Assembly (NCBI GenBank): GCA_947345935.1
Contig: CAMZZN010000006.1
Location: 1-64,000 of the forward strand
Reading direction: 5' to 3'
Origin: an uncultured Ruminococcus sp.
Lineage (GTDB): Bacteria; Bacillota; Clostridia; Oscillospirales; Ruminococcaceae
Length of the DNA: 64,000 nucleotides
The number at the start of each line of letters is the position of its first letter. The first letter of the stretch is position 1. The notes under the pieces are model-generated. The model was not told the DNA's origin. It searched no databases and worked only from the letters and a program-made list of their open reading frames with translations. Of the stretch, positions 1 to 64,000 are shown piece by piece. A program made the position numbers and the translations under genes.

Positions 1-273
1 GGGAACAGCGTTGATTTCAACAGTATTGTTTCTGCCCTCCACTGCTGTACCTGTAACCTTGACAGCCATACCTACACGAGGCTCTTTAAAATCTGCGCTG
101 CCGCCTTTTTCAATTACTACCTGAATATTTTTAAGCGACGTTCCGTCGTTTAGTTCGGCAAATGCAACGCTTTTAGAATTTCTGGATGTACGCACCCAGC
201 CGCATACTGTAACGGTTTTGCCGATGAATTCCTCTTTTGAGGCAATAATGGATTTAATGTCAGTGTGCTTCAT
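1..273 (-). CDS. asnS: Asparaginyl-tRNA synthetase, N-terminal part (truncated by window edge)
   Basis: Reverse-strand translation MKHTDIKSIIASKEEFIGKTVTVCGWVRTSRNSKSVAFAELNDGTSLKNIQVVIEKG... is the OB-fold anticodon-binding domain of class IIb aaRS; a T-box leader with an AAC specifier lies upstream. Confidence 0.9.
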   Translation of the reverse strand, partial: MKHTDIKSIIASKEEFIGKTVTVCGWVRTSRNSKSVAFAELNDGTSLKNIQVVIEKGGSADFKEPRVGMAVKVTGTAVEGRNNTVEINAVP

Positions 274-329
274 TAATTATCGTTCCTTTCATAAATATCA
301 GGACAGGAAATTAATACTAATATCAGTAT

Positions 330-600
330 AAAAGCGCTCCCATCCTGCTTTCTCACAGGACGGGAGCGCCATTGCTTCCGTGGTACCACCTGAATTACCG
401 CTGTGCGGTCACTCTTGTCTGCTCTAACGTACAGAAAACGTCGCCCCTACTAAGCTTCAGACTGCCGGGTGACGATCATCAGCCTTTGGGTTTGATGCTC
501 AGGAGTGTTATTCATACTGACTCTGGTATACGGCTCACACCTTTTCCGTACTCTCTGCAACCGAATTTCCGTATTACTTCTCTCCGTCATGGCATTTATT
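330..600 (-). promoter_or_regulatory. T-box leader (Asn-specific) controlling asnS
   Basis: Reverse strand contains GCGGTAATTCAGGTGGTACCACGG (T-box motif), a terminator hairpin GCGCTCCCGTCCT...AGGATGGGAGCGC, and Stem I-like ATGACGGAGAGAAGTAATACGG with ATGAATAACACTCC (AAC specifier). Confidence 0.85.
334..369 (-). terminator. T-box-controlled intrinsic terminator
   Basis: gcgctcccatcctgctttctcacaggacgggagcgc inverted repeat followed (minus strand) by a T-rich run. Confidence 0.8.
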
Positions 601-606
601 ATTGAT

Positions 607-635
607 ATTGTATCACTTTTACATCCGAATGTCAA
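607..635 (-). promoter_or_regulatory. Sigma-A-type promoter of asnS T-box transcript
   Basis: TTGACA-17 nt-TACAAT on the reverse strand. Confidence 0.75.
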
Positions 636-660
636 TAGGTAAACGGAAAAATTCAAAAAA

Positions 661-1896
661 TTATATAAACAGCGTACTTATGCCATATTCACGAGCGTAG
701 CTTTCAGCCCTCTTGCGGTTCACCTGTTTAAGAATTCTGATAACCTGCTTTCTTCCCTTTTTGATCTCATCCATGGCAACGTCCTCGTTATCAAACTCGA
801 TTATATGCACGTTGAACAGATTTTCACATCCGCAGAAAGCGTCTTCCTTGATATCCTTGGTATGATAGCTGACTTTAAGGTCGGTAAGATTCTGACAGCC
901 GTAAAAAGCCCAGTTGCTTACAGTCTTAACCGTTGAGGGCACAGCGATCTCCTCCAGCGAACGGCACCAGGAGAAAGCGCTTTCCCCGATAACCGCAACC
1001 GAATTTGAAATGATAACTTTTTTCAGATTATAACACTCGGAAAATGCGGAAAATCCAATGGATTCCACAGAACCAGAAATGACAATCTTCCTCAGCCTGC
1101 GGCAGGAGAAAAAGCTTAGATCGCTGATTTTCTGAAGATATGCCGGTAGCAGAAGCTTTTCAACGCTGCTGCATCTTCCGAAAGCTCCCTTGCCTATAAC
1201 TTTAAGCGACGGCGGGAAGTTGAGTTCTTTAAGACGCTGACATTTCAGGAATGCATTTTCGCCAATGGATTCAAGATTATTTGAAAATACGATTTCTTCC
1301 AAAGCGAAACAGTGACAGAATGCAAACTTTTCTATCTTTTTCACGCTGTCAGAAAGAATTATCTTTTTGAGCGTCTCGTTTCCTCTGAAAGCGTATTTGC
1401 CGATAGTCGTAATCGAATCGGGAATAATAATAGCGCTTGTAGTACCGATATATTTTACAAGGGTTCCGGTTTTCTTATTAATGAACATATTGTTGGCATC
1501 ATCAATAATAACATCCTCGTTCTTAATAAGCTCATTCAGCTCATCTTCACCGACAGACTCAATATTTTCAGTACCTTTAATAGCCTTTCTAACTTTATCC
1601 GGCTTCTTTTCGGGAACTTTCTTTTCCTCGGCTTTGGGAACTTCCGGCTTCTTTTCGGGAACTTTCTTTTCTTCGGCCTTGGGAACTTCCGGCTTCTTTT
1701 CGGGAACTTTCTTTTCCTCTGCCTTAGGAATTTCCGGTTTCTTTTCAGGAACTTTCTTTTCTTCTGCCTTGGGAATTTCCATTATTTCCTTTTTTACAGA
1801 TTCCGGTTTATTTTCCGGCATTCTGACTGTCCTTACCTTTATCACCTTTACTCTTTTCGTTGCATCGTTTCTGACAGATTTTTCAGTAGTTTTCAA
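661..1896 (-). CDS. BspA-like leucine-rich repeat (LRR_5) protein with N-terminal EKKVPEKKPEVPKAE repeats
   Basis: Repeated SIGENAFLKCQRLKELNFPPSLKVIGKGAFGRCSSVEKLLLP units; low-complexity repeat stalk. Confidence 0.8.
   Translation of the reverse strand: MKTTEKSVRNDATKRVKVIKVRTVRMPENKPESVKKEIMEIPKAEEKKVPEKKPEIPKAEEKKVPEKKPEVPKAEEKKVPEKKPEVPKAEEKKVPEKKPDKVRKAIKGTENIESVGEDELNELIKNEDVIIDDANNMFINKKTGTLVKYIGTTSAIIIPDSITTIGKYAFRGNETLKKIILSDSVKKIEKFAFCHCFALEEIVFSNNLESIGENAFLKCQRLKELNFPPSLKVIGKGAFGRCSSVEKLLLPAYLQKISDLSFFSCRRLRKIVISGSVESIGFSAFSECYNLKKVIISNSVAVIGESAFSWCRSLEEIAVPSTVKTVSNWAFYGCQNLTDLKVSYHTKDIKEDAFCGCENLFNVHIIEFDNEDVAMDEIKKGRKQVIRILKQVNRKRAESYAREYGISTLFI
1599..1780 (-). repeat. 45-bp in-frame tandem repeat, about 4 units, encoding (V/I)PKAEEKKVPEKKPE
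   Basis: Direct reading: repeated ggaacttccggcttcttttcgggaactttcttttcctcggctttg. Confidence 0.85.
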
Positions 1897-2190
1897 GTGA
1901 AGATCACTCCATTCACGCTATTTCATATATGCTTTAATTATACCACTTTCACTTATAAAAAGCAATAATCAAATGTAAAGGTTTACTATTCTTGTTAAAA
2001 ATATACATACGCAAGCCCCGATTTTCTTATCAGCAAAAGCTATCACTGCATTCCTTTATCTATATTGCACAAATACGGGATATGCAAATTATCCCCTGCT
2101 AAAATGCAAAATAACTGCAAAATCCATTGACTTAACATAAAATACAGGTTATAATTTTTTTACAAACAGATAATCAGAAAGGATAAGATT

Positions 2191-4593
2191 ATGAAAAAAT
2201 CATATTGGAATTTCACTGCCCTTGCAGCAGCTTTCAGTATTGCCGTCTGTTCATGCAGCAGCGGAGAAAACACAAAACAAGACGGTTCCTCCGGAAAAGG
2301 AAACGGCGCACAGATATCCGGAGAACCTGTGACGGAAGCCCATTCCGTCCAGACTGCCGACGAGATCCTCAGCGATTCGTTTAAAGCATCGCCCATTTCC
2401 ATTCCTGACGGCGTTGACTGGATTTACGGCTTTACCTTTATAAAAGAAACAGAAAAAATCATGGCTGTCGGAAGCAGTTCTGACGGTAAAACAAATATCT
2501 ATAACTTCAACAATGATCTTGCCTCCTGCGAAGTTATTAAACCTGAACTTCCGCCCGAATTTTTAACTGCCGACGACGCTTACGCAAGCTACAATATTTT
2601 TTCCAACGGCGAATTCGGCTCGCTGATAACTCTGATGGACTTCGGCGGAATGAAGCCGCCTGAAGAATACGACGAAAACTTTGACTACGAATCAGCATAT
2701 GCCAATCAGAAAAATTCCTACATTTACTGTAAATACGATCAACAGGGCAAGCTCGTATCAAGCACGGCAGTTACCGGAATTGATATGTATCTGGATGATT
2801 ATGATAATCTGAATATAGCCTCTGTTACAGAATACCAAGAAAAAACTTTGTTCTGTCTCATGGATTCAACAATACTTTTGCTGAACGGCGACGGAAGCCT
2901 TACTGAGTTATATGCTCCGTCAGACGAAGAAAAGGAAAGTATTTACGGTTCCTGTCTTATCTATGATTCCGAAGGAAAGCTTGTACTTATGGTGAGAGGA
3001 GGATTCGGAAGCGATATGACAGAATCCACCACGCTCTGCGATTTCAATGCTGAAAACGGTTCCGTCGGCGACCCTTTCATTACTCTGGACGGAGACGGTG
3101 CGATTACTATCGCCGGAGCAGTCACAACGGGCGGCGGCGATTATCGTCTGTTAATACCTAAGTATGACGCTCTTTTCGGACTTAAAGCGGACGGCTCTCT
3201 TGAAAAAATTCTCGACTGGATGGATTCGGATATGATCGCCTCGTCTGTTTATTACGTCGGTGAGGACAAATACGTATCCTATGGAAATGATAACAACGAA
3301 ACCTTTTTTAATCTTATTACAAGACGCCCGATGAGCGAAGTTGAAAATACACAGGTGATTACTATGGCTTCGATCTACGGCGTTTACGGCGGCGATACAC
3401 ACACCAGCAAATTCAACAGCAGCCAGAACAAGTACAGGATCAAGTTCATTGATTACAGTCAATACAACAACGAAAATGATCACTACGGAAAAGGTGCAAT
3501 GCAACAGCTCCAGCTTGATATAATATCCGGAAAAGCTCCCGATATAATAGTTACCGAGGATTTCAGCACAATTAAATCACTCAGCCAGAAGGGAGCTTTT
3601 GCCGATCTATATGAATTTATGGAAAAGGACGGCGAGGTAAACTGTGATACGCTTATGCCAAACGTTCTTAAAGCCCTTGAATCAAAAGACGGCAGCCTTT
3701 ATACGATATCCCCGAGTTACGGCGTTACTACTCTTGCCGCAAAAACATCTGTCTGCAATAAGGAAAACTGGACTCTGGACGATATGATATCGCTCTACGA
3801 CAATGCTCCCGATACTGCCGACCACCTTTACGACTATGATACCAAGGAAGATAAATTCAAAGAATTGCTCCAGGCATCCTCTGACTTTGTTGACTACGAT
3901 AAATTTACCTGCCGATTTGACAGCGATGATTTTGTAAAGCTGCTCGAATTCTGCAACAGATTTGTAACCGAAATAAAAAGACCTGACAAGGAAACCGAAT
4001 ATGAAGCTTTACAGCAATATTACTACGATCAGTTTATGGCATGGAGTCAGAACAGATCTCTTATAAGAGCAATGTCGCCGTCCGGCTACAGCTACACACG
4101 CTATGTACAGGCACGGGACGAGATAACTATGGTCGGCTATCCCTCCGACAATGGAAAGGGCGGCAAACTTTCTTTCGAAACATATTATGCAATATCCAAT
4201 ACCTGCCCGGATAAAGACGGCGCATGGGAATTCCTGCGCAGTTACTTCAGCAAGGAGTATCAGGAAAGTGACAGCACATACGGAAACCCGGTACTGAAAT
4301 CTGCTTTTGAAAAACAAATGGACAGCACCATGCATCTTACCGACCCTATGGGTAATCCGGTGGAGTCCATAGAAGACGACGGCGCTGAATATTATCCTCT
4401 CACCCAGGAACAGCGTGATATGGTTGCTGATTATATTCTCGGCTGCGATACAATATACGGCGTTATGGACTCCGATATATACGATATATGCATGGAAGAG
4501 GCAGGCTCATACTTTAGCGGTGAATGCTCTGCAAAACAGGCTGCCGATATGATACAGAGCCGTGTCTCGATCCTGCTCAGCGAAAGAAGCTGA
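2191..4593 (+). CDS. Lipoprotein with N-terminal propeller-like region and C-terminal extracellular solute-binding protein domain
   Basis: Lipobox-like AAFSIAVCSCSS; C-terminal GKAPDIIVTEDFSTIKSLSQKGAFADLYEFMEKDG and ...TCPDKDGAWEFLRSYFS typical of ABC sugar-type SBPs. Confidence 0.75.
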   Translation: MKKSYWNFTALAAAFSIAVCSCSSGENTKQDGSSGKGNGAQISGEPVTEAHSVQTADEILSDSFKASPISIPDGVDWIYGFTFIKETEKIMAVGSSSDGKTNIYNFNNDLASCEVIKPELPPEFLTADDAYASYNIFSNGEFGSLITLMDFGGMKPPEEYDENFDYESAYANQKNSYIYCKYDQQGKLVSSTAVTGIDMYLDDYDNLNIASVTEYQEKTLFCLMDSTILLLNGDGSLTELYAPSDEEKESIYGSCLIYDSEGKLVLMVRGGFGSDMTESTTLCDFNAENGSVGDPFITLDGDGAITIAGAVTTGGGDYRLLIPKYDALFGLKADGSLEKILDWMDSDMIASSVYYVGEDKYVSYGNDNNETFFNLITRRPMSEVENTQVITMASIYGVYGGDTHTSKFNSSQNKYRIKFIDYSQYNNENDHYGKGAMQQLQLDIISGKAPDIIVTEDFSTIKSLSQKGAFADLYEFMEKDGEVNCDTLMPNVLKALESKDGSLYTISPSYGVTTLAAKTSVCNKENWTLDDMISLYDNAPDTADHLYDYDTKEDKFKELLQASSDFVDYDKFTCRFDSDDFVKLLEFCNRFVTEIKRPDKETEYEALQQYYYDQFMAWSQNRSLIRAMSPSGYSYTRYVQARDEITMVGYPSDNGKGGKLSFETYYAISNTCPDKDGAWEFLRSYFSKEYQESDSTYGNPVLKSAFEKQMDSTMHLTDPMGNPVESIEDDGAEYYPLTQEQRDMVADYILGCDTIYGVMDSDIYDICMEEAGSYFSGECSAKQAADMIQSRVSILLSERS

Positions 4594-4600
4594 TATATTT

Positions 4601-5374
4601 TCATATGCTTTCCTTGATCCTGGAGATAGCTCCCTTTTCAAGCCGTGATACCTGCGCCTGAGATATCCCGATCTCGTTAGCAACTTCGACCTGCGTCCTG
4701 CCTTTCAGGAACCGCAGATAAAGAATATTTCTTTCCCGGTCTCCAAGATTTCTTATTGCGTCACGAATAGATATTTCATCCATTTTGCTTTCCACATCAT
4801 TCCGGTCACCTATCTGATCCATAATATAAACCGTATCCTCTGAATCTGAATAAACCGGTTCATATAAAGAAACAGGATCGCTTATACTTTCAAGGGCAAT
4901 AACGATATCCGAGCGCTTTTCCCCTGTTTCAGCTGCTATCTCATCTATATTCGGTTCTCTCTGAAGCTTTATCATAAGCCGTTCTTTCGCCTGTATCGCC
5001 TTATACGCAAGGTCACGGAGAGAACGGCTTACTTTTACGTGGCTGTAATCCCTGAGATGCCGCCGGAGTTCGCCGCTTATCATAGGAACGCAGTACGTTG
5101 AAAAACGTACTTCCTTGGTAAGATCAAAATTATTTATCGCCTTGATGAGTCCTACCACGCCTATCTGGAAAAGATCGTCGATATCCTCTCCTCTACCTGC
5201 AAAACGCTGTATCACACTGAGTACAAGACGCAGATTGCCTTTTATAAGCTTGTCTCTTGCTTCTTTGCTGCCGGTAGCCTTTATCTCCTTCAGCAGCTCG
5301 ATTTTTTCGCTTTCCTTAAGAACTTTCAGTTCCGACGTATTTATGCCTGCTATTATAACTTTGTTATATGCCAT
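4601..5374 (-). CDS. sigG: RNA polymerase sporulation-specific sigma factor G
   Basis: NKVIIAGINTSELKVL... NLRLVLSVIQRF..GEDIDDLFQIGVVGLIKAI.NFDL..VRFSTYCVPMISGELRRHLRD...TQVEVANEIGISQAQVSRLEK; matches the B. subtilis SigG pattern. Confidence 0.9.
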   Translation of the reverse strand: MAYNKVIIAGINTSELKVLKESEKIELLKEIKATGSKEARDKLIKGNLRLVLSVIQRFAGRGEDIDDLFQIGVVGLIKAINNFDLTKEVRFSTYCVPMISGELRRHLRDYSHVKVSRSLRDLAYKAIQAKERLMIKLQREPNIDEIAAETGEKRSDIVIALESISDPVSLYEPVYSDSEDTVYIMDQIGDRNDVESKMDEISIRDAIRNLGDRERNILYLRFLKGRTQVEVANEIGISQAQVSRLEKGAISRIKESI

Positions 5375-5522
5375 TGCAATATCTCCTAAATGATGATATT
5401 GCTATTATTGGCATTATTTACGAAAGGTAAACATGGAAAAATACGGACAAAGCAAAAATTCCGGGCAAAATCTGAATTTCAGACTTTATCCGGAATTTAT
5501 TTCCGTCAATTTCATTATACTC

Positions 5523-5710
5523 AGAACTTGTGTTCATAGAAAAGCTGTGCTGATTTTCGATCATAATTTTATCGAGGGCAAGACGAAAAAGTGAAAGCAT
5601 ACTGACGTACCCCAAGGGCGCTTCCTTCGGCCGTATGGTGAGATTTTCAACGCAGTAATAGACAAAATTTGCCGAAAAGATGTGCGGCTTATCCTATGAA
5701 TGTAAGTTCT
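5523..5710. repeat. Small MITE-like element with terminal inverted repeats (family 1, long form)
   Basis: Left AGAACTTGTGTTCATAG, right (RC) AGAACTTACATTCATAG; internal similarity to 28748..28859. Confidence 0.6.
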
Positions 5711-6597
5711 TAATCTATATACTTTCCTGCAAGTACGTCCATGAGATACAGACCATACTGATTTTTCATGAATTCTTTTGAATCTTCAAGTAGCTCCTCT
5801 TTGGAGATCCAGCCGTTAAGATATGCTATTTCTTCAAGACAGGCTATCTTCCTGTGCTGATGATCTTCTATAGTTTTTACAAAGTTGGTAGCTTCGACCA
5901 GACTTTCATGGGTGCCGGTATCAAGCCACGTAAATCCCTGACCAAGAAGTTCTACGTTAAGGCTACCATTTTCAAGATAGATACGATTGAGATCCGTTAT
6001 CTCCAATTCGCCCCTTGCAGAGGGTTTAAGCCCCCGGGCGTATTCAACGACCCGTTCGTCGTAAAAATACAGTCCCGTAACGCAGTAGTTAGACTTTGGA
6101 CGCTCAGGCTTCTCTTCTATTGAAACCGCTTTTCCGTTCTTGTCGAATTCAACGATTCCGAAACGCTCCGGATCATCCACATAATATCCGAAAATAGTAG
6201 CTCCTCCGCCTGTACAGGCATTTTCCGCAGCTTTTCTCAGACGCTTTGTAAGACCGTGCCCGGCAAATATATTATCTCCCAAAACCATTGCGCAAGGTTC
6301 ACTGCCGATAAAATCCGAACCGATAATAAACGCCTGTGCCAATCCGTCAGGAGAAGGCTGAACGGCATACTGCAAATTAATGCCGAACTGCTGTCCGCCG
6401 CCTAAAAGCTCCCTGAATCTCGGAGTATCCTGCGGAGTTGAAATTATGAGTATATCACGTATTCCTGCATTCATCAGTACCGACAGCGGATAATATATCA
6501 TCGGCTTATCATATATCGGCAGAAGCTGCTTGGACGTTACCTTTGTAAGCGGGTACAACCTTGTTCCGCTTCCTCCGGCAAGAACGATGCCTTTCAT
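5710..6597 (-). CDS. rmlA: Glucose-1-phosphate thymidylyltransferase
   Basis: [46 protein letters not shown]. Confidence 0.95.
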
Positions 6598-7178
6598 ATT
6601 TCAATTCCCCTTTCTGCACAATACTCCCTGAAGCTTGCGTTTTCTTTGTCCTTGGCAGAAAGATTAAGTTCCTCGGCGGTCATGCCGTCAGGCAGCATCC
6701 AGTCAACAGCAAGGGTCTCATCATTCCACATCAGACCTCCTTCATCGTCCGGATACCAGAAGTCCGTAACCTTATAGCAGAATTCTGCCGAATCGCTGAG
6801 GACGATAAATCCATGAGCGAAATTTTTAGGAATCAAAAACTGCTTTTTATTCTCCTCAGTCAGAAGAATTCCGTACCACCTTCCAAATGTGGCGCTGTCT
6901 TTCCTGAGATCAACAGCCACGTCATAAACGGCGCCTCTGATTACCCGTACAAGTTTATCCTGGGGATGATTTTTCTGATAATGAAGCCCACGAAGTACTC
7001 CCTTTGAAGAACATGACTGATTATCCTGAACAAAATCAAGATCGATACCGGCTTCCGCCATATCCATTTTATTATACGTCTCCATAAAATAACCACGGTT
7101 ATCACCATGAACCATAGGTTCAATAATACAAAGACCTTCTATTCCTCCGGCATTTTTTTCCACCTTTATCTGTCCCAT
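6594..7178 (-). CDS. rmlC: dTDP-4-dehydrorhamnose 3,5-epimerase
   Basis: [26 protein letters not shown]...[31 protein letters not shown]; start chosen at MGQIKVEK, overlapping the rmlD stop by 1 nt. Confidence 0.93.
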
Positions 7179-8041
7179 CAATACTCTATCTCCTTTAAAT
7201 ATCGTGCAAGCGCATCCTGCCATACCGGCAGCGGTTCAAATCCGTTTTCAACTAATTTTGATTTATCAAGCCGGCTGTTAAAAGGTCTTGCTGCTTTTGA
7301 AATACCATATTCTTTTGTGGTTACAGGAATAACGCTCACATCACGTCCCGCTTGCCTGAATATCTCACAGGCAAAGTCATACCACGAAATATAGCCGCCC
7401 TCATTTGTCGCATGATAATATCCGTATTTTTCGCTTTCTGCCATATCTGCCAGAAGCCTTGCCAGATCACGGGTGTATGTGGGCGTACCGATCTGATCCG
7501 ACACGACCTTTATCTCACGATATTTTTTACTTAGAGCAAGCATTGTTTTTACAAAATTACTGCCGTTAGCGCCAAATACCCATGCGATCCTGACAATGAA
7601 ATATTTATTCAGAACAGAACTTACCGCCAGTTCGCCGTCCAGCTTTGTACGTCCGTAAACGTTCAGCGGATCATAACTGCGGCAATCAGGCTTCCATGGT
7701 TCTTCTCCCTGTCCTCCGAAAACATAGTCCGTAGAAATGTAGATCATCCTGCAATCCAGTTTCCGGCAGATCTCAGCAATATTACGTGTTCCGTCGACAT
7801 TTACCGCAATCACCTTCGGCTGATTCGCCTCATCCTCGGCGGCGTCAACGGCAGTCCACGCCGCACAATGAATAACCGCATCTGGAGACGCATCACCCAC
7901 GACCTTATTTACAGACGCTGCATCGGTAATATCCATTTCTTCAATATCAACGCCTATTGTCTCATGACCTCTCCTGTTCAGTTCCCTGACAGTATCAAAA
8001 CCCAGCTGCCCCTTAACGCCCGTAACTAAAACTCTCATCAT
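7178..8041 (-). CDS. rmlD: dTDP-4-dehydrorhamnose reductase
   Basis: MRVLVTGVKGQLGFDTVRELNRRGHE...YISTDYVFGG...DPLNVYGRTKLDGE. Confidence 0.95.
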   Translation of the reverse strand: MMRVLVTGVKGQLGFDTVRELNRRGHETIGVDIEEMDITDAASVNKVVGDASPDAVIHCAAWTAVDAAEDEANQPKVIAVNVDGTRNIAEICRKLDCRMIYISTDYVFGGQGEEPWKPDCRSYDPLNVYGRTKLDGELAVSSVLNKYFIVRIAWVFGANGSNFVKTMLALSKKYREIKVVSDQIGTPTYTRDLARLLADMAESEKYGYYHATNEGGYISWYDFACEIFRQAGRDVSVIPVTTKEYGISKAARPFNSRLDKSKLVENGFEPLPVWQDALARYLKEIEY

Positions 8042-9057
8042 CGGCCACCATACATCTTCTCATAGTAGCTCTGATACTCGCCGGAGATGATGTCCTTCCA
8101 CCATTTTTCATTGTCGAGATACCACCTGATCGTTTTTCTGATACCGTCAGAAAACTTTGTTTCCGGCAGCCAGCCGAGTTCACGGTGGATCTTTGCAGGG
8201 TCAATAGCGTATCTCATGTCATGGCCTTTACGGTCGGCAACATAGGTTATAAGGCTTTCGGGTTTGCCGAGTTCCTTGCAGATAAGCTTTACAATATCAA
8301 TATTTGCCATTTCGTTATGTCCGCCGACGTTGTATACCTCTCCTGCACGTCCGTTGTGAATGATAAGGTCTATAGCCTTGCAATGATCCTCGACATAAAG
8401 CCAGTCACGGACATTTTTACCATTGCCGTACACCGGCAGCGGCTTATCCGCAAGAGCGTTTATTATCATGAGCGGAATCAACTTTTCAGGGAAATGATAA
8501 GGACCGTAGTTATTGGAACAGCGGCTGATCGTTACCGGCAGACCGTAAGTCCGGTGATAAGCCAGAACAAGAAGATCCGCACCTGCCTTTGAACTGCTGT
8601 ACGGCGAACTTGTACGAACAGGCGTATCCTCTGTGAAAAAAAGATCGGGACGATCAAGCGGAAGATCGCCGTAAACCTCGTCGGTCGATACCTGATGATA
8701 ACGCTTTACTCCGTACTTTCTGGATGCGTCCATCAGAACTGATGTTCCGATGATATTGGTTCGGAGAAAGACTTCCGGATTATCAATAGAGCGGTCTACG
8801 TGCGATTCTGCCGCAAAATTTACAACGATATCCGGCTTCTCCTCAGAAAAAAGCTTGTCTATGTCGTCCCGGTCGCAGATATCAAGTTTACGGAAACTAA
8901 AGTTTGAATTGTCCATTACGCTTTCAAGTGTTGAAAGATTTCCGGCGTACGTCAGCTTATCCACGCACACGATCCTGTATCCGGGATGAACGCTAAGCAT
9001 ATGAAATATAAAATTTGAACCAATAAATCCGGCTCCACCGGTTACTATAATCGTCAT
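8038..9057 (-). CDS. rmlB: dTDP-glucose 4,6-dehydratase
   Basis: MTIIVTGGAGFIGSNFIFHML...NFAAESHVDRSI...VSTDEVYGDL...NNYGPYHFPEKLIPLMI. Confidence 0.96.
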   Translation of the reverse strand: MTIIVTGGAGFIGSNFIFHMLSVHPGYRIVCVDKLTYAGNLSTLESVMDNSNFSFRKLDICDRDDIDKLFSEEKPDIVVNFAAESHVDRSIDNPEVFLRTNIIGTSVLMDASRKYGVKRYHQVSTDEVYGDLPLDRPDLFFTEDTPVRTSSPYSSSKAGADLLVLAYHRTYGLPVTISRCSNNYGPYHFPEKLIPLMIINALADKPLPVYGNGKNVRDWLYVEDHCKAIDLIIHNGRAGEVYNVGGHNEMANIDIVKLICKELGKPESLITYVADRKGHDMRYAIDPAKIHRELGWLPETKFSDGIRKTIRWYLDNEKWWKDIISGEYQSYYEKMYGGR

Positions 9058-9071
9058 ATGATTTACCTCTG

Positions 9072-9914
9072 TTATTTTACATATTCCAGCAGCCTGTCAA
9101 TACAAAGTTCAAATGCGCTGCCGTACCACATTTCATTTTTTTCAGGGAAAGTTTTTTCAATACAATCAGCGGTATAATTAACTGAAATATCGAGGGCTTG
9201 CTGTAGAGATTTTCCGAGAGCGACAGCCCCGGTAAACACACTTGCGAAAATATCGCCGGTACCGTGACAGCGGCAGTCGATATGCCTGCGCAAAGAATAA
9301 TAAAACTTGACGTTTTCCGAGTCATAGACCGCTGCGCCCTCTCTGCCGTCGCCAAAATCAACACCTGTCAGAACAGGCGTGGGACATCCGAGACCGACCA
9401 GTTTACGCAGCACTTCTTCGACATATTGTCTGTCATAAATTTCCCTGTAAGGAATCCCAAGCAAAAGAGACGCCTCTGTCATGTTCGGCAGGATATAGTC
9501 AGCCTTACCGCAAAGCCCTGCCATTGCGGTAACAAAATCTTCGTCAAATCCGGCGTACAGTCTGCCGAAATCAGCCATGGCAGGGTCTACTGCAATGAAA
9601 TTGTCAGCAGTGCCGAAATCATCAAAGAAATCCGATACCATGCTTATCTGCTCCCTTGAACCGAGATATCCCGTATATATGCCGGAAAATCTAAGATCAA
9701 GCCTTTTCCAGTGTTCTGCGATCTTCGGTATATCTTCCGTCAGGTCACGGAAAGTATACCCGGTAAATCCGCCGGTATGAGTTGAAAGAACAGCCGTTGG
9801 AATAACGGCTGTCTCAATTCCCATGGCGGAAATTATCGGCAAGGCCACAGTGAGCGAACATTTTCCGAAACAGGAAATATCCTGTATCGTTGCAATTTTT
9901 TTCATTTTATACAC
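9072..9914 (-). CDS. Pyridoxamine/pyridoxal kinase (PfkB/ribokinase superfamily)
   Basis: KIATIQDISCFGKCSLTVALPIISAMGIETAVIPTAVLSTHTGGF...; CHGTGDIFASVFTGA. Confidence 0.85.
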   Translation of the reverse strand: MYKMKKIATIQDISCFGKCSLTVALPIISAMGIETAVIPTAVLSTHTGGFTGYTFRDLTEDIPKIAEHWKRLDLRFSGIYTGYLGSREQISMVSDFFDDFGTADNFIAVDPAMADFGRLYAGFDEDFVTAMAGLCGKADYILPNMTEASLLLGIPYREIYDRQYVEEVLRKLVGLGCPTPVLTGVDFGDGREGAAVYDSENVKFYYSLRRHIDCRCHGTGDIFASVFTGAVALGKSLQQALDISVNYTADCIEKTFPEKNEMWYGSAFELCIDRLLEYVK

Positions 9915-9926
9915 ATTCTCTCATGA

Positions 9927-11384
9927 TTAATTATCCGAATCGCCGGAGCTGTTTTCCCTGCCGGCAGCCGTTTTCAGTATGCCCAGGATAACGTCTTTAT
10001 TTGCATATTCAGCATTGCTGAGGTATTTTTCACTGAACATCTCGCTGCTGCCGAATACTATAACATGATTGTTTCCTTTATCAGATGCAGCGATAACTGC
10101 GGCACACCTGCCATCGTCTTTTCCTTCTGCATCCTTTCCGCTTATTTCAGCGATCTTTGACTGCACAGGAGCTTCAAGTACTTTTGTAATCCCCTTGCTG
10201 TTATTATCAGCTTTGATTTCTTTGGTCATAGGGGCAATAATACCTGTTGATTCATAATCTGAACCACCTGCCATTTTTTTATCATCAACTGAAAGCTTGA
10301 TATTATACCCATAATTATAAGCAGAATTTTCATCCTTTATGTAGCATCCGTCGCTTTCATTATATATAAATCCTGCATTACCGACTTCTACATCCCATTC
10401 TTTAATGAACTCGTTTATATTTTTTGTTTCCGCATCGCTCATTGCCGGAATGTACAGAAGATTTTTATTATCATTTTCAAGGAACTTTTTCAGCTTTCCT
10501 ATCTGTTCCTCTTCCAGATCCACAGCAGGCATTGGAAGAACTATCATATCGTATTGCTGAGGATCAATTTCTCCGTCGGCTATATTCAATTCGCTGCATT
10601 CGAATCCGTTGTCCTGCGTAAACAGGCTGTTTCTCATACCATTAACGATATTTACATTATCTGATCCGGCAGAGATAACGGCGACTCTTATCGGACCTTT
10701 CTCCTGTTCAGGCTCTGTAACTTTCTCCGGGGCGGCAGTCGTTTCCGGTGCTATAGATGTACCGTCTGACGTTGTAGCTTCCGTTTCTGCCGGCACATCT
10801 CCCGGCAATGTTGTTTCTCCGGGAACGGTCGTCGGCTCTTTATCGTCGTGCCTGCTGTCGGATGAAGATACAGACGAACCATTTACGTCATTCCTGTCCT
10901 TTTTATTCTTCGTCAGAATTATTCCTGTCACCGACACTACTGCAGCCACAGCCAGAACGGCGCAGACAGCAACGATCCTGCTTTTACCGGATGATTTTCT
11001 GTCACGGGACATACTTTTAATTTCCGGAACGGCTTCCCCCGGCGAATCTGAAACTGCCGCCGGAACGTCATGTCTCTGCTGCGGCAAATCAGATGATACG
11101 GGAATTTTTGATGCCGAAATCTTATTTTCCACAGCAGACGGCTTTACAGCGTCCTGAACAGGACGAACATTCGGCTGATGCTTTGCCGGATCGCTTTCCT
11201 GCTGCATATTCTTTTGCGGAGACGTATTTTCTTTCATCAGCAGAAAATCCTCGTCGTCACGGAGCAGAAGCGTGATTTCCGGCGCTTTGAAATAGTTGTG
11301 TTCGCAGACAGAATTGTTATTCTCGCCGCAGAACCGGCAAAGTCCGGAGCTTTCAAGTTTTTTTCCGCATATTATGCAAAACAT
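9927..11384 (-). CDS. Zinc-ribbon membrane protein with extracellular GldG/GATase1-like domain
   Basis: N-term CIICGKKLESSGLCRFCGE; TM VAVCAVLAVAAVVSVTGIIL; C-term VAVISAGSDNVNIVNGMRNSL...VIVFGSSEMFS.K.LS. Confidence 0.6.
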   Translation of the reverse strand: MFCIICGKKLESSGLCRFCGENNNSVCEHNYFKAPEITLLLRDDEDFLLMKENTSPQKNMQQESDPAKHQPNVRPVQDAVKPSAVENKISASKIPVSSDLPQQRHDVPAAVSDSPGEAVPEIKSMSRDRKSSGKSRIVAVCAVLAVAAVVSVTGIILTKNKKDRNDVNGSSVSSSDSRHDDKEPTTVPGETTLPGDVPAETEATTSDGTSIAPETTAAPEKVTEPEQEKGPIRVAVISAGSDNVNIVNGMRNSLFTQDNGFECSELNIADGEIDPQQYDMIVLPMPAVDLEEEQIGKLKKFLENDNKNLLYIPAMSDAETKNINEFIKEWDVEVGNAGFIYNESDGCYIKDENSAYNYGYNIKLSVDDKKMAGGSDYESTGIIAPMTKEIKADNNSKGITKVLEAPVQSKIAEISGKDAEGKDDGRCAAVIAASDKGNNHVIVFGSSEMFSEKYLSNAEYANKDVILGILKTAAGRENSSGDSDN

Positions 11385-11386
11385 TT

Positions 11387-11977
11387 CTACACATCCTTTA
11401 TAATTATATATTTACTTTTATCTGTTGTCTCTATGCCGACCGCATCGTCTGTATCCTCCCGGATATAAACGACAGGATCGGATGTTTCAGGGTCTGTTTC
11501 GTAACCGTCTTCTCTTTCACATATTATTGCAACAATCAAAAAAATAAAAATAGTTATAGCGATTATAAATAAAATAATTTTAATCCTCTTTGATCTTTTT
11601 TCCTGCTGCTCTTTTTTAAGTTCGATCAGAAAATCATCATCGTCATCATGATCGTGCGTTTCATAGGGTATGCCCTCCCTGAACGCCGGAATTTCCTCCG
11701 AAGGCGGATATTCTTCCGGATACGGCTCGTGGATGCGGGTATAAACGGCGTCTCCGAATATATCGCCCTTTACCGGATCAGAAGATTTTTCTTCTTTCTC
11801 ATGCGGAACCGCATCCGCTGCCGGTTTTATATGCTTACCGGCATTTTCCTTTACAGAGTCATCATATTTTTTCATTTCCTCCGTAAGACGCAGTGAGTAT
11901 GATTTTTCAGTACCGCAAATAAAGCAGCTTCCCGAATCATCGGGATTATTCATTTCACACTTCACACATTTCCACAT
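11387..11977 (-). CDS. RanBP2-type zinc-finger single-pass membrane protein
   Basis: MWKCVKCEMNNPDDSGSCFICGTEK; TM IIKIILFIIAITIFIFLIVAII. Confidence 0.6.
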   Translation of the reverse strand: MWKCVKCEMNNPDDSGSCFICGTEKSYSLRLTEEMKKYDDSVKENAGKHIKPAADAVPHEKEEKSSDPVKGDIFGDAVYTRIHEPYPEEYPPSEEIPAFREGIPYETHDHDDDDDFLIELKKEQQEKRSKRIKIILFIIAITIFIFLIVAIICEREDGYETDPETSDPVVYIREDTDDAVGIETTDKSKYIIIKDV

Positions 11978-12002
11978 ATTACATCCTCATTTTCATATAT
12001 CG

Positions 12003-13007
12003 TCATTTACCGCCGTTACTTTTCTTCATATTTATCACAAGACCGCTGCTTGTAACCCTCGAACCGGATTTTTCCGAAGATTTCTTTACAGACGTACGCT
12101 CGGCAACCTCAGGACTCTTTCCGCCAAGACGTCGGAATACCTCAAACGCATCAGGACGTTTTTCCGGATCGGCGCAAAGCATATCCCTGATAAGCTCACG
12201 GCTGCTTTTGTCAATCTCATCGGAGATCTGCGGCTCGTCCCCATTAAGAACAGCCTGTCCGAGGCAATCGTATCCTTCGCTGTAACCGGGATGCTTTCCA
12301 CAGAGAATAATATGGAAAAGTACGCCAAGAGCAAATACGTCCGATTTCGGAGTTACAGTCGCTTCCTCCTCAGCCATATAAAGAAGCATTTCCGGCGAAA
12401 AATAAACCTGATCTCCGGTCATATCGTCAGGCTCCGGCGGCTCGTCTTCAAGGAAACTGGCGTCAAAGTCTATTATCTTGACCGTAAAAAAGCCGCCTAC
12501 AGTTTCCTTGAGAATAAGATTTTCAGGTTTCAGATCGGAATGAACCACGTTTTTTTCTGCCAGCCGTGATATCTCATACGCAAGTATCTTAAGAATGATC
12601 TGCTTCTGCTCGTCGGATTTCTTAAAAATATCCATAAAACTCACGCCGCATGATCCGATCTTTTCCGTAACCAGGTAGTATGTATTCTTATCCTTGAAAA
12701 AGTCCAGCGGATTTACGATGTTGCTTCCGCCGCATTCAAGTATGGCTTTATAGACTCTCGAATGAGTACTGTACCATTCTTCGCACTGCTCCACCATTCT
12801 TACACGGAGAGACTCGTACATATCCGCATCCGGATCAGGAAATTTCGGTGTAAGGAATCTCTTGATAAAGAACTGCTTGCCGTATTTATACGCATATCCC
12901 CACGTACAGTTTCCGGCATTATTTGCGGTAAGCGGCTGCCTTATGATGAAGCCGTTTACAGCATAGGGAGAGAAACCGCTTGTTCCTATACTATTTTTTA
13001 CTTCCAT
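12003..13007 (-). CDS. Serine/threonine protein kinase
   Basis: VVHSDLKPENLIL (HSD instead of HRD), IIDFDASF (DFD instead of DFG), SPEMLLY...KSDVFALGVLFHIILCGKHP. Confidence 0.85.
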   Translation of the reverse strand: MEVKNSIGTSGFSPYAVNGFIIRQPLTANNAGNCTWGYAYKYGKQFFIKRFLTPKFPDPDADMYESLRVRMVEQCEEWYSTHSRVYKAILECGGSNIVNPLDFFKDKNTYYLVTEKIGSCGVSFMDIFKKSDEQKQIILKILAYEISRLAEKNVVHSDLKPENLILKETVGGFFTVKIIDFDASFLEDEPPEPDDMTGDQVYFSPEMLLYMAEEEATVTPKSDVFALGVLFHIILCGKHPGYSEGYDCLGQAVLNGDEPQISDEIDKSSRELIRDMLCADPEKRPDAFEVFRRLGGKSPEVAERTSVKKSSEKSGSRVTSSGLVINMKKSNGGK

Positions 13008-13999
13008 TATTTCAGTTCTCCGCTTTTCCTGATATAATCACGGGCGTAATACGACGTCTTATAACTCTCCCAAAGCTGTTTCAGCTGTTCTTCATCAGCT
13101 CCGTTCCGGCGTTCGATATAATTCTTCTGAACGTATATCTGACGCATATTATAGTACTTTTTCATATCATCAAAATCATCAAAACCGAAGCATGAGATCG
13201 CAAGAGTAAAATCGTCTCCGGTCACAGCCTTTATTCTATCTCTGAGACGTGCCTGCCATTGCGCAGGACTTGAGGATTCTTCCAGTGTCTGAAGTATCAC
13301 ATTTTCAAAATCCATAGGAGTAAGAAAATAGGCAAAGCATCCGTCCGTTGCGTTTATAAGCATAGAAGGACGTGAAAAAGCCAATGTTTCATTATGAAGC
13401 GTAAATGATCTGTCTCCGTTGGCAACATTGGTCAGAACGCCGTCCTCCCTGAGATTAAGAAAAGCATCATCGGCATTCGCATCAATATCGTCAGCCGTCA
13501 CCTGATAAAGTCCTTTATCGTCAAGTATATATCCTCTTGAATCGCCTGCCCAGAGATAATTGCATAAAGTAAAGTTGCCTGCTCCTATGGCAGTAATTAT
13601 ACTTACGGTAGTAGGAAAGCTCTTGCTGAGACTTCCGCCTACCTGTACTCCTCCGCTCGACATAAGTTTCTTTTTCACATTTGCAAGTTTTCCGGAAATA
13701 CATTCCTGAATCTGCTGAAAAAGCTGGAGCTGTTCCTTTTGATTTTTAACATTCTTAAATTTTTCTCCATGTCTCTTAAAGAATGCGTCTGCCGCAAACG
13801 CAGCCGTCTGAGAGCCTATATAAGCTCCCGTGCGACCGTTTACTTCAGGGTATCTCTTTCCGCCGATACCTCCGCAGCCGTCAAATACGCCTGTAACAAC
13901 AAGCCCGTTTTCATAGCAGCCAACAAATCCGGAATCCTCGCCGCAGTCCGGAACAGCTTCTGCATGAATAAAAAATGGTTTAATAGTTGAAAGATTCAT
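13007..13999 (-). CDS. PP2C-family protein phosphatase
   Basis: VTGVFDGCGGIGG, LWAGDSRGYIL, INATDGCF, VTGDDFTLAI metal-binding motifs. Confidence 0.85.
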   Translation of the reverse strand: MNLSTIKPFFIHAEAVPDCGEDSGFVGCYENGLVVTGVFDGCGGIGGKRYPEVNGRTGAYIGSQTAAFAADAFFKRHGEKFKNVKNQKEQLQLFQQIQECISGKLANVKKKLMSSGGVQVGGSLSKSFPTTVSIITAIGAGNFTLCNYLWAGDSRGYILDDKGLYQVTADDIDANADDAFLNLREDGVLTNVANGDRSFTLHNETLAFSRPSMLINATDGCFAYFLTPMDFENVILQTLEESSSPAQWQARLRDRIKAVTGDDFTLAISCFGFDDFDDMKKYYNMRQIYVQKNYIERRNGADEEQLKQLWESYKTSYYARDYIRKSGELK

Positions 14000-14079
14000 T
14001 TTGTTCCCTCTGTATCACATAATAATCAGCCGCTGCGCCGCAGCATTATGCAGGCATCGGCGGTAATGGTTTTATTTCT

Positions 14080-14260
14080 TATAGGCGACACCGCACAAAG
14101 ATTGTGCGGCAGATGCGCAGTAAGACTTTTCGTCAGATTGTACAGAAATTTCGCAGGCATACTGTCGTATGTCAAGAAATTTATGTGTAAGATGACGGAA
14201 AATATTCAAGCAGATGACGTGCAAAGCCGTCAGGCGTGCTTTGTGCGATGTTGCCTTATA
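14080..14260. mobile_element. MITE-like non-autonomous element with TIR TATAAGGCAACATCGCACAAAG
   Basis: Left TATAGGCGACACCGCACAAAG; right (RC) TATAAGGCAACATCGCACAAAG; internal hairpin CCGCACAAAGATTGTGCGG and central palindrome CGTCAG...ATGACG. Confidence 0.7.
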
Positions 14261-14978
14261 TACTCTGTACGATTGCGCTGATGATCTCCTGATATTGTAT
14301 CTCCTTGAGTCCGCCTCCTGCAACGGAAGGAAAATGAATAACATTATTCCAGTTATTCACGATATTGTCCCAGGGATACTCGGTCTCGGGATCATAGCTG
14401 CCGGGTTCCTTGCCAGCCGGCGTATAAAGGATAAGTCTCTTGGCACGGCGATTTACATATCCGTTCTGCTCATTTTCCCACCAGTCGGTAAGCTCCCTGA
14501 AATCATTTGCCATACCTTCGGGATAATACTTCGATTCTTTTCCGAATCCGATAGGATGCGGCGGTGCATCTGACCAGAGAACAATGATCTGACGCCTTTT
14601 TGTTCCTATTGCGCTCCATTCCGAACGGATAGCATATCCTAAAGCCTCAAGACCGTCTTCTGGAATATCTCCGCCGCCGAAAGCCCTGATGCCTTTTACG
14701 GTGTCGGTAAACTCCTCGGTATCGTCCGGAAGCGAAAAGAAATCGGTAACGAGCATAGCGTCGTCCATATCCTCCAAATAGTCACGAAAAGCTATTACCT
14801 TTATCCTCACGGATTCAACACGCTTGCCTTTGGCATTGAGCGCATCCATAAGATCAGTATAAAAGCTCAAAGCATTTTCTTTTACCATATTAAGTACGGG
14901 ATTCATGCTTCCTGTTGCATCTATACAAAAAACAAGATCCACGGTATAGGTCATCTGACCCAGATTACCCTGCTGCAT
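14256..14978 (-). CDS. vWA domain protein (TerY-like)
   Basis: VDLVFCIDATGSMNPVLNMVKENA... MIDAS DATGS; IIVLWSDAPPHP. Confidence 0.85.
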   Translation of the reverse strand: MQQGNLGQMTYTVDLVFCIDATGSMNPVLNMVKENALSFYTDLMDALNAKGKRVESVRIKVIAFRDYLEDMDDAMLVTDFFSLPDDTEEFTDTVKGIRAFGGGDIPEDGLEALGYAIRSEWSAIGTKRRQIIVLWSDAPPHPIGFGKESKYYPEGMANDFRELTDWWENEQNGYVNRRAKRLILYTPAGKEPGSYDPETEYPWDNIVNNWNNVIHFPSVAGGGLKEIQYQEIISAIVQSI

Positions 14979-14993
14979 AAAATACCTCCAATA

Positions 14994-15611
14994 TCAAAGC
15001 TTTGGCGGCTTGTGGAAATTTCTCTCTGCCGCTCTGAGTTCCTTTTCTGTTATACCGCCGTTATCGACATGGACTGCCGGTTCAGATTTTGCAGCCGGCG
15101 AGCTGCAGATTACCGGTTCAGCGGTTTCTTCCGGCTTCGCTATGACTGTGCCGGTATCAACAGGATTGCCGCATACCACACAGGTATTGCTGCCAGGAGC
15201 GACAATGGCATTACAAAGAGGACATCTCCGGAGAATCTCCTCAAATAAATATCCGCAGTTACTGCAGAATTTTGAATCATCGTCGAAAGACGCACCGCAA
15301 GCGGGACATACCCTTTCTTCAGCCGCAGGCAGTACAGGATCAACCGCAGGCGAATCCGGCACAGAAATGAATGGAGCAGGTTCCTCATACCGCTTTCCGC
15401 ATACGCAGCAAAAGCAGGCGTCGTCATCCATAGCAGCGCCGCAGAACGGACATACTTTGTTTGCCGTTCCTGCTGAAATACTTCCGGATACAGGTGTTTC
15501 CGTAAATCTTGCAGGCTGAACGTCAGCGTCCAGTCTGAACCCGCATTCCATGCAGAATATACTGTCATCCGTCATAGATGCACCGCAGTTCGTGCAGTAA
15601 ATATTACCCAT
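14994..15611 (-). CDS. Multi-zinc-ribbon protein (four CxxC...CxxC ribbons)
   Basis: CTNCGASMTDDSIFCMECG, CPFCGAAMDDDACFCCVCG, CPACGASFDDDSKFCSNCG, CPLCNAIVAPGSNTCVVCG. Confidence 0.8.
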   Translation of the reverse strand: MGNIYCTNCGASMTDDSIFCMECGFRLDADVQPARFTETPVSGSISAGTANKVCPFCGAAMDDDACFCCVCGKRYEEPAPFISVPDSPAVDPVLPAAEERVCPACGASFDDDSKFCSNCGYLFEEILRRCPLCNAIVAPGSNTCVVCGNPVDTGTVIAKPEETAEPVICSSPAAKSEPAVHVDNGGITEKELRAAERNFHKPPKL

Positions 15612-15801
15612 TTATCATTACCTCTTTTCTCAAAACTGCCAGGTAAGAAAGCAGCTTTTATATTTTCTGACAGTGTGCTGCCGTTTCAGTATAATATATC
15701 ATTATAAATTTCATACATATAACTATACCATATTTATTGTTTTTAGTCAAGCTGTTGCAGCAAAATCATCGGAAATAATTACCGTTTTTTGACAAAAACA
15801 A

Positions 15802-15822
15802 CAGCGTCTTTATCAGACGCTG
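15802..15822 (-). terminator. Intrinsic terminator downstream of the 15834..18023 gene
   Basis: CAGCGTCTgataAAGACGCTG followed by TTGTTTTTG on minus strand. Confidence 0.7.
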
Positions 15823-15833
15823 CCGCAGTAATC

Positions 15834-18023
15834 CTATTCATTTTCACTTATATAGATATCCGTCCTGTTCTTTATGTATAACGCTGCTTCCTCCGCAGTG
15901 CATTCTCCTGAAAAATAAGGCTGAGCTTCTTCCTGGACGATACAGTAAAGATCATGAGGCAGACCGTTAGTAGGACGCACTGCGCTCTTTATCACTCCGA
16001 CCGCCTGTGTCAGCTCTTCTTTCGTGAAATTTCCGTTGCTTTCCGCCATTTTCACAAGCTGCTGAAAGTCCTTGTTAAGAATCGGAAATTCCATATTCAC
16101 CCCCATCGCAAGACTTGAATTATTTCCAACGTACATGGACTTGATGAACTCCCATGCAGCGTCCTTATCGCTACATTTTTCCATTACCGATACATTGCAG
16201 GTCATAAATATCACATTACCCTCAGCGTTTTCCGAAGGATATCCGGCAAAGGTCACCGGTTCTGCAAACATATCGTAATGTCTCCTGAAATCAGAAAAAC
16301 CGGTTGCTGCAAAATCGCTAAAAAGCGCCTCGTCACGTCCGACGTCATACCACTCGCCGCTTTCTGCCTCCGGAAAACGATTGCAGAATTCAAGAAGTTT
16401 CTCCATATTACCAGTGTTAACGCTGTACTTTCCATCTTCACAGGAAATCGCATAATTTGAAAATGTCAGATAATCCGTGAGCATACTCGTTTTTGAAGCA
16501 CTGTTTTGAATAACGATTCCATCAGGAGCATTTTCTACAGCTGCAAGCATATCTTCAAAAGTCTGATCCTTTACGCCGGAAAATTTAGTTTTAACAGTCA
16601 TTGAACGCACAGAAAAAGATGTTGGCAGGGAATAAAGCTTCCCATCATACTCGTACGCTTCAAGGACATTGGGCATAAACATATCACGGCTGAGTTCATC
16701 GTCCATAATATCATACATATCTGCAAACGCACCTTTTCCTTTCAGATCGTAGGGCGTATTCATAAATACCGCCAGGTCAGGACCGTCTCCTGTAATAAGA
16801 TCCATAGCAAGCTGATCCATTCCGGTAGTGACCTGTTCGCCTTTTTCTTTATCATAAACGTCGTATTCATTATAGTAAACCGGTTCTATAGTGATATTCT
16901 TTCCTGATCTGTTAAACATCGCCACATGATTTGAAAAATCATCGGTCTGATAAAGTACCCCAAGTTTAAGCGCAACAGGTTCCTGCGGAGCATTCTCTTC
17001 CAGGATATCCGTAAGGAGAAGACAGAGCCTGTAACAAAGGGAAGTCTGATCGAAAATTCGGAGGATATAACCGTTTTCCACCGGGAATATGTCCGCTGCC
17101 GCCGCTTCGTTGATGCCAAGCTTCACATTCACGGCAAGTTCTGTCAGAGTATCTCCGCCGAGACCATAAATTCCGGTTTTTCCTGCAAAAACAATGTCAA
17201 ATTCATTTCCGCCGGAATAAATATGAGAAACCGGTTCGCCGGAATATTCAACAGAAAACATCTTATCCCCGACCAGAATCCCGGCTCCTGTTCCGCTATA
17301 AACGCCGCAGATAAGGTCGTCTCCGGCAGTAACGCCAATACCGCCTGTAACGTCATAGTCCTGAATCGGACATTCTTCAGCCTGACCGCCGGATTCATCG
17401 GCGGCGTACATTACTCCGCAGTAAAAATACAGCTTTCCGCCGCAGACAGCAAAATCCCTTATTTCATTATCATCCATTCCGGTTATTTCCGCTTTTGATA
17501 CAGCTTTCCCTTCAGCGGAAAATTTATATATTGAATGATAATATTCGGCATTTTCTTCATAGACATTCCAGTCAAAATCCTCGGCGTTCTGCTCCGGATC
17601 AAGATAATTATACGGAGATATACCGCCGTGGGTGATCTCCGTGACTGCCGCATACAGCGTTCCGTCGGCGGCACAGGCGAACCAGACGCCGATCTCCACA
17701 TTCTCATGAAAGCCTATTCCCGTATCACATAACGTATATTCTGAAAATTCTGCATCAGTGACGTAAAATCCGGGAACGATATTTTCATTGCTTCTGAAAG
17801 CAACTATATATTTTCCACTGCTCATTGGAGCGGCTGAAAGAACGTCTCCGGATTTTTCCGGCAAAGGCAATTCGTTGAGATGATAGCTTTTATCCGATTT
17901 CATGACCTCTGCTTTCCGTGACGAAACTTTTTCCGCAGTTCCGGAACCTATACCTGCCCTGTCGCATGATACTGCCGAAAAAAACATGACAAGCGACAAA
18001 ATAAATGCTGATGTGCGTTTCAT
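15834..18023 (-). CDS. Lipoprotein with solute-binding-like C-terminal domain, paralogous to 2191..4593
   Basis: Lipobox LVMFFSAVSCDRA; MDQLAMDLITGDGPDLAVFMNTPYDLKGKGAFADMYDIM...SDKDAAWEFIKSM; C-term YFSGECTAEEAALYIKNR matches YFSGECSAKQAADMIQSR of the paralogue. Confidence 0.75.
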   Translation of the reverse strand: MKRTSAFILSLVMFFSAVSCDRAGIGSGTAEKVSSRKAEVMKSDKSYHLNELPLPEKSGDVLSAAPMSSGKYIVAFRSNENIVPGFYVTDAEFSEYTLCDTGIGFHENVEIGVWFACAADGTLYAAVTEITHGGISPYNYLDPEQNAEDFDWNVYEENAEYYHSIYKFSAEGKAVSKAEITGMDDNEIRDFAVCGGKLYFYCGVMYAADESGGQAEECPIQDYDVTGGIGVTAGDDLICGVYSGTGAGILVGDKMFSVEYSGEPVSHIYSGGNEFDIVFAGKTGIYGLGGDTLTELAVNVKLGINEAAAADIFPVENGYILRIFDQTSLCYRLCLLLTDILEENAPQEPVALKLGVLYQTDDFSNHVAMFNRSGKNITIEPVYYNEYDVYDKEKGEQVTTGMDQLAMDLITGDGPDLAVFMNTPYDLKGKGAFADMYDIMDDELSRDMFMPNVLEAYEYDGKLYSLPTSFSVRSMTVKTKFSGVKDQTFEDMLAAVENAPDGIVIQNSASKTSMLTDYLTFSNYAISCEDGKYSVNTGNMEKLLEFCNRFPEAESGEWYDVGRDEALFSDFAATGFSDFRRHYDMFAEPVTFAGYPSENAEGNVIFMTCNVSVMEKCSDKDAAWEFIKSMYVGNNSSLAMGVNMEFPILNKDFQQLVKMAESNGNFTKEELTQAVGVIKSAVRPTNGLPHDLYCIVQEEAQPYFSGECTAEEAALYIKNRTDIYISENE

Positions 18024-18138
18024 AATTTATCTTCCTTTCCGTTCATAATCTTAGAAGCGCTCTGAATATAAAACGAACGAAAACGAAAATAGGTCAATTT
18101 ATTCATAAAAAAAGACGAGCGCCGCCCGTCCTTTATGT

Positions 18139-18930
18139 TTAAAATACAGCTTTTTTTATCATTGCAAGCTCTTCCAGCGAAATGCAGTTAAGAAAACCGC
18201 CGCTCTTTATAACAGAGAGCATCTCGTCTATCTCCGCCCAGCACACTTCAGAGACCTCGTCGCTGCAAAGCGTAAGACTGTCAGCGTCAACAGGATCATT
18301 GTAGATATACACTGCACTGAACTCGTTGTCCTTTACAAACTCATTAAAATAGATATTCCTGTGGGTACCAACAAGCATAAGCTTTTCACGTGGAATAACA
18401 AGACCCAGTTCCTCGTAAGCCTCCCTGACGGCTGAACTTCTTGGATTTGCCCCCTGGGTTATATGACCGGCAGCGGAAACATCGTAGCATCCGGGATTTA
18501 TCAGCTTTTTATCCGATCTTTTCTGTAACAAAACGTATATTCCCATATCCTTACGCTTGATTATCCAGATATGGACGACTGCATGAAGATCGCCGTCTCT
18601 GTGAACAAGCGAGCGTGGTTTGCTCTTCTGTGTCAGACGTTCGTTTTCATCAAGCAGATTCAGAAATTCATCAGTAATAAATTCTGCCGACGCCTCCGGT
18701 TTCCCTTCAGTGCATGACCGGAAGATCTCCGCTATCTCGTCAACGGTATCATTCGGAATATCCTCATCCGAAACATACAATCGGTATTCCGCAGGCGATC
18801 GTCTTTCTTTTATAAATCGTTCCAGCGATTCTTTTCCGGAAATGCCTGTGTCTCCAAGCTTTACTGCCGCTTCTTTGTATAGTTCCTCTGCTGCCGAAAG
18901 CCTGTTAAGATAAATTTCAAAAATATCCAT
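18139..18930 (-). CDS. NUDIX hydrolase with about 100-aa N-terminal extension
   Basis: GHITQGANPRSSAVREAYEELGL Nudix-like box. Confidence 0.8.
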   Translation of the reverse strand: MDIFEIYLNRLSAAEELYKEAAVKLGDTGISGKESLERFIKERRSPAEYRLYVSDEDIPNDTVDEIAEIFRSCTEGKPEASAEFITDEFLNLLDENERLTQKSKPRSLVHRDGDLHAVVHIWIIKRKDMGIYVLLQKRSDKKLINPGCYDVSAAGHITQGANPRSSAVREAYEELGLVIPREKLMLVGTHRNIYFNEFVKDNEFSAVYIYNDPVDADSLTLCSDEVSEVCWAEIDEMLSVIKSGGFLNCISLEELAMIKKAVF

Positions 18931-19179
18931 TTCTGCTCAACGCCTCTTACTATCATATTAAAAGTTTTAACACTCACGTATCCGCCTTATAATAACGGAT
19001 TTTAATTTGCCGTGGTATATTATATACCTCCGGAAATAAAATGTCAATACTCAGGAGGAAATTTTTAATATTTATCTTATTATTTTCCTTGACAAAGCCC
19101 AGAAAAGCATATATAATTAAAGTATATAGAACTGCGGAACAATAGGCTGCTCCGCAGTAAAAAGTGGGAGGAATTATTT

Positions 19180-21201
19180 ATGAAGAAAAATCTTAAAAGA
19201 TCGGCTGCCGCAATATCAGCAGCTGCAATGGCAGCAGTAATGACCGGCGCCGTAAACGTGCCTGCCTCGACGGCAGAAACAGAAATGACAGTTTTCCCGT
19301 ATACTATCGAAGGCGAGGACATGAAAGACGCTGTTCTCTGGGAAAATATCTACAACCAGGAATTTCCCGGATATTCCGGCAAGGGCTTTACCTACGTGAC
19401 CAGCGGCGCCGTTTCCTTTGAAGTAAACGTTCCGGAGGACGGAATGTACGAGGTAAGCGCACGCTGCGTACAGATACTTGACGAGGGCGGCCGTCAGCAG
19501 ACAATTGCTGTCAACGGCGTTGAATATTCCCTTACCGTACCGTACTACGATACATGGACTGATGTCAATATAGGCGTCGTACGTCTGAAAAAGGGCGTGA
19601 ACGAGATCTCTTTCCTGAATAAGTACGGATATCTCGCAATCGATACAGTCACCGTCAAGGAAGCCGTTTTCCCTGACGTTACACAAGCTGATGCAGTTCC
19701 CTGCGACCCTAAGGCTACAGCTGAGACAAAGTCGCTTATGAGCTATCTCCACAGCGTTTACGGCAAGCATATCATTTCCGGACAGCAGGAAATCTACGGC
19801 GGCGGTCATGCAGTTCAGACTACTATCAGATATGACGCTGAAAAGGATATATGCGTTGACAGCGACGGCGTTGAATACACTATCGACCGTGACAGCAAAG
19901 GCGAGGACAAAGACGGTAATATCATCTACTGGCACTGCACCGGAGCGGACGGCAAGGTTTACGATTACAACGAACAAAACCGCAACTACAAATACGAATA
20001 TTACGATCAGGAATTTGACTGGATCGCCGATCTTTCAGGCGAATATCCCGCTATCAGAGGCTTTGATTTCATGAACTACAATCCCCTCTACGGCTGGGAC
20101 GACGGTACAACCCAGCGTGCTGTCGATTGGGTGAAGAACAGAGGCGGTATCGCTACTGCCTGCTGGCATATCAATATCCCTACCGATTTTGAAAATTATA
20201 CTCCCGGCGATGCCGTTGACTGGAGCAAATGCACATACAAGCCCAATAAGCAGTTCAAAATTGCAAATGCTGTTAAGGCAGGCACAAAGGAAAACGAATA
20301 TTTTGATATGGCTATCGAAGATCTGGCGGAACAGTTAAAAATCCTCCAGGACAACAATGTGCCGATCCTGTTCAGACCATTCCATGAAGCAGAAGGCAAC
20401 CCCAGCACGACTTCCGATCCGATAGACGGTTCGGGCGCATGGTTCTGGTGGTCGCAGGACGGAGCTGAAGATTACAAAGCTCTCTGGAAATATCTCTACG
20501 ATCAGCTGACCGACAAGTACGGACTGCACAATATTATCTGGGAACAGAACCTTTATGCATGGTCTGACGCTTCCGCCCAGTGGTATGCCGGCGACGACTA
20601 TGTTGACATAGTAGGCTGGGATAAGTACGATACGCAATACAACCGCCACGACGGTAAGACAAGCGGCCCTAACGAGGACTGCAACAGTAATATTTACTGG
20701 TCTATAAACGGCTATGTGAAAAATAAGAAAATGAACGCTATCACCGAGAACAGTACTATACCGAGCATCGGCAACCTTATCACCGAAAAGGCTACCTGGC
20801 TCTACTTCTGTACATGGTATGACAACGGTCAGGATAACTTTATATCCGGTACGGATTTCAATGATCCCGAAAGAGTAAAGGAAATGTACCAGAGTGATTA
20901 CTGCATCACCCTCAGCGAACTGCCCGATAACCTCTACAGCAGCGGAGAAACACCTGAGATATTATGGGGCGACGCAGACTGCGACGGTCAGGTTCTTCTC
21001 AACGACGCCATACTCATCATGCAGGCAATCGGAAATCCCGACGCTTATGGTGTAAACGGTTCCGAACCCACTCATATTACAGAGCAGGGCAAAAGAAACG
21101 GAGATGTTTCCGAAACCGGCAACGATCTTACCAACAAGGACGCTCTTGCGATTCAGAAATATCTGCTTCACCTCGGCGATCTGCCCGAAAAGGCAGAATA
21201 A
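19180..21201 (+). CDS. Secreted CBM35-like + GH26 (beta-mannanase-type) + type I dockerin
   Basis: Signal peptide; YTIEGEDMKDAVL...; HIISGQQEIYGG...PAIRGFDFMNY..LFRPFHEAEG...; C-term ILWGDADCDGQVLLNDAILIMQAIG...LTNKDALAIQKYLLHL. Confidence 0.85.
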   Translation: MKKNLKRSAAAISAAAMAAVMTGAVNVPASTAETEMTVFPYTIEGEDMKDAVLWENIYNQEFPGYSGKGFTYVTSGAVSFEVNVPEDGMYEVSARCVQILDEGGRQQTIAVNGVEYSLTVPYYDTWTDVNIGVVRLKKGVNEISFLNKYGYLAIDTVTVKEAVFPDVTQADAVPCDPKATAETKSLMSYLHSVYGKHIISGQQEIYGGGHAVQTTIRYDAEKDICVDSDGVEYTIDRDSKGEDKDGNIIYWHCTGADGKVYDYNEQNRNYKYEYYDQEFDWIADLSGEYPAIRGFDFMNYNPLYGWDDGTTQRAVDWVKNRGGIATACWHINIPTDFENYTPGDAVDWSKCTYKPNKQFKIANAVKAGTKENEYFDMAIEDLAEQLKILQDNNVPILFRPFHEAEGNPSTTSDPIDGSGAWFWWSQDGAEDYKALWKYLYDQLTDKYGLHNIIWEQNLYAWSDASAQWYAGDDYVDIVGWDKYDTQYNRHDGKTSGPNEDCNSNIYWSINGYVKNKKMNAITENSTIPSIGNLITEKATWLYFCTWYDNGQDNFISGTDFNDPERVKEMYQSDYCITLSELPDNLYSSGETPEILWGDADCDGQVLLNDAILIMQAIGNPDAYGVNGSEPTHITEQGKRNGDVSETGNDLTNKDALAIQKYLLHLGDLPEKAE

Positions 21202-21313
21202 GCCATCGCAAATGAAAATTTCCGGAAAAGCCTTGACATTTTTTACGATCTGGTATACAATATAGGTGATACGATTTAAACAGACGAATAAATTAATCAG
21301 GAGAGTGTTTAAA

Positions 21314-21931
21314 ATGAGTAAGGTCAGGGATTTTTTCGCCAGCCTTAATAAATCTACAAAAATCACACTGATATCCTGCGGCTGCTTCATTGCACTGACC
21401 GTGGTGATACTTGGATTTTTTATCATGTTCCCGATTTCTCCGGGCGATACCGTTCAGGAAAAATACGGACGTGAGGCCAAAGCTTCAAAAAGCAGCGAAA
21501 CGGTACAGACAGTAACGACACAGCCATCGGAAAATGATTCCTATATAGGCTCAAAGGGAACGGCAGTTTCTACAAAGGTTACTACTACACGTTCATCAAG
21601 AAAAAAGAATTTCTCCATTACTGTAACAACGGGAGACGGTTTCTATTCCGGCGGAAGGATTCCTACCGTCGGAACTCCATATGATCCTGAATATCCGGAT
21701 CCTACAGAACCTAACCCTTATTATCCGCCTGAACCGGGAACTGATTATCCGCCGGTGACTGATCCTATTGTAACCGGCGAACCGGTGACCGATCCACCTG
21801 TAACTGAACCTCCGGTGACCGATCCGCCTGTAACTGAACCTCCGGTGACTGATCCGCCTCCGACCGATCCGCCGGCTCCTCCGCCTACCGATCCGCCAGA
21901 CATCGGAAATGGAGATACGCAAAGCTGGTAA
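21314..21931 (+). CDS. Single-pass membrane protein with Pro/Thr-rich extracellular tail
   Basis: TM ITLISCGCFIALTVVILGFFIMF; (PPVTDPPVTEP)n tail; start at MSKVRDFF with RBS aggagag. Confidence 0.6.
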   Translation: MSKVRDFFASLNKSTKITLISCGCFIALTVVILGFFIMFPISPGDTVQEKYGREAKASKSSETVQTVTTQPSENDSYIGSKGTAVSTKVTTTRSSRKKNFSITVTTGDGFYSGGRIPTVGTPYDPEYPDPTEPNPYYPPEPGTDYPPVTDPIVTGEPVTDPPVTEPPVTDPPVTEPPVTDPPPTDPPAPPPTDPPDIGNGDTQSW

Positions 21932-21988
21932 AATAATTTTATATACAGCCGCCGTTAAGGCGGCTACTTTTCTTCTTGTATAAGAAAA

Positions 21989-22018
21989 CGGATGATCTTG
22001 CGATTCATCCGCTTTTTT
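21989..22018 (+). terminator. Intrinsic terminator
   Basis: CGGATGATcttgcgATTCATCCGCTTTTTTTA. Confidence 0.65.
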
Positions 22019-22051
22019 TATTCTGTGCAGCGCCAATGCGAGGCGTTGACT

Positions 22052-22822
22052 TTATTTCTTGTTTCTCTTGTAAATAAAATTAAGCCCCTTGATAAGCAAA
22101 TTACCGTCAAGAATAATATCACGCCGGCAAAGAGGTACTACCAGTTCTGAAAGACCTCCTGTAGCTACAACTGTACACCTTTGACCCAGTTCTTCTTCCA
22201 TGCGCTGAATAACGCCGTCCAGGGCACAGGCATTTGAATAGAGCATTCCGCTCTTCATGCAGTCAATGGTATTGGTACCGATAATGTGACCGGGGTCTTC
22301 AAAATTGATCTTCGGCAACTGTGCTGTCCTGGAAATAAGAGCATCGGCAGAAACACCCATACCAGTCATGATAATACCGCCTCTGTAGCCCTTGTTTTTG
22401 TCAACCACGGAAATAGTAGTGGCAGTTCCCATATCAATGATAATGAGAGGAGCTGTGTACAGATTTATTGCCGCAACGGCATCTGCCACCTGATCGCTTC
22501 CAAGCTGCGCCGGATTGTCAATAAGTATATTCAGACCCGTTTTTACCCCCGGACCTGCCTGCATTATTTCTGTATGAAAAAGCTTCTTTACAGCGCTCTT
22601 GACAGTACCCGTAACTGAGGGAACGACCGAAGACATCACTGCATCATGGACAACGGAAGTATCCATAGAATTCATATCAAAAAGATTTTTCATAAGCGAA
22701 GCATACTCGGCGGCAGTGGCATTGTGATTGGTGGATATCCTTTCAAACAGCACCACATCATCGTTTTTATCAACGCAACCGAAAACTATATTTGTATTTC
22801 CTATATCTACTGCTAAAAGCAT
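22052..22822 (-). CDS. coaX: Type III pantothenate kinase
   Basis: MLLAVDIGNTNIVFGCVD...LIIIDMGTATTISVVDKNKGYRGGIIMTGMGVSADAL. Confidence 0.95.
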   Translation of the reverse strand: MLLAVDIGNTNIVFGCVDKNDDVVLFERISTNHNATAAEYASLMKNLFDMNSMDTSVVHDAVMSSVVPSVTGTVKSAVKKLFHTEIMQAGPGVKTGLNILIDNPAQLGSDQVADAVAAINLYTAPLIIIDMGTATTISVVDKNKGYRGGIIMTGMGVSADALISRTAQLPKINFEDPGHIIGTNTIDCMKSGMLYSNACALDGVIQRMEEELGQRCTVVATGGLSELVVPLCRRDIILDGNLLIKGLNFIYKRNKK

Positions 22823-22941
22823 TATACATTCCTCCTGAAACTACGTTTTTTTTATTATACCATACTTTTTTTAAAAAATCTATACCATTTTCCAGAATTT
22901 TGTGGTATAATAAATTCATACTCATTTACAGGAGGTTAACC

Positions 22942-24147
22942 ATGCTTAAAGGAAAAACAATTTTACTCGGCGTAACTGCCTCTATTGCCGCATATAAGAC
23001 CTGCAATCTTGCACGCATGCTTACAAAACTCGGCGCTGACGTATACGTTGCCATGACCCCCAATTCCCTAAATTTCGTTCATCCGCTGACATTTGAGACG
23101 CTTACTCAGCATAAATGCCTTATCGATTCTTTTGACAGAAATTTTGAATACTGCGTTCAGCACGTTTCTATTGCAAAAAAAGCGGATGTTGTAATGATCG
23201 CTCCGGCAACGGCTAATGTTATCGGAAAGATCGCAGGCGGAATTGCCGACGATATGCTGACTACAACCGTCATGGCTGCGTCCTGTAAAAAAATTATCGC
23301 CCCTGCCATGAATCACAATATGTATCATAATCCTATTGTTCAGGAAAATATAAATAAACTAAGAGTGCATGGCTATGAGATAGTCGAGCCAGTCAGCGGA
23401 ATGCTGGCTAACCGTGATATCGGCGACGGAAAACTTCCGGATGAGGAAACGCTTCTGGAATATATTATCCGGGAAATCGCCTTTGAAAAAGATCTCGCCG
23501 GAAAAAAGATCCTTGTCACCGCAGGTGCAACATATGAAAGCATTGACCCCGTCCGTTTTATCACAAATCATTCCAGCGGAAAAATGGGCTTTGCCCTTGC
23601 CAGGGCTGCTATGCTGCGTGGAGCGGAGGTAACTGTTATCGCCGCCCACACAGATGCTGAACCGCCTATGTTCGTGAACGTTGTACCCGTACAGTCTGCT
23701 GAGGATATGTTCAGCGCCGTAAAGAAATATTACAGTCAGCAGGACTTCATTATAAAAGCTGCCGCCGTCGCAGATTATACTCCGGTTTCAGTATCTGACC
23801 AGAAGATCAAAAAATCCGATGACGATATGTCTATATCTCTCAGGCGAACTGCCGATATTCTCAGTTATATCGGACATAATAAAAAAGAACATCAGGTGAT
23901 CTGCGGATTTTCAATGGAGACGGACAACGTTATTGAAAATTCACGGAAAAAGCTGGCTTCAAAAAATGCGGATATAATCTGTGCCAATTCTCTTAAAGCA
24001 GACGGAGCAGGCTTCGGAACAGATACCAACATTATAACAATGATAACTCCGGAGGGTGACTGTGAGCTTGAGATCATGACAAAATTTGACGCCGCTAACA
24101 TAATACTCACCAGATTGAAAGAAATTCAGGAGGAAAAAATTAAATGA
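22942..24147 (+). CDS. coaBC: Bifunctional phosphopantothenoylcysteine decarboxylase/synthase
   Basis: MLKGKTILLGVTASIAAYKTCNLARML...APAMNHNMY...VTAGATYESIDPVRFITNHSSGKMGFALA; start behind caggagg. Confidence 0.95.
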   Translation: MLKGKTILLGVTASIAAYKTCNLARMLTKLGADVYVAMTPNSLNFVHPLTFETLTQHKCLIDSFDRNFEYCVQHVSIAKKADVVMIAPATANVIGKIAGGIADDMLTTTVMAASCKKIIAPAMNHNMYHNPIVQENINKLRVHGYEIVEPVSGMLANRDIGDGKLPDEETLLEYIIREIAFEKDLAGKKILVTAGATYESIDPVRFITNHSSGKMGFALARAAMLRGAEVTVIAAHTDAEPPMFVNVVPVQSAEDMFSAVKKYYSQQDFIIKAAAVADYTPVSVSDQKIKKSDDDMSISLRRTADILSYIGHNKKEHQVICGFSMETDNVIENSRKKLASKNADIICANSLKADGAGFGTDTNIITMITPEGDCELEIMTKFDAANIILTRLKEIQEEKIK

Positions 24148-25124
24148 AAGTTGCTTTCTTTGATACGAAAAATTACGATATCACGTCTTTTGAACCATAT
24201 GGCAAGGATAACGGGATCACGTTCAAATTCTATGAAACAAAGCTCAACGAAGATACCGCCGATCTGGCAAGGGGATGTCTGGCAGTCTGCGCCTTTGTCA
24301 ACGATACCATTAATGCCGCAGTTATTGACAGACTTTGCGAACTTGGCGTAAAGCTTCTTGCCATGCGCTGCGCCGGATACAATAACGTAGACATAAACTA
24401 CGCAAAGGGAAAACTCGATATTGTACGTGTTCCGGCATACTCGCCTTATGCAGTTGCCGAACACGCTATGGCTCTTCTGCTGACATCTATCCGCCGTGTA
24501 CACAAGGCATATATCCGCACCAGAGATTTTAATTTTTCACTTAACGGACTTACCGGATTCGATCTTCACGGAAAAACGGTTGGCGTAGTCGGCACTGGAA
24601 AAATAGGACGGGTGTTTATCGACATCTGCCGTGGATTCGGAATGCAGGTCATTGCCTATGATAAATTTCCGGCAGAAAACAGCGGTATCGACTACGTAGA
24701 TATAGACGAGCTTTTCCGCCGCAGCGACGTCATCTCTTTCCACTGCCCTCTTACCGAGGAAACATACCACATGATAAGCAGTGAGACGATAGGAACTCTG
24801 AAAAAAGGCGTAGTTATCATCAATACCTCCCGTGGAGCTCTCATTGATGCAGAAGCTCTTCTTGAGGGGATAAAGGCACGTCACATAGGCGCAGCTTGTC
24901 TTGATGTCTATGAAGAAGAGGGCGACGTTTTCTTTGAGGACTTTTCCGGTCATATCATTGCCGATGACGTTCTGGCACGTCTTATTTCCATGCCGAACGT
25001 GATCGTAACATCCCATCAGGCGTTTCTTACCGAAGAAGCTCTCGGAAATATTGCAGAAACCACCGTAAACAATATCATAGCATATTCTAAAGGTGAAAAA
25101 AGCGGCAACGAACTTGTTATCTGA
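24144..25124 (+). CDS. ldhA: D-lactate dehydrogenase (2-hydroxyacid dehydrogenase family)
   Basis: MRCAGYNNVDINYAKG...VGVVGTGKIGRVFIDICRGFGMQVIAYD...INTSRGALIDAEALL; 4-nt overlap with coaBC. Confidence 0.88.
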   Translation: MKVAFFDTKNYDITSFEPYGKDNGITFKFYETKLNEDTADLARGCLAVCAFVNDTINAAVIDRLCELGVKLLAMRCAGYNNVDINYAKGKLDIVRVPAYSPYAVAEHAMALLLTSIRRVHKAYIRTRDFNFSLNGLTGFDLHGKTVGVVGTGKIGRVFIDICRGFGMQVIAYDKFPAENSGIDYVDIDELFRRSDVISFHCPLTEETYHMISSETIGTLKKGVVIINTSRGALIDAEALLEGIKARHIGAACLDVYEEEGDVFFEDFSGHIIADDVLARLISMPNVIVTSHQAFLTEEALGNIAETTVNNIIAYSKGEKSGNELVI

Positions 25125-25148
25125 TTTTATCGGATAATAAGTTCGTTA

Positions 25149-25325
25149 CCAACTTAGCGGGGACTCTGTCCCCACACCCCTGCCAAAGGGTGAATCCACC
25201 CTTTGGAAACCCATTATTAATTATTTTTATTACCTCGTAAAGAGGTAATAAAAATAATTAGAGCAAATACCCATAGAGTCGATTTCTCTTTGATAGGAGA
25301 ATACGAAACAAAATCCATTAAGTTG
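25149..25325 (+). repeat. Multi-hairpin intergenic element, copy A
   Basis: GCGGGGACtctGTCCCC; CCAAAGGGTGaatcCACCCTTTGG; AATTATTTTTATTACCTCgtaaaGAGGTAATAAAAATAATT; outer CAACTTA/TAAGTTG. Confidence 0.75.
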
Positions 25326-25327
25326 AT

Positions 25328-25367
25328 AAAAATCACGGGCATCCGAAATGGATGCCCGTGATTTTTT
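25328..25367. terminator. Bidirectional intrinsic terminator between ldhA and GH3
   Basis: AAAAATCACGGGCATCCgaaatGGATGCCCGTGATTTTTT. Confidence 0.85.
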
Positions 25368-25373
25368 CAGGAC

Positions 25374-26678
25374 TTATTCCAGCTGCATTTTTTCTGATTT
25401 GAGTATCAGTATTCTGCGTACGCTGTCATTTATGCGTTGTTCGCTTATAGTTCCGTTTTTAACGGCTTCTTCAAGCGCTTCAACAGCAGCCTCCATATCC
25501 GCCGGCATAAGGAGTATATCCGCACCGGCATCAATGATCTTTACTGCAAGTTCGCCAGATTCATACATATCCGCAACAGCTCCCATGGCAAGAGAATCTG
25601 TCACAACAACGCCGTTGTATCCCAGCTTTCCTCTCAGTTCATCGGTAATCATCGTCTTTGAAACGGAAGCAGGAAGCTGATCTATATTTGTCATAGTAAT
25701 ATGCCCCATCATGACCATATCCGCACCGGCTTCTATGCCCCTTTTAAAGGCAAGATACTCGTTACGCTCCAGTTCTGCAGCTGTCTTTGACGAAGTTGCC
25801 GTGCCGTAATGAGAATCCTCTGCCGTATCGCCATGCCCCGGAAAATGCTTGAGCGAACAGTAAACCCCTCCGTCGGAAAAACCTTTTACCGCCGAAGCGA
25901 CAAGGTCGGAAGTTTCTGTAAAATCGTCGCTGTAGGCTCTCTGACCTATTACCGTATTTTCCGGATTTGACCATGTATCAGCAACCGGAGCAAAATCAAG
26001 ATTAAATCCAACGGCAGATATATCTTCTGCTATCGTTTTGGCATTGCTGTAAGCCGTTTCTGTTCCATGCTCCTTGTAAGTATACATAGGTTCAAATACA
26101 GTAGTTCCCAGTGAATCGGCGCATCTGGCAACGTTTCCGCCCTCTTCGTCAACAGCATAGAACAAAGGGATACATCCTAAATCCTTCTGAATCTGTTTTG
26201 CATCGGAAAGCATCTGTTTTGCCTGTTCCATTGATTCCAGATTTGCTGAAAAGTAGATCAGTCCCCCGACCGGATACTGCTCCAGACACTGCCTGGTAGT
26301 CTCTCCCGAAGCCGTTACGCTGTCATATCCGGTCAGCGATTCAGGCGTTACAATGAACATCTGACAAATTTTTTCATGCAGACTCATCTGGGCTATTATC
26401 CTGTCATACATATCGCCGTCCGCCGGATTTGCGGGATTTGTAAGTATTTCGGCAGCTGACGTATTTTCCGCCGTGGACTTTTCCGCATCTGCGTATGCGC
26501 CGGCTTCAGTTCCGGTATTCTTTCCGGAAGCTGCGCCGGAATTCTTTTCGCTGTTCTTTACTTCACGCATGAAAACGATTCCTGTTCCTGCCGCAACGAA
26601 AAGTGCAGCGAAACAAACAACAATTATCAGTCTGTGCAGCAGACCTCCATTCGTTTTCCGGTTTTCTTTTTTGTTCAT
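25374..26678 (-). CDS. Glycoside hydrolase family 3 (beta-N-acetylhexosaminidase, NagZ-like), membrane-anchored
   Basis: PLFYAVDEEGGNVAR...LDFAPVADTWSNPENTVIGQRAYS...CSLKHFPGHGDTAEDSHYGTA; start at MNKKEN with AGAAGGAG RBS. Confidence 0.88.
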   Translation of the reverse strand: MNKKENRKTNGGLLHRLIIVVCFAALFVAAGTGIVFMREVKNSEKNSGAASGKNTGTEAGAYADAEKSTAENTSAAEILTNPANPADGDMYDRIIAQMSLHEKICQMFIVTPESLTGYDSVTASGETTRQCLEQYPVGGLIYFSANLESMEQAKQMLSDAKQIQKDLGCIPLFYAVDEEGGNVARCADSLGTTVFEPMYTYKEHGTETAYSNAKTIAEDISAVGFNLDFAPVADTWSNPENTVIGQRAYSDDFTETSDLVASAVKGFSDGGVYCSLKHFPGHGDTAEDSHYGTATSSKTAAELERNEYLAFKRGIEAGADMVMMGHITMTNIDQLPASVSKTMITDELRGKLGYNGVVVTDSLAMGAVADMYESGELAVKIIDAGADILLMPADMEAAVEALEEAVKNGTISEQRINDSVRRILILKSEKMQLE

Positions 26679-26749
26679 TCTGTTATCTCCTTCTGACAAC
26701 GGAAGCAGGATCCTTTCCTGTATCGTTATTGTATATTATGCTCATTTTT

Positions 26750-28681
26750 CTACGACTCATACTCGCAGATGTACCCTGTTTTTCCTTTAAAGATACGGGC
26801 GATCTTTTCATCTTTGAACAGTCCTTCACGCTGGTCGTTCCATGTCCAGCCCTTGTCGTCCACTTTCCACAGCATAAGGTACATTTCCGGAGTTCCGTCC
26901 AGGTCGTCTCTTGACGGTTCTCCCGGATACCACTTCTGATAATCAAAGTTCTCGCCGGTTATCCAATGACCGTATGCCGTGCTGCCTCTTACAGAGGTAT
27001 AACCGCCAATCCATATATAGCTCAGACCTGCCGCCTCTGCCATTTCAGAAGCTTTCTGCATCTCGGCATCGGAAGAAATAGTGATAAGATGACCTCCACG
27101 CTTTATGCATTCGGCATTAGCTTCCGCCCAGTCTACGTCACCTGTAATAAGCTCATACCTTGAATTGTGCGACTGCTGCCTGCGTGCCTCCGTCGGTGTG
27201 AACTGCATCTCACTGATACCGCCGTATGTTTCGTCGGCAACCGCAATGATGATCTTTCTTTCCTTCTTCGGTTCTTCCTTTGAATCGGACATATACTCAA
27301 TACAGTACATATCTTTTTCCTTTTCATAGATCTGGTCAAGTATCTGGTGCATATCGCTGATATTATTGATATTCCAGTATTGACCGCCTGTATTAACTGC
27401 AATCCTATTGTAATCATCGTAGGAGCTGACAGTGCCGATAATAAATATCGGTACTGAAAGTTCATTGGCACGCTTTATTACCTCATCAGCAGTATGCGTA
27501 CTCGCACAGTCATCGCCGTCTGTAAAAGCAATTACACACCTTGCTCCCTGCTGCGCTCCCGAGTTCAGCACAGCCTCCAGCAGCGCATCATAAAGAGCGG
27601 TCTGACCGTAAGCAGACATATTATTAATACCGTTTTTCAGCAGCTGAGGATCATTGGTATGTGTACACATATACATAACATAAGAGTCAAAAGCAATAAG
27701 TTCCGCCTTGTCACCAGACTGATAATCAAGAGCGTCAACAAACTGACTCATAATATTTTGCATCATAGGAAGATCGTAGCCCATGCTTCCTGATTTATCG
27801 GCAACGAGATCAAAGCTTACGCCTTCCCTGCCCTTAAGCTGCTTAACGGACTTTATTTCACGTTCGGCTTCCTTTCCGCCTGAAACCGTTTCCTTTATAC
27901 CGGCTGTCGGCGAACTAAGCATTACAGTTTTTCCCTGATTGTCTTCTGCCGTAAAATACACCTTCACCAGCGGATAATCCGAAACATCTGACGAAACATA
28001 GTTTATATGTAACGGCTGCTTATCGGCTGCAAGCTGTTGAATTCCCGCATAGCCTGCCGGTTTTGCAGTGGTAGGCTGGGTTTTCGGCTGAGATGCCGGC
28101 ACTGCTGTTGTTCCTGTTATAGGCTTGGTTTTCTTTCCGGAAGCAGTAGTTCTTACGGAAGCCCCGGTATCTTCTTCAGGATCTGAGTCGGAAAAACTGT
28201 CCGCTTCCGAACTGCTCGCCGTCGATGATTTATCACCGCTAAAAATAAAATAAAGCAGCACTCCGCAGAGAGCAAGAATTATCACCGTAAGGATTATAAG
28301 TACGGCGACGATTCCCTTACTGCCCTTCTTTTCAGGTTCAGGCGGAATGAACATCCCTTGATTTCCTCCGGGAGGAAAGGGCTGAAATCCCGGATTTACC
28401 GGAGGAGGCTGCTGCGTATGCATTCCTGCGTTCTGTATCTGAGCCCCCCCGTTTATCAGCAGGTGAATATCTCCGCTTGGCTGTTGAAGAGGGTATGCAC
28501 CAACTGCCGTTCCCTGATTTCCGGCATCATTCCGGTATTGCTGTACGTTCAGCGGATTGCCGTTCTGTTGAGATGACTGTGAATTTACTGATTGCTGAAT
28601 GTCTTTTTTCTGCGGCGCACCGCACTTAGTACAAAAAACCGCTTTATCGGGCAGCTGGTTTCCGCATTTAGTGCAAAACAT
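26750..28681 (-). CDS. Zinc-ribbon + TM + vWA + C-type-lectin-like domain protein
   Basis: CTKCGNQLPDKAVFCTKCG; SFDLVADKSGSMGYDLPMM; CTLD-like AEANAECIKRGGHLITISS...IWIGGYTS...WITGENFDYQKWYPGEPS...GWTWNDQ...YICEYE. Confidence 0.8.
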   Translation of the reverse strand: MFCTKCGNQLPDKAVFCTKCGAPQKKDIQQSVNSQSSQQNGNPLNVQQYRNDAGNQGTAVGAYPLQQPSGDIHLLINGGAQIQNAGMHTQQPPPVNPGFQPFPPGGNQGMFIPPEPEKKGSKGIVAVLIILTVIILALCGVLLYFIFSGDKSSTASSSEADSFSDSDPEEDTGASVRTTASGKKTKPITGTTAVPASQPKTQPTTAKPAGYAGIQQLAADKQPLHINYVSSDVSDYPLVKVYFTAEDNQGKTVMLSSPTAGIKETVSGGKEAEREIKSVKQLKGREGVSFDLVADKSGSMGYDLPMMQNIMSQFVDALDYQSGDKAELIAFDSYVMYMCTHTNDPQLLKNGINNMSAYGQTALYDALLEAVLNSGAQQGARCVIAFTDGDDCASTHTADEVIKRANELSVPIFIIGTVSSYDDYNRIAVNTGGQYWNINNISDMHQILDQIYEKEKDMYCIEYMSDSKEEPKKERKIIIAVADETYGGISEMQFTPTEARRQQSHNSRYELITGDVDWAEANAECIKRGGHLITISSDAEMQKASEMAEAAGLSYIWIGGYTSVRGSTAYGHWITGENFDYQKWYPGEPSRDDLDGTPEMYLMLWKVDDKGWTWNDQREGLFKDEKIARIFKGKTGYICEYES

Positions 28682-28747
28682 AGGACAACTCTCCTTCTAT
28701 CGACAAATCTGCCGTTATTCTCCTGTATCAGATATTGCATATAAATT

Positions 28748-28859
28748 AGAACTTGTTCATATAGAAATTGTGTACGGGTTTTCGAACATAATTTTTCAAC
28801 GCAGCAATCGACAAAATTTTCTGAAAAGACATACGTAACTTCTATGTGGACAAGTTTTT
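28748..28859. repeat. Small MITE-like element with terminal inverted repeats (family 1, short form)
   Basis: Left AGAACTTGTTCATATAGAAATTGTGTA; right (RC) AAAACTTGTCCACATAGAAGTTACGTA; core TTTCAACGCAGCAATCGACAAAATTTTCTGAAAAG matches 5643..5680. Confidence 0.6.
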
Positions 28860-29093
28860 ATATATTATATCATTTTTTGACAAATTTGTCAATTTATTTT
28901 TAAAGATTTAGTTAATTATCGCTGTAAAAAATCCAGATATGTTTTTGTGAATTCATACAAAACACTGTATTATCATTCATTTTGTCCACTACATCTGCAA
29001 AAAATGGGTTGCAACTTATGTACGAATTGTGTATAATAAATGTATCTTAAAAAACGTGAATAATATATACATATATTTAAGGGAGTGATTTTA

Positions 29094-31994
29094 ATGAGTT
29101 TTAAAAAAATTATGGAAAGGTTTGCCGCCGCATTTACAGCTTCCGCACTGATGGCAACGGCTGTTTACATTGCGCCGGAAAATGTTGTTCCTGAGTCTCT
29201 TGACGTATTGGCAGCTTCCGACTGCGTTGTAGACACAACTAAAGAATACCAGACTATCAGAGGTTTCGGCGGTATGAATCACCCGGAATGGACAGGACAA
29301 GATCTGACAGACGCCCAGAGGAAAAAAGCTTTCGGAAACGGAAATGACGAACTTGGACTTACCATTCTGCGTGTTTTCGTTAATCCTGACAAGAATCAGT
29401 GGAACAAAGCAGTTCCGACAGCAAAATATGCATCTGAAAATGGCGTCACCGTTTTTGCATCCCCTTGGGAGCCTCCATCAAATCTTGCAGAATCAGGAGG
29501 AAGCAACGGAAAACTCCACCTTCCTAAATCAAATTATGGCGCTTACGCCCAGCATCTTAACGATTTCGGCACCTATATGAAAAACAACGGTGTTGATCTT
29601 TACTCTATATCAGTTCAGAACGAACCTGATTTCGCTGAAGACTGGACATATTGGTCAACTGACGAGACCGTTGACTTTATAGCAAACTATGGCGATAAGA
29701 TAACAAGTACGAGGCTTATGTCGCCTGAATCGTTCCAGTATGCCCCTGAAAACGCCTCATGGGTCAAGGACGGCGGAAAAAAATTCTACAGAAAAATAAT
29801 GAACAACAGTAAGGCTATGGCAAACTGTGATTTATTCGGTACTCATATGTACGGTACACAACGAGATTGGATGGACTTCCCGGATCTTGAAAAATCGGGC
29901 AAGGAAATATGGATGACCGAAGTTTACGTTCCGAACAGTGACGCCGATTCTGCTAACCGCTGGCCGGAATCTCTTCAGGTTTCTGAAAATATCCACAACG
30001 CCCTTGTCGTCGGCAATATGAGCGCCTATACATGGTGGTATATCAGAAGAAGCTATGGTCTTATGACCGAAGACGGCAAGATCAGCAAGCGTGGCTACAA
30101 TATGGCACAATACTCTAAGTGGGTGCGTCCCGGCGACAAGCGAATCGAAGTCACAGAACAGCCTGCTGACAACGTTCTCGTTTCCGCATATAAAAACGAT
30201 AATAATCAGCTGACTATCGTTGCTATTAACAAAGGTACCGAAACATATACACAGAGTTTCAGCATAGGCAGCGGAGAAACGATCGTTGATGTTGACCGAT
30301 ACAGAACGTCCGCAAACGAAAATCTTGCGCTTACAGAAAATCTCGACAACAACGGCAGCGGTTTCTTCGCTTCACTTCCCGGAGAGAGCGTTTCAACATT
30401 TGTCGTATCTCTTGAAGGAAGCGGCGTAACTCCGGGCACAGAACCGAACGAATACGGTTGGTGGTATCAGTGCACATTTGAGAACGGCGACGACAACTGG
30501 ACAGCCAGAGGTGGAAGCTCCGTTGCTCAGTCCGGCGAAGATCACTACACAGAGTGGGGCAAGTACTCGCTTAAAGTTACAAACAGAGAAAAAGCATGGC
30601 ATGGAGCTTCACTGTCTCTTAATTCAAACTGTTCCAAACCAGGCGAATCATACAGCTATTCTGCTCATGTTAAACAGAACTCCGGAAAGAACGTCAAGTT
30701 CATGATGAAAATGGAGTACACCGATGGAAACGGCGATACGGCATACAGTGAAGTTGCGACAGTTATCGCTCCATCAGGCGCATGGGCACAGCTGAAAAAC
30801 ACAAGCTATACAATTCCCGCCGACGCATCAAACATAAAAATCTACATCGAAACCGAAGAATCCCTTACAGACTTCTATATTGATGAAGCTATAGGCGCTG
30901 TTGACGGTACGGGCATTGCAGGAGAAGGTCAGCCTGAACTTCCCGTTGATCCTTCTGACATTATAATTGGAGATACTGACGGTGATGGAATGATAACAGC
31001 GTTCGATATCGTTCTTACAAGAAAGGTTCTTCTTGGTAAAATCACTGACAATGATATCATAACAGCGGCAGACGTTGATCGCAGCGGAAAGGTTGAAGCA
31101 AACGACCTTGTTCTGCACCAGCAGTATGTTCTCGGAAATATAAAGGAATTTCCCAATAATGCGCCGCCTGTTCCGAAAATGCGCACTATCTCCGAGTATA
31201 CACCTGTAGTTCAGGCAAAGGTTGCAAATAACGAACCTGACGATTCAAAGCAACAAAAGCCGGGAGTTCAGTATGGTACGGTGCAGTCAAAAAGCTATTA
31301 CTCACAGTTCTGCGGCAGAGAAAAGAAATATAATGTTCTTCTTCCGGCAGGATACACTCCGAATAAAAAATATCCTGTTCTCTACGTAATGCACGGCTAC
31401 TGGGAAAATCAAGACAGAATGATAATCAAAGGCAACGATACAATGCATACTAAAGAGATTATAGGAAATGCAATTGCCGAGGGCGCTGCAAAGGATATGA
31501 TCGTTGTATTCCCATATATCTATTCCAGCCAGACTCAGAACGACTGCTCGGCAATGGACGACGCAAACAATCTCGCATACGATAACTTTGATACAGTGCT
31601 CACCACAGAGCTTATGCCCCTTATCGAAAAAGAATACAGTGTAGCGACAGGCAGAGAAAATACAGCTATAACAGGTTTCTCAATGGGCGGCAGAGAAGCT
31701 CTCAATATCGGCATGAAGCATCCTGACCTCTTTGGTTACGTAGGAGCCATCTGCCCCGCACCCGGTGCGTCAGGAGCATGGAAATTTGCCTCGGAAGAAG
31801 CCGCTCCCTCACTGATCTTCATTACGGCAGGCGGCAATGATACCGTTGTTTACAGTACACCTGAGGGATATCACAATAACTTTACAAATAACAACGTTCC
31901 CCATATCTGGCACTACTACCAGAACGGATACCACGGCGATAACAGTATTCATGCTCATCTTTACAATTTCGTCCGTGCCGTATTCCAGGCTTAA
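29094..31994 (+). CDS. Secreted GH30 xylanase-type + CBM22-like + internal dockerin + CE1-type esterase
   Basis: TIRGFGGMNHPEWTGQDLT...ISVQNEPDF...; GDTDGDGMITAFDIVLTRKVLLG...ADVDRSGKVEANDLVLHQQYVLG; C-term YPVLYVMHGYWENQD...AITGFSMGGREALNIGMKHPDLFGYVGAICPAPG. Confidence 0.85.
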   Translation: MSFKKIMERFAAAFTASALMATAVYIAPENVVPESLDVLAASDCVVDTTKEYQTIRGFGGMNHPEWTGQDLTDAQRKKAFGNGNDELGLTILRVFVNPDKNQWNKAVPTAKYASENGVTVFASPWEPPSNLAESGGSNGKLHLPKSNYGAYAQHLNDFGTYMKNNGVDLYSISVQNEPDFAEDWTYWSTDETVDFIANYGDKITSTRLMSPESFQYAPENASWVKDGGKKFYRKIMNNSKAMANCDLFGTHMYGTQRDWMDFPDLEKSGKEIWMTEVYVPNSDADSANRWPESLQVSENIHNALVVGNMSAYTWWYIRRSYGLMTEDGKISKRGYNMAQYSKWVRPGDKRIEVTEQPADNVLVSAYKNDNNQLTIVAINKGTETYTQSFSIGSGETIVDVDRYRTSANENLALTENLDNNGSGFFASLPGESVSTFVVSLEGSGVTPGTEPNEYGWWYQCTFENGDDNWTARGGSSVAQSGEDHYTEWGKYSLKVTNREKAWHGASLSLNSNCSKPGESYSYSAHVKQNSGKNVKFMMKMEYTDGNGDTAYSEVATVIAPSGAWAQLKNTSYTIPADASNIKIYIETEESLTDFYIDEAIGAVDGTGIAGEGQPELPVDPSDIIIGDTDGDGMITAFDIVLTRKVLLGKITDNDIITAADVDRSGKVEANDLVLHQQYVLGNIKEFPNNAPPVPKMRTISEYTPVVQAKVANNEPDDSKQQKPGVQYGTVQSKSYYSQFCGREKKYNVLLPAGYTPNKKYPVLYVMHGYWENQDRMIIKGNDTMHTKEIIGNAIAEGAAKDMIVVFPYIYSSQTQNDCSAMDDANNLAYDNFDTVLTTELMPLIEKEYSVATGRENTAITGFSMGGREALNIGMKHPDLFGYVGAICPAPGASGAWKFASEEAAPSLIFITAGGNDTVVYSTPEGYHNNFTNNNVPHIWHYYQNGYHGDNSIHAHLYNFVRAVFQA

Positions 31995-32022
31995 TAAAGA
32001 TTTCTTCTATCATTCCCCCATA

Positions 32023-32055
32023 GCTGACAGGATCTCTCCTGTCAGCTTTTTTAAA
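32023..32055 (+). terminator. Intrinsic terminator of GH30/CE1 gene
   Basis: AGCTGACAGGAtctcTCCTGTCAGCTTTTTT. Confidence 0.8.
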
Positions 32056-32056
32056 A

Positions 32057-32098
32057 AATACACCCTCTCTGCCGCAGCAAAGAGGGTGTATCATATTT
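32057..32098. terminator. Second hairpin terminator in the convergent GH30/GH26 gap
   Basis: AATACACCCTCTctgccgcagcaaAGAGGGTGTATcatatttt. Confidence 0.7.
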
Positions 32099-32140
32099 TA
32101 AGAGGAAATTATGACCTAAAGATCATTTCCATATTGCCAA

Positions 32141-34420
32141 TTATTCCTTAACGAAATCCTTGGGATCAAGTGAAGAAACAAGATGAACAAGATACTTCTG
32201 GATCTGGAGAGCGTCATTGTTTGTAAGCAATGTGCCGTTCTCATAAACGTCAGCATTCTTGATACCCTGAGTTGTGATGTGTGAAGCATCTGTTCCGTTT
32301 TCACCGTAAACATCAGGGTTACCTACAGCCTGCATGATGAGTATGGCGTCGTTAAGAAGAACCTGACCGTCGCAGTCTGCGTCGCCCCATAATATTTCCG
32401 GGAGACCTGTCTCCTTGTCTACATACACACCAAGAAGCTTGATATCATCAACTGGAAATTCCTTTTCCTCAGCATTCTGAGCATACCATTTCTGCCACTG
32501 GAATGTTGTCGTTTCAGATAGTATTTCCTTTGCTGCAGCAAGAATCTTTTCATCCTTGGAGTAATCTGTTTCGTCACCGGTAAGAGTTATATTGTAGATG
32601 TTCTCTGTGGGATTAAATTTCAGCATACCGCTCTTTGTAGTTTCCCACTGCATATTTACCCAGTAATACTTTCCGCCAATTTCAATAGAAGCGCCGAGAC
32701 AACCGTTTGCATATGTAGCTTCATCCGGTAGCTCAATATTCATGTAGATAGTATCGGCAGGTCTGGGAAGCTTGACAATTATATCGCCATTGCCGTTTTT
32801 ATCCAACTTTGCAGGATCTTTGCCATCCGGAACAGGGGCTGTCGTCGTAGTTGTCGTGGTAGTTATCGGCTTGGATTTTGTAGTTGTAGTCTTGGAAGGA
32901 TCGGGAGGCGTAATTTCTTTCTTATAGAGATCAGCCGGAAGCTCGTCAAGAGTGATACAATAATCGCTCTGATACATCTCAATGGTGTTTTCCTTGGTAT
33001 TGTACTTAGGATCAGAAAGGAAGTTATAATCTCCGCCGCCGTCATACCATGTACAGAAATAAAGCCAGCCCGCCTTTTCAGAAGTCAGATTCTCAACGGT
33101 AGAGAAACTGTCGTTTTCAGCCAGGGCAACCATTTTTTTATTGTCATATTTTTCCATAATTCCATAGAACGTAGAGCTTGCAGAAGCGGTATTTCCGGAA
33201 TATTTATCATATGCAATAAGATCGACGTATTCATCTCCGGGATACCAGTCGGCGGATGTCTGGAAGTTATAGCTGTTCCACTCCCATATAAGATTATGAA
33301 TATTATAATCGTTTACAAGAGTATCATATGTTAGTTTCCAGATATCCTTGTAAACTGCCGAGCCTCCGGAAGCCCACCAGAACCAGCCGCCTGTTTCTCC
33401 TCCGTTTCCTTCTGCCTCGTGTAGAGGACGCCAGATAACAGGTACGCCTGCATCCTGAAGCTTCTGTAACTGAGGAGCAATGTTTGCAAGGGATTGAAGA
33501 TAGAATTCACGCTCTACAGTGCCTTCCTTGAGAACATTTTCCGTAACAAAATTGGTCTCATCCGGTTTGTATGTGGCCTGTTCATAGCTCACTTTATCTC
33601 CGACCTTGTAACCTGCCATCTCCTTCGGAACGGTAATATGCCATGAAGCGGTAACGATTCCGTTTTTATTAGCAGCCCAGTCTATCATTCTGTCAACTGT
33701 ACCGTCCTCCGATCCATACAGAATATTAGCGCAATTAAGAAAATCAAAGCCTCTGATAGCCGGATAATGTCCCGTAAGATCGTTGAGATATTCAAATTCA
33801 TATTCAAAGTCATGAGGACCGTAATTATAAATCTCCTGCTGACCTGAGATAATATGCTTGCCGTATACCTGAGAAAGATAATTCATCAGACTTCTTGTTT
33901 CGGCAGTTGCCTTAATATCGCAGGGAGTTACCTGTGAAGCAGAAATCGGCGTAAGTTCTGCCGGCGAAACAGTAAAATAATCAAATGTCGACCAACCCCA
34001 ACTTTTCTCAATGGTGAGTGTATTTTTACCCTTATTGAGCTTGGCGGTCATGATTACCGCATCGAATCCGGTATCGTTTTTCGGGATAATCAAGGAACCC
34101 ATTCCGTTTCCGTTGATAAGAAGATCCTGCTGTTTTGCACCTCCAAGGCCGCCGGCATAAATCGTTATGTCGTACATTCCGTCTGCCTCAGCCTCAAAGT
34201 CGATGTTGATAGTACCGCTTTCGGTCATTTTCAGACACGATCCGCCGCTTGCGTTTGCATTGGATTCAACAGTAATTTCACCAGTAATAACAGCATCTTC
34301 AAACTCATAGTGTATTTCATCAGCTGCAGTTACTACAGACGCCGAAACAAGAGCTGTGTTAAAAACCATTGCAGACGCCAGAAGAGCCGCTCCGGTTTTG
34401 CCGAATATTTTTTTGTGCAT
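32141..34420 (-). CDS. Secreted CBM35-like + GH26 + linker + unknown module + type I dockerin
   Basis: IHYEFEDAVITGEI...; HIISGQQEIYNYGPHDFEYEFEYL...PVIWRPLHEAEGNGGETGGWFWWA; TTTTK linker; ILWGDADCDGQVLLNDAILIMQAVG...LTNNDALQIQKYLVHL. Confidence 0.85.
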   Translation of the reverse strand: MHKKIFGKTGAALLASAMVFNTALVSASVVTAADEIHYEFEDAVITGEITVESNANASGGSCLKMTESGTINIDFEAEADGMYDITIYAGGLGGAKQQDLLINGNGMGSLIIPKNDTGFDAVIMTAKLNKGKNTLTIEKSWGWSTFDYFTVSPAELTPISASQVTPCDIKATAETRSLMNYLSQVYGKHIISGQQEIYNYGPHDFEYEFEYLNDLTGHYPAIRGFDFLNCANILYGSEDGTVDRMIDWAANKNGIVTASWHITVPKEMAGYKVGDKVSYEQATYKPDETNFVTENVLKEGTVEREFYLQSLANIAPQLQKLQDAGVPVIWRPLHEAEGNGGETGGWFWWASGGSAVYKDIWKLTYDTLVNDYNIHNLIWEWNSYNFQTSADWYPGDEYVDLIAYDKYSGNTASASSTFYGIMEKYDNKKMVALAENDSFSTVENLTSEKAGWLYFCTWYDGGGDYNFLSDPKYNTKENTIEMYQSDYCITLDELPADLYKKEITPPDPSKTTTTKSKPITTTTTTTTAPVPDGKDPAKLDKNGNGDIIVKLPRPADTIYMNIELPDEATYANGCLGASIEIGGKYYWVNMQWETTKSGMLKFNPTENIYNITLTGDETDYSKDEKILAAAKEILSETTTFQWQKWYAQNAEEKEFPVDDIKLLGVYVDKETGLPEILWGDADCDGQVLLNDAILIMQAVGNPDVYGENGTDASHITTQGIKNADVYENGTLLTNNDALQIQKYLVHLVSSLDPKDFVKE

Positions 34421-34721
34421 TGTATTTCCCTCCAGATTTTTTGTGCAGTGATGCAGACCTTCCGATCAAGAACTCTGTCTTCGATTTCTGACAGCCGAAT
34501 CTGTTTACCGGAACACTGCCGTATATTTTTATTATAATAAGTGTACAAATCAAAGTCAAGAATTTTTAAAGATTTTCCAAAACATTTGGTACATTCATAC
34601 AAATCAGAATCACAATTTTTGGGCACAATCGCAATTTTCGGTCACATAAAACAAACCAATAATGCATTTCTGAAAGGAATTACCTCCAAAAATACATTAT
34701 TGGTTCAACATTGAGATAATA

Positions 34722-36068
34722 CTAATCAAGCTCTCTGACAAGCTTTTTGAAAGCGTCTCCACGCTCCTCAAAATTTCTGAATATTCCGTAGCTTGCAGCG
34801 GCAGGAGACAATACGCAGCTCCTTCCGTCAGGAGTGATCTTTGCAGCCAGCTTCACTGCATCTTCAAGGTGGTGAACATAACGGATACGCTCTGTTTCTT
34901 CCGGTACAGAATCGCACAGCATATCATAAACACGCTTTCCGGATGTCTCCATACAGATAACATTAACATCGGATACGCTGAGAAATTCTACCAGAGAACT
35001 GTAGTCTATTCCTCTGTCCATACCGCCTATAAGAATAGTTCCGGCGTCAGGCACGCTTCTGACTGCCTCTACAGCCGTAGCACACGCCGTAGAAATTGAA
35101 TCGTCATACCAGCGTATTCCTCTGACTGTACCGACATATTCCAGACGGTGAGCAAGCGGATCAAAGCTGCACAGCGCCTTGTCAAATTCTTCCGTGCTGA
35201 CAAACGGAGACGTCATAAAGTATGCGGCAGCAATATTGAAGTGATTGTGCGTTCCGAGCAGTTTTATCCTGTCCGCAGGAATCGTATATCTTTCTCCGCT
35301 GAATCTGAGTTCTGCAACGCCGCCGCTGACGTATATATCAGCTTCAGGATCTTTATCAGAGATTGCGAAAATAAGTCCGTCCTCATCCTTCGGAGCAATA
35401 TCGCTGTTTATCAGCAGACAGTCCTCTTCGTCCTGATAAAGATAAATATTTTTCTTTGCATTGTAATACCGTTCCATACTGCCGTAATGATCGAGATGCT
35501 CCTCATACAGATTGAGAAACACAGCCGCCGAGGGAGAAACGGTCATATATTCAAGCTGATGACAGGAAAGTTCACAGACAACTATCGTTTCATCATCCAT
35601 ATCCTCAACTATATTAAACACCGGAATACCAATATTTCCGGCAATACAACATTTTTTCCCCGATTCTTTCAAAACATGATATATAAGCGATGTAACGGTG
35701 CTTTTCCCCTTTGTTCCGGTAATGCCTATTATCTGTTCACGATATACCTCAAAAAACACCTGCGTTTCGGAAGTCACCGTGCATTTAAGCTCATCTGGCT
35801 GCTTTTCCAGCACGATTCCGGGGCTTTTGAAAACAAGATCAAATTCATCAAGCGATTTCTGGTAATCCTCACCGCATATCAGCTTTATATCATCGGAAAG
35901 ACCGCTGCCGGCAGGATCAATATTGTTCAGATCGGCAACAGCAACAGAAGCAGGATTGCAGTACTTTGACAACACATCAAATGTCGCTCTTCCCTCACGT
36001 CCGAAACCGAGAATGCATACCGACTTGTTTTCCGTAAGTTCTTTTATATGCTTTATAAATCTTTTCAA
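34722..36068 (-). CDS. murD: UDP-N-acetylmuramoyl-L-alanine:glutamate ligase (MurD/MurD2)
   Basis: VCILGFGREGRATFDVL...IIGITGTKGKSTVTSLIYHVLKESGK...; Mur ligase fold. Confidence 0.88.
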   Translation of the reverse strand: MKRFIKHIKELTENKSVCILGFGREGRATFDVLSKYCNPASVAVADLNNIDPAGSGLSDDIKLICGEDYQKSLDEFDLVFKSPGIVLEKQPDELKCTVTSETQVFFEVYREQIIGITGTKGKSTVTSLIYHVLKESGKKCCIAGNIGIPVFNIVEDMDDETIVVCELSCHQLEYMTVSPSAAVFLNLYEEHLDHYGSMERYYNAKKNIYLYQDEEDCLLINSDIAPKDEDGLIFAISDKDPEADIYVSGGVAELRFSGERYTIPADRIKLLGTHNHFNIAAAYFMTSPFVSTEEFDKALCSFDPLAHRLEYVGTVRGIRWYDDSISTACATAVEAVRSVPDAGTILIGGMDRGIDYSSLVEFLSVSDVNVICMETSGKRVYDMLCDSVPEETERIRYVHHLEDAVKLAAKITPDGRSCVLSPAAASYGIFRNFEERGDAFKKLVRELD

Positions 36069-37447
36069 AGGAGACGCTCCATTTCTTTCTTCAGAATTTT
36101 TTCAAATTTTTCCGGCAGAAGATTCTGTTCATTATAATACCGGCAGCAGTTTTCCCTGAGTTCTTCAAGCCCCTCCGGATAATACAGGCCTGACTTAACA
36201 TATTCGTCAAGCAACAACGGGAGCTGCTCCCCCTGCTTAATCAGTCTGTTTATAGTCAGCGATACCGCCAGATTAACTTCGCTGACGCTTCCCACACACT
36301 CAAACGGCTTGTGCTCCGACTGTCCGATAAGCTCGGTAAAGTAATCTGTCATCGCCGGATCATTGAGCATATCACGTCCGAAAATCTCCTTTAACTCATC
36401 AAGACTCAAAAAGGGAGAAAGTATCAGACTTACAAACAGACACTTGGGGCATTCGCCGCACCATATATCAGGCGTTACCTTGCTTCCGAGATTGCAGCTA
36501 CGGAAAACGGACAAATATTTTCTGTGAGATGTGAACATCCCGGCTATTTGAAATTCCGTCAGAGGACGCAGAAAGCTGAAATAGCTTATCCCCGTGCCGA
36601 GATATTTTTCTTCATACTCATGGAAATCACGCTCGAATTCAAAGCTTTTGGAATACTGATGATTAACGCTGAGACCTGCCACCGTGCTTTCGTTTGCGCT
36701 GGATTCATTGGACAGAACGATATATTCAAGTCCGTGGATATACGCCGTTATCTCTGCGGAAAAAGCCACGACAGAGGAAAACGGAGTATGTCCGTTAAGA
36801 TAGCCTTTGTTATTGAGAGCTATAAGGCTGCGGTCGAATTTCCGCTGAGCCGTTATAAGCGCATCAGCCGGCAGACCGGACGCTTCAACTGTTCCGCTTA
36901 CGGAGCGTCTCTTGTTTATAGTGTAACAGCGGCATTCCATTCCGGAATTTTTCAGTGTTTCCAGAGTAAGAGCAGAATCCTTTCCGCCGCCTATTGGAAT
37001 AAGGCAGCCCTTTCTTTTTCGTTCTGCGGCAGGCGCTGCTTTTGTTTCTGTTCCGGTACAGACGATATCCACAAGTTCCTGCTGTGATATTGTGATATTA
37101 TTGACATAGAAGAATTCGCCCAGACCAAGAAACCAGAGTTTCTTCCACCATTCCTTCTGACTTTCGCTTAGAAATCCGCATTCTACCCTGAATTCAGGTG
37201 AGCAGACAGCCTTCCAATAGCTGACTGCCTCCGCCATTCCAAGACTGAATACAAGCCGTTCAAAGACCGGGTCGCCTGAAACGCTTGTTTCCGGTGACTT
37301 CGGAAAGCTCCAGCCAGGATTGAATTCTGCAAGACCAGGTATTGAAAAACAGAAATTCAGCTCCACGGAATCCGCTGTTTCTTTGATATCGTATGACCTG
37401 AAAACAAAAACAGGATTTTCTTTTCTGAACGCAGCAAATTTATCCAT
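36065..37447 (-). CDS. murL: UDP-MurNAc-L-Ala-L-Glu epimerase, MurL-type
   Basis: CLIPIGGGKDSALTLETL (PP-loop-like), LNGHTPFSSVVAFSAEITAYIHGLEYIVLSNESSANE, VNHQYSKSFEFERDFHEY, CNLGSKVTPDIWCGECPKCLFVSLILSPFL, HKPFECVGSVSEV; overlaps murD by 4 nt. Confidence 0.82.
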   Translation of the reverse strand: MDKFAAFRKENPVFVFRSYDIKETADSVELNFCFSIPGLAEFNPGWSFPKSPETSVSGDPVFERLVFSLGMAEAVSYWKAVCSPEFRVECGFLSESQKEWWKKLWFLGLGEFFYVNNITISQQELVDIVCTGTETKAAPAAERKRKGCLIPIGGGKDSALTLETLKNSGMECRCYTINKRRSVSGTVEASGLPADALITAQRKFDRSLIALNNKGYLNGHTPFSSVVAFSAEITAYIHGLEYIVLSNESSANESTVAGLSVNHQYSKSFEFERDFHEYEEKYLGTGISYFSFLRPLTEFQIAGMFTSHRKYLSVFRSCNLGSKVTPDIWCGECPKCLFVSLILSPFLSLDELKEIFGRDMLNDPAMTDYFTELIGQSEHKPFECVGSVSEVNLAVSLTINRLIKQGEQLPLLLDEYVKSGLYYPEGLEELRENCCRYYNEQNLLPEKFEKILKKEMERLL

Positions 37448-37471
37448 ATTATCTTTTATCCTCCGGACAGA

Positions 37472-37858
37472 TTAGTTCTTGCCCTTTTCCTCGGCAAGTT
37501 TTCGGCAGTGTTCCCTGAGAAGTTCAAAAGTCTCATCGGAAATATCGTGTTCTATCTTACAGGCATCCTCTGACGCTACGTCACGCCTTACGCCAAGAAG
37601 CATAAAGAATTCTGAAATAACCGTATGCCGGTCATAAATATGCTCTGCCACATCTCTCCCCTTTTCCGTAAGGGTAATATGATTATCGCTGTTAACGGAA
37701 ACAAGCCCGTCATCTTTCATTTTTTTAAGTACGATAGAGACAGTAGGACGGGAATATCCCAGATACGAGCATATATCTATAGCATGGACGTCAGGCTGCT
37801 GTTTAGACAGGATCAATATGGTTTCAAGATAATTTTCAACCGCTTCTGTAATAGCCAT
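37472..37858 (-). CDS. DtxR/MntR-family metal-dependent transcriptional regulator
   Basis: AVENYLETILILSKQQPDVHAIDICSYLGYSRPTVSIVLKKMKDDGLVSVNSDNHITLTEKGRDVAEHIYDRH. Confidence 0.88.
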   Translation of the reverse strand: MAITEAVENYLETILILSKQQPDVHAIDICSYLGYSRPTVSIVLKKMKDDGLVSVNSDNHITLTEKGRDVAEHIYDRHTVISEFFMLLGVRRDVASEDACKIEHDISDETFELLREHCRKLAEEKGKN

Positions 37859-38078
37859 TATAATTCTCCTTTTTGCAGAATTTTTCGCTTTGTTAACATT
37901 TACCTTACTATATTATATCATACCAAAGAATAAATTACAACACTTTTTAATATTCTTTATGAGCAAAAACTATTGAATATTTTTCTTAAATGTGGTATAA
38001 TGATAATATTACAGACCGCTGATTATTCTCACGGCGGAGAAATTCAAGTAGGCATTGCCTTTCAAAGGAGGTGTACAA

Positions 38079-38672
38079 ATGACGGCAAAAGAAGAATTTA
38101 TTTCGATCTACAACGAACACATCAAGCGTGACGGCGCTGATAAACTCCTGGAATACCTTAAAAAAAGCGATTTTTTTACTGCCCCCAGCAGCACACGCTA
38201 TCACGGCTCTTACGAAGGCGGACTTGTCGAACACAGCGTAAATGTATATCACTGTCTCAAGGACTACCTCTCACGTCCGAGGGTAAAAGAAAAATACGGC
38301 ATGGAATATTCCGAGGAAACAATTGCTATTGTGGCTTTGCTCCATGATCTGTGCAAGATCAACTTTTACACGGTGGAATACAGAAACCGGAAAAACGAAG
38401 AAGGCGTCTGGGAGAAATACCCTTACTACGCAATTAATGATACTCTTCCCTATGGCCATGGAGAAAAATCAGTTTACATAATCTCCGGATTCTTTTACGG
38501 AGACAGCCGCCTTTCCAGAGAGGAAGCTTTTGCTATCCGTTATCACATGGGATTCTCCGGCATTGAAGATAAAAACACTATCGGCAAGGCGCTTGAAATG
38601 TATCCTCTTGCATTTGCCTTGAACGTCGCCGATATGGAAGCATCCTATTTTCTGGAAGGAAGCCAGAAATAA
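38079..38672 (+). CDS. HD-domain hydrolase
   Basis: YHGSYEGGLVEHSVNVYHCL...VALLHDLCKINFY; start MTAKEEF behind aaaggaggtg. Confidence 0.8.
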   Translation: MTAKEEFISIYNEHIKRDGADKLLEYLKKSDFFTAPSSTRYHGSYEGGLVEHSVNVYHCLKDYLSRPRVKEKYGMEYSEETIAIVALLHDLCKINFYTVEYRNRKNEEGVWEKYPYYAINDTLPYGHGEKSVYIISGFFYGDSRLSREEAFAIRYHMGFSGIEDKNTIGKALEMYPLAFALNVADMEASYFLEGSQK

Positions 38673-38729
38673 CAAAATAATATCCTGTGCTCGTGCAGGG
38701 CTCAGGCAATTTAAGGAGAAATTAATAAT

Positions 38730-40322
38730 ATGAATTGGTATGAAAACGCAATAATCTATCACATCTACCCTCTGGGTTTCTGCGGCGCCCCTAAATTCAA
38801 CGACGGCGGCGAAGTGGTTTATCGTCTCGACAAGGTCATCGACTGGATTCCTCACCTCAAAGAAATGAATGTTGACGCCGTTTACTTCGGACCCGTTTTT
38901 GAATCTGTTGAACACGGATATGATACTATCGACTATAAAAAGATCGACAGACGTCTTGGTGACAATGATTCGTTCCGCAATATCTGCAACAAACTTCATG
39001 AAAACGGCATCAGAGTCATTCTGGATGGAGTGTTCAATCACGTAGGCAGAAAATTCCCACAATTCGTCGATATTCAGGAAAAGGGACAAGGCAGCGGATA
39101 CTGCGACTGGTTCCAGAACCTTAACTTCGGAGGTTCTTCCCCCTGCGGCGACCCTTTCTGGTACGAAGGCTGGAACGGTCACTACAATCTTGTAAAACTT
39201 AATCTCCGCAATGTCGGCGTATGCGATCATCTTATAGACGCTATCAATTACTGGATCGAGGAATTCAAGATCGACGGCATCCGCTTTGATGCGGCTGACT
39301 GCATCGATTTTGACTTTTTCAAGAGAATAAGAAGCTTCTGCAAGGGCAAACGTCCTGATTTCTGGCTCATGGGTGAGATCATTCACGGCGATTACAACCG
39401 CTGGGCAAACCCTGAAATGCTTGACAGCGTTACGAACTACGAATGCTACAAGGGTCTTTATTCTTCACACAATGACAAAAATTACTTTGAGATAGACTAC
39501 TCTATCAACCGTCAGTCCGGAGCAAACGGTGGTATCTACAGAGGCATTACTCTTTACAATTTCGTTGACAATCATGACGTAAACCGTCTTGCAAGCACTG
39601 TAAACAATCAGGCTTATCTGCCGCTGATCTACACTCTGATGTACTCAATGCCCGGTATTCCGTCGATCTACTACGGCAGCGAATACGGCGTCCAGGGACG
39701 CAAGGAAAACAACTCCGACGACAATCTGCGCCCCTGTCTCCACTTACAGGATATGGGAAGAGAAAATACTTCTCTTTACAGTCACATTGTAAAACTCGGA
39801 CGCATCTACCGTGCATATCCTGCGCTCCGCACAGGGGCATACGAAAGGGTTATGATAACAAACCAACAGCTTCTTTTCAAAAAAATGCAGGGCGACCAGA
39901 CCGTCTACGTTGCTCTCAATCTCGGAGATTACGAATTTGATCTTAATTTCGGCGCTCATCTTCCCGCACTTGTCGATGTTGTAAGCGCAAAACAGATTCA
40001 GGTCAACAACGGCGGAGCATACGTAAAAATGCCGCCTTATTCCGCAATGATAATCGTTTCCGACGACATAGTAAACACCGAACCGGAAGCAGTTCCGACT
40101 ACGGACGTTCCCGAAGACAAGGATACAGAGATCATCGAGGGTGCAAAATACCGTCACTTCAAGGGCGGAGAGTACCAGCTCATAACCGTTGCACGCCACA
40201 GTGAAAACAACGAAGAGCTTGTTATCTACAAATCGCTTTCAGACGGTCAGGTATGGGCAAGACCAAAATCAATGTTTGTCGGAAAATCCGGAGACGTGAG
40301 AAGATTCACAAAAATTGACTGA
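38730..40322 (+). CDS. GH13 alpha-amylase-family enzyme with C-terminal DUF1653-like domain
   Basis: AVYFGPVFESVEHGYDTIDYKKIDRRLG...DGVFNHVG...GIRFDAADC...LMGEI..FVDNHDVNRLAST; C-term KYRHFKGGEYQLITVARHSENNEELVIYKSLSDGQVWARPKSMF. Confidence 0.88.
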   Translation: MNWYENAIIYHIYPLGFCGAPKFNDGGEVVYRLDKVIDWIPHLKEMNVDAVYFGPVFESVEHGYDTIDYKKIDRRLGDNDSFRNICNKLHENGIRVILDGVFNHVGRKFPQFVDIQEKGQGSGYCDWFQNLNFGGSSPCGDPFWYEGWNGHYNLVKLNLRNVGVCDHLIDAINYWIEEFKIDGIRFDAADCIDFDFFKRIRSFCKGKRPDFWLMGEIIHGDYNRWANPEMLDSVTNYECYKGLYSSHNDKNYFEIDYSINRQSGANGGIYRGITLYNFVDNHDVNRLASTVNNQAYLPLIYTLMYSMPGIPSIYYGSEYGVQGRKENNSDDNLRPCLHLQDMGRENTSLYSHIVKLGRIYRAYPALRTGAYERVMITNQQLLFKKMQGDQTVYVALNLGDYEFDLNFGAHLPALVDVVSAKQIQVNNGGAYVKMPPYSAMIIVSDDIVNTEPEAVPTTDVPEDKDTEIIEGAKYRHFKGGEYQLITVARHSENNEELVIYKSLSDGQVWARPKSMFVGKSGDVRRFTKID

Positions 40323-40494
40323 TTTATTAGACCTGTTCTAAAAGTCTCGTGAATATTTCGCTTTGCAGCGGCAATACTAAGCGTACAGGGGAAAAACTGC
40401 ACTCCCCGACGTTTCACTCTTTATAAAGCTGCCTGCTATCCGTACAGCCGGCTGCTTCTGAGTGACAGCGGCTGTGCGGAGAAAGGTCTTATTT

Positions 40495-40632
40495 ATGAGC
40501 AAGAATAAAAACAATTTCAACGACAAGAACAACACAAGCTCTCAGAACAAGAACTCAAACAACGGAGCTTCCGACAAGAACTCCAACAGCAACTATCAGG
40601 ACAGAAATTCAAATTCAAATTCCAACGACTGA
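40495..40632 (+). CDS. 45-aa Asn/Ser-rich small protein (not in supplied ORF list)
   Basis: MSKNKNNFNDKNNTSSQNKNSNNGASDKNSNSNYQDRNSNSNSND*; RBS ggagaaagg 8 nt upstream; followed by strong terminator. Confidence 0.6.
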   Translation: MSKNKNNFNDKNNTSSQNKNSNNGASDKNSNSNYQDRNSNSNSND

Positions 40633-40636
40633 TAGC

Positions 40637-40668
40637 AAAAAGCCGCATCATTTCTGATGCGGCTTTAT
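40637..40668 (+). terminator. Intrinsic terminator
   Basis: AAAAAGCCGCATCAtttcTGATGCGGCTTTAT. Confidence 0.8.
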
Positions 40669-40724
40669 ACTGTTATAATGCAGCTCTTTTTGGGTGTGTT
40701 AACACCCTTATTCACTTTATCTGA

Positions 40725-42680
40725 TTATTCAGCGTCTTCTCCGGCAGCCTCGTCCTCAAGAAGAGCACGGATAGAAATGCTGATTCTGTGTGAATCTTCA
40801 TCAATGTCGATGATCTTTGCGTCAACCTCGTCGCCAACCGAAAGAATGTCTTTTACATTTTCAACCTTTCTGTCAGCGATCTGAGAAATATGAATAAGTC
40901 CGTCAACACCGTCGATAATTCTTGCAAATGCACCGAAGCTTGTAATGGAAACTATAGTTACCTTAACAACATCTCCGATATTGTACTGTGCACTGAACTT
41001 ATCCCAGGGGTTGTCCTCTGCTTTTTTGTAGCCAAGAGAAATCCTGTTGTCTTCACGGCTCAGATCCTTGATGTATACTTCAAGAGTATCGCCAACGGAA
41101 ACTACTTCGCTGGGATGCTTGATTCTCTTCCATGAAAGCTCAGAAATGTGAACCATTCCGTCAATTCCGCCCAGATCAACAAATGCACCGAAGCTTGTGA
41201 GGGACTTTACCTTTCCAACATAAACGTCGCCTACATTTGCGTTGTCCCAGAACTTAGCCTGAGCTTCTGCCTTCTTTGCATTCTGAACAGCCTTGATAGA
41301 ACCTACGGCTCTCTTCTTGCCCTCAGTAACCTCAATAACAATAAACTCAACCTTCTTCTTAAGAAGTTCGTCAAGCTCTGCTCCCCTGGGGAGACCTGTC
41401 TGTGAAGCAGGAATGAATATTCTTACTCCCATGTAGTTAAGAGTTACGCCCTTGTTTACAATGTGCTGAACAATACCCTCAAGAACAGTACCCTCTTCAT
41501 GAGCCTTTACAACGACGTCGTAGCCTGCCTGCTCGTCAACCTTTCTCTTTGAAAGCTGAGCAGTGCCTTCTGCATCGTTTACTTTGATAACGATCAGTTC
41601 GATCTCATCGCCGACCTTGGCAATGTCTTCAGTCTTCTTTGAAGGATCGTCTGTAAGGTCTTCAAGCTTTACATAACCTGTATGCTTTGTTCCGAGATCA
41701 ACGGTGATCTCAGCGTTATCAACGCTAACGACTGTTCCCTTGACCTTCTCTCCTGTATGTATTTTTTTGAATGACTGGTCGATTGCTTCAGCAAAGTCGA
41801 TTTCCTCATCCTGAGCAGCTGTAATAATACCATTTTCTGCCATAGTGGTTTGTACCTCCTTAATTATATAAGCAGGGGTGGATGCCCCCGCAGTAATGCC
41901 GATTTTTTCAGCACCGGGAATCTTGAGCGACCGAAGCTCGTCCGAATTTTCGATATGATAAGTTTTGCAGTAACGGCTGCATACCTCATACAGTTTGACT
42001 GTATTAGAGCTGTGCCTGCCGCCGACTACCAGCATAACATCCGAATCTTTTGCAAGTTCAGCCGCATCGGACTGTCTTTTATCGGTAGCGCTGCAAATCG
42101 TATCAGTAATTTCAATATTCGGATCATCCTCCGGGATCACGTTTAAACACTCATCCCATACTACTATATTATACGTTGTTTGCGCCACAATTGCAAGCTT
42201 TTTTTTAAGATTTTTGTATTTTTTTTCAAAAAAGGCTTTTAGCTCAAAATTATCCTTAAAAACAAGGCAATTTTCGTCACAATGACCAACAATTCCCTGA
42301 ACCTCCGGATGCGATGCGTCTCCGGCAATAAGAATAAAGTATCCCTGCTTTGTTTTTTCAGCAACGATCTTGTGTATCCTCGATACAAACGGACAAGTTG
42401 CATCAAGCATCCTGTTGCCCTTTGCCGCAATCTGTTCGTAAATTTCCCTGCCGACTCCGTGAGAACGGATGACTACCGTTTCATCGGCTTCCAGTTCATC
42501 GACTGAATCTATTATCCTTGCCCCTCTGGCTTTCATATCGTTTACAACATCCTGATTATGGATGATCGGTCCGAGGGTGGCAACCTTTGTATTCTTTTCA
42601 AGCTCACTGTAGACCATTTTCACAGCTCTGTCCACACCAAAGCAGAAACCTGCCGATTTTGCCACTGTTACCCTACTCAT
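40725..42680 (-). CDS. ispH-rpsA: 4-hydroxy-3-methylbut-2-enyl diphosphate reductase fused to ribosomal protein S1 domains
   Basis: MSRVTVAKSAGFCFGVDRAVKMVYSEL...ATCPFVSRIHKIV...GITAGASTPAYIIKEV followed by four S1 repeats (e.g. VYVGKVKSLTSFGAFVDLGGIDGMVHISELSW). Confidence 0.93.
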   Translation of the reverse strand: MSRVTVAKSAGFCFGVDRAVKMVYSELEKNTKVATLGPIIHNQDVVNDMKARGARIIDSVDELEADETVVIRSHGVGREIYEQIAAKGNRMLDATCPFVSRIHKIVAEKTKQGYFILIAGDASHPEVQGIVGHCDENCLVFKDNFELKAFFEKKYKNLKKKLAIVAQTTYNIVVWDECLNVIPEDDPNIEITDTICSATDKRQSDAAELAKDSDVMLVVGGRHSSNTVKLYEVCSRYCKTYHIENSDELRSLKIPGAEKIGITAGASTPAYIIKEVQTTMAENGIITAAQDEEIDFAEAIDQSFKKIHTGEKVKGTVVSVDNAEITVDLGTKHTGYVKLEDLTDDPSKKTEDIAKVGDEIELIVIKVNDAEGTAQLSKRKVDEQAGYDVVVKAHEEGTVLEGIVQHIVNKGVTLNYMGVRIFIPASQTGLPRGAELDELLKKKVEFIVIEVTEGKKRAVGSIKAVQNAKKAEAQAKFWDNANVGDVYVGKVKSLTSFGAFVDLGGIDGMVHISELSWKRIKHPSEVVSVGDTLEVYIKDLSREDNRISLGYKKAEDNPWDKFSAQYNIGDVVKVTIVSITSFGAFARIIDGVDGLIHISQIADRKVENVKDILSVGDEVDAKIIDIDEDSHRISISIRALLEDEAAGEDAE

Positions 42681-43314
42681 TTTCTGTTCCTCCCCCGGTG
42701 ACAGTTTCCGAATTTTTTTCCGGTTCTCCCTCCACAAGACGCTTTATATCCGCCATATACCGGTTTTTCAGCCTGACAAGCTGGCGTGGATTGGGTTCGT
42801 CCCCAATCTCAACATATTCTGCCGGATCAATAGGCTCTCCATAGATAACCTGAAGCTTTGTACGGAATTTCAGCTTATCGCCGTAGACTATTCCCACAGG
42901 AATTATGAGACACCCAGATCTTGCAGCTATCAAAGCAGCTCCGCCGTGCCCCCTGCCGACTTTTCCGTCTTTTGAACGAGTTCCTTCCGGAAATATCATC
43001 AGACTGCGCTTCTGTCCAAGCTTTTCAACAGCTCTGTCAATAACTTCGGTATCGCCCTTTCCCCTGGATACCGGAAAAGCTCCCAACGAACGGACAAGCA
43101 GAGAAAAAAACTTATTTTTAAACAGTTCTTCTTTTGCCATAAACGCATACTTTCCACGTCCTCCTGCACCTACAAGGGGAGGGTCGGCATAGCTTCTATG
43201 ATTTGAAGCATATATCACCGCAGTTCGTTTCGGAATGTTCTTCCGCCCTTTATACCGCAGTTTGTAGGCAATATGCATATATATCCAGACAAGCGCTTTA
43301 CAAAAATAATACAT
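42673..43314 (-). CDS. plsC: 1-acyl-sn-glycerol-3-phosphate acyltransferase
   Basis: VIYASNHRSYADPPLVG...LMIFPEGTRSKDGKV. Confidence 0.92.
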   Translation of the reverse strand: MYYFCKALVWIYMHIAYKLRYKGRKNIPKRTAVIYASNHRSYADPPLVGAGGRGKYAFMAKEELFKNKFFSLLVRSLGAFPVSRGKGDTEVIDRAVEKLGQKRSLMIFPEGTRSKDGKVGRGHGGAALIAARSGCLIIPVGIVYGDKLKFRTKLQVIYGEPIDPAEYVEIGDEPNPRQLVRLKNRYMADIKRLVEGEPEKNSETVTGGGTENE

Positions 43315-43985
43315 CAGCCCTCACCTGCGATCCTTTCAGTGATTATCCTTACTATTTCCTCGGCAGACTGCTCTAAATTCAGATTTGTCGTATCTACCAG
43401 AACAGCGTCGTCCGCCTGCCTGAGAGGAGCGGTCTCACGGTGCATATCCTGATAATCACGCTGAATAATATCCTTGAGAATGTCCTCATACGGCGGACAA
43501 TCCGGCTTTTCCTCAAGTTCCTTATAACGCCTGTCGGCACGTTCCTCAGCGGAAGCAGTCAGGAAGATCTTTACTTCGGCGTCAGGAAGCACCACCGTTC
43601 CGATATCACGTCCGTCCATTATAACGTTATTTTCACGGGCGATCTTTTTCTGCGTTTCAAAAAGATATGCCCTTACTGCCGGAACAGCCGACGTCCGTGA
43701 TGCAGCCATAGAGATCTCCGGCGTTCTGATAAGCTCTGAAACATCCCTGCATCCAAGAAAAACTTTCTGTGCTCCGTCAATAAATTTCAGCGAAATATCG
43801 GCGTTTTCCAATTCTTTTTCAATATTCTCATCAGAAATATTATTTTCTGTGATATAAAGAGCGGCAGTGCGGTATAGAGCGCCTGTATCTACATAGATAT
43901 ACCCCAGCTTTGCCGAGACCATTTTTGCGATTGTACTTTTGCCTGCTCCAGCAGGTCCGTCGATTGCAATGTTTATCGTTTTCAT
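43314..43985 (-). CDS. cmk: Cytidylate kinase
   Basis: INIAIDGPAGAGKSTIAKMVSAKLGYIYVDTGALYR...IMDGRDIGTVVLPDAEVKIFLTASAEERADRR. Confidence 0.96.
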   Translation of the reverse strand: MKTINIAIDGPAGAGKSTIAKMVSAKLGYIYVDTGALYRTAALYITENNISDENIEKELENADISLKFIDGAQKVFLGCRDVSELIRTPEISMAASRTSAVPAVRAYLFETQKKIARENNVIMDGRDIGTVVLPDAEVKIFLTASAEERADRRYKELEEKPDCPPYEDILKDIIQRDYQDMHRETAPLRQADDAVLVDTTNLNLEQSAEEIVRIITERIAGEG

Positions 43986-44009
43986 AATTAACTCCTTACG
44001 TTTATATTA

Positions 44010-45227
44010 TTACATATACATAGCCGCCGAATATGCAGTGGAAAATGCGATCTGCAAATTAAAGCCTCCCGTATATGCGTCCACGTCAATAACTTCTCCT
44101 GCAAAAAACAGTCCGGGCAAAAGTTTGGATTCCATAGTTTTGGGGTTGATCTCCCTGACGGATACGCCGCCGCTCGTGATTATCGCTTCGTCTACCGGTC
44201 TGAATCCCGAAATGCGCACCGGAAAAGCTTTTATAAGCTCTCCAAACTTTTTCCTCTGTTCCCTGGTGATGCCGTTGATTTTCTGTTCAGGGGAGATTCC
44301 CGACAGCCTTACTGCAACTGGAATGAGTTTGGACGGCAGCAGCTTTCTTATTCCGTTCGTGAAATCACGATTGAGATTATCCTTGAAATCACGCTGTATG
44401 CGGAGATCAAGCTGTTCTGCCGTAAGTCCCGGTTTCAGATCTATCATCAGACTGTAGCGGTCAGGCTGCATATTGCGTATATGCGAACTTGCACTGAGCA
44501 CCAGCGGTCCCGATACGCCGAAATGTGTAAAGAGCATTTCACCCAGCTCGCTGTAGATAACCTCATTGCGGTCATACAGGTTCAATGTTACATTGCGCAG
44601 GGAAAGTCCCATCATTTCCGGGCAGTATTTGTCCGGTGACGTCATCGGAACAAGACTCGGCTTTATATCGGTTATCGTATGACCTGCCGAAGCTGCAAGT
44701 ATATAACCGTCTCCGTCAGAGCCGGTGTTAGGATAGGATTTTCCTCCGCAGGCAATAAGCACCGATGATGACAGAAAGCTTTCATTGCCGGACGTTACGC
44801 CGCAGCATCGTCCATCCTTTGTAATAAGTCCGGAAACACGCTTGTGTATCAGCTTTACGCCTAACCTCTCCATTTCCAGAAAGAGTGCGTCTGCAATATC
44901 GTCCGCTCTGTCGCTTACCGGAAAAACACGGTTTCCACGTTCGGTTTTCAGAGGAACGCCGAGGTCCTCAAAGAAATTCATCGTATCCGATGCGTCGAAG
45001 CATGAATAGGAACTATACAGAAAACGTGGATTTACAGGAATATTTCTCATGTGCTCCTCAACCGTGGAATTGTTGGTGACATTGCATCTGCCTTTTCCTG
45101 TAATTCTCAGTTTACGCCCGGTGCGCTCGTTTTTCTCAAAGACAACTACAGACTTTCCGAACCTTGCCGCCTGTACGGCGGCCATGCATCCGGCTGCTCC
45201 TCCGCCAATAATTATAATATCAGTCAT
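44010..45227 (-). CDS. HI0933-family flavoprotein (NAD(P)/FAD-dependent oxidoreductase)
   Basis: DIIIIGGGAAGCMAAVQAARFGKSVVVFEKNERTGRKLRITGKGRCNVTN. Confidence 0.92.
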   Translation of the reverse strand: MTDIIIIGGGAAGCMAAVQAARFGKSVVVFEKNERTGRKLRITGKGRCNVTNNSTVEEHMRNIPVNPRFLYSSYSCFDASDTMNFFEDLGVPLKTERGNRVFPVSDRADDIADALFLEMERLGVKLIHKRVSGLITKDGRCCGVTSGNESFLSSSVLIACGGKSYPNTGSDGDGYILAASAGHTITDIKPSLVPMTSPDKYCPEMMGLSLRNVTLNLYDRNEVIYSELGEMLFTHFGVSGPLVLSASSHIRNMQPDRYSLMIDLKPGLTAEQLDLRIQRDFKDNLNRDFTNGIRKLLPSKLIPVAVRLSGISPEQKINGITREQRKKFGELIKAFPVRISGFRPVDEAIITSGGVSVREINPKTMESKLLPGLFFAGEVIDVDAYTGGFNLQIAFSTAYSAAMYM

Positions 45228-45435
45228 TTTTATTTATCAGTCTGTGCATTTTTTCCCTCACAGACTTCCGCCTTTCCTCTGTCGCATAACGATCTACGGT
45301 ATATCCGCATTCATTCGGGATCACCACGTCTCCCTCCCGGGCGTCCGTCGGAAGAAAACACCGCATGATCTCCATTGTGCCGTCCTCTGTTTCAAGGACG
45401 GCTTTTTCGTTTTCAAATCTATCAATAATAATCAT
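45220..45435 (-). CDS. DUF3006-like small protein
   Basis: MIIIDRFENEKAVLETEDGTMEIMRCFLPTDAREGDVV. Confidence 0.8.
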   Translation of the reverse strand: MIIIDRFENEKAVLETEDGTMEIMRCFLPTDAREGDVVIPNECGYTVDRYATEERRKSVREKMHRLINKND

Positions 45436-45439
45436 TCAG

Positions 45440-46438
45440 CTATTCCTTTTCTGTGCTGACGGTCAGTTCTCTGCCGTCCGATACGAAAGTTACCGTGCCG
45501 TTAAGGTCAGTACGGTAAATTTTATCGGTATATCTGCTTATCTCTTTAAGAGCCTCTTTTTTGGGATGTCCGTAAGAATTTCCCTCTCCGCAGGAAATCA
45601 CCGCATAATCGGGAGTAATTTCCGCCAAAAATTCTTCACATCCAGAAGTATCGCTGCCGTGATGACCTGCTTTGTAAACGTCCGCATGACGAAGATTTCC
45701 GGATTTCACCATTTCCTTTTCCGCCAAAGACTCGGCATCCCCTGTAAAAATAAAAGTATTTTCACCGTGAGTCAGGAAAAGTCCTACAGAATAATTATTT
45801 GTATTATCATAACCCGGACTGCACGGTGCAATTATCTCAGCCTCTGCATCGCCCAGTTCTATAGTTCTCCCGAGCTTTGCCTCCGTCAGCGAAAGATCCC
45901 CGGCATCACAGGTATCCAGAAATTTTTCGTAATACCTTGTGGTCGGGATATCGCTGTCATCCAGGTGCGGAACTATCACCTCACCGATCTCAAATTGATC
46001 AACTATCTTATACATACCGCCCATATGATCGGAATGAGGATGAGTTGCCACCACATAATCGAGCTTTTCTATGCTGTTTTCGTTCAGAAAGCGTATTACG
46101 CCGTCGGCGGCTTCCGATTCACCGCAGTCAATAAGCATATTTTTTCCTCCGGCGCTGATAAAGACAGAATCCCCCTGTCCTACGTCGATATAACATACTG
46201 TCAGTTTATCCTCCGGAAGCGGAGACTGACCGTTATTACTGAATTTAACTGCAATAAATGCGGCTGCCAGAACAATAAGTAAAAAAGGTATAAGGATTTT
46301 CAGCGATTTTTCCCTTTTCTTCTTTGGCTGTTTCCTGTAGGCCTGTCCGATTTTCTTGACGAATTCCTTTTCCCCTGACGTGAAGCGGAACTGTCCGTTT
46401 TTCGGTACTGAACGCCGTTTCCCGCTTTTCTTTTCCAT
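45440..46438 (-). CDS. Membrane-anchored ComEC-like metallo-beta-lactamase-fold hydrolase
   Basis: LTVCYIDVGQGDSVFISAGGKNMLIDCG...VVATHPHSDHMGGMYKIVD...HHGSDTS. Confidence 0.88.
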   Translation of the reverse strand: MEKKSGKRRSVPKNGQFRFTSGEKEFVKKIGQAYRKQPKKKREKSLKILIPFLLIVLAAAFIAVKFSNNGQSPLPEDKLTVCYIDVGQGDSVFISAGGKNMLIDCGESEAADGVIRFLNENSIEKLDYVVATHPHSDHMGGMYKIVDQFEIGEVIVPHLDDSDIPTTRYYEKFLDTCDAGDLSLTEAKLGRTIELGDAEAEIIAPCSPGYDNTNNYSVGLFLTHGENTFIFTGDAESLAEKEMVKSGNLRHADVYKAGHHGSDTSGCEEFLAEITPDYAVISCGEGNSYGHPKKEALKEISRYTDKIYRTDLNGTVTFVSDGRELTVSTEKE

Positions 46439-48255
46439 GAACTGTCACCTCCTTTTCTGCCGGAAATATCGTCTACAAGACATCCCGGAGACTTACCTAT
46501 AAGATCACGTCTTCCTGACATTTTCAGCGCCTCGACGACAATTTCCCTGTTCTGCGGAAGAAAATATTGCAACAAGGCTCTCTGCATAGCCTTTTCCTTA
46601 GGAGTTTTCGGCACATACACCTCTTTCATGGTATACGGATCAAGACCCGTATAGAACATACAGGTAGAAATCGTTCCCGGCGTAGGATAGAAGTCCTGCA
46701 CCTGTTCGGGACGTATTTTGTTCTCTTTAAGGAAAAGCGACAGTTCCACCGCTTCTTTCAGCGTACTGCCGGGATGCGAGGACATGAGATACGGCACAAG
46801 ATACTGTTCCTTGCCTATTCCCTTGGTAATCTCGTAAAACCGCTTCTGAAACGCCTTGTACGCCTCTATATGCGGCTTTCCCATTTTATCCAAAACAGCC
46901 GCAGAGCAGTGCTCCGGAGCAACCTTCAGCTGACCGCTTACATGAAATTTTATAAGTTCCCTGATAAATTCATCGCTTTCATCCTGCATAAGATAATCAT
47001 ACCGAATGCCCGACCTGATAAATACTCTTTTCACGCCCTTGATTTTCCGTATCTTCCGGAGCATGGCAAGATATTCCCGATGATCCGCTTTCAGAGCCGG
47101 ACACGGAACGGGGGCAAGACATTTCTTTCCCATGCAAAGACCTTTGCTTAGCTGCTTTTCACAAGAAGTATGGCGGAAGTTTGCAGTAGGACCTCCTACA
47201 TCATGGATATATCCCTTAAAATCAGGCATTTTTGTTATCCTCTCCGCCTCTGCCAGAACAGATTCTTCGCTGCGGCAGGTAACACGCCGTCCCTGATGAA
47301 GCGCTATCGAGCAGAAATTGCAATACCCGAAGCACCCACGGTTATGAGTGATCGAAAAGCGTACTTCTTCAATGCCGGGAACGCCTCCCTGAGACTCATA
47401 GGACGGATGCACCGCCCTTGTATACGGCAGACTGTATATGTAATCCAGCTCTTCAGTTGTAAGACTTTTTGCCGGCGGATTCTGCACAAGCATCATTTTT
47501 CCGCAGCGCTGAACTATCGTCTTTCCATAAACTTCGTCCTGCCAGTCATACTGGATCTTTGTTGCTTTTGCGTATTCCGCCTTATTTTTGCTTACCTGTT
47601 CAAAAGACGGACACTGCGCCGCTCCGATAGGAGTATTTATCGGTTCGGTCATATAGCAGGTTCCACGTATATCGTGAATTTCCGTGATCTTTTCACCGGC
47701 GGCAAGGCGTGTGCAGAGCTCTTTTATCTGATGCTCTCCCATGCCGTACATCAGCAGATCTGCTCCGCTGTCCGGAAGAATAGAAGTTCTGACTTTATCA
47801 TCCCAATAGTCATAGTGAGCAAAACGGCGCAGCGAAGCTTCCAACCCGCCTATAGCTATAGGAATATCCCCGAAAATTTCCCGGAGTTTTCTGCAATAGA
47901 CAATGACCGCACGGTCAGGACGTCTGCCTGCCTTTCCGCCGGGAGAGTAGGCGTCGTCCGAACGCTTTCTCTTTGCGGCAGTATAATGCGCAACCATAGA
48001 ATCAATGTTGCCTGACGTAACGAGAAAAGCATATTTCGGAGCACCGAACCGTGTAAAATCACGGCTGCTTTTCCAGTCGGGCTGGGCAATAATACCTACC
48101 GTAAATCCAAGAGCTTCAATAAGACGTGTAATGATCGCCGCCCCGAAACTCGGATGATCCACATATGCGTCGCCTGTTATGTAGATGAAATCGAACTGTT
48201 CAATTCCCAGTTCATTCATTTCCTGCTTTGTTGTAGGGAGAAATCCCTCGTACAT
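46300..48255 (-). CDS. YgiQ-family radical SAM protein
   Basis: GDAYVDHPSFGAAIITRLIEALGFTVGIIAQPDW...ITHNRGCFGYCNFCSIALHQGR.. Confidence 0.93.
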   Translation of the reverse strand: MYEGFLPTTKQEMNELGIEQFDFIYITGDAYVDHPSFGAAIITRLIEALGFTVGIIAQPDWKSSRDFTRFGAPKYAFLVTSGNIDSMVAHYTAAKRKRSDDAYSPGGKAGRRPDRAVIVYCRKLREIFGDIPIAIGGLEASLRRFAHYDYWDDKVRTSILPDSGADLLMYGMGEHQIKELCTRLAAGEKITEIHDIRGTCYMTEPINTPIGAAQCPSFEQVSKNKAEYAKATKIQYDWQDEVYGKTIVQRCGKMMLVQNPPAKSLTTEELDYIYSLPYTRAVHPSYESQGGVPGIEEVRFSITHNRGCFGYCNFCSIALHQGRRVTCRSEESVLAEAERITKMPDFKGYIHDVGGPTANFRHTSCEKQLSKGLCMGKKCLAPVPCPALKADHREYLAMLRKIRKIKGVKRVFIRSGIRYDYLMQDESDEFIRELIKFHVSGQLKVAPEHCSAAVLDKMGKPHIEAYKAFQKRFYEITKGIGKEQYLVPYLMSSHPGSTLKEAVELSLFLKENKIRPEQVQDFYPTPGTISTCMFYTGLDPYTMKEVYVPKTPKEKAMQRALLQYFLPQNREIVVEALKMSGRRDLIGKSPGCLVDDISGRKGGDSSWKRKAGNGVQYRKTDSSASRQGKRNSSRKSDRPTGNSQRRKGKNR

Positions 48256-48274
48256 GATATACCTCCTGTATGAC

Positions 48275-50791
48275 CTATTCTTGCTGCATCCTCATTTTTC
48301 TTTCTTCAAACTGCATTCTCGACATCAGCACTTTCCTCGGTTTTGAACCCTCGCTCGGACCGATAACGCCCATTTCTTCCAGTTCGTCCATTATTCTTGA
48401 GGCCCTCGCATAACCCAGTTTCAGTTTTTTCTGGAGCATAGTGGTAGAAAGCTGACCGTTATTGACAGCCACTTCCATTGCCCTTTCAACGAAATCTCCG
48501 TCCGTACCGGCGGCAGAGCTGTCAGAACTATCCTTATCCGCTTTCGTCTGCGGTACGAACTTATCGACCGCTTCGGTAATTGATTCATCATATTCTGCCT
48601 TGACCTGACTGCTGATAAACGATATGGTTTCCGTAATATCCTTATTCGTCGCAAAACATCCCTGTACTCTTATCGGCTTGTTCATTCCGATAGGCATATA
48701 CAACATATCGCCGTTTCCGAGAAGCTTATCCGCTCCAGCCATGTCGATTATCGTTCTGGAATCGACCTGCGACATAACGGAAAGAGCTATTCTGCTGGGG
48801 ATATTCGCCTTGATAAGTCCAGTTATAACATCCGTGGTAGGACGCTGCGTCGCCACCACAAGATGCATTCCGGCAGCACGTCCCATCTGTGCAAGACGGC
48901 AGATAGAATCTTCTACTTCCTTGCCCGCAACCAGCATCATATCTGCAAGTTCGTCGATAAATACAACTATCTGCGGCATTTTTTCAAGTTCATCCTGTTC
49001 GGCTATGTAATTGTAAGATTTCAAATCGTTTGCGCCTATTTCCGAAAAAATCGTATATCTGCGCATCATCTCGTTGACAGCCCAGTTAAGAGCTCCGGCT
49101 GCTTTTTTAGCGTCAATGACAATAGGGATGAGCAGATGTGGGATGCCGTCGAATATTTTGAATTCAACCATTTTCGGGTCGATAAGGATCAGCTTTACCT
49201 CGTCCGGTCTTGCCTTGTAGAGTATGCTCATTATAATTGATCTTGTACATACGGATTTACCCGATCCGGTAGTTCCTGCAATGATAACGTGGGGCATTTT
49301 TGTAATGTCGCCCAGAATTATATTTCCTGCAATATCTCTGCCGACCGCAAAGGTAAGCCTGCTCTGTGAACTGCGGAATTCATTGCTTTGCAATATTTCA
49401 CGGAGAGTTACCGTATCTTTATGTATGTTCGGAACTTCTATTCCAACCACAGGCTTTCCCGGCACTGGAGCTTCAATTCGCACGCCCATTGCGGCAAGAC
49501 TCAGTGCGATATCGTCCTCCAGTCCCCTTATCTTTGAGACCTTTACGCCTGCTCCCGGCTGTATTTCATATCTCGTAATGGACGGTCCCCTGAGAATGTC
49601 CATGATCTTTACCTCTATTCCGAAGCTTTTCAGGGTATTTTTGATTATATCCGACTTTTCACGAAGTTCTACCACAGCCTCGGCGCTGTTTGATTTCACC
49701 GACGGAGGAGCGAGAAGTTCAACTGACGGAAGAACGTATACCTGCTGCTTCGGCGCAGCTTTTTCCTTTTCGGCGCTGACATCCTGATCTGCGGACATGG
49801 CTTCTGCGGCAGTTCCTTCCGCCGCTTTTGTGATGAGTTCCTCCAGCTTCTCGTCTGCGTCATCGCCGGCAGGCTCTACTCCAGAAGCGCTGTTCCTGCT
49901 CGTTACTGCATTTTCTTTAGGAAGCGGAATATCCATCAAGAAGTCGTCGTTTACAGAATAACCGGATTTTTTTCCGGAATGACTTTCTGACGTTTTGGTT
50001 TTGCCATTTTTGCTGTTGACTATGTCGATAGCCTCAAGATCGGCGTCAAACTGGCGTTTTTCCCTGTCGTCGTCAACATCGTCGTCGTCGAAGGCATCCT
50101 CAAAATTTCCTCCCATGAGCATATTCTGAACACCTTCCAGACAGTTTCCAAGAAATTTAAACGGCTTGAGGAGCAGTTTGAAAAAGTCCATAAGACCTCT
50201 TCCTGTCAGAAGCATACCGAAAACAAAAAACATTACGACTGTAACGATTTTTGCGCCCATTCCGCCGAATGCTGCCAAAAGCGGACCGGCAATAAGCATA
50301 CTTGCAACTCCCCCGCCTTTTACGTCAACTCCGTTCTCGTAGAGCACCTTGAAATGATTCCAGAAATTTCTTCCCGGAAGCTCCCCGACAAAAAATATCT
50401 GTAATGCAGCAGAAAACAGAAATGCCATTGCAATACCCCAGAAAGCCCTGCCTGTCACCTTTTTCTGGCTTCTTTCCATGCCTATCTGAACAGCCGTGTA
50501 TATGAGCGTGACCGGAACGAAAACAACAGCCGCTCCGAAAAGTCCCAGCAGCATACTGTGCATTTTGCGCCATCCGGCAGATCCCTTTATAACGATCATA
50601 AATGCGATAAGTATCCCGGCAGCAAAGAGAACAATGGACCAGAACTGATTCTGATCGTTGACGGCAGCCGGCTTCTGTTCAGTTTTTTTTGTGCTCTCTG
50701 ATTTTTCTTTCGGAACGTCCTGCGCCTTTGACGTCTGACTCTTTTTCTGCCGTGAGCCTGATCCGGCGCTGTTCTTTTTAGCTTCTGCCAT
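48275..50791 (-). CDS. FtsK/SpoIIIE-family DNA translocase
   Basis: HVIIAGTTGSGKSVCTRSIIMSILYKARPDEVKLILIDPKMVEF...; C-terminal winged-helix (gamma) ARASRIMDELEEMGVIGPSEGSKPRKVL; start MAEAKK behind ggaggt. Confidence 0.93.
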   Translation of the reverse strand: MAEAKKNSAGSGSRQKKSQTSKAQDVPKEKSESTKKTEQKPAAVNDQNQFWSIVLFAAGILIAFMIVIKGSAGWRKMHSMLLGLFGAAVVFVPVTLIYTAVQIGMERSQKKVTGRAFWGIAMAFLFSAALQIFFVGELPGRNFWNHFKVLYENGVDVKGGGVASMLIAGPLLAAFGGMGAKIVTVVMFFVFGMLLTGRGLMDFFKLLLKPFKFLGNCLEGVQNMLMGGNFEDAFDDDDVDDDREKRQFDADLEAIDIVNSKNGKTKTSESHSGKKSGYSVNDDFLMDIPLPKENAVTSRNSASGVEPAGDDADEKLEELITKAAEGTAAEAMSADQDVSAEKEKAAPKQQVYVLPSVELLAPPSVKSNSAEAVVELREKSDIIKNTLKSFGIEVKIMDILRGPSITRYEIQPGAGVKVSKIRGLEDDIALSLAAMGVRIEAPVPGKPVVGIEVPNIHKDTVTLREILQSNEFRSSQSRLTFAVGRDIAGNIILGDITKMPHVIIAGTTGSGKSVCTRSIIMSILYKARPDEVKLILIDPKMVEFKIFDGIPHLLIPIVIDAKKAAGALNWAVNEMMRRYTIFSEIGANDLKSYNYIAEQDELEKMPQIVVFIDELADMMLVAGKEVEDSICRLAQMGRAAGMHLVVATQRPTTDVITGLIKANIPSRIALSVMSQVDSRTIIDMAGADKLLGNGDMLYMPIGMNKPIRVQGCFATNKDITETISFISSQVKAEYDESITEAVDKFVPQTKADKDSSDSSAAGTDGDFVERAMEVAVNNGQLSTTMLQKKLKLGYARASRIMDELEEMGVIGPSEGSKPRKVLMSRMQFEERKMRMQQE

Positions 50792-50819
50792 TTTTACCTC
50801 CGTAGATCTGTTCTCTTGC

Positions 50820-50857
50820 CGTGCACACTCCGGAAACATTCTTTGGTGTGCACGGCG
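50820..50857 (-). terminator. Inverted repeat between tepA and ftsK/spoIIIE
   Basis: GCCGTGCACAC...GTGTGCACGGC. Confidence 0.5.
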
Positions 50858-50867
50858 ATTTTTATAA

Positions 50868-51575
50868 TTATATATATCTCTTTTCTGTATTCTCGATCAA
50901 ACTGTAAAGACATTCCATTGCATCGCTGAGACCGCCAAGTTCGTCGATAAGTCCGAGTCCCACTGCTTTTTCACCCTCGAGCACACTTCCGACATCAAGG
51001 ACAAGCTCCTCGGTATTAAGCATAAGGCGGCGAAAATCATCTTCTTTAATATTGCTGTTTTTCAGGACAAAGTTCACAATTCTGTCCTGCATTTTATCAA
51101 AATAGGAAAGCGTCTGAGGCACGCCGAGAACAGTACCGTTCATTCGTACAGGGTGAATCGTCATTGACGCACTTGGTACAATAAAGGAATGCTTTGCGCT
51201 TACTGCAAGCGGAACGCCGATAGAATGACCGCCTCCCACAACAAGAGAGACTGTCGGCGTTTTCATTCCGGAAATCAGCTCAGCAATAGCAAGTCCGGCT
51301 TCAACATCGCCGCCCACCGTATTCAATATTATAAGAAGTCCCTCGACGCTTCTGTCCTGCTCTATCGCCACCAGAGCAGGTATTATATGCTCGTATTTAG
51401 TAGTCTTATTCTGTTCCGAAAGAACATAATGCCCTTCTATCTGACCGATCACCGTCAGACAGTGGATAAGATGCTTTGCATTCTGTGAAACAGTCTGCCC
51501 CAGCTTTTCGGCAAGCTCTGCCTCGTCAAGCTTTTCCTCTGTCACGGATTTTTCATTTTTGTTTTTTTCTTCCAA
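50868..51575 (-). CDS. tepA: ClpP-like serine protease, translocation-enhancing protein TepA-type
   Basis: [69 protein letters not shown]; synteny with spoIIIE. Confidence 0.85.
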
Positions 51576-51701
51576 TTGTATACACTCCTTGCCTGAAATT
51601 TACTTTATTATGTGCCGTTTCAGGATATGTATACATTTATTATTATATTATAAACTTTTTTTGAAATAAAGTCAAGGAAAACGAAAATCAATTTTCCCAG
51701 G

Positions 51702-51933
51702 ACAGCAGCATTTACTTCTATTCGTGTTTACAAAGGGGGACGCTGTCCCCCTAATCCCCCTGCCAAAGGGAAGTACATTCCCTTTGGAAACCCATTATTA
51801 ATTCTTAAAAATCCACCACAAGGGGGATTTTTAAGAATTAGAGTGAAATCCAGACAGAAAATATTTTCCTTTAACAGGAAATTAAAGAGACAAAATCTCT
51901 TTTATAATCATAATAAAAATAAATTCTATTGCC
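51702..51933 (+). repeat. Multi-hairpin intergenic element, copy B
   Basis: Outer CAGCAGCATTTACTT/AAATTCTATTGCC; GGGGGACgctGTCCCCC; CCAAAGGGAAgtacaTTCCCTTTGG; TAATTCTTAAAAATCC...GGATTTTTAAGAATTA. Confidence 0.75.
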
Positions 51934-52040
51934 ATAAATAAAATTTTATTTGTAAACCAAAACCCTCTTTCAATTTTTATTGACAATATAAATATTTTAT
52001 GATATGATTATATTATAATTAGTTGTCCGGAGGTGTTTCC

Positions 52041-52640
52041 ATGAAAAAGAAAAAATCATCAGCTGACGCTGATAATGAAGCTGCCGCACGAAAAAGCAGA
52101 CTCCCCATGATAGCGGTAATAACTGCAGCCGCAATTATAATCGTTCTGGCAATTCTCATTATCATCTACTTCCTTGGTCCGAAAAAAGCCGTAAAAAAAT
52201 ACGTCAAGGCGGGTATCAGTAAAAACGGCGGAAAAAATTATTTTTCACTTATTCTTCCGGATTATGTTGCAGATCAGCTGCATTCAGACGAAAAATGGGA
52301 CGGCATGATAGAACGCTATAATATTGATAATGCCGACATCCGGGACTATTACAAACTAAAAATCAAAAAAATTGACAAGAAAAGCAAACTCTCTGACAGC
52401 GCTCTGGACGGAGCACAGATCTATTTTACAGAAATAGCACAAAAATATGATACAAAACCAAAGAAGCTTAATATTAAAAAAGGCTGGGAATTTGAGATAC
52501 AGCTCACCAAAAAAGAAAAGAAGAAAAGCAAAACCACCGAATCACTAACCGTATGTGCCGTAAAAATCAAAGGCGAAGGATGGAAGATCGCCGAAGTCAG
52601 CGCATCAGATCTTGAAAGTCTCAGCCGGAGTCATGACTGA
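52041..52640 (+). CDS. Single-pass membrane protein of unknown function
   Basis: MKKKKSSADADNEA...; TM MIAVITAAAIIIVLAILIIIYFLG; RBS cggaggtg. Confidence 0.6.
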   Translation: MKKKKSSADADNEAAARKSRLPMIAVITAAAIIIVLAILIIIYFLGPKKAVKKYVKAGISKNGGKNYFSLILPDYVADQLHSDEKWDGMIERYNIDNADIRDYYKLKIKKIDKKSKLSDSALDGAQIYFTEIAQKYDTKPKKLNIKKGWEFEIQLTKKEKKKSKTTESLTVCAVKIKGEGWKIAEVSASDLESLSRSHD

Positions 52641-52666
52641 GCCTGACATAAAACAATATTATAAAA

Positions 52667-52697
52667 ACCTGTCCGTATAATTTTAATGCGGACAGGT
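52667..52697 (+). terminator. Intrinsic terminator
   Basis: AACCTGTCCGtataattttaatGCGGACAGGTTTCTTT. Confidence 0.75.
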
Positions 52698-52888
52698 TTC
52701 TTTATATTTTACCGTAAAACGAAACATGCAAGCAAACTCAAATATGAGACAGCATCAATACAGCGGCTACGACAGATAAAATAAAAATTTCTTACAGGGT
52801 ATTGCATTTTATTTCCGGATATAGTATAATAGTAATTACAGGGCTGAAATATCGCCCACGACAGTAAAATATCAGGAGGAATTTAATT

Positions 52889-53752
52889 ATGTTAGTTTCA
52901 GCTACAGAAATGCTTCAGAAGGCAAGAGCCGGTAAGTACGCAGTAGGTCAGTTCAACATCAACAATCTTGAGTGGACAAAGGCTATTCTTCTTACAGCTC
53001 AGGAGCTTAACTCCCCTGTTATCCTCGGTGTATCTGAGGGCGCAGGCAAGTATATGACAGGCTTCAATACAGTTGCCGCTATGGTCAAGGCAATGGACGA
53101 GTCTCTCGGAATTACCGTTCCCGTTGCTCTTCACCTCGATCATGGCTCATATGAGGGCTGCTACAAGTGCATCAAGGCTGGATTTACTTCCATCATGTTT
53201 GACGGTTCTCATTTCCCGATCGACGAGAACGTTGCAAAGACAACAGAACTCGTAAACGTTGCTCACGGTCTCGGTCTTTCTATCGAAGCAGAAGTCGGCT
53301 CTATCGGCGGCGAAGAGGACGGCGTTGTAGGTGCAGGCGAATGTGCCGACCCCAACGAGTGCAAGATGATCGCTGATCTCGGCGTTGACTTCCTTGCAGC
53401 AGGTATCGGCAATATTCACGGCAAGTACCCTGAAAATTGGGCTGGTCTTAGCTTTGAAACTCTTGCTGCCGTAAACGAGAAAGTCGGCGATATGCCTCTT
53501 GTTCTCCACGGCGGTACAGGAATCCCCGATGATATGATCGCTAAGGCTATTTCACTTGGCGTTGCTAAGATCAATGTTAATACAGAGTGCCAGCTTTCAT
53601 TCCAGGAAGCTACACGAGCTTACATTGAGGCCGGCAAGGATCAGCAGGGCAAGGGCTTCGACCCCAGAAAGCTTCTCGCTCCCGGATTTGAGGCTATCAA
53701 GGCTAAGGTCAAGGAGAAGATGGAACTCTTCGGAAGCGTAAACAAGGCTTGA
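52889..53752 (+). CDS. fba: Class II fructose-1,6-bisphosphate aldolase
   Basis: MLVSATEMLQKARAGKYAVGQFNINNLEWTKAIL...VALHLDHGSYEGCYKCIKAGFTSIMFDGSHFP...LVLHGGTGIPDDMIAKAISLGVAKINVNTECQ. Confidence 0.96.
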   Translation: MLVSATEMLQKARAGKYAVGQFNINNLEWTKAILLTAQELNSPVILGVSEGAGKYMTGFNTVAAMVKAMDESLGITVPVALHLDHGSYEGCYKCIKAGFTSIMFDGSHFPIDENVAKTTELVNVAHGLGLSIEAEVGSIGGEEDGVVGAGECADPNECKMIADLGVDFLAAGIGNIHGKYPENWAGLSFETLAAVNEKVGDMPLVLHGGTGIPDDMIAKAISLGVAKINVNTECQLSFQEATRAYIEAGKDQQGKGFDPRKLLAPGFEAIKAKVKEKMELFGSVNKA

Positions 53753-53771
53753 TTTAATTTTTCAGCATAAA

Positions 53772-53799
53772 AAAGACATCCTTTCGGGGATGTCTTTAT
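53772..53799 (+). terminator. Intrinsic terminator of fba
   Basis: AAAGACATCCtttcgGGGATGTCTTTATT. Confidence 0.85.
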
Positions 53800-53905
53800 T
53801 GCATTAATAAAAGTTAATTTTTTTTAAAAACAATTTTCCTATTGATTTTTTCTGCAAAGCGTTGTATAATAATAAAGGTAACACCGTAAAACCATCAGGA
53901 GGTTT

Positions 53906-54451
53906 TTGTGCGTTGTTGCCTATAGTACCATAACTTTGATAAGGCAGGTTTTTCATATGCTAAAAGCCATTGGCTCAAAAAAGGAACTATCTTCTGACAG
54001 CTATTACAGCCATGTCAGCGATATAATCAACAGCAGTGAACTTGACAAACTCAAGGAAATAACACATCATATCTCGACCACACGCTTTCAGCATTGTCTG
54101 AACGTCTCATATTATACGTATCTTATCTGCAAAAAGCTTCACCTCGACGCTCGTGCCGCTGCAAGAGCAGGTCTGCTTCATGATCTTTTTTACTATGACC
54201 GCAAAAAGTATAACAAAAGCAAGATCAGAGGGCAGCTTTCGCACAGTTCCATGCACTCACGTCTTGCCGTGGAAAATGCCGCAGATCTTACTGATATCTC
54301 CGATCTCGAACGTGATATGATCGAAAACCATATGTGGCCTATGACCCGATCCTTTCCGAAGTACAAAGAAAGCTATATCATCACACTTACCGATAAATAC
54401 TGTGCGGTTCTTGAATTCTGCATTCCCAGAATAAAAACTGTACTGTCATAA
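53906..54451 (+). CDS. HD-domain protein (start uncertain: TTG 53906 or ATG 53957)
   Basis: TRFQHCLNVSYYTYLICKKLHLDARAAARAGLLHDLFYYD; RBS aggagg before TTG. Confidence 0.75.
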   Translation: MCVVAYSTITLIRQVFHMLKAIGSKKELSSDSYYSHVSDIINSSELDKLKEITHHISTTRFQHCLNVSYYTYLICKKLHLDARAAARAGLLHDLFYYDRKKYNKSKIRGQLSHSSMHSRLAVENAADLTDISDLERDMIENHMWPMTRSFPKYKESYIITLTDKYCAVLEFCIPRIKTVLS

Positions 54452-54514
54452 TAAAAGGCGTTAACCGCTCTTTGTGCGGCGGCGTCTAAAAGCATCAAAG
54501 GAGAAAAAATCATT

Positions 54515-55783
54515 ATGAATATTGAAACAAAATGCCTTCACGCAGGCTATACGCCAAAAAATACCGAACCAAGAGTAGTACCTATCGTACAAAGTACCAC
54601 ATATGTATACGATTCTACCGACGATGTCGCTGCTGTTTTTGACGACCCGACCAAAAGTCTCATCTATTCACGTTTTGAAAATCCAACGGTAATGGCTGTT
54701 GAAGAAAAGATAGCGGCTCTTGAGGGCGGTATCGGCGCTATGTGTACTTCCAGCGGACAGGCGGCTTCTCTCTGCTCTCTGCTGAACATCCTCCAGGCAG
54801 GTGACAGTTTTATTTCCACAACGACTATTTACGGCGGAACTGTAAATCTCTTTGCTGTTACGCTCAAAAAACTTGGAATTGAATGCATTTTTGTCGATCC
54901 GGACGCCTCAGAAGAAGAGATAAAAGCCGCTTTCAAGCCAAATACAAAGGCTGTTTTCGGCGAAACTATCGCCAATCCCGCTCTGACAGTCTTTGATATT
55001 GAAAAATTTGCCAAAATAACTCATGAGAATGAAGTTCCTCTCATCGTTGACAATACTTTCCCCACCCCCATTCTCTGCCGTCCTATCGAGCACGGGGCAG
55101 ATATCGTAATTCACTCCACCTCAAAATATATGGACGGTCATGCCGTTCAGGTAGGAGGAGTTATTGTTGACGCTGGAACGTTCAATTGGGCAAACGGCAA
55201 GTTCCCGGAATTCACAGAACCTGACGAAAGCTACCACGGCATAGTTTACACTCAGACATACGGAAAAGCCGCATATATTATAAAGGCAAGAATGCAGCTT
55301 ATGAGAGATTTCGGCTGCTATCCTTCGGCTCAATCTGCTTTTTATCTGAATCTCGGTCTTGAAACGCTTTCTATCCGTATGAAGCAATACTGCGAAAACG
55401 CCAAGATCGTTTCTGAATACCTTGAAGCAAACGACAAGGTTGAATCTGTAAACTATCCTGGTCTCAAGAGCAATAAATATCATGCTCTGGCCGAAAAATA
55501 CCTCCCAATGGGATGCAGCGGCGTAATTTCCTTTGTTATTAAAGGCGGAAGAAACGCTGCCGTAAAATTCATGGATTCCCTTAAACTTGCTTCCAACGAA
55601 GTTCATGTTGCCGATATACGTACCTGCGTTCTTCACCCTGCAAGCGCTACTCACCGTCAGCTCACTGATGAACAGCTCGCAGCAGCCGGAATAAACGGAG
55701 GCATGATTCGTCTTTCTGTAGGTCTTGAAAATATCAACGATATTCTCGACGATCTTAAAAATGCATTTGCAGCACTGGACTGA
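54515..55783 (+). CDS. metY: O-acetylhomoserine aminocarboxypropyltransferase/sulfhydrylase
   Basis: MNIETKCLHAGYTPKNTEPRVVPIVQSTTYVYDSTDDVAAVFD...SGQAASLCSL...VIHSTSKYMDGHAVQVGGVIVD. Confidence 0.9.
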   Translation: MNIETKCLHAGYTPKNTEPRVVPIVQSTTYVYDSTDDVAAVFDDPTKSLIYSRFENPTVMAVEEKIAALEGGIGAMCTSSGQAASLCSLLNILQAGDSFISTTTIYGGTVNLFAVTLKKLGIECIFVDPDASEEEIKAAFKPNTKAVFGETIANPALTVFDIEKFAKITHENEVPLIVDNTFPTPILCRPIEHGADIVIHSTSKYMDGHAVQVGGVIVDAGTFNWANGKFPEFTEPDESYHGIVYTQTYGKAAYIIKARMQLMRDFGCYPSAQSAFYLNLGLETLSIRMKQYCENAKIVSEYLEANDKVESVNYPGLKSNKYHALAEKYLPMGCSGVISFVIKGGRNAAVKFMDSLKLASNEVHVADIRTCVLHPASATHRQLTDEQLAAAGINGGMIRLSVGLENINDILDDLKNAFAALD

Positions 55784-55794
55784 CAGATCACATA

Positions 55795-55824
55795 AAAAAG
55801 CTCCCGGAAACGGGAGCTTTTTTA
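55795..55824. terminator. Bidirectional intrinsic terminator
   Basis: AAAAAAGCTCCCGgaaaCGGGAGCTTTTTTA. Confidence 0.85.
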
Positions 55825-56286
55825 TCAGTTTTTCTTGAATAGTTCCTTGAGAACCATGCCTGCACCGGCTGCTGTCAGTCCGAACATTATAATAAAAATA
55901 TATGCCGACGTACTGCGCCAATGTATCTGTGTTGACAAAAGAATACTCAGCAGTACGATCACAATACCGACAGCGACTACTACCCAGCCGAATATTTTGC
56001 GCTTCATGAGGAAAAGCATACCTATACCCACTATAATGGGAAGCATGACCATTCCATTGGGCATTCCGAATGAGCCGATGTGGAAAATATAGCCTCTCAT
56101 TCCCCAGCTGCTCGTTACAGACAAGTTATTGAAGATCATAAAAAGACCACCCGCCAGCATCAGAAGTCCTACAAAAAAACTGAGCAGATCATTGCCTTCA
56201 CTGTTGATTTTCCCTGTATTCCTGTTCATTTCACGAAGCTCCTGATAAATTTTCTCAAGCTCCTTATCACCATTTGATTTAGCCAA
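55825..56286 (-). CDS. Small multi-TM membrane protein of unknown function
   Basis: LLSFFVGLLMLAGGLFMIFNN...MVMLPIIVGIGMLFLM...VVVAVGIVIVLLSILL. Confidence 0.55.
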   Translation of the reverse strand: MAKSNGDKELEKIYQELREMNRNTGKINSEGNDLLSFFVGLLMLAGGLFMIFNNLSVTSSWGMRGYIFHIGSFGMPNGMVMLPIIVGIGMLFLMKRKIFGWVVVAVGIVIVLLSILLSTQIHWRSTSAYIFIIMFGLTAAGAGMVLKELFKKN

Positions 56287-56362
56287 TTAAAATTTCTCCT
56301 TCCTAAATAAAAAAAGTATTGACATTTATATACCATATGTGTTATAATAAATATGTTGATGC

Positions 56363-56449
56363 GCCGGTGTGATGGAATTGGCAGACGTGTCGGACTCAAA
56401 ATCCGATGGTAGCAATACCGTACCGGTTCGACCCCGGTCACCGGCACCA
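56363..56449 (+). tRNA. tRNA-Leu (CAA), CCA encoded
   Basis: GCCGGTG acceptor pairs with CACCGGC-ACCA; anticodon loop CTCAAAA; long variable arm TGGTAGCAATACCGT; T loop TTCGACC. Confidence 0.95.
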
Positions 56450-56454
56450 ATGTA

Positions 56455-56491
56455 AATACGTTCTGGTTTTTTACCGGAACGTATTTTTATT
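56455..56491 (+). terminator. Intrinsic terminator after tRNA-Leu
   Basis: AAATACGTTCTGGttttttaCCGGAACGTATTTTTATTT. Confidence 0.85.
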
Positions 56492-56527
56492 TCGGGGAGA
56501 GAAATTGCTCTCCCCTCTTTGCTGTCG

Positions 56528-57832
56528 TCAGTTCATCAACTGAATATAATCCTTGGATACATAACCGAATCCGTCCCCGAATACTATCTTATACCAATCT
56601 CCCTCCAGGGAAACTATCTCTACAATACTGTCCTTGTCAACCGTTCCGGTGATCTCATATTGCTTGCCGGGACCTTTTCTGACATTAAGCTCTGTCTCTT
56701 TGGTTGCAACTTTACCTCGCTGATACTGAGAATTCTGATTGCTGCTTCCTTTGGATACCGTAAGAAGAACAGTTGATCCCTTCTTTACCTTTGTTCCGGA
56801 AGCTATATCCTGATCTGCAATTTCCCCTTCAGCAACGGTATCGCTGTATTCGTACTTTGTATATGCAAGCAGACCTCTTTTCTGCATAACGCTCTTTGCA
56901 TTTTCCTCAGGCATACCACAAACATCGGGAACGATCACATCTTCTTCCGCCGGATCAACTCCTTTAGAAACTGTAAGGATTATTTTCGTTCCTTCAGCAA
57001 CGCTCGTTTCGGCTGCAATACTCTGGGAAATAACTGTTCCGGAAAGCTCGATGCTATACTGTTTTTCAATTTCAACCGTAAATCCCATTTCAGAAAGAAC
57101 CTCCGCAGCCCGATCGCCGCTCCATCCTACGACATCCGGTACGGTAATAATTGGCTGAACAGGAGCAGTCGTTTGCGGCTCTGTAATCGGTTCTTCTTCG
57201 TAATCTGTTTGAGACTCATATTCATAAACTGAATCTTCATCAGATTCATCAATACGTCCATATTCAGCGAAATCAGATTTACCGTCACGCTCTGCTTTTC
57301 CGTCATCATCATTGCTGTCATTAAGAATGATAAATGCTGCTATTCCGACAACGGCGAATATAACAAGAATAATCGACACAATAAGTAAAACTACAACCGC
57401 ATTTCCCTTTTTTCGTTCTTTTCCATATCCGGGCAATGCCGCCTGGCGCATTCTCAGATCGCCATAACCTGCCGGCATCCCGTACATACTATTCTGCGGC
57501 ATCTGCGGTGGTATGAACGGTTGCGCTCCGTATGCGTTATTCTGTGGTGTCCGGGGTGGTGTGACCGGTGGTGCTCCGTAAGCATTATTCTGCGGCGTCC
57601 GGGGTGGCGTGACCGGCGGTGCTCCGTAAGCATTATTCTGCGGCGTCCGGGGTGGCGTGACCGGCGGTGCTCCGTAAGCATTATTCTGTGGTGTCCGGGG
57701 CTGAATAGCCGGATTATTCTGTGAATTCTGAGAATACTGCCCCTTATTCATCATCACAGCGTTTGTCCTTGTTTTATTTTCAGGAATATATATTGTTTGT
57801 TCATTATCCATGTTTTTATTTTTATCCGACAT
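56528..57832 (-). CDS. Membrane protein with TPPRTPQNNAYGAPPV repeats, TM, two PASTA domains and SH3b domain
   Basis: ITVPDVVGWSGDRAAEVLSEMGFTVEIEKQYS...; VIVPDVCGMPEENAKSVMQKRGLLAYTKYEYSD...; C-term TELNVRKGPGKQYEITGTVDKDSIVEIVSLEGDWYKIVFGDGFGYVSKDYI. Confidence 0.85.
   Translation of the reverse strand: MSDKNKNMDNEQTIYIPENKTRTNAVMMNKGQYSQNSQNNPAIQPRTPQNNAYGAPPVTPPRTPQNNAYGAPPVTPPRTPQNNAYGAPPVTPPRTPQNNAYGAQPFIPPQMPQNSMYGMPAGYGDLRMRQAALPGYGKERKKGNAVVVLLIVSIILVIFAVVGIAAFIILNDSNDDDGKAERDGKSDFAEYGRIDESDEDSVYEYESQTDYEEEPITEPQTTAPVQPIITVPDVVGWSGDRAAEVLSEMGFTVEIEKQYSIELSGTVISQSIAAETSVAEGTKIILTVSKGVDPAEEDVIVPDVCGMPEENAKSVMQKRGLLAYTKYEYSDTVAEGEIADQDIASGTKVKKGSTVLLTVSKGSSNQNSQYQRGKVATKETELNVRKGPGKQYEITGTVDKDSIVEIVSLEGDWYKIVFGDGFGYVSKDYIQLMN
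57534..57677 (-). repeat. 48-bp in-frame tandem repeat (3 full units plus partial flanking units)
   Basis: gcattattctgcggcgtccggggtggcgtgaccggcggtgctccgtaa repeated with period 48. Confidence 0.9.
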
Positions 57833-57895
57833 AATATCTCCACCGCTTCACAGCGACGGAATTCACCTCCTAAAGCCAACGCCGTACAAAAGATA

Positions 57896-58762
57896 TCATA
57901 CAAGAGACGATGTTTCAAAAATCCCGAAATAAGCCAGAACAAGTATTCCAAGAACTATTCTGTACCAGCCAAAAACCTTGAAATCATGCTTTTTGATATA
58001 ATCCATAAGGAACTTTATAACGACTACCGACACAAGGAAAGCGGTTATCATTCCGGCAGCAAGCACGGCTATTTCCGTTCCTGTAAAATCAAAGCCGAAC
58101 TTCATAAGCTTCAGAAGACTTGCACCGAACATTACCGGAATTGCCAGATAGAATGTAAACTCTGCGGCAGCCGTTCTTGATACGCCGATAAGCAGTGCGC
58201 CGACTATAGTTGCTCCTGACCGTGATGTTCCGGGAAAAACAGCGGCAATCAGCTGAAATACGCCTATTATAAGAGCCGTTTTATATGTAAAATCACCTAT
58301 GCCGTTTATCTTTGACTTTCTGCCATGATTCCAGTTCTCAACAATAATAAAGGCAACGCCGAACGCTATCAGCGCAATCGATACCGTCAGCGGATTATAG
58401 AACAGATCGTTAAGAACGTCATCAAAAAGAAGTCCCACAACAGCAGCCGGCAGACAGGCTGCAAGTACCTTGAACCACATAGTGAATATATCTGTTTTTA
58501 TATATGCTCCAATTCCGTCGGGTTTAAGGGGAGAGGCGTTGTTTTTCCTGCCGAAAGGAAAAAGCTTTTTCCAGTAAAGCAGCACGACTGCCATGATAGC
58601 TCCAAGTTGGATAACAACATCGAACATTTCCTTGAAATCGCTGCTCATACCCATTTTTAAAAATTCGTCTACTAATATGAGATGTCCGGTGCTGCTTACA
58701 GGCAGCCATTCCGTGATACCCTCGACTATTCCAAGAAATATTGATTTTATGATCTCTGTCAT
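57896..58762 (-). CDS. uppP: Undecaprenyl-diphosphatase
   Basis: IFLGIVEGITEWLPVSSTGHLILVDEFL...VFPGTSRSGATIVGALLIGVSRTAAAEFTFYLAIPVM. Confidence 0.95.
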   Translation of the reverse strand: MTEIIKSIFLGIVEGITEWLPVSSTGHLILVDEFLKMGMSSDFKEMFDVVIQLGAIMAVVLLYWKKLFPFGRKNNASPLKPDGIGAYIKTDIFTMWFKVLAACLPAAVVGLLFDDVLNDLFYNPLTVSIALIAFGVAFIIVENWNHGRKSKINGIGDFTYKTALIIGVFQLIAAVFPGTSRSGATIVGALLIGVSRTAAAEFTFYLAIPVMFGASLLKLMKFGFDFTGTEIAVLAAGMITAFLVSVVVIKFLMDYIKKHDFKVFGWYRIVLGILVLAYFGIFETSSLV

Positions 58763-58883
58763 ATCTATATTTTCCTTTCGCAGCGCTTTTCAGCATTTTT
58801 ATTGTACTATTTTTATTGTACTATAATGTATTATATTGATTATATCACAGAATTATTATAATGTCAAATATAATTTCTATCCT

Positions 58884-59076
58884 GGCAGCTAAGTGTGTAC
58901 TCTGTCCCCATACCCCTGCCAAAGGGAAGTAAATTCCCATTGGAAACCCGATATTAATTAAATTTAGCGCCTCATAAAGAGGCGCTAAATTTAATTAGAA
59001 CGATTGACCATAGAGAAAATATCCTTTTGATAAGAGTGCAGGGAAAAAAATCTCTCATGCTAATGACATTAGCTGA
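58884..59076 (+). repeat. Multi-hairpin intergenic element, copy C
   Basis: Outer CAGCTAAGTG/CATTAGCTG; CCAAAGGGAAgtaaaTTCCCATTGG; TAATTAAATTTAGCGCCTCataaaGAGGCGCTAAATTTAATTA. Confidence 0.7.
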
Positions 59077-59092
59077 TATGATTTTTATCATA

Positions 59093-59998
59093 TTACTTTA
59101 TTTTTATTTTAATATCTCCCGTTTCAGTTATAATCTCACATATGCCGCCCATTTTGCTTTTCGGCACGCTGACATCGCCCGTAGAGCTTTTTGCAGTAAA
59201 AATCTTTTCAGAAAGCAGCGTACCTGTAACGTCGCCCGTGTCAGTTTCGATTAAAAGCTCTTCGGCATCGCTGTTTTTTAATTTTACGTCTCCCGTATCG
59301 GTTTCCACGCAGATACGGTTCACGGCGGCAACATTCACAAGGGAAATATCACCCGTATCGCTTTCGGCAGTAAAATTAGTGCAGAAAATGTCTGTAAGCT
59401 TTATCGAGCCTGTATCAGTTTTTATATCAATATCACAGCCGGATTCAACAGAAGATACGTCGATATCTCCCGTATCTGATTCAATTTTTATAATATCTGA
59501 AACATTCGCCATACAGTCCACATCTCCTGTATCGGTTTTAATTTCAAGTTGTTTAAAGGCAAAGCTTTCGGGAATATCGATATTGCTGGTATCGGTATCT
59601 GCCAAAAGTGAAGTATACTCGCTTTGAGGCAGATATATTGTCATTTTCGGGCTTGCAAATGAAATGCCGATATAATCATACCATTTTCTGTCATCTGTCA
59701 TTTCAATTGTAAGCGTTCCGTTTGTACAACGGACAGAATGCTTCACCTTTTCTGCTTCAAAGCAAACGACTTTGCAGCTCTCATCATCTGATCGTGCAAA
59801 TACAATATCCGTAATATCTACGTCAATTGATATTTTATCAAATTCTTCGCTTACTTCGTAAGTATTTGTCTCATACTTTATAGTGCTGATCTTTGAAAAA
59901 TCAAAACCAAGAGCTGCCATTGCTCCTGCAAAAACGACAAAACCTAACACTGTAAGGGAAGCTGCTGTTATAAGCCACTTTTTCATTGCTTTACTCAT
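59093..59998 (-). CDS. DUF4097-family beta-strand repeat membrane protein
   Basis: Repeated (E/K)TDTGDVKL / ESDTGDISL motifs; N-terminal TM. Confidence 0.8.
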   Translation of the reverse strand: MSKAMKKWLITAASLTVLGFVVFAGAMAALGFDFSKISTIKYETNTYEVSEEFDKISIDVDITDIVFARSDDESCKVVCFEAEKVKHSVRCTNGTLTIEMTDDRKWYDYIGISFASPKMTIYLPQSEYTSLLADTDTSNIDIPESFAFKQLEIKTDTGDVDCMANVSDIIKIESDTGDIDVSSVESGCDIDIKTDTGSIKLTDIFCTNFTAESDTGDISLVNVAAVNRICVETDTGDVKLKNSDAEELLIETDTGDVTGTLLSEKIFTAKSSTGDVSVPKSKMGGICEIITETGDIKIKIK

Positions 59999-59999
59999 T

Positions 60000-60596
60000 T
60001 TACATTCTCCTTCCGATAAATGTGGATTTAATACCTGAAATCATTTTTTTCGTCAGGAATAAAAGTCCTTTTGTTGTCTCTTTACATCCGAAAAATAGAA
60101 ATATTGACAGACCAATACAGGCGATACCTGCTCCAAGCATAGCTATTCCGGCAGCAACGTTAACCTGAACGATCAGAATCACAAACGATAAAACGCCGCA
60201 GAGCACGCCTGCTGCCAACGCTAATTCGACTGCCCACAGAGCGACAATTACAGACCATACCGTAACATAAACCGCAAAAATTACGGCAAACACAGCTAAC
60301 AAGAGAGAAAGCCATATCGGAGAGCCTAACGTCAAAAGTACTATTTCCCACACCTTCATCGCTCTTTTAGGTCTTACTTTTTCCTTTACAAGCTTAGAAA
60401 GCGAGGTCTCAGCTATGATCTGTGATACAACTTCGTCTACTGTACCGATTCCGGAAACAGCCTCTCCCTCCGTAATACCTTCTTCCATTCGGTCGTCGAT
60501 CATTTCATTGTAGAATGTCAATCTCTCTTCTATGTCGTTTGGCGGTAAGCCGTGCAGTCCTTTTCGTAATTCGGCAAGAAATTCCTGTTTATTCAT
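60000..60596 (-). CDS. DUF1700/HAAS-domain membrane protein
   Basis: MNKQEFLAELRKGLHGLPPNDIEERLTFYNEMIDDRMEEGITEGEAVSGIGTVDEVVSQI. Confidence 0.85.
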   Translation of the reverse strand: MNKQEFLAELRKGLHGLPPNDIEERLTFYNEMIDDRMEEGITEGEAVSGIGTVDEVVSQIIAETSLSKLVKEKVRPKRAMKVWEIVLLTLGSPIWLSLLLAVFAVIFAVYVTVWSVIVALWAVELALAAGVLCGVLSFVILIVQVNVAAGIAMLGAGIACIGLSIFLFFGCKETTKGLLFLTKKMISGIKSTFIGRRM

Positions 60597-60907
60597 TATT
60601 TATCCTCCTTTGTTATAAACCGATATATGGACATAATTTCTTTCCACTCGTTTTTAAAGCTTTCGATTTTCATTAGTCCCGTATCGGTAATATGGTAATA
60701 TTTCCTTAGTCTTCCGCCGTGCTCTGCGGTTTGCACGGTCAACATATTTGCCGATTCCAGGCGTTTCAGAATAGTGTACAAGGTCGATTCAGACATTTCA
60801 ATGTAGGGCTTCATATCTTTAATGATCTTATAGCCGTATGAATCTTCATTTTTTATGGCAGCCAATACGCAGACATCTAAAAGACCTCGTTTTAATTGAA
60901 TATCCAT
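60596..60907 (-). CDS. PadR-family transcriptional regulator
   Basis: KRGLLDVCVLAAIKNEDSYGYKIIKDMKPYIEMSESTLYTILKRLESANMLTVQ. Confidence 0.92.
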   Translation of the reverse strand: MDIQLKRGLLDVCVLAAIKNEDSYGYKIIKDMKPYIEMSESTLYTILKRLESANMLTVQTAEHGGRLRKYYHITDTGLMKIESFKNEWKEIMSIYRFITKEDK

Positions 60908-61049
60908 GCTATACCCCCTCTCACATAATATATCATATCACGAAGTATTAAACTTGTCAAGATGTTTTAGCACTTTTTATTTTAAAAAATCTTTTCAAGA
61001 TTCTTAACAAATAGTAAATTAATTTATTTTTTACTCATAAAATTCTAAA

Positions 61050-61280
61050 CAGCAATAGAATTTACTTCTATTTCATGTTTATAAAGAGGGACGCCGTCCC
61101 CCTCCCCCCTGCCAAAGGGAAGTACATTCCCTTTGGAAACCCATTACTAATTCTTAAAAATCCCCACAAGGGGAATTTTTAAGAATTAGAGTGATTTCCA
61201 AACAGAAAGTATTTCCTTAAACAGAAATTTACAGAAACAATATCTCTTTTAGAAACATAATAAAAGTTAATGCTGTTGCC
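61050..61280 (+). repeat. Multi-hairpin intergenic element, copy D
   Basis: Outer CAGCAATAGAATTTACTT/AAGTTAATGCTGTTGCC; GGGACgccGTCCC; CCAAAGGGAAgtacaTTCCCTTTGG; CTAATTCTTAAAAATCCCCacaaGGGGAATTTTTAAGAATTAG. Confidence 0.75.
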
Positions 61281-61302
61281 GTAAAAAATTCTGCATATAC
61301 AG

Positions 61303-61331
61303 TTGACATTTTTCCTTTTATATGCTATAAT
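61303..61331 (+). promoter_or_regulatory. Sigma-A-type promoter of valS T-box transcript
   Basis: TTGACA-17 nt-TATAAT. Confidence 0.8.
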
Positions 61332-61339
61332 AATTAATG

Positions 61340-61607
61340 TATTTCAAAGGCAACGACGAAGAGGAGTAGGCATACAAACTTGTTTCAGAGAGCCGCCGGA
61401 TGGTGCAAGGCGGTATCAGGAATATGCCGGAGTAGCTTCCGAGCCGCATGGATGAAGGGGTTCTGTGTAATCCATGACGTGTTTCTCACGTTACAGAGAA
61501 AGCAGTTTTACAGCTGCGCAGAGTGCGGGATATTATACCCGAATTCAGGTGGTAACACGGACTATTGTTCGCCCTGAACCTTTAACGGTTCAGGGCGTTT
61601 TTTTCCG
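61340..61607 (+). promoter_or_regulatory. T-box leader controlling valS
   Basis: CGACGAAGAGGAGTA...AGAGAGCCGCCGGATGGTGCAAGGCGGTATC..., CAGGTGGTAACACGG T-box motif, terminator CGCCCTGAACCtttaacGGTTCAGGGCGTTTTTTT. Confidence 0.88.
61570..61604 (+). terminator. T-box-controlled terminator
   Basis: CGCCCTGAACC...GGTTCAGGGCGTTTTTTT. Confidence 0.85.
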
Positions 61608-61636
61608 AATCAATCTATAAAAAGGAGAAATCTTAA

Positions 61637-64000
61637 ATGGCAAAAGAACTTGCAAAATCCTATAACCCCAAAGATTTTGAGGACAGGATATACGCTGAAT
61701 GGAACAGCAGAGGCTGTTTCCGTGCTGAAGCTGATCCCAAAAAGACCCCATACACTATCGTTATCCCTCCTCCGAATATTACCGGACAGCTCCATATGGG
61801 TCACGCCCTTGACGAAACGCTCCAGGATATACTTATCCGCTGGAAAAGAATGTGCGGCTATTCAGCGCTTTGGCTTCCCGGTACAGATCATGCCGCTATC
61901 GCAACAGAAGCAAAAATCGTCGAAGCAATGCGCAAGGAAGGCGTTACCAAAGAAGATCTGGGCAGAGAGGGGTTCATGAAGCGTGCCTGGGAATGGAAAA
62001 AACAATACGGCGGACGTATTGTTGAGCAGTTGAAAAAGCTTGGCTCTTCCTGCGACTGGTCAAGAGAACGCTTTACTATGGACGAGGGCTGTTCCAAAGC
62101 AGTAAAGGAAGTATTCGTTAAATATTACGAAAAGGGTCTTATCTACAGGGGCGAAAGAATTATCAACTGGTGCCCGAAATGCAGAACTTCCCTTTCCGAC
62201 GCCGAGGTAACATATGAAGATCAGGCAGGACACTTCTGGCATCTACGCTATAAGATCAAGGATTCCGACGGATATCTTGAACTTGCCACCACACGCCCTG
62301 AAACGCTTCTCGGAGATACTGCCGTTGCCGTAAATCCCAAAGACGAACGCTACAAGGATTTAGTCGGCAAGACCGTGATCCTCCCCATTGTTCACCGGGA
62401 GATCCCCATTGTCGCCGACGATTACGTTGAAATGGACTTCGGAACAGGCGTTGTAAAGATCACTCCCGCCCACGACCCCAACGACTTTGAGGTCGGTCTG
62501 CGTCATAAGCTGCCTGTTATCAACGTTATGAACGACGACGCCACGATCGTTGACGACTACCCGAAGTACGCCGGAATGGACAGATACGAAGCAAGAAAGG
62601 CTATCGTCTCCGATCTTGAAACAGAGGGCGCACTGGTAAAGATCGAGGAATACAGCCATAACGTCGGCACCTGCTATCGCTGCGGCACAACCGTCGAGCC
62701 GAAGGTTTCCACACAGTGGTTTGTAAAAATGCAGCCTCTCGCTCAGCCGGCTATCGACGCCGTAAAGAGCGGAAAAACCAAATTTGTTCCCGAACGCTTT
62801 GACAAAATATACTTCCATTGGCTTGAAAATATCCGTGACTGGTGCATCTCACGCCAGATCTGGTGGGGACATCGGATACCGGCATTCTACTGCGACGAAT
62901 GCGGCGAAATGACTGTAACAAAGGAAAGTTCCGCAGTATGTCCCAAGTGCGGCAAGCCTATGAGACAAGATCCCGATACCCTCGATACGTGGTTCAGCTC
63001 CGCTCTCTGGCCTTTCTCCACACTGGGATTCCCTGAAAAAACCGAAGATCTGAAATATTTCTATCCCACCAACACTCTTGTTACAGGGTATGATATCATC
63101 TTCTTCTGGGTAATCAGAATGATGTTCAGCGGTCTTGAAAATATGGGTGAAGTTCCGTTTGATACGGTGCTTATCCACGGTCTTGTACGTGATTCCCAGG
63201 GACGCAAAATGTCCAAATCACTTGGCAACGGCATCGATCCCCTTGAAGTTATCGACGAGTACGGCGCCGACGCTCTCAGATTCATGCTTGCAACCGGTAA
63301 TTCCCCCGGAAACGATATGCGGTATATCGACGATAAGGTCAAGGCTGCAAGAAACTTTGCAAATAAGCTCTGGAACGCTTCACGCTTTATCATGATGAAT
63401 CTTCCCGAAGGCTTTGAATTTGACGAACTGCCGGAAGAACTGGAGATAGAGGACAAGTGGCTCGTCAACAAATTTAACAGACTTGTAAAAGAAGTAAACG
63501 ATAATCTTGAAAAGTATGAACTTGGCATTGCTTCACAGAAAATATACGACTTTATCTGGGACATATACTGCGACTGGTACATCGAACTGACAAAACCACG
63601 CATCCAGGCAGGCGGCGAATCAAAAGCAAAAGCTCAGGCTGTTCTTGTGTGGGCTATGCAGGGAATGCTTAAACTCCTGCATCCGTTCATGCCGTTCATC
63701 ACAGAAGAAATATGGCAGGTTCTCACAAACGGAAAATCCATGATAATCCTTGAAGAATATCCGCAGTCACTGATTTCCTTCAATTTTGACAAGGAAGAAG
63801 CAGATTTCGAAAAAGTCATCTCAGCAATAAAGGCAGTAAGAAACACCAGAACAGAAATGAACGTACCGCCGTCGGTAAAGGCAAAGCTGCTTGTAGAGAC
63901 TGAAGAACCCGAACTTTTCATGTCCTGCGCCGCTTTCTTTGAAAAACTTGCGTCTGCATCCTCTGTCGAGGCAGGAACTTCACTAACTCATGAAAACTGT
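61637..64000 (+). CDS. valS: Valyl-tRNA synthetase (truncated by window edge; not in supplied ORF list)
   Basis: [28 protein letters not shown]...[52 protein letters not shown]. Confidence 0.96.

Follow-up and report, generated by a model that had tools for sequence, protein, structure and literature searches.

Within the window, that is, the whole 64-kb stretch of DNA analyzed here, six open reading frames (P1 to P6) are arranged on the minus strand between positions 15611 and 9927 (Table 1), as the first-pass annotation had described. From P1 to P6 they follow one another with operon-like spacing (15 bp, 256 bp, -1, 25, and 2 bp), and dTDP-rhamnose-type, SBP, and NUDIX genes make up the neighborhood. 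The 256-bp gap between the vWA and PP2C genes is filled by a MITE-like repeat, of which the genome holds ∼6 near full-length copies at 82-95% identity, plus partial copies; in the syntenic twin locus L012, the same gap measures 73 bp and lacks the repeat. A PdxK-like gene probably shares a transcript with the cluster. It adjoins P6 solely at this same genomic site (L012 and L085-L087) and elsewhere lies outside the module.

Table 1. Genes and sequence features of the cluster and its immediate flanks
Feature	Position	Strand	Description
Terminator-like hairpin	15826-15798	-	Behind upstream SBP gene; consensus scan only
Promoter-like site	15750-15722	-	Follows the hairpin, ahead of P1; consensus scan only
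P1	14994..15611	-	Soluble four-zinc-ribbon protein, 205 aa; first gene of cluster
P2	14256..14978	-	vWA-domain protein, 240 aa, VWA_4 type; core gene
MITE-like repeat	14078..14257		Terminal inverted repeats; between vWA and PP2C genes
P3	13007..13999	-	PP2C-type Ser/Thr phosphatase, 330 aa; core gene
P4	12003..13007	-	Core Ser/Thr protein kinase of 334 aa; its gene overlaps that of P3 by 1 bp
P5	11387..11977	-	Core protein of 196 aa with a RanBP2-type zinc finger (WKCVKCEMNNPDDSGSCFIC) at the N terminus and a single TM helix
P6	9927..11384	-	Variable envelope partner of 485 aa; zinc ribbon, TM helix, and S/T-rich linker ahead of an ABC_transp_aux/GldG-type outer domain
PdxK-like sugar/pyridoxal kinase gene	9072..9914	-	PF08543, 65.4 bits; 12 bp past P6

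P2 consists of a single vWA domain (VWA_4, 33.2 bits; cut-off, 27) with the MIDAS motif DATGSM, and its MIDAS residues D20, T22, S24, D104, and D137 were invariant among 22 homologues. P4 matched Pkinase with 98.3 bits and displays K49, HSD, and DFD; its catalytic residues were invariant among 16 homologues. P4 contains no CxxC pair and thus no zinc ribbon of its own; the zinc finger of the cluster is encoded by a separate gene. For P3, a Pfam scan gave no PP2C match. Its AlphaFold2 model (pLDDT 89.4), compared with solved PP2Cs by Foldseek, nevertheless matched tPphA (E 4.2e-13, prob 1.00), with the PppA structure 6jkv as another fold match (18-19% identity), and P3 is accordingly predicted to fold as a PP2C. 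The motifs ED, DG, GDSR, TDG, and GDD, including all metal-binding Asp residues, are present, and active-site residues are intact in the window-type kinase, PP2C, and vWA MIDAS alike. A genome search with Pfam PP2C_2 recovered six other PP2Cs and missed P3; neither these six nor the PrkC-type kinases that were checked (L107-L110) have a vWA neighbor of the P2 family. Because a phylum-wide search with the PP2C profile matched only the family's own and Stp-like proteins, the P3 family is rare outside Clostridia in our sample.

RanBP2-type zinc fingers are mainly known from eukaryotes and from archaeal ArnA, and they bind proteins as well as RNA. P5 scored 20.4 bits against PF00641, below the cut-off of 27, while its relatives scored 27.6-29.8; among 14 control genomes, Sulfolobus acidocaldarius was the only one with a PF00641 match. 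Searched against the PDB, the P5 zinc-finger profile gave weak matches (E 0.006-0.06), the best of which included ArnA (5a8i, E 0.059); also matched were RBM10 and RBM5, whose fingers are RNA binding. P1 matched Pfam DZR with 80.7 bits, and four CxxC...CxxC ribbons are discernible by eye. Its homologues (L073, L074, L075, L084, and L091) occur upstream of the vWA gene in some relatives only. P6 carries an N-terminal CxxC pair, one TM helix, and a PF09822 ABC_transp_aux/GldG-type domain (40.6 bits; cut-off, 34.7); its AlphaFold2 model was poor (pLDDT 41.6). P5 and P6 each have one TM helix. The earlier proposal of phospho-signaling linked to the membrane, with zinc-finger proteins as partners, finds good support, whereas extracellular sensing by the cluster remains a guess.

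The association of vWA, PP2C, and Ser/Thr kinase (STK) genes postulated by the first-pass annotation holds well beyond the window, in which the three are adjacent. A set of these families was found in 44 fetched loci, which argues that their association is more than chance. In 41 of these 44 triads, an ORF with a RanBP2-type zinc finger lies <4 kb away on the same strand, although the loci were collected by similarity to the window vWA and PP2C and include many close relatives, so that they do not represent 44 independent events; the three triads without a motif-matching finger are L159, L160, and L114. P5 is the sole ORF with the RanBP2 motif in the window, and a control of 107 kb taken from elsewhere in the host's DNA did not contain the motif. 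We therefore define the core as vWA, PP2C, STK, and RanBP2-type zinc finger. Nearly all PF00641 matches in 149 relatives (E < 1.5e-4) likewise fell inside a vWA/PP2C/STK cluster. Thus, the co-occurrence claimed for all six genes stands for the four core genes and fails for P1 and P6, which are variable partners. The zinc-finger membrane partners are present as claimed, and the RanBP2-type one belongs to the conserved core and is not an accessory.

Strong vWA matches were patchily distributed (32 of 299 relatives). The core spans several Clostridia families plus a Chloroflexota plasmid, that of Herpetosiphon, on which the triad is followed by an unannotated 82-aa zinc finger-TM ORF, and the flanking genes vary from locus to locus. 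In clade B (about 15 loci), the zinc-finger protein contains Sel1 repeats but lacks a TM helix, which shows that the membrane anchor is not a general feature. A description of the four-gene set was not found in the open-licence literature, and the cluster, a conserved bacterial signaling unit, seems to be new to the literature.

Some relatives have retained only part of the cluster. G011, G042, and G118 keep PP2C and P6 side by side, while the family-type vWA, kinase, and zinc finger are gone. In the PP2C tree, these orphans group together with P3 (support 99/97). Their motifs read EN or ED, N[ST]R instead of DSR, SEE/SAD/SSD instead of TDG, and GSD/GGD/GGE instead of GDD. Catalytic Asp residues are thereby lost (L085-L087, where P6 is kept beside the PP2C), and purifying selection persists. 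That the orphans group with the window PP2C yet lack these residues where the kinase is gone links phosphatase activity to the kinase. Apparent selenocysteine or other recoding in PP2C homologues ("1 TGA inside") was rejected, as the alignments extended past the normal stop; the sole truly broken copy is L084.

We propose, with moderate confidence, that the cluster is a membrane-tethered kinase/phosphatase switch with the vWA protein as adaptor. In such a switch, the P4 kinase and the P3 phosphatase would oppose each other on common targets, P2 would act as the adaptor, and the cytoplasmic RanBP2-type finger of the single-pass protein P5 would dock the complex to the membrane. P5, plus P6 in the window lineage, would be the likely phospho-regulated outputs that relay a signal to or from the envelope. 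We infer here the sharing of substrates between kinase and phosphatase, the binding between vWA protein and zinc finger, the substrates themselves, and the direction of signaling.

Alternatively, the cluster might serve anti-phage defense, with an infection-sensing kinase that phosphorylates host proteins to stop growth and a phosphatase that restrains it. The best PADLOC match of P4 is indeed MADS mad6 (104.7 bits), defense has been reported for TerY-P-like modules with an OB-fold kinase (PMC11090510), and the patchy distribution and plasmid copies would suit such a role, as would phage terminase-like genes adjoining the cluster at two loci (L155 and L160) and the Mbeg1-like (PF11187) gene often found downstream in clade B. 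A search of viral contigs gave one weak vWA match. However, the mad6 match covers the kinase domain only, the vWA and PP2C proteins had no convincing PADLOC match, and the window cluster has no nuclease, methylase, or NTPase partner and lies among the neighbors named above. An envelope function also fits better with an inactive PP2C and P6 kept under purifying selection, and we consider defense unlikely.

Still less probable is that the RanBP2-type finger binds RNA, as in ZRANB2/RBM5, and that the cluster tunes membrane-proximal translation or RNA decay via phosphorylation. The profile matches to RBM10 and RBM5 point in this direction, but fingers of this type also bind proteins, as that of ArnA binds a vWA protein within a closely similar protein set, and an Rfam scan detected no known RNA element near the cluster.

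Slightly lower again do we rate the kinship put forward by the first-pass annotation, namely, a TerY-P triad in which a TerY-clade vWA, a PP2C, and a zinc-ribbon kinase form a metal/stress-sensing phospho-switch tied to Ter/restriction genes. The same three activities are adjacent, and here the zinc-finger gene directly follows the kinase. Nevertheless, with all three profiles the TerY-P/YegIKL members scored below generic paralogues: 4 bits for TerY1/TerY3 versus 56-70 for unrelated secreted vWAs (P2 family), 11 for the ter-plasmid PP2C and no match for PphC versus 19 for the host's own Stp-like PP2C (P3 family), and 16 for the ter kinase and 6 for YegI versus 60-76 for PrkC-type kinases (P4 family). 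The window triad therefore falls outside the TerY-P clades, to which its vWA and PP2C are unrelated, and the proposal is refuted at the clade level. In plasmid records, moreover, the window vWA matched 11, none of them enterobacterial, whereas YegL matched 2,328, mostly enterobacterial and including ter plasmids. A zinc ribbon is visible in the reference ter-plasmid kinase, unlike in P4. As the first-pass annotation had noted, TerC and TerD are absent, in fact from the whole genome, and neither they nor restriction genes occurred among cluster neighbors at 7-19 kb. Finally, shared ancestry of one chromosomal region, which would explain the core's co-occurrence without any functional unit, might be suspected because many core loci belong to one genus, but it is refuted, and hardly conceivable, given a core intact despite differing flanks, in other Clostridia families and on a Chloroflexota plasmid.

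The vWA, PP2C, STK, and RanBP2-type zinc-finger genes form a compact signaling unit that recurs in gut Clostridia, with a phosphatase invisible to Pfam and a zinc-finger gene that is partly unannotated. More tentatively, and with somewhat less confidence than in the switch itself, we suggest an undescribed, TerY-P-independent signaling system in which the RanBP2-type finger may be the membrane receptor arm of the vWA/kinase/PP2C switch. On this view, lineages that lost the kinase would in some cases have made the phosphatase a catalytically dead partner of the envelope protein P6. Such orphan pseudophosphatases offer a natural test of a PP2C role beyond catalysis.

Several known systems resemble the cluster in part. 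In TerY-P, as defined by Anantharaman et al. (2012) and relayed in PMC11090510, vWA, PP2C, and STK genes are likewise adjacent, and the kinase end of the operon includes a zinc-binding element. There, the kinase carries a zinc ribbon at its C terminus, whereas in the window family the RanBP2-type finger is a protein in its own right, usually anchored in the membrane, and Ter genes are lacking. In Escherichia coli, the genes for YegL, PphC, and YegI (vWA, PP2C, and kinase) neighbor one another as well. YegL is TerY-like, PphC is a PP2C_2 protein (176.7 bits), and YegI lacks a Pkinase match and has HHH_5; none of the three is similar to the window proteins by profile. A kinase is countered by a PP2C also in PpkA/PppA of type VI secretion, but no type VI secretion genes lie beside the window cluster. 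The actinobacterial GAP1-N2 GTPase systems contain a kinase(ZnR)-PP2C-vWA set together with GTPases and GAP1-N2, and no RanBP2 finger has been reported for them (PMC7159879).

A further likeness is to the Sulfolobus ArnA-ArnB-ArnC/PP2A system, which also unites a RanBP2-type zinc finger, a vWA protein, a Ser/Thr kinase, and a phosphatase in one regulatory unit (PMC6509490, PMC12852372). The finger of ArnA binds the vWA protein ArnB under control of the kinase ArnC and the phosphatase PP2A (PMC12852372), and it touches the beta-sandwich and C-terminal domains of ArnB. The components differ, however. ArnA has an FHA domain, which Pfam scans did not find in P5 and its relatives; P2 has neither the beta-sandwich nor the C-terminal helix domain of ArnB; and the Arn phosphatase is a PP2A, that of the window a PP2C. 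A profile search of structures with P2 found neither ArnB nor ArnE, and P2 has no sequence homology to ArnB. We regard archaeal ArnA-ArnB as an analogue of the window cluster. If vWA-RanBP2 docking holds true in bacteria, phosphorylation-controlled docking would be a design common to both.

All six ORFs proposed by the first-pass annotation were found in the window, on the minus strand from 15611 to 9927, with tight spacing (15, 256, −1, 25, and 2 bp). The MITE-like repeat within the cluster is missing from the syntenic twin locus L012; approximately six near-full-length copies (82 to 95% identity) and many partial ones occur elsewhere in the genome. Pfam searches supported the proposed multiple ribbons of P1 (DZR, 80.7 bits), the vWA domain of P2 (VWA_4, 33.2 bits), the Ser/Thr kinase (STK) P4 (98.3 bits), and the GldG-type domain of the zinc ribbon-TM protein P6 (ABC_transp_aux, 40.6 bits), for which the quality of the predicted structure was too poor for use. 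The RanBP2 finger of the TM protein P5 scored under the Pfam cutoff (20.4 versus 27). P3 gave no Pfam match, and its assignment as a PP2C was borne out instead by a complete set of metal-binding motifs (ED, DG, GDSR, TDG, and GDD) and an AlphaFold2 model (23 homologues; mean pLDDT, 89.4) matching solved bacterial PP2Cs (top match, tPphA; E = 4.2e-13, probability 1.00). The MIDAS residues of P2 (D20, T22, S24, and D137) did not vary across 22 homologues, and K49, H156-x-D158, and D180-F-D182 of P4 were invariant in the homologue alignment.

Homologues of the vWA and PP2C proteins were searched for in 299 relatives, the phylum, the class Clostridia, plasmids, phages, and viral contigs, and ∼50 loci were examined with 6 to 20 kb of context each. 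The searched genomes are a sample, partly of draft assemblies; genes in fetched loci are mechanical ORF calls, and TM helices were assigned by a simple hydropathy count. Across these loci, vWA, PP2C, and STK genes remained neighbors while the flanking genes changed. Co-occurrence of all six genes, presupposed by the first-pass annotation, held for a core only: among 44 loci with the full vWA-PP2C-STK set, 41 (including the decayed L084, and not independent events, since many are close relatives) carried, on the same strand and within 4 kb, an ORF matching the RanBP2 pattern W-x-C-x2-C-x3-N...C-x2-C, whereas the envelope partners, P6 among them, varied. The window has a single ORF with this pattern; among the ORFs in 107 kb of control DNA taken from the window's genome, none had it. 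The single strongest case of recurrence is plasmid pHAU01 of Herpetosiphon aurantiacus (Chloroflexota), in which genes for vWA (49% identical), PP2C, and STK are followed by a RanBP2-type ORF. In relative G060, a protein that combines a TM helix with two RanBP2-type fingers (L198, G060:C6) stands alone, the vWA-PP2C-STK cluster of this genome being on a different contig.

Features located in the window and in related loci
Feature	Location	Remarks
MITE-like repeat	window 14078-14257	fills sole wide gap of cluster (256 bp); ends GGCAACATCGCACAAAG / CTTTGTGCGGTGTCGCC
Decayed cluster copy	L084 3965-13575	vWA, PP2C, and kinase each split into fragments
Full-length PP2C homologue	L085 3944-4918	catalytic Asp lost
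Full-length PP2C homologue	L086 9244-10218	catalytic Asp lost
Full-length PP2C homologue	L087 10761-11735	catalytic Asp lost
82-aa ORF, RanBP2-type zinc finger + TM helix	L113 9854-10102 (CP000876.1, pHAU01)	without annotation; overlaps kinase gene end

Envelope partners near the core comprised zinc ribbon-TPR-NPCBM, CAP, calcineurin-like phosphoesterase, and LPXTG proteins, depending on the locus, and P6 in the window. In Clostridia of families other than that of the window, the first zinc ribbon-TM protein was usually joined by another, which has a CGGFA motif. At L074 (4632-19900), approximately nine zinc ribbon/TM proteins stand in a row around the triad, one bearing TPR and NPCBM domains. 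A second form, found at ∼15 loci in the window's genus, has a longer PP2C and kinase and a RanBP2-Sel1 repeat protein that is soluble by hydropathy count; in these clusters (L093 to L106), an Mbeg1-like (PF11187) gene often follows the RanBP2-Sel1 gene. Most of the remaining loci showed the window-like form, with single-domain PP2C and kinase and the zinc finger on a TM protein. By eye, the clusters at L155 (10646-12766) and L160 (11179-12618) adjoin serine recombinase-like and phage terminase-like genes, and L115 (MT836186.1), labeled "Bacteriophage sp." (unverified), carries the family vWA and PP2C near an integrase-like gene.

Three relatives (G011, G042, and G118) retained the genomic site of the window cluster with PP2C, P6, and the PdxK-like kinase gene, but vWA, STK, and P5 were absent. 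Genome-wide searches of these three found neither a family-type vWA nor a family-type kinase, only PrkC-like matches (≤∼75 bits versus >430). Their orphan PP2Cs (L085 to L087) lack catalytic aspartates in three or four motifs. In the PP2C tree, they group together (100/100), with the window and L091 PP2Cs as their sisters (99/97); because intact clusters branch outside, loss of vWA, kinase, and P5 is the simplest reading. Pairwise dN/dS among the orphans was 0.17 to 0.21 (active pair window/L091, 0.22), a signature of purifying selection, and the proteins are probably kept for binding without catalysis. That catalytic aspartates were lost in genomes without the kinase links the activity of the phosphatase to that of the kinase, and the orphan loci suggest a noncatalytic link between PP2C and P6.

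Judged from conserved residues, the kinase, phosphatase, and vWA MIDAS look active, and the RanBP2 finger is conserved, usually on a single-pass membrane protein. The vWA would serve as an adaptor docking kinase and phosphatase onto this finger, with P5 and the envelope partners as putative regulated outputs. We retain as a rival that the cluster is a defense system: mad6 was the top PADLOC match of the P4 kinase, copies occur on plasmids, and two loci adjoin phage-like genes; however, PADLOC gave no convincing match for vWA or PP2C, and the window shows no evident effector.

The first-pass annotation had likened the cluster to TerY-P, whose defining set combines a TerY-like vWA and a PP2C with a kinase that carries a fused C-terminal zinc ribbon (PMC11090510). 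When proteins of the IncHI2 ter region, E. coli YegL-PphC-YegI, and generic paralogues were scored against the three family profiles, TerY reached 4 bits (secreted vWAs, 56 to 70), the ter PP2C 11 (host Stp-like protein, 19), and the ter kinase and YegI 16 and 6 (PrkC-type kinases, 60 to 76). TerY-P members are thus less similar to the window family than ordinary paralogues are, which speaks against shared clade membership. Neither TerD nor TerC was found in the genome, in agreement with the annotation, and membership in TerY-P was rejected on both grounds; the cluster might perhaps work like TerY-P.

For the proposed docking of the vWA adaptor onto the RanBP2 finger, archaea offer an experimental precedent: ArnA uses its RanBP2-type finger to bind ArnB, a vWA protein, and the kinase ArnC and phosphatase PP2A tune this binding (PMC12852372, PMC6509490). 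Profile comparison found no sequence kinship between P2 and ArnB, so the likeness is one of analogy and not of membership; in a search of the PDB with the P5 finger profile, ArnA was among the top matches, if weakly.
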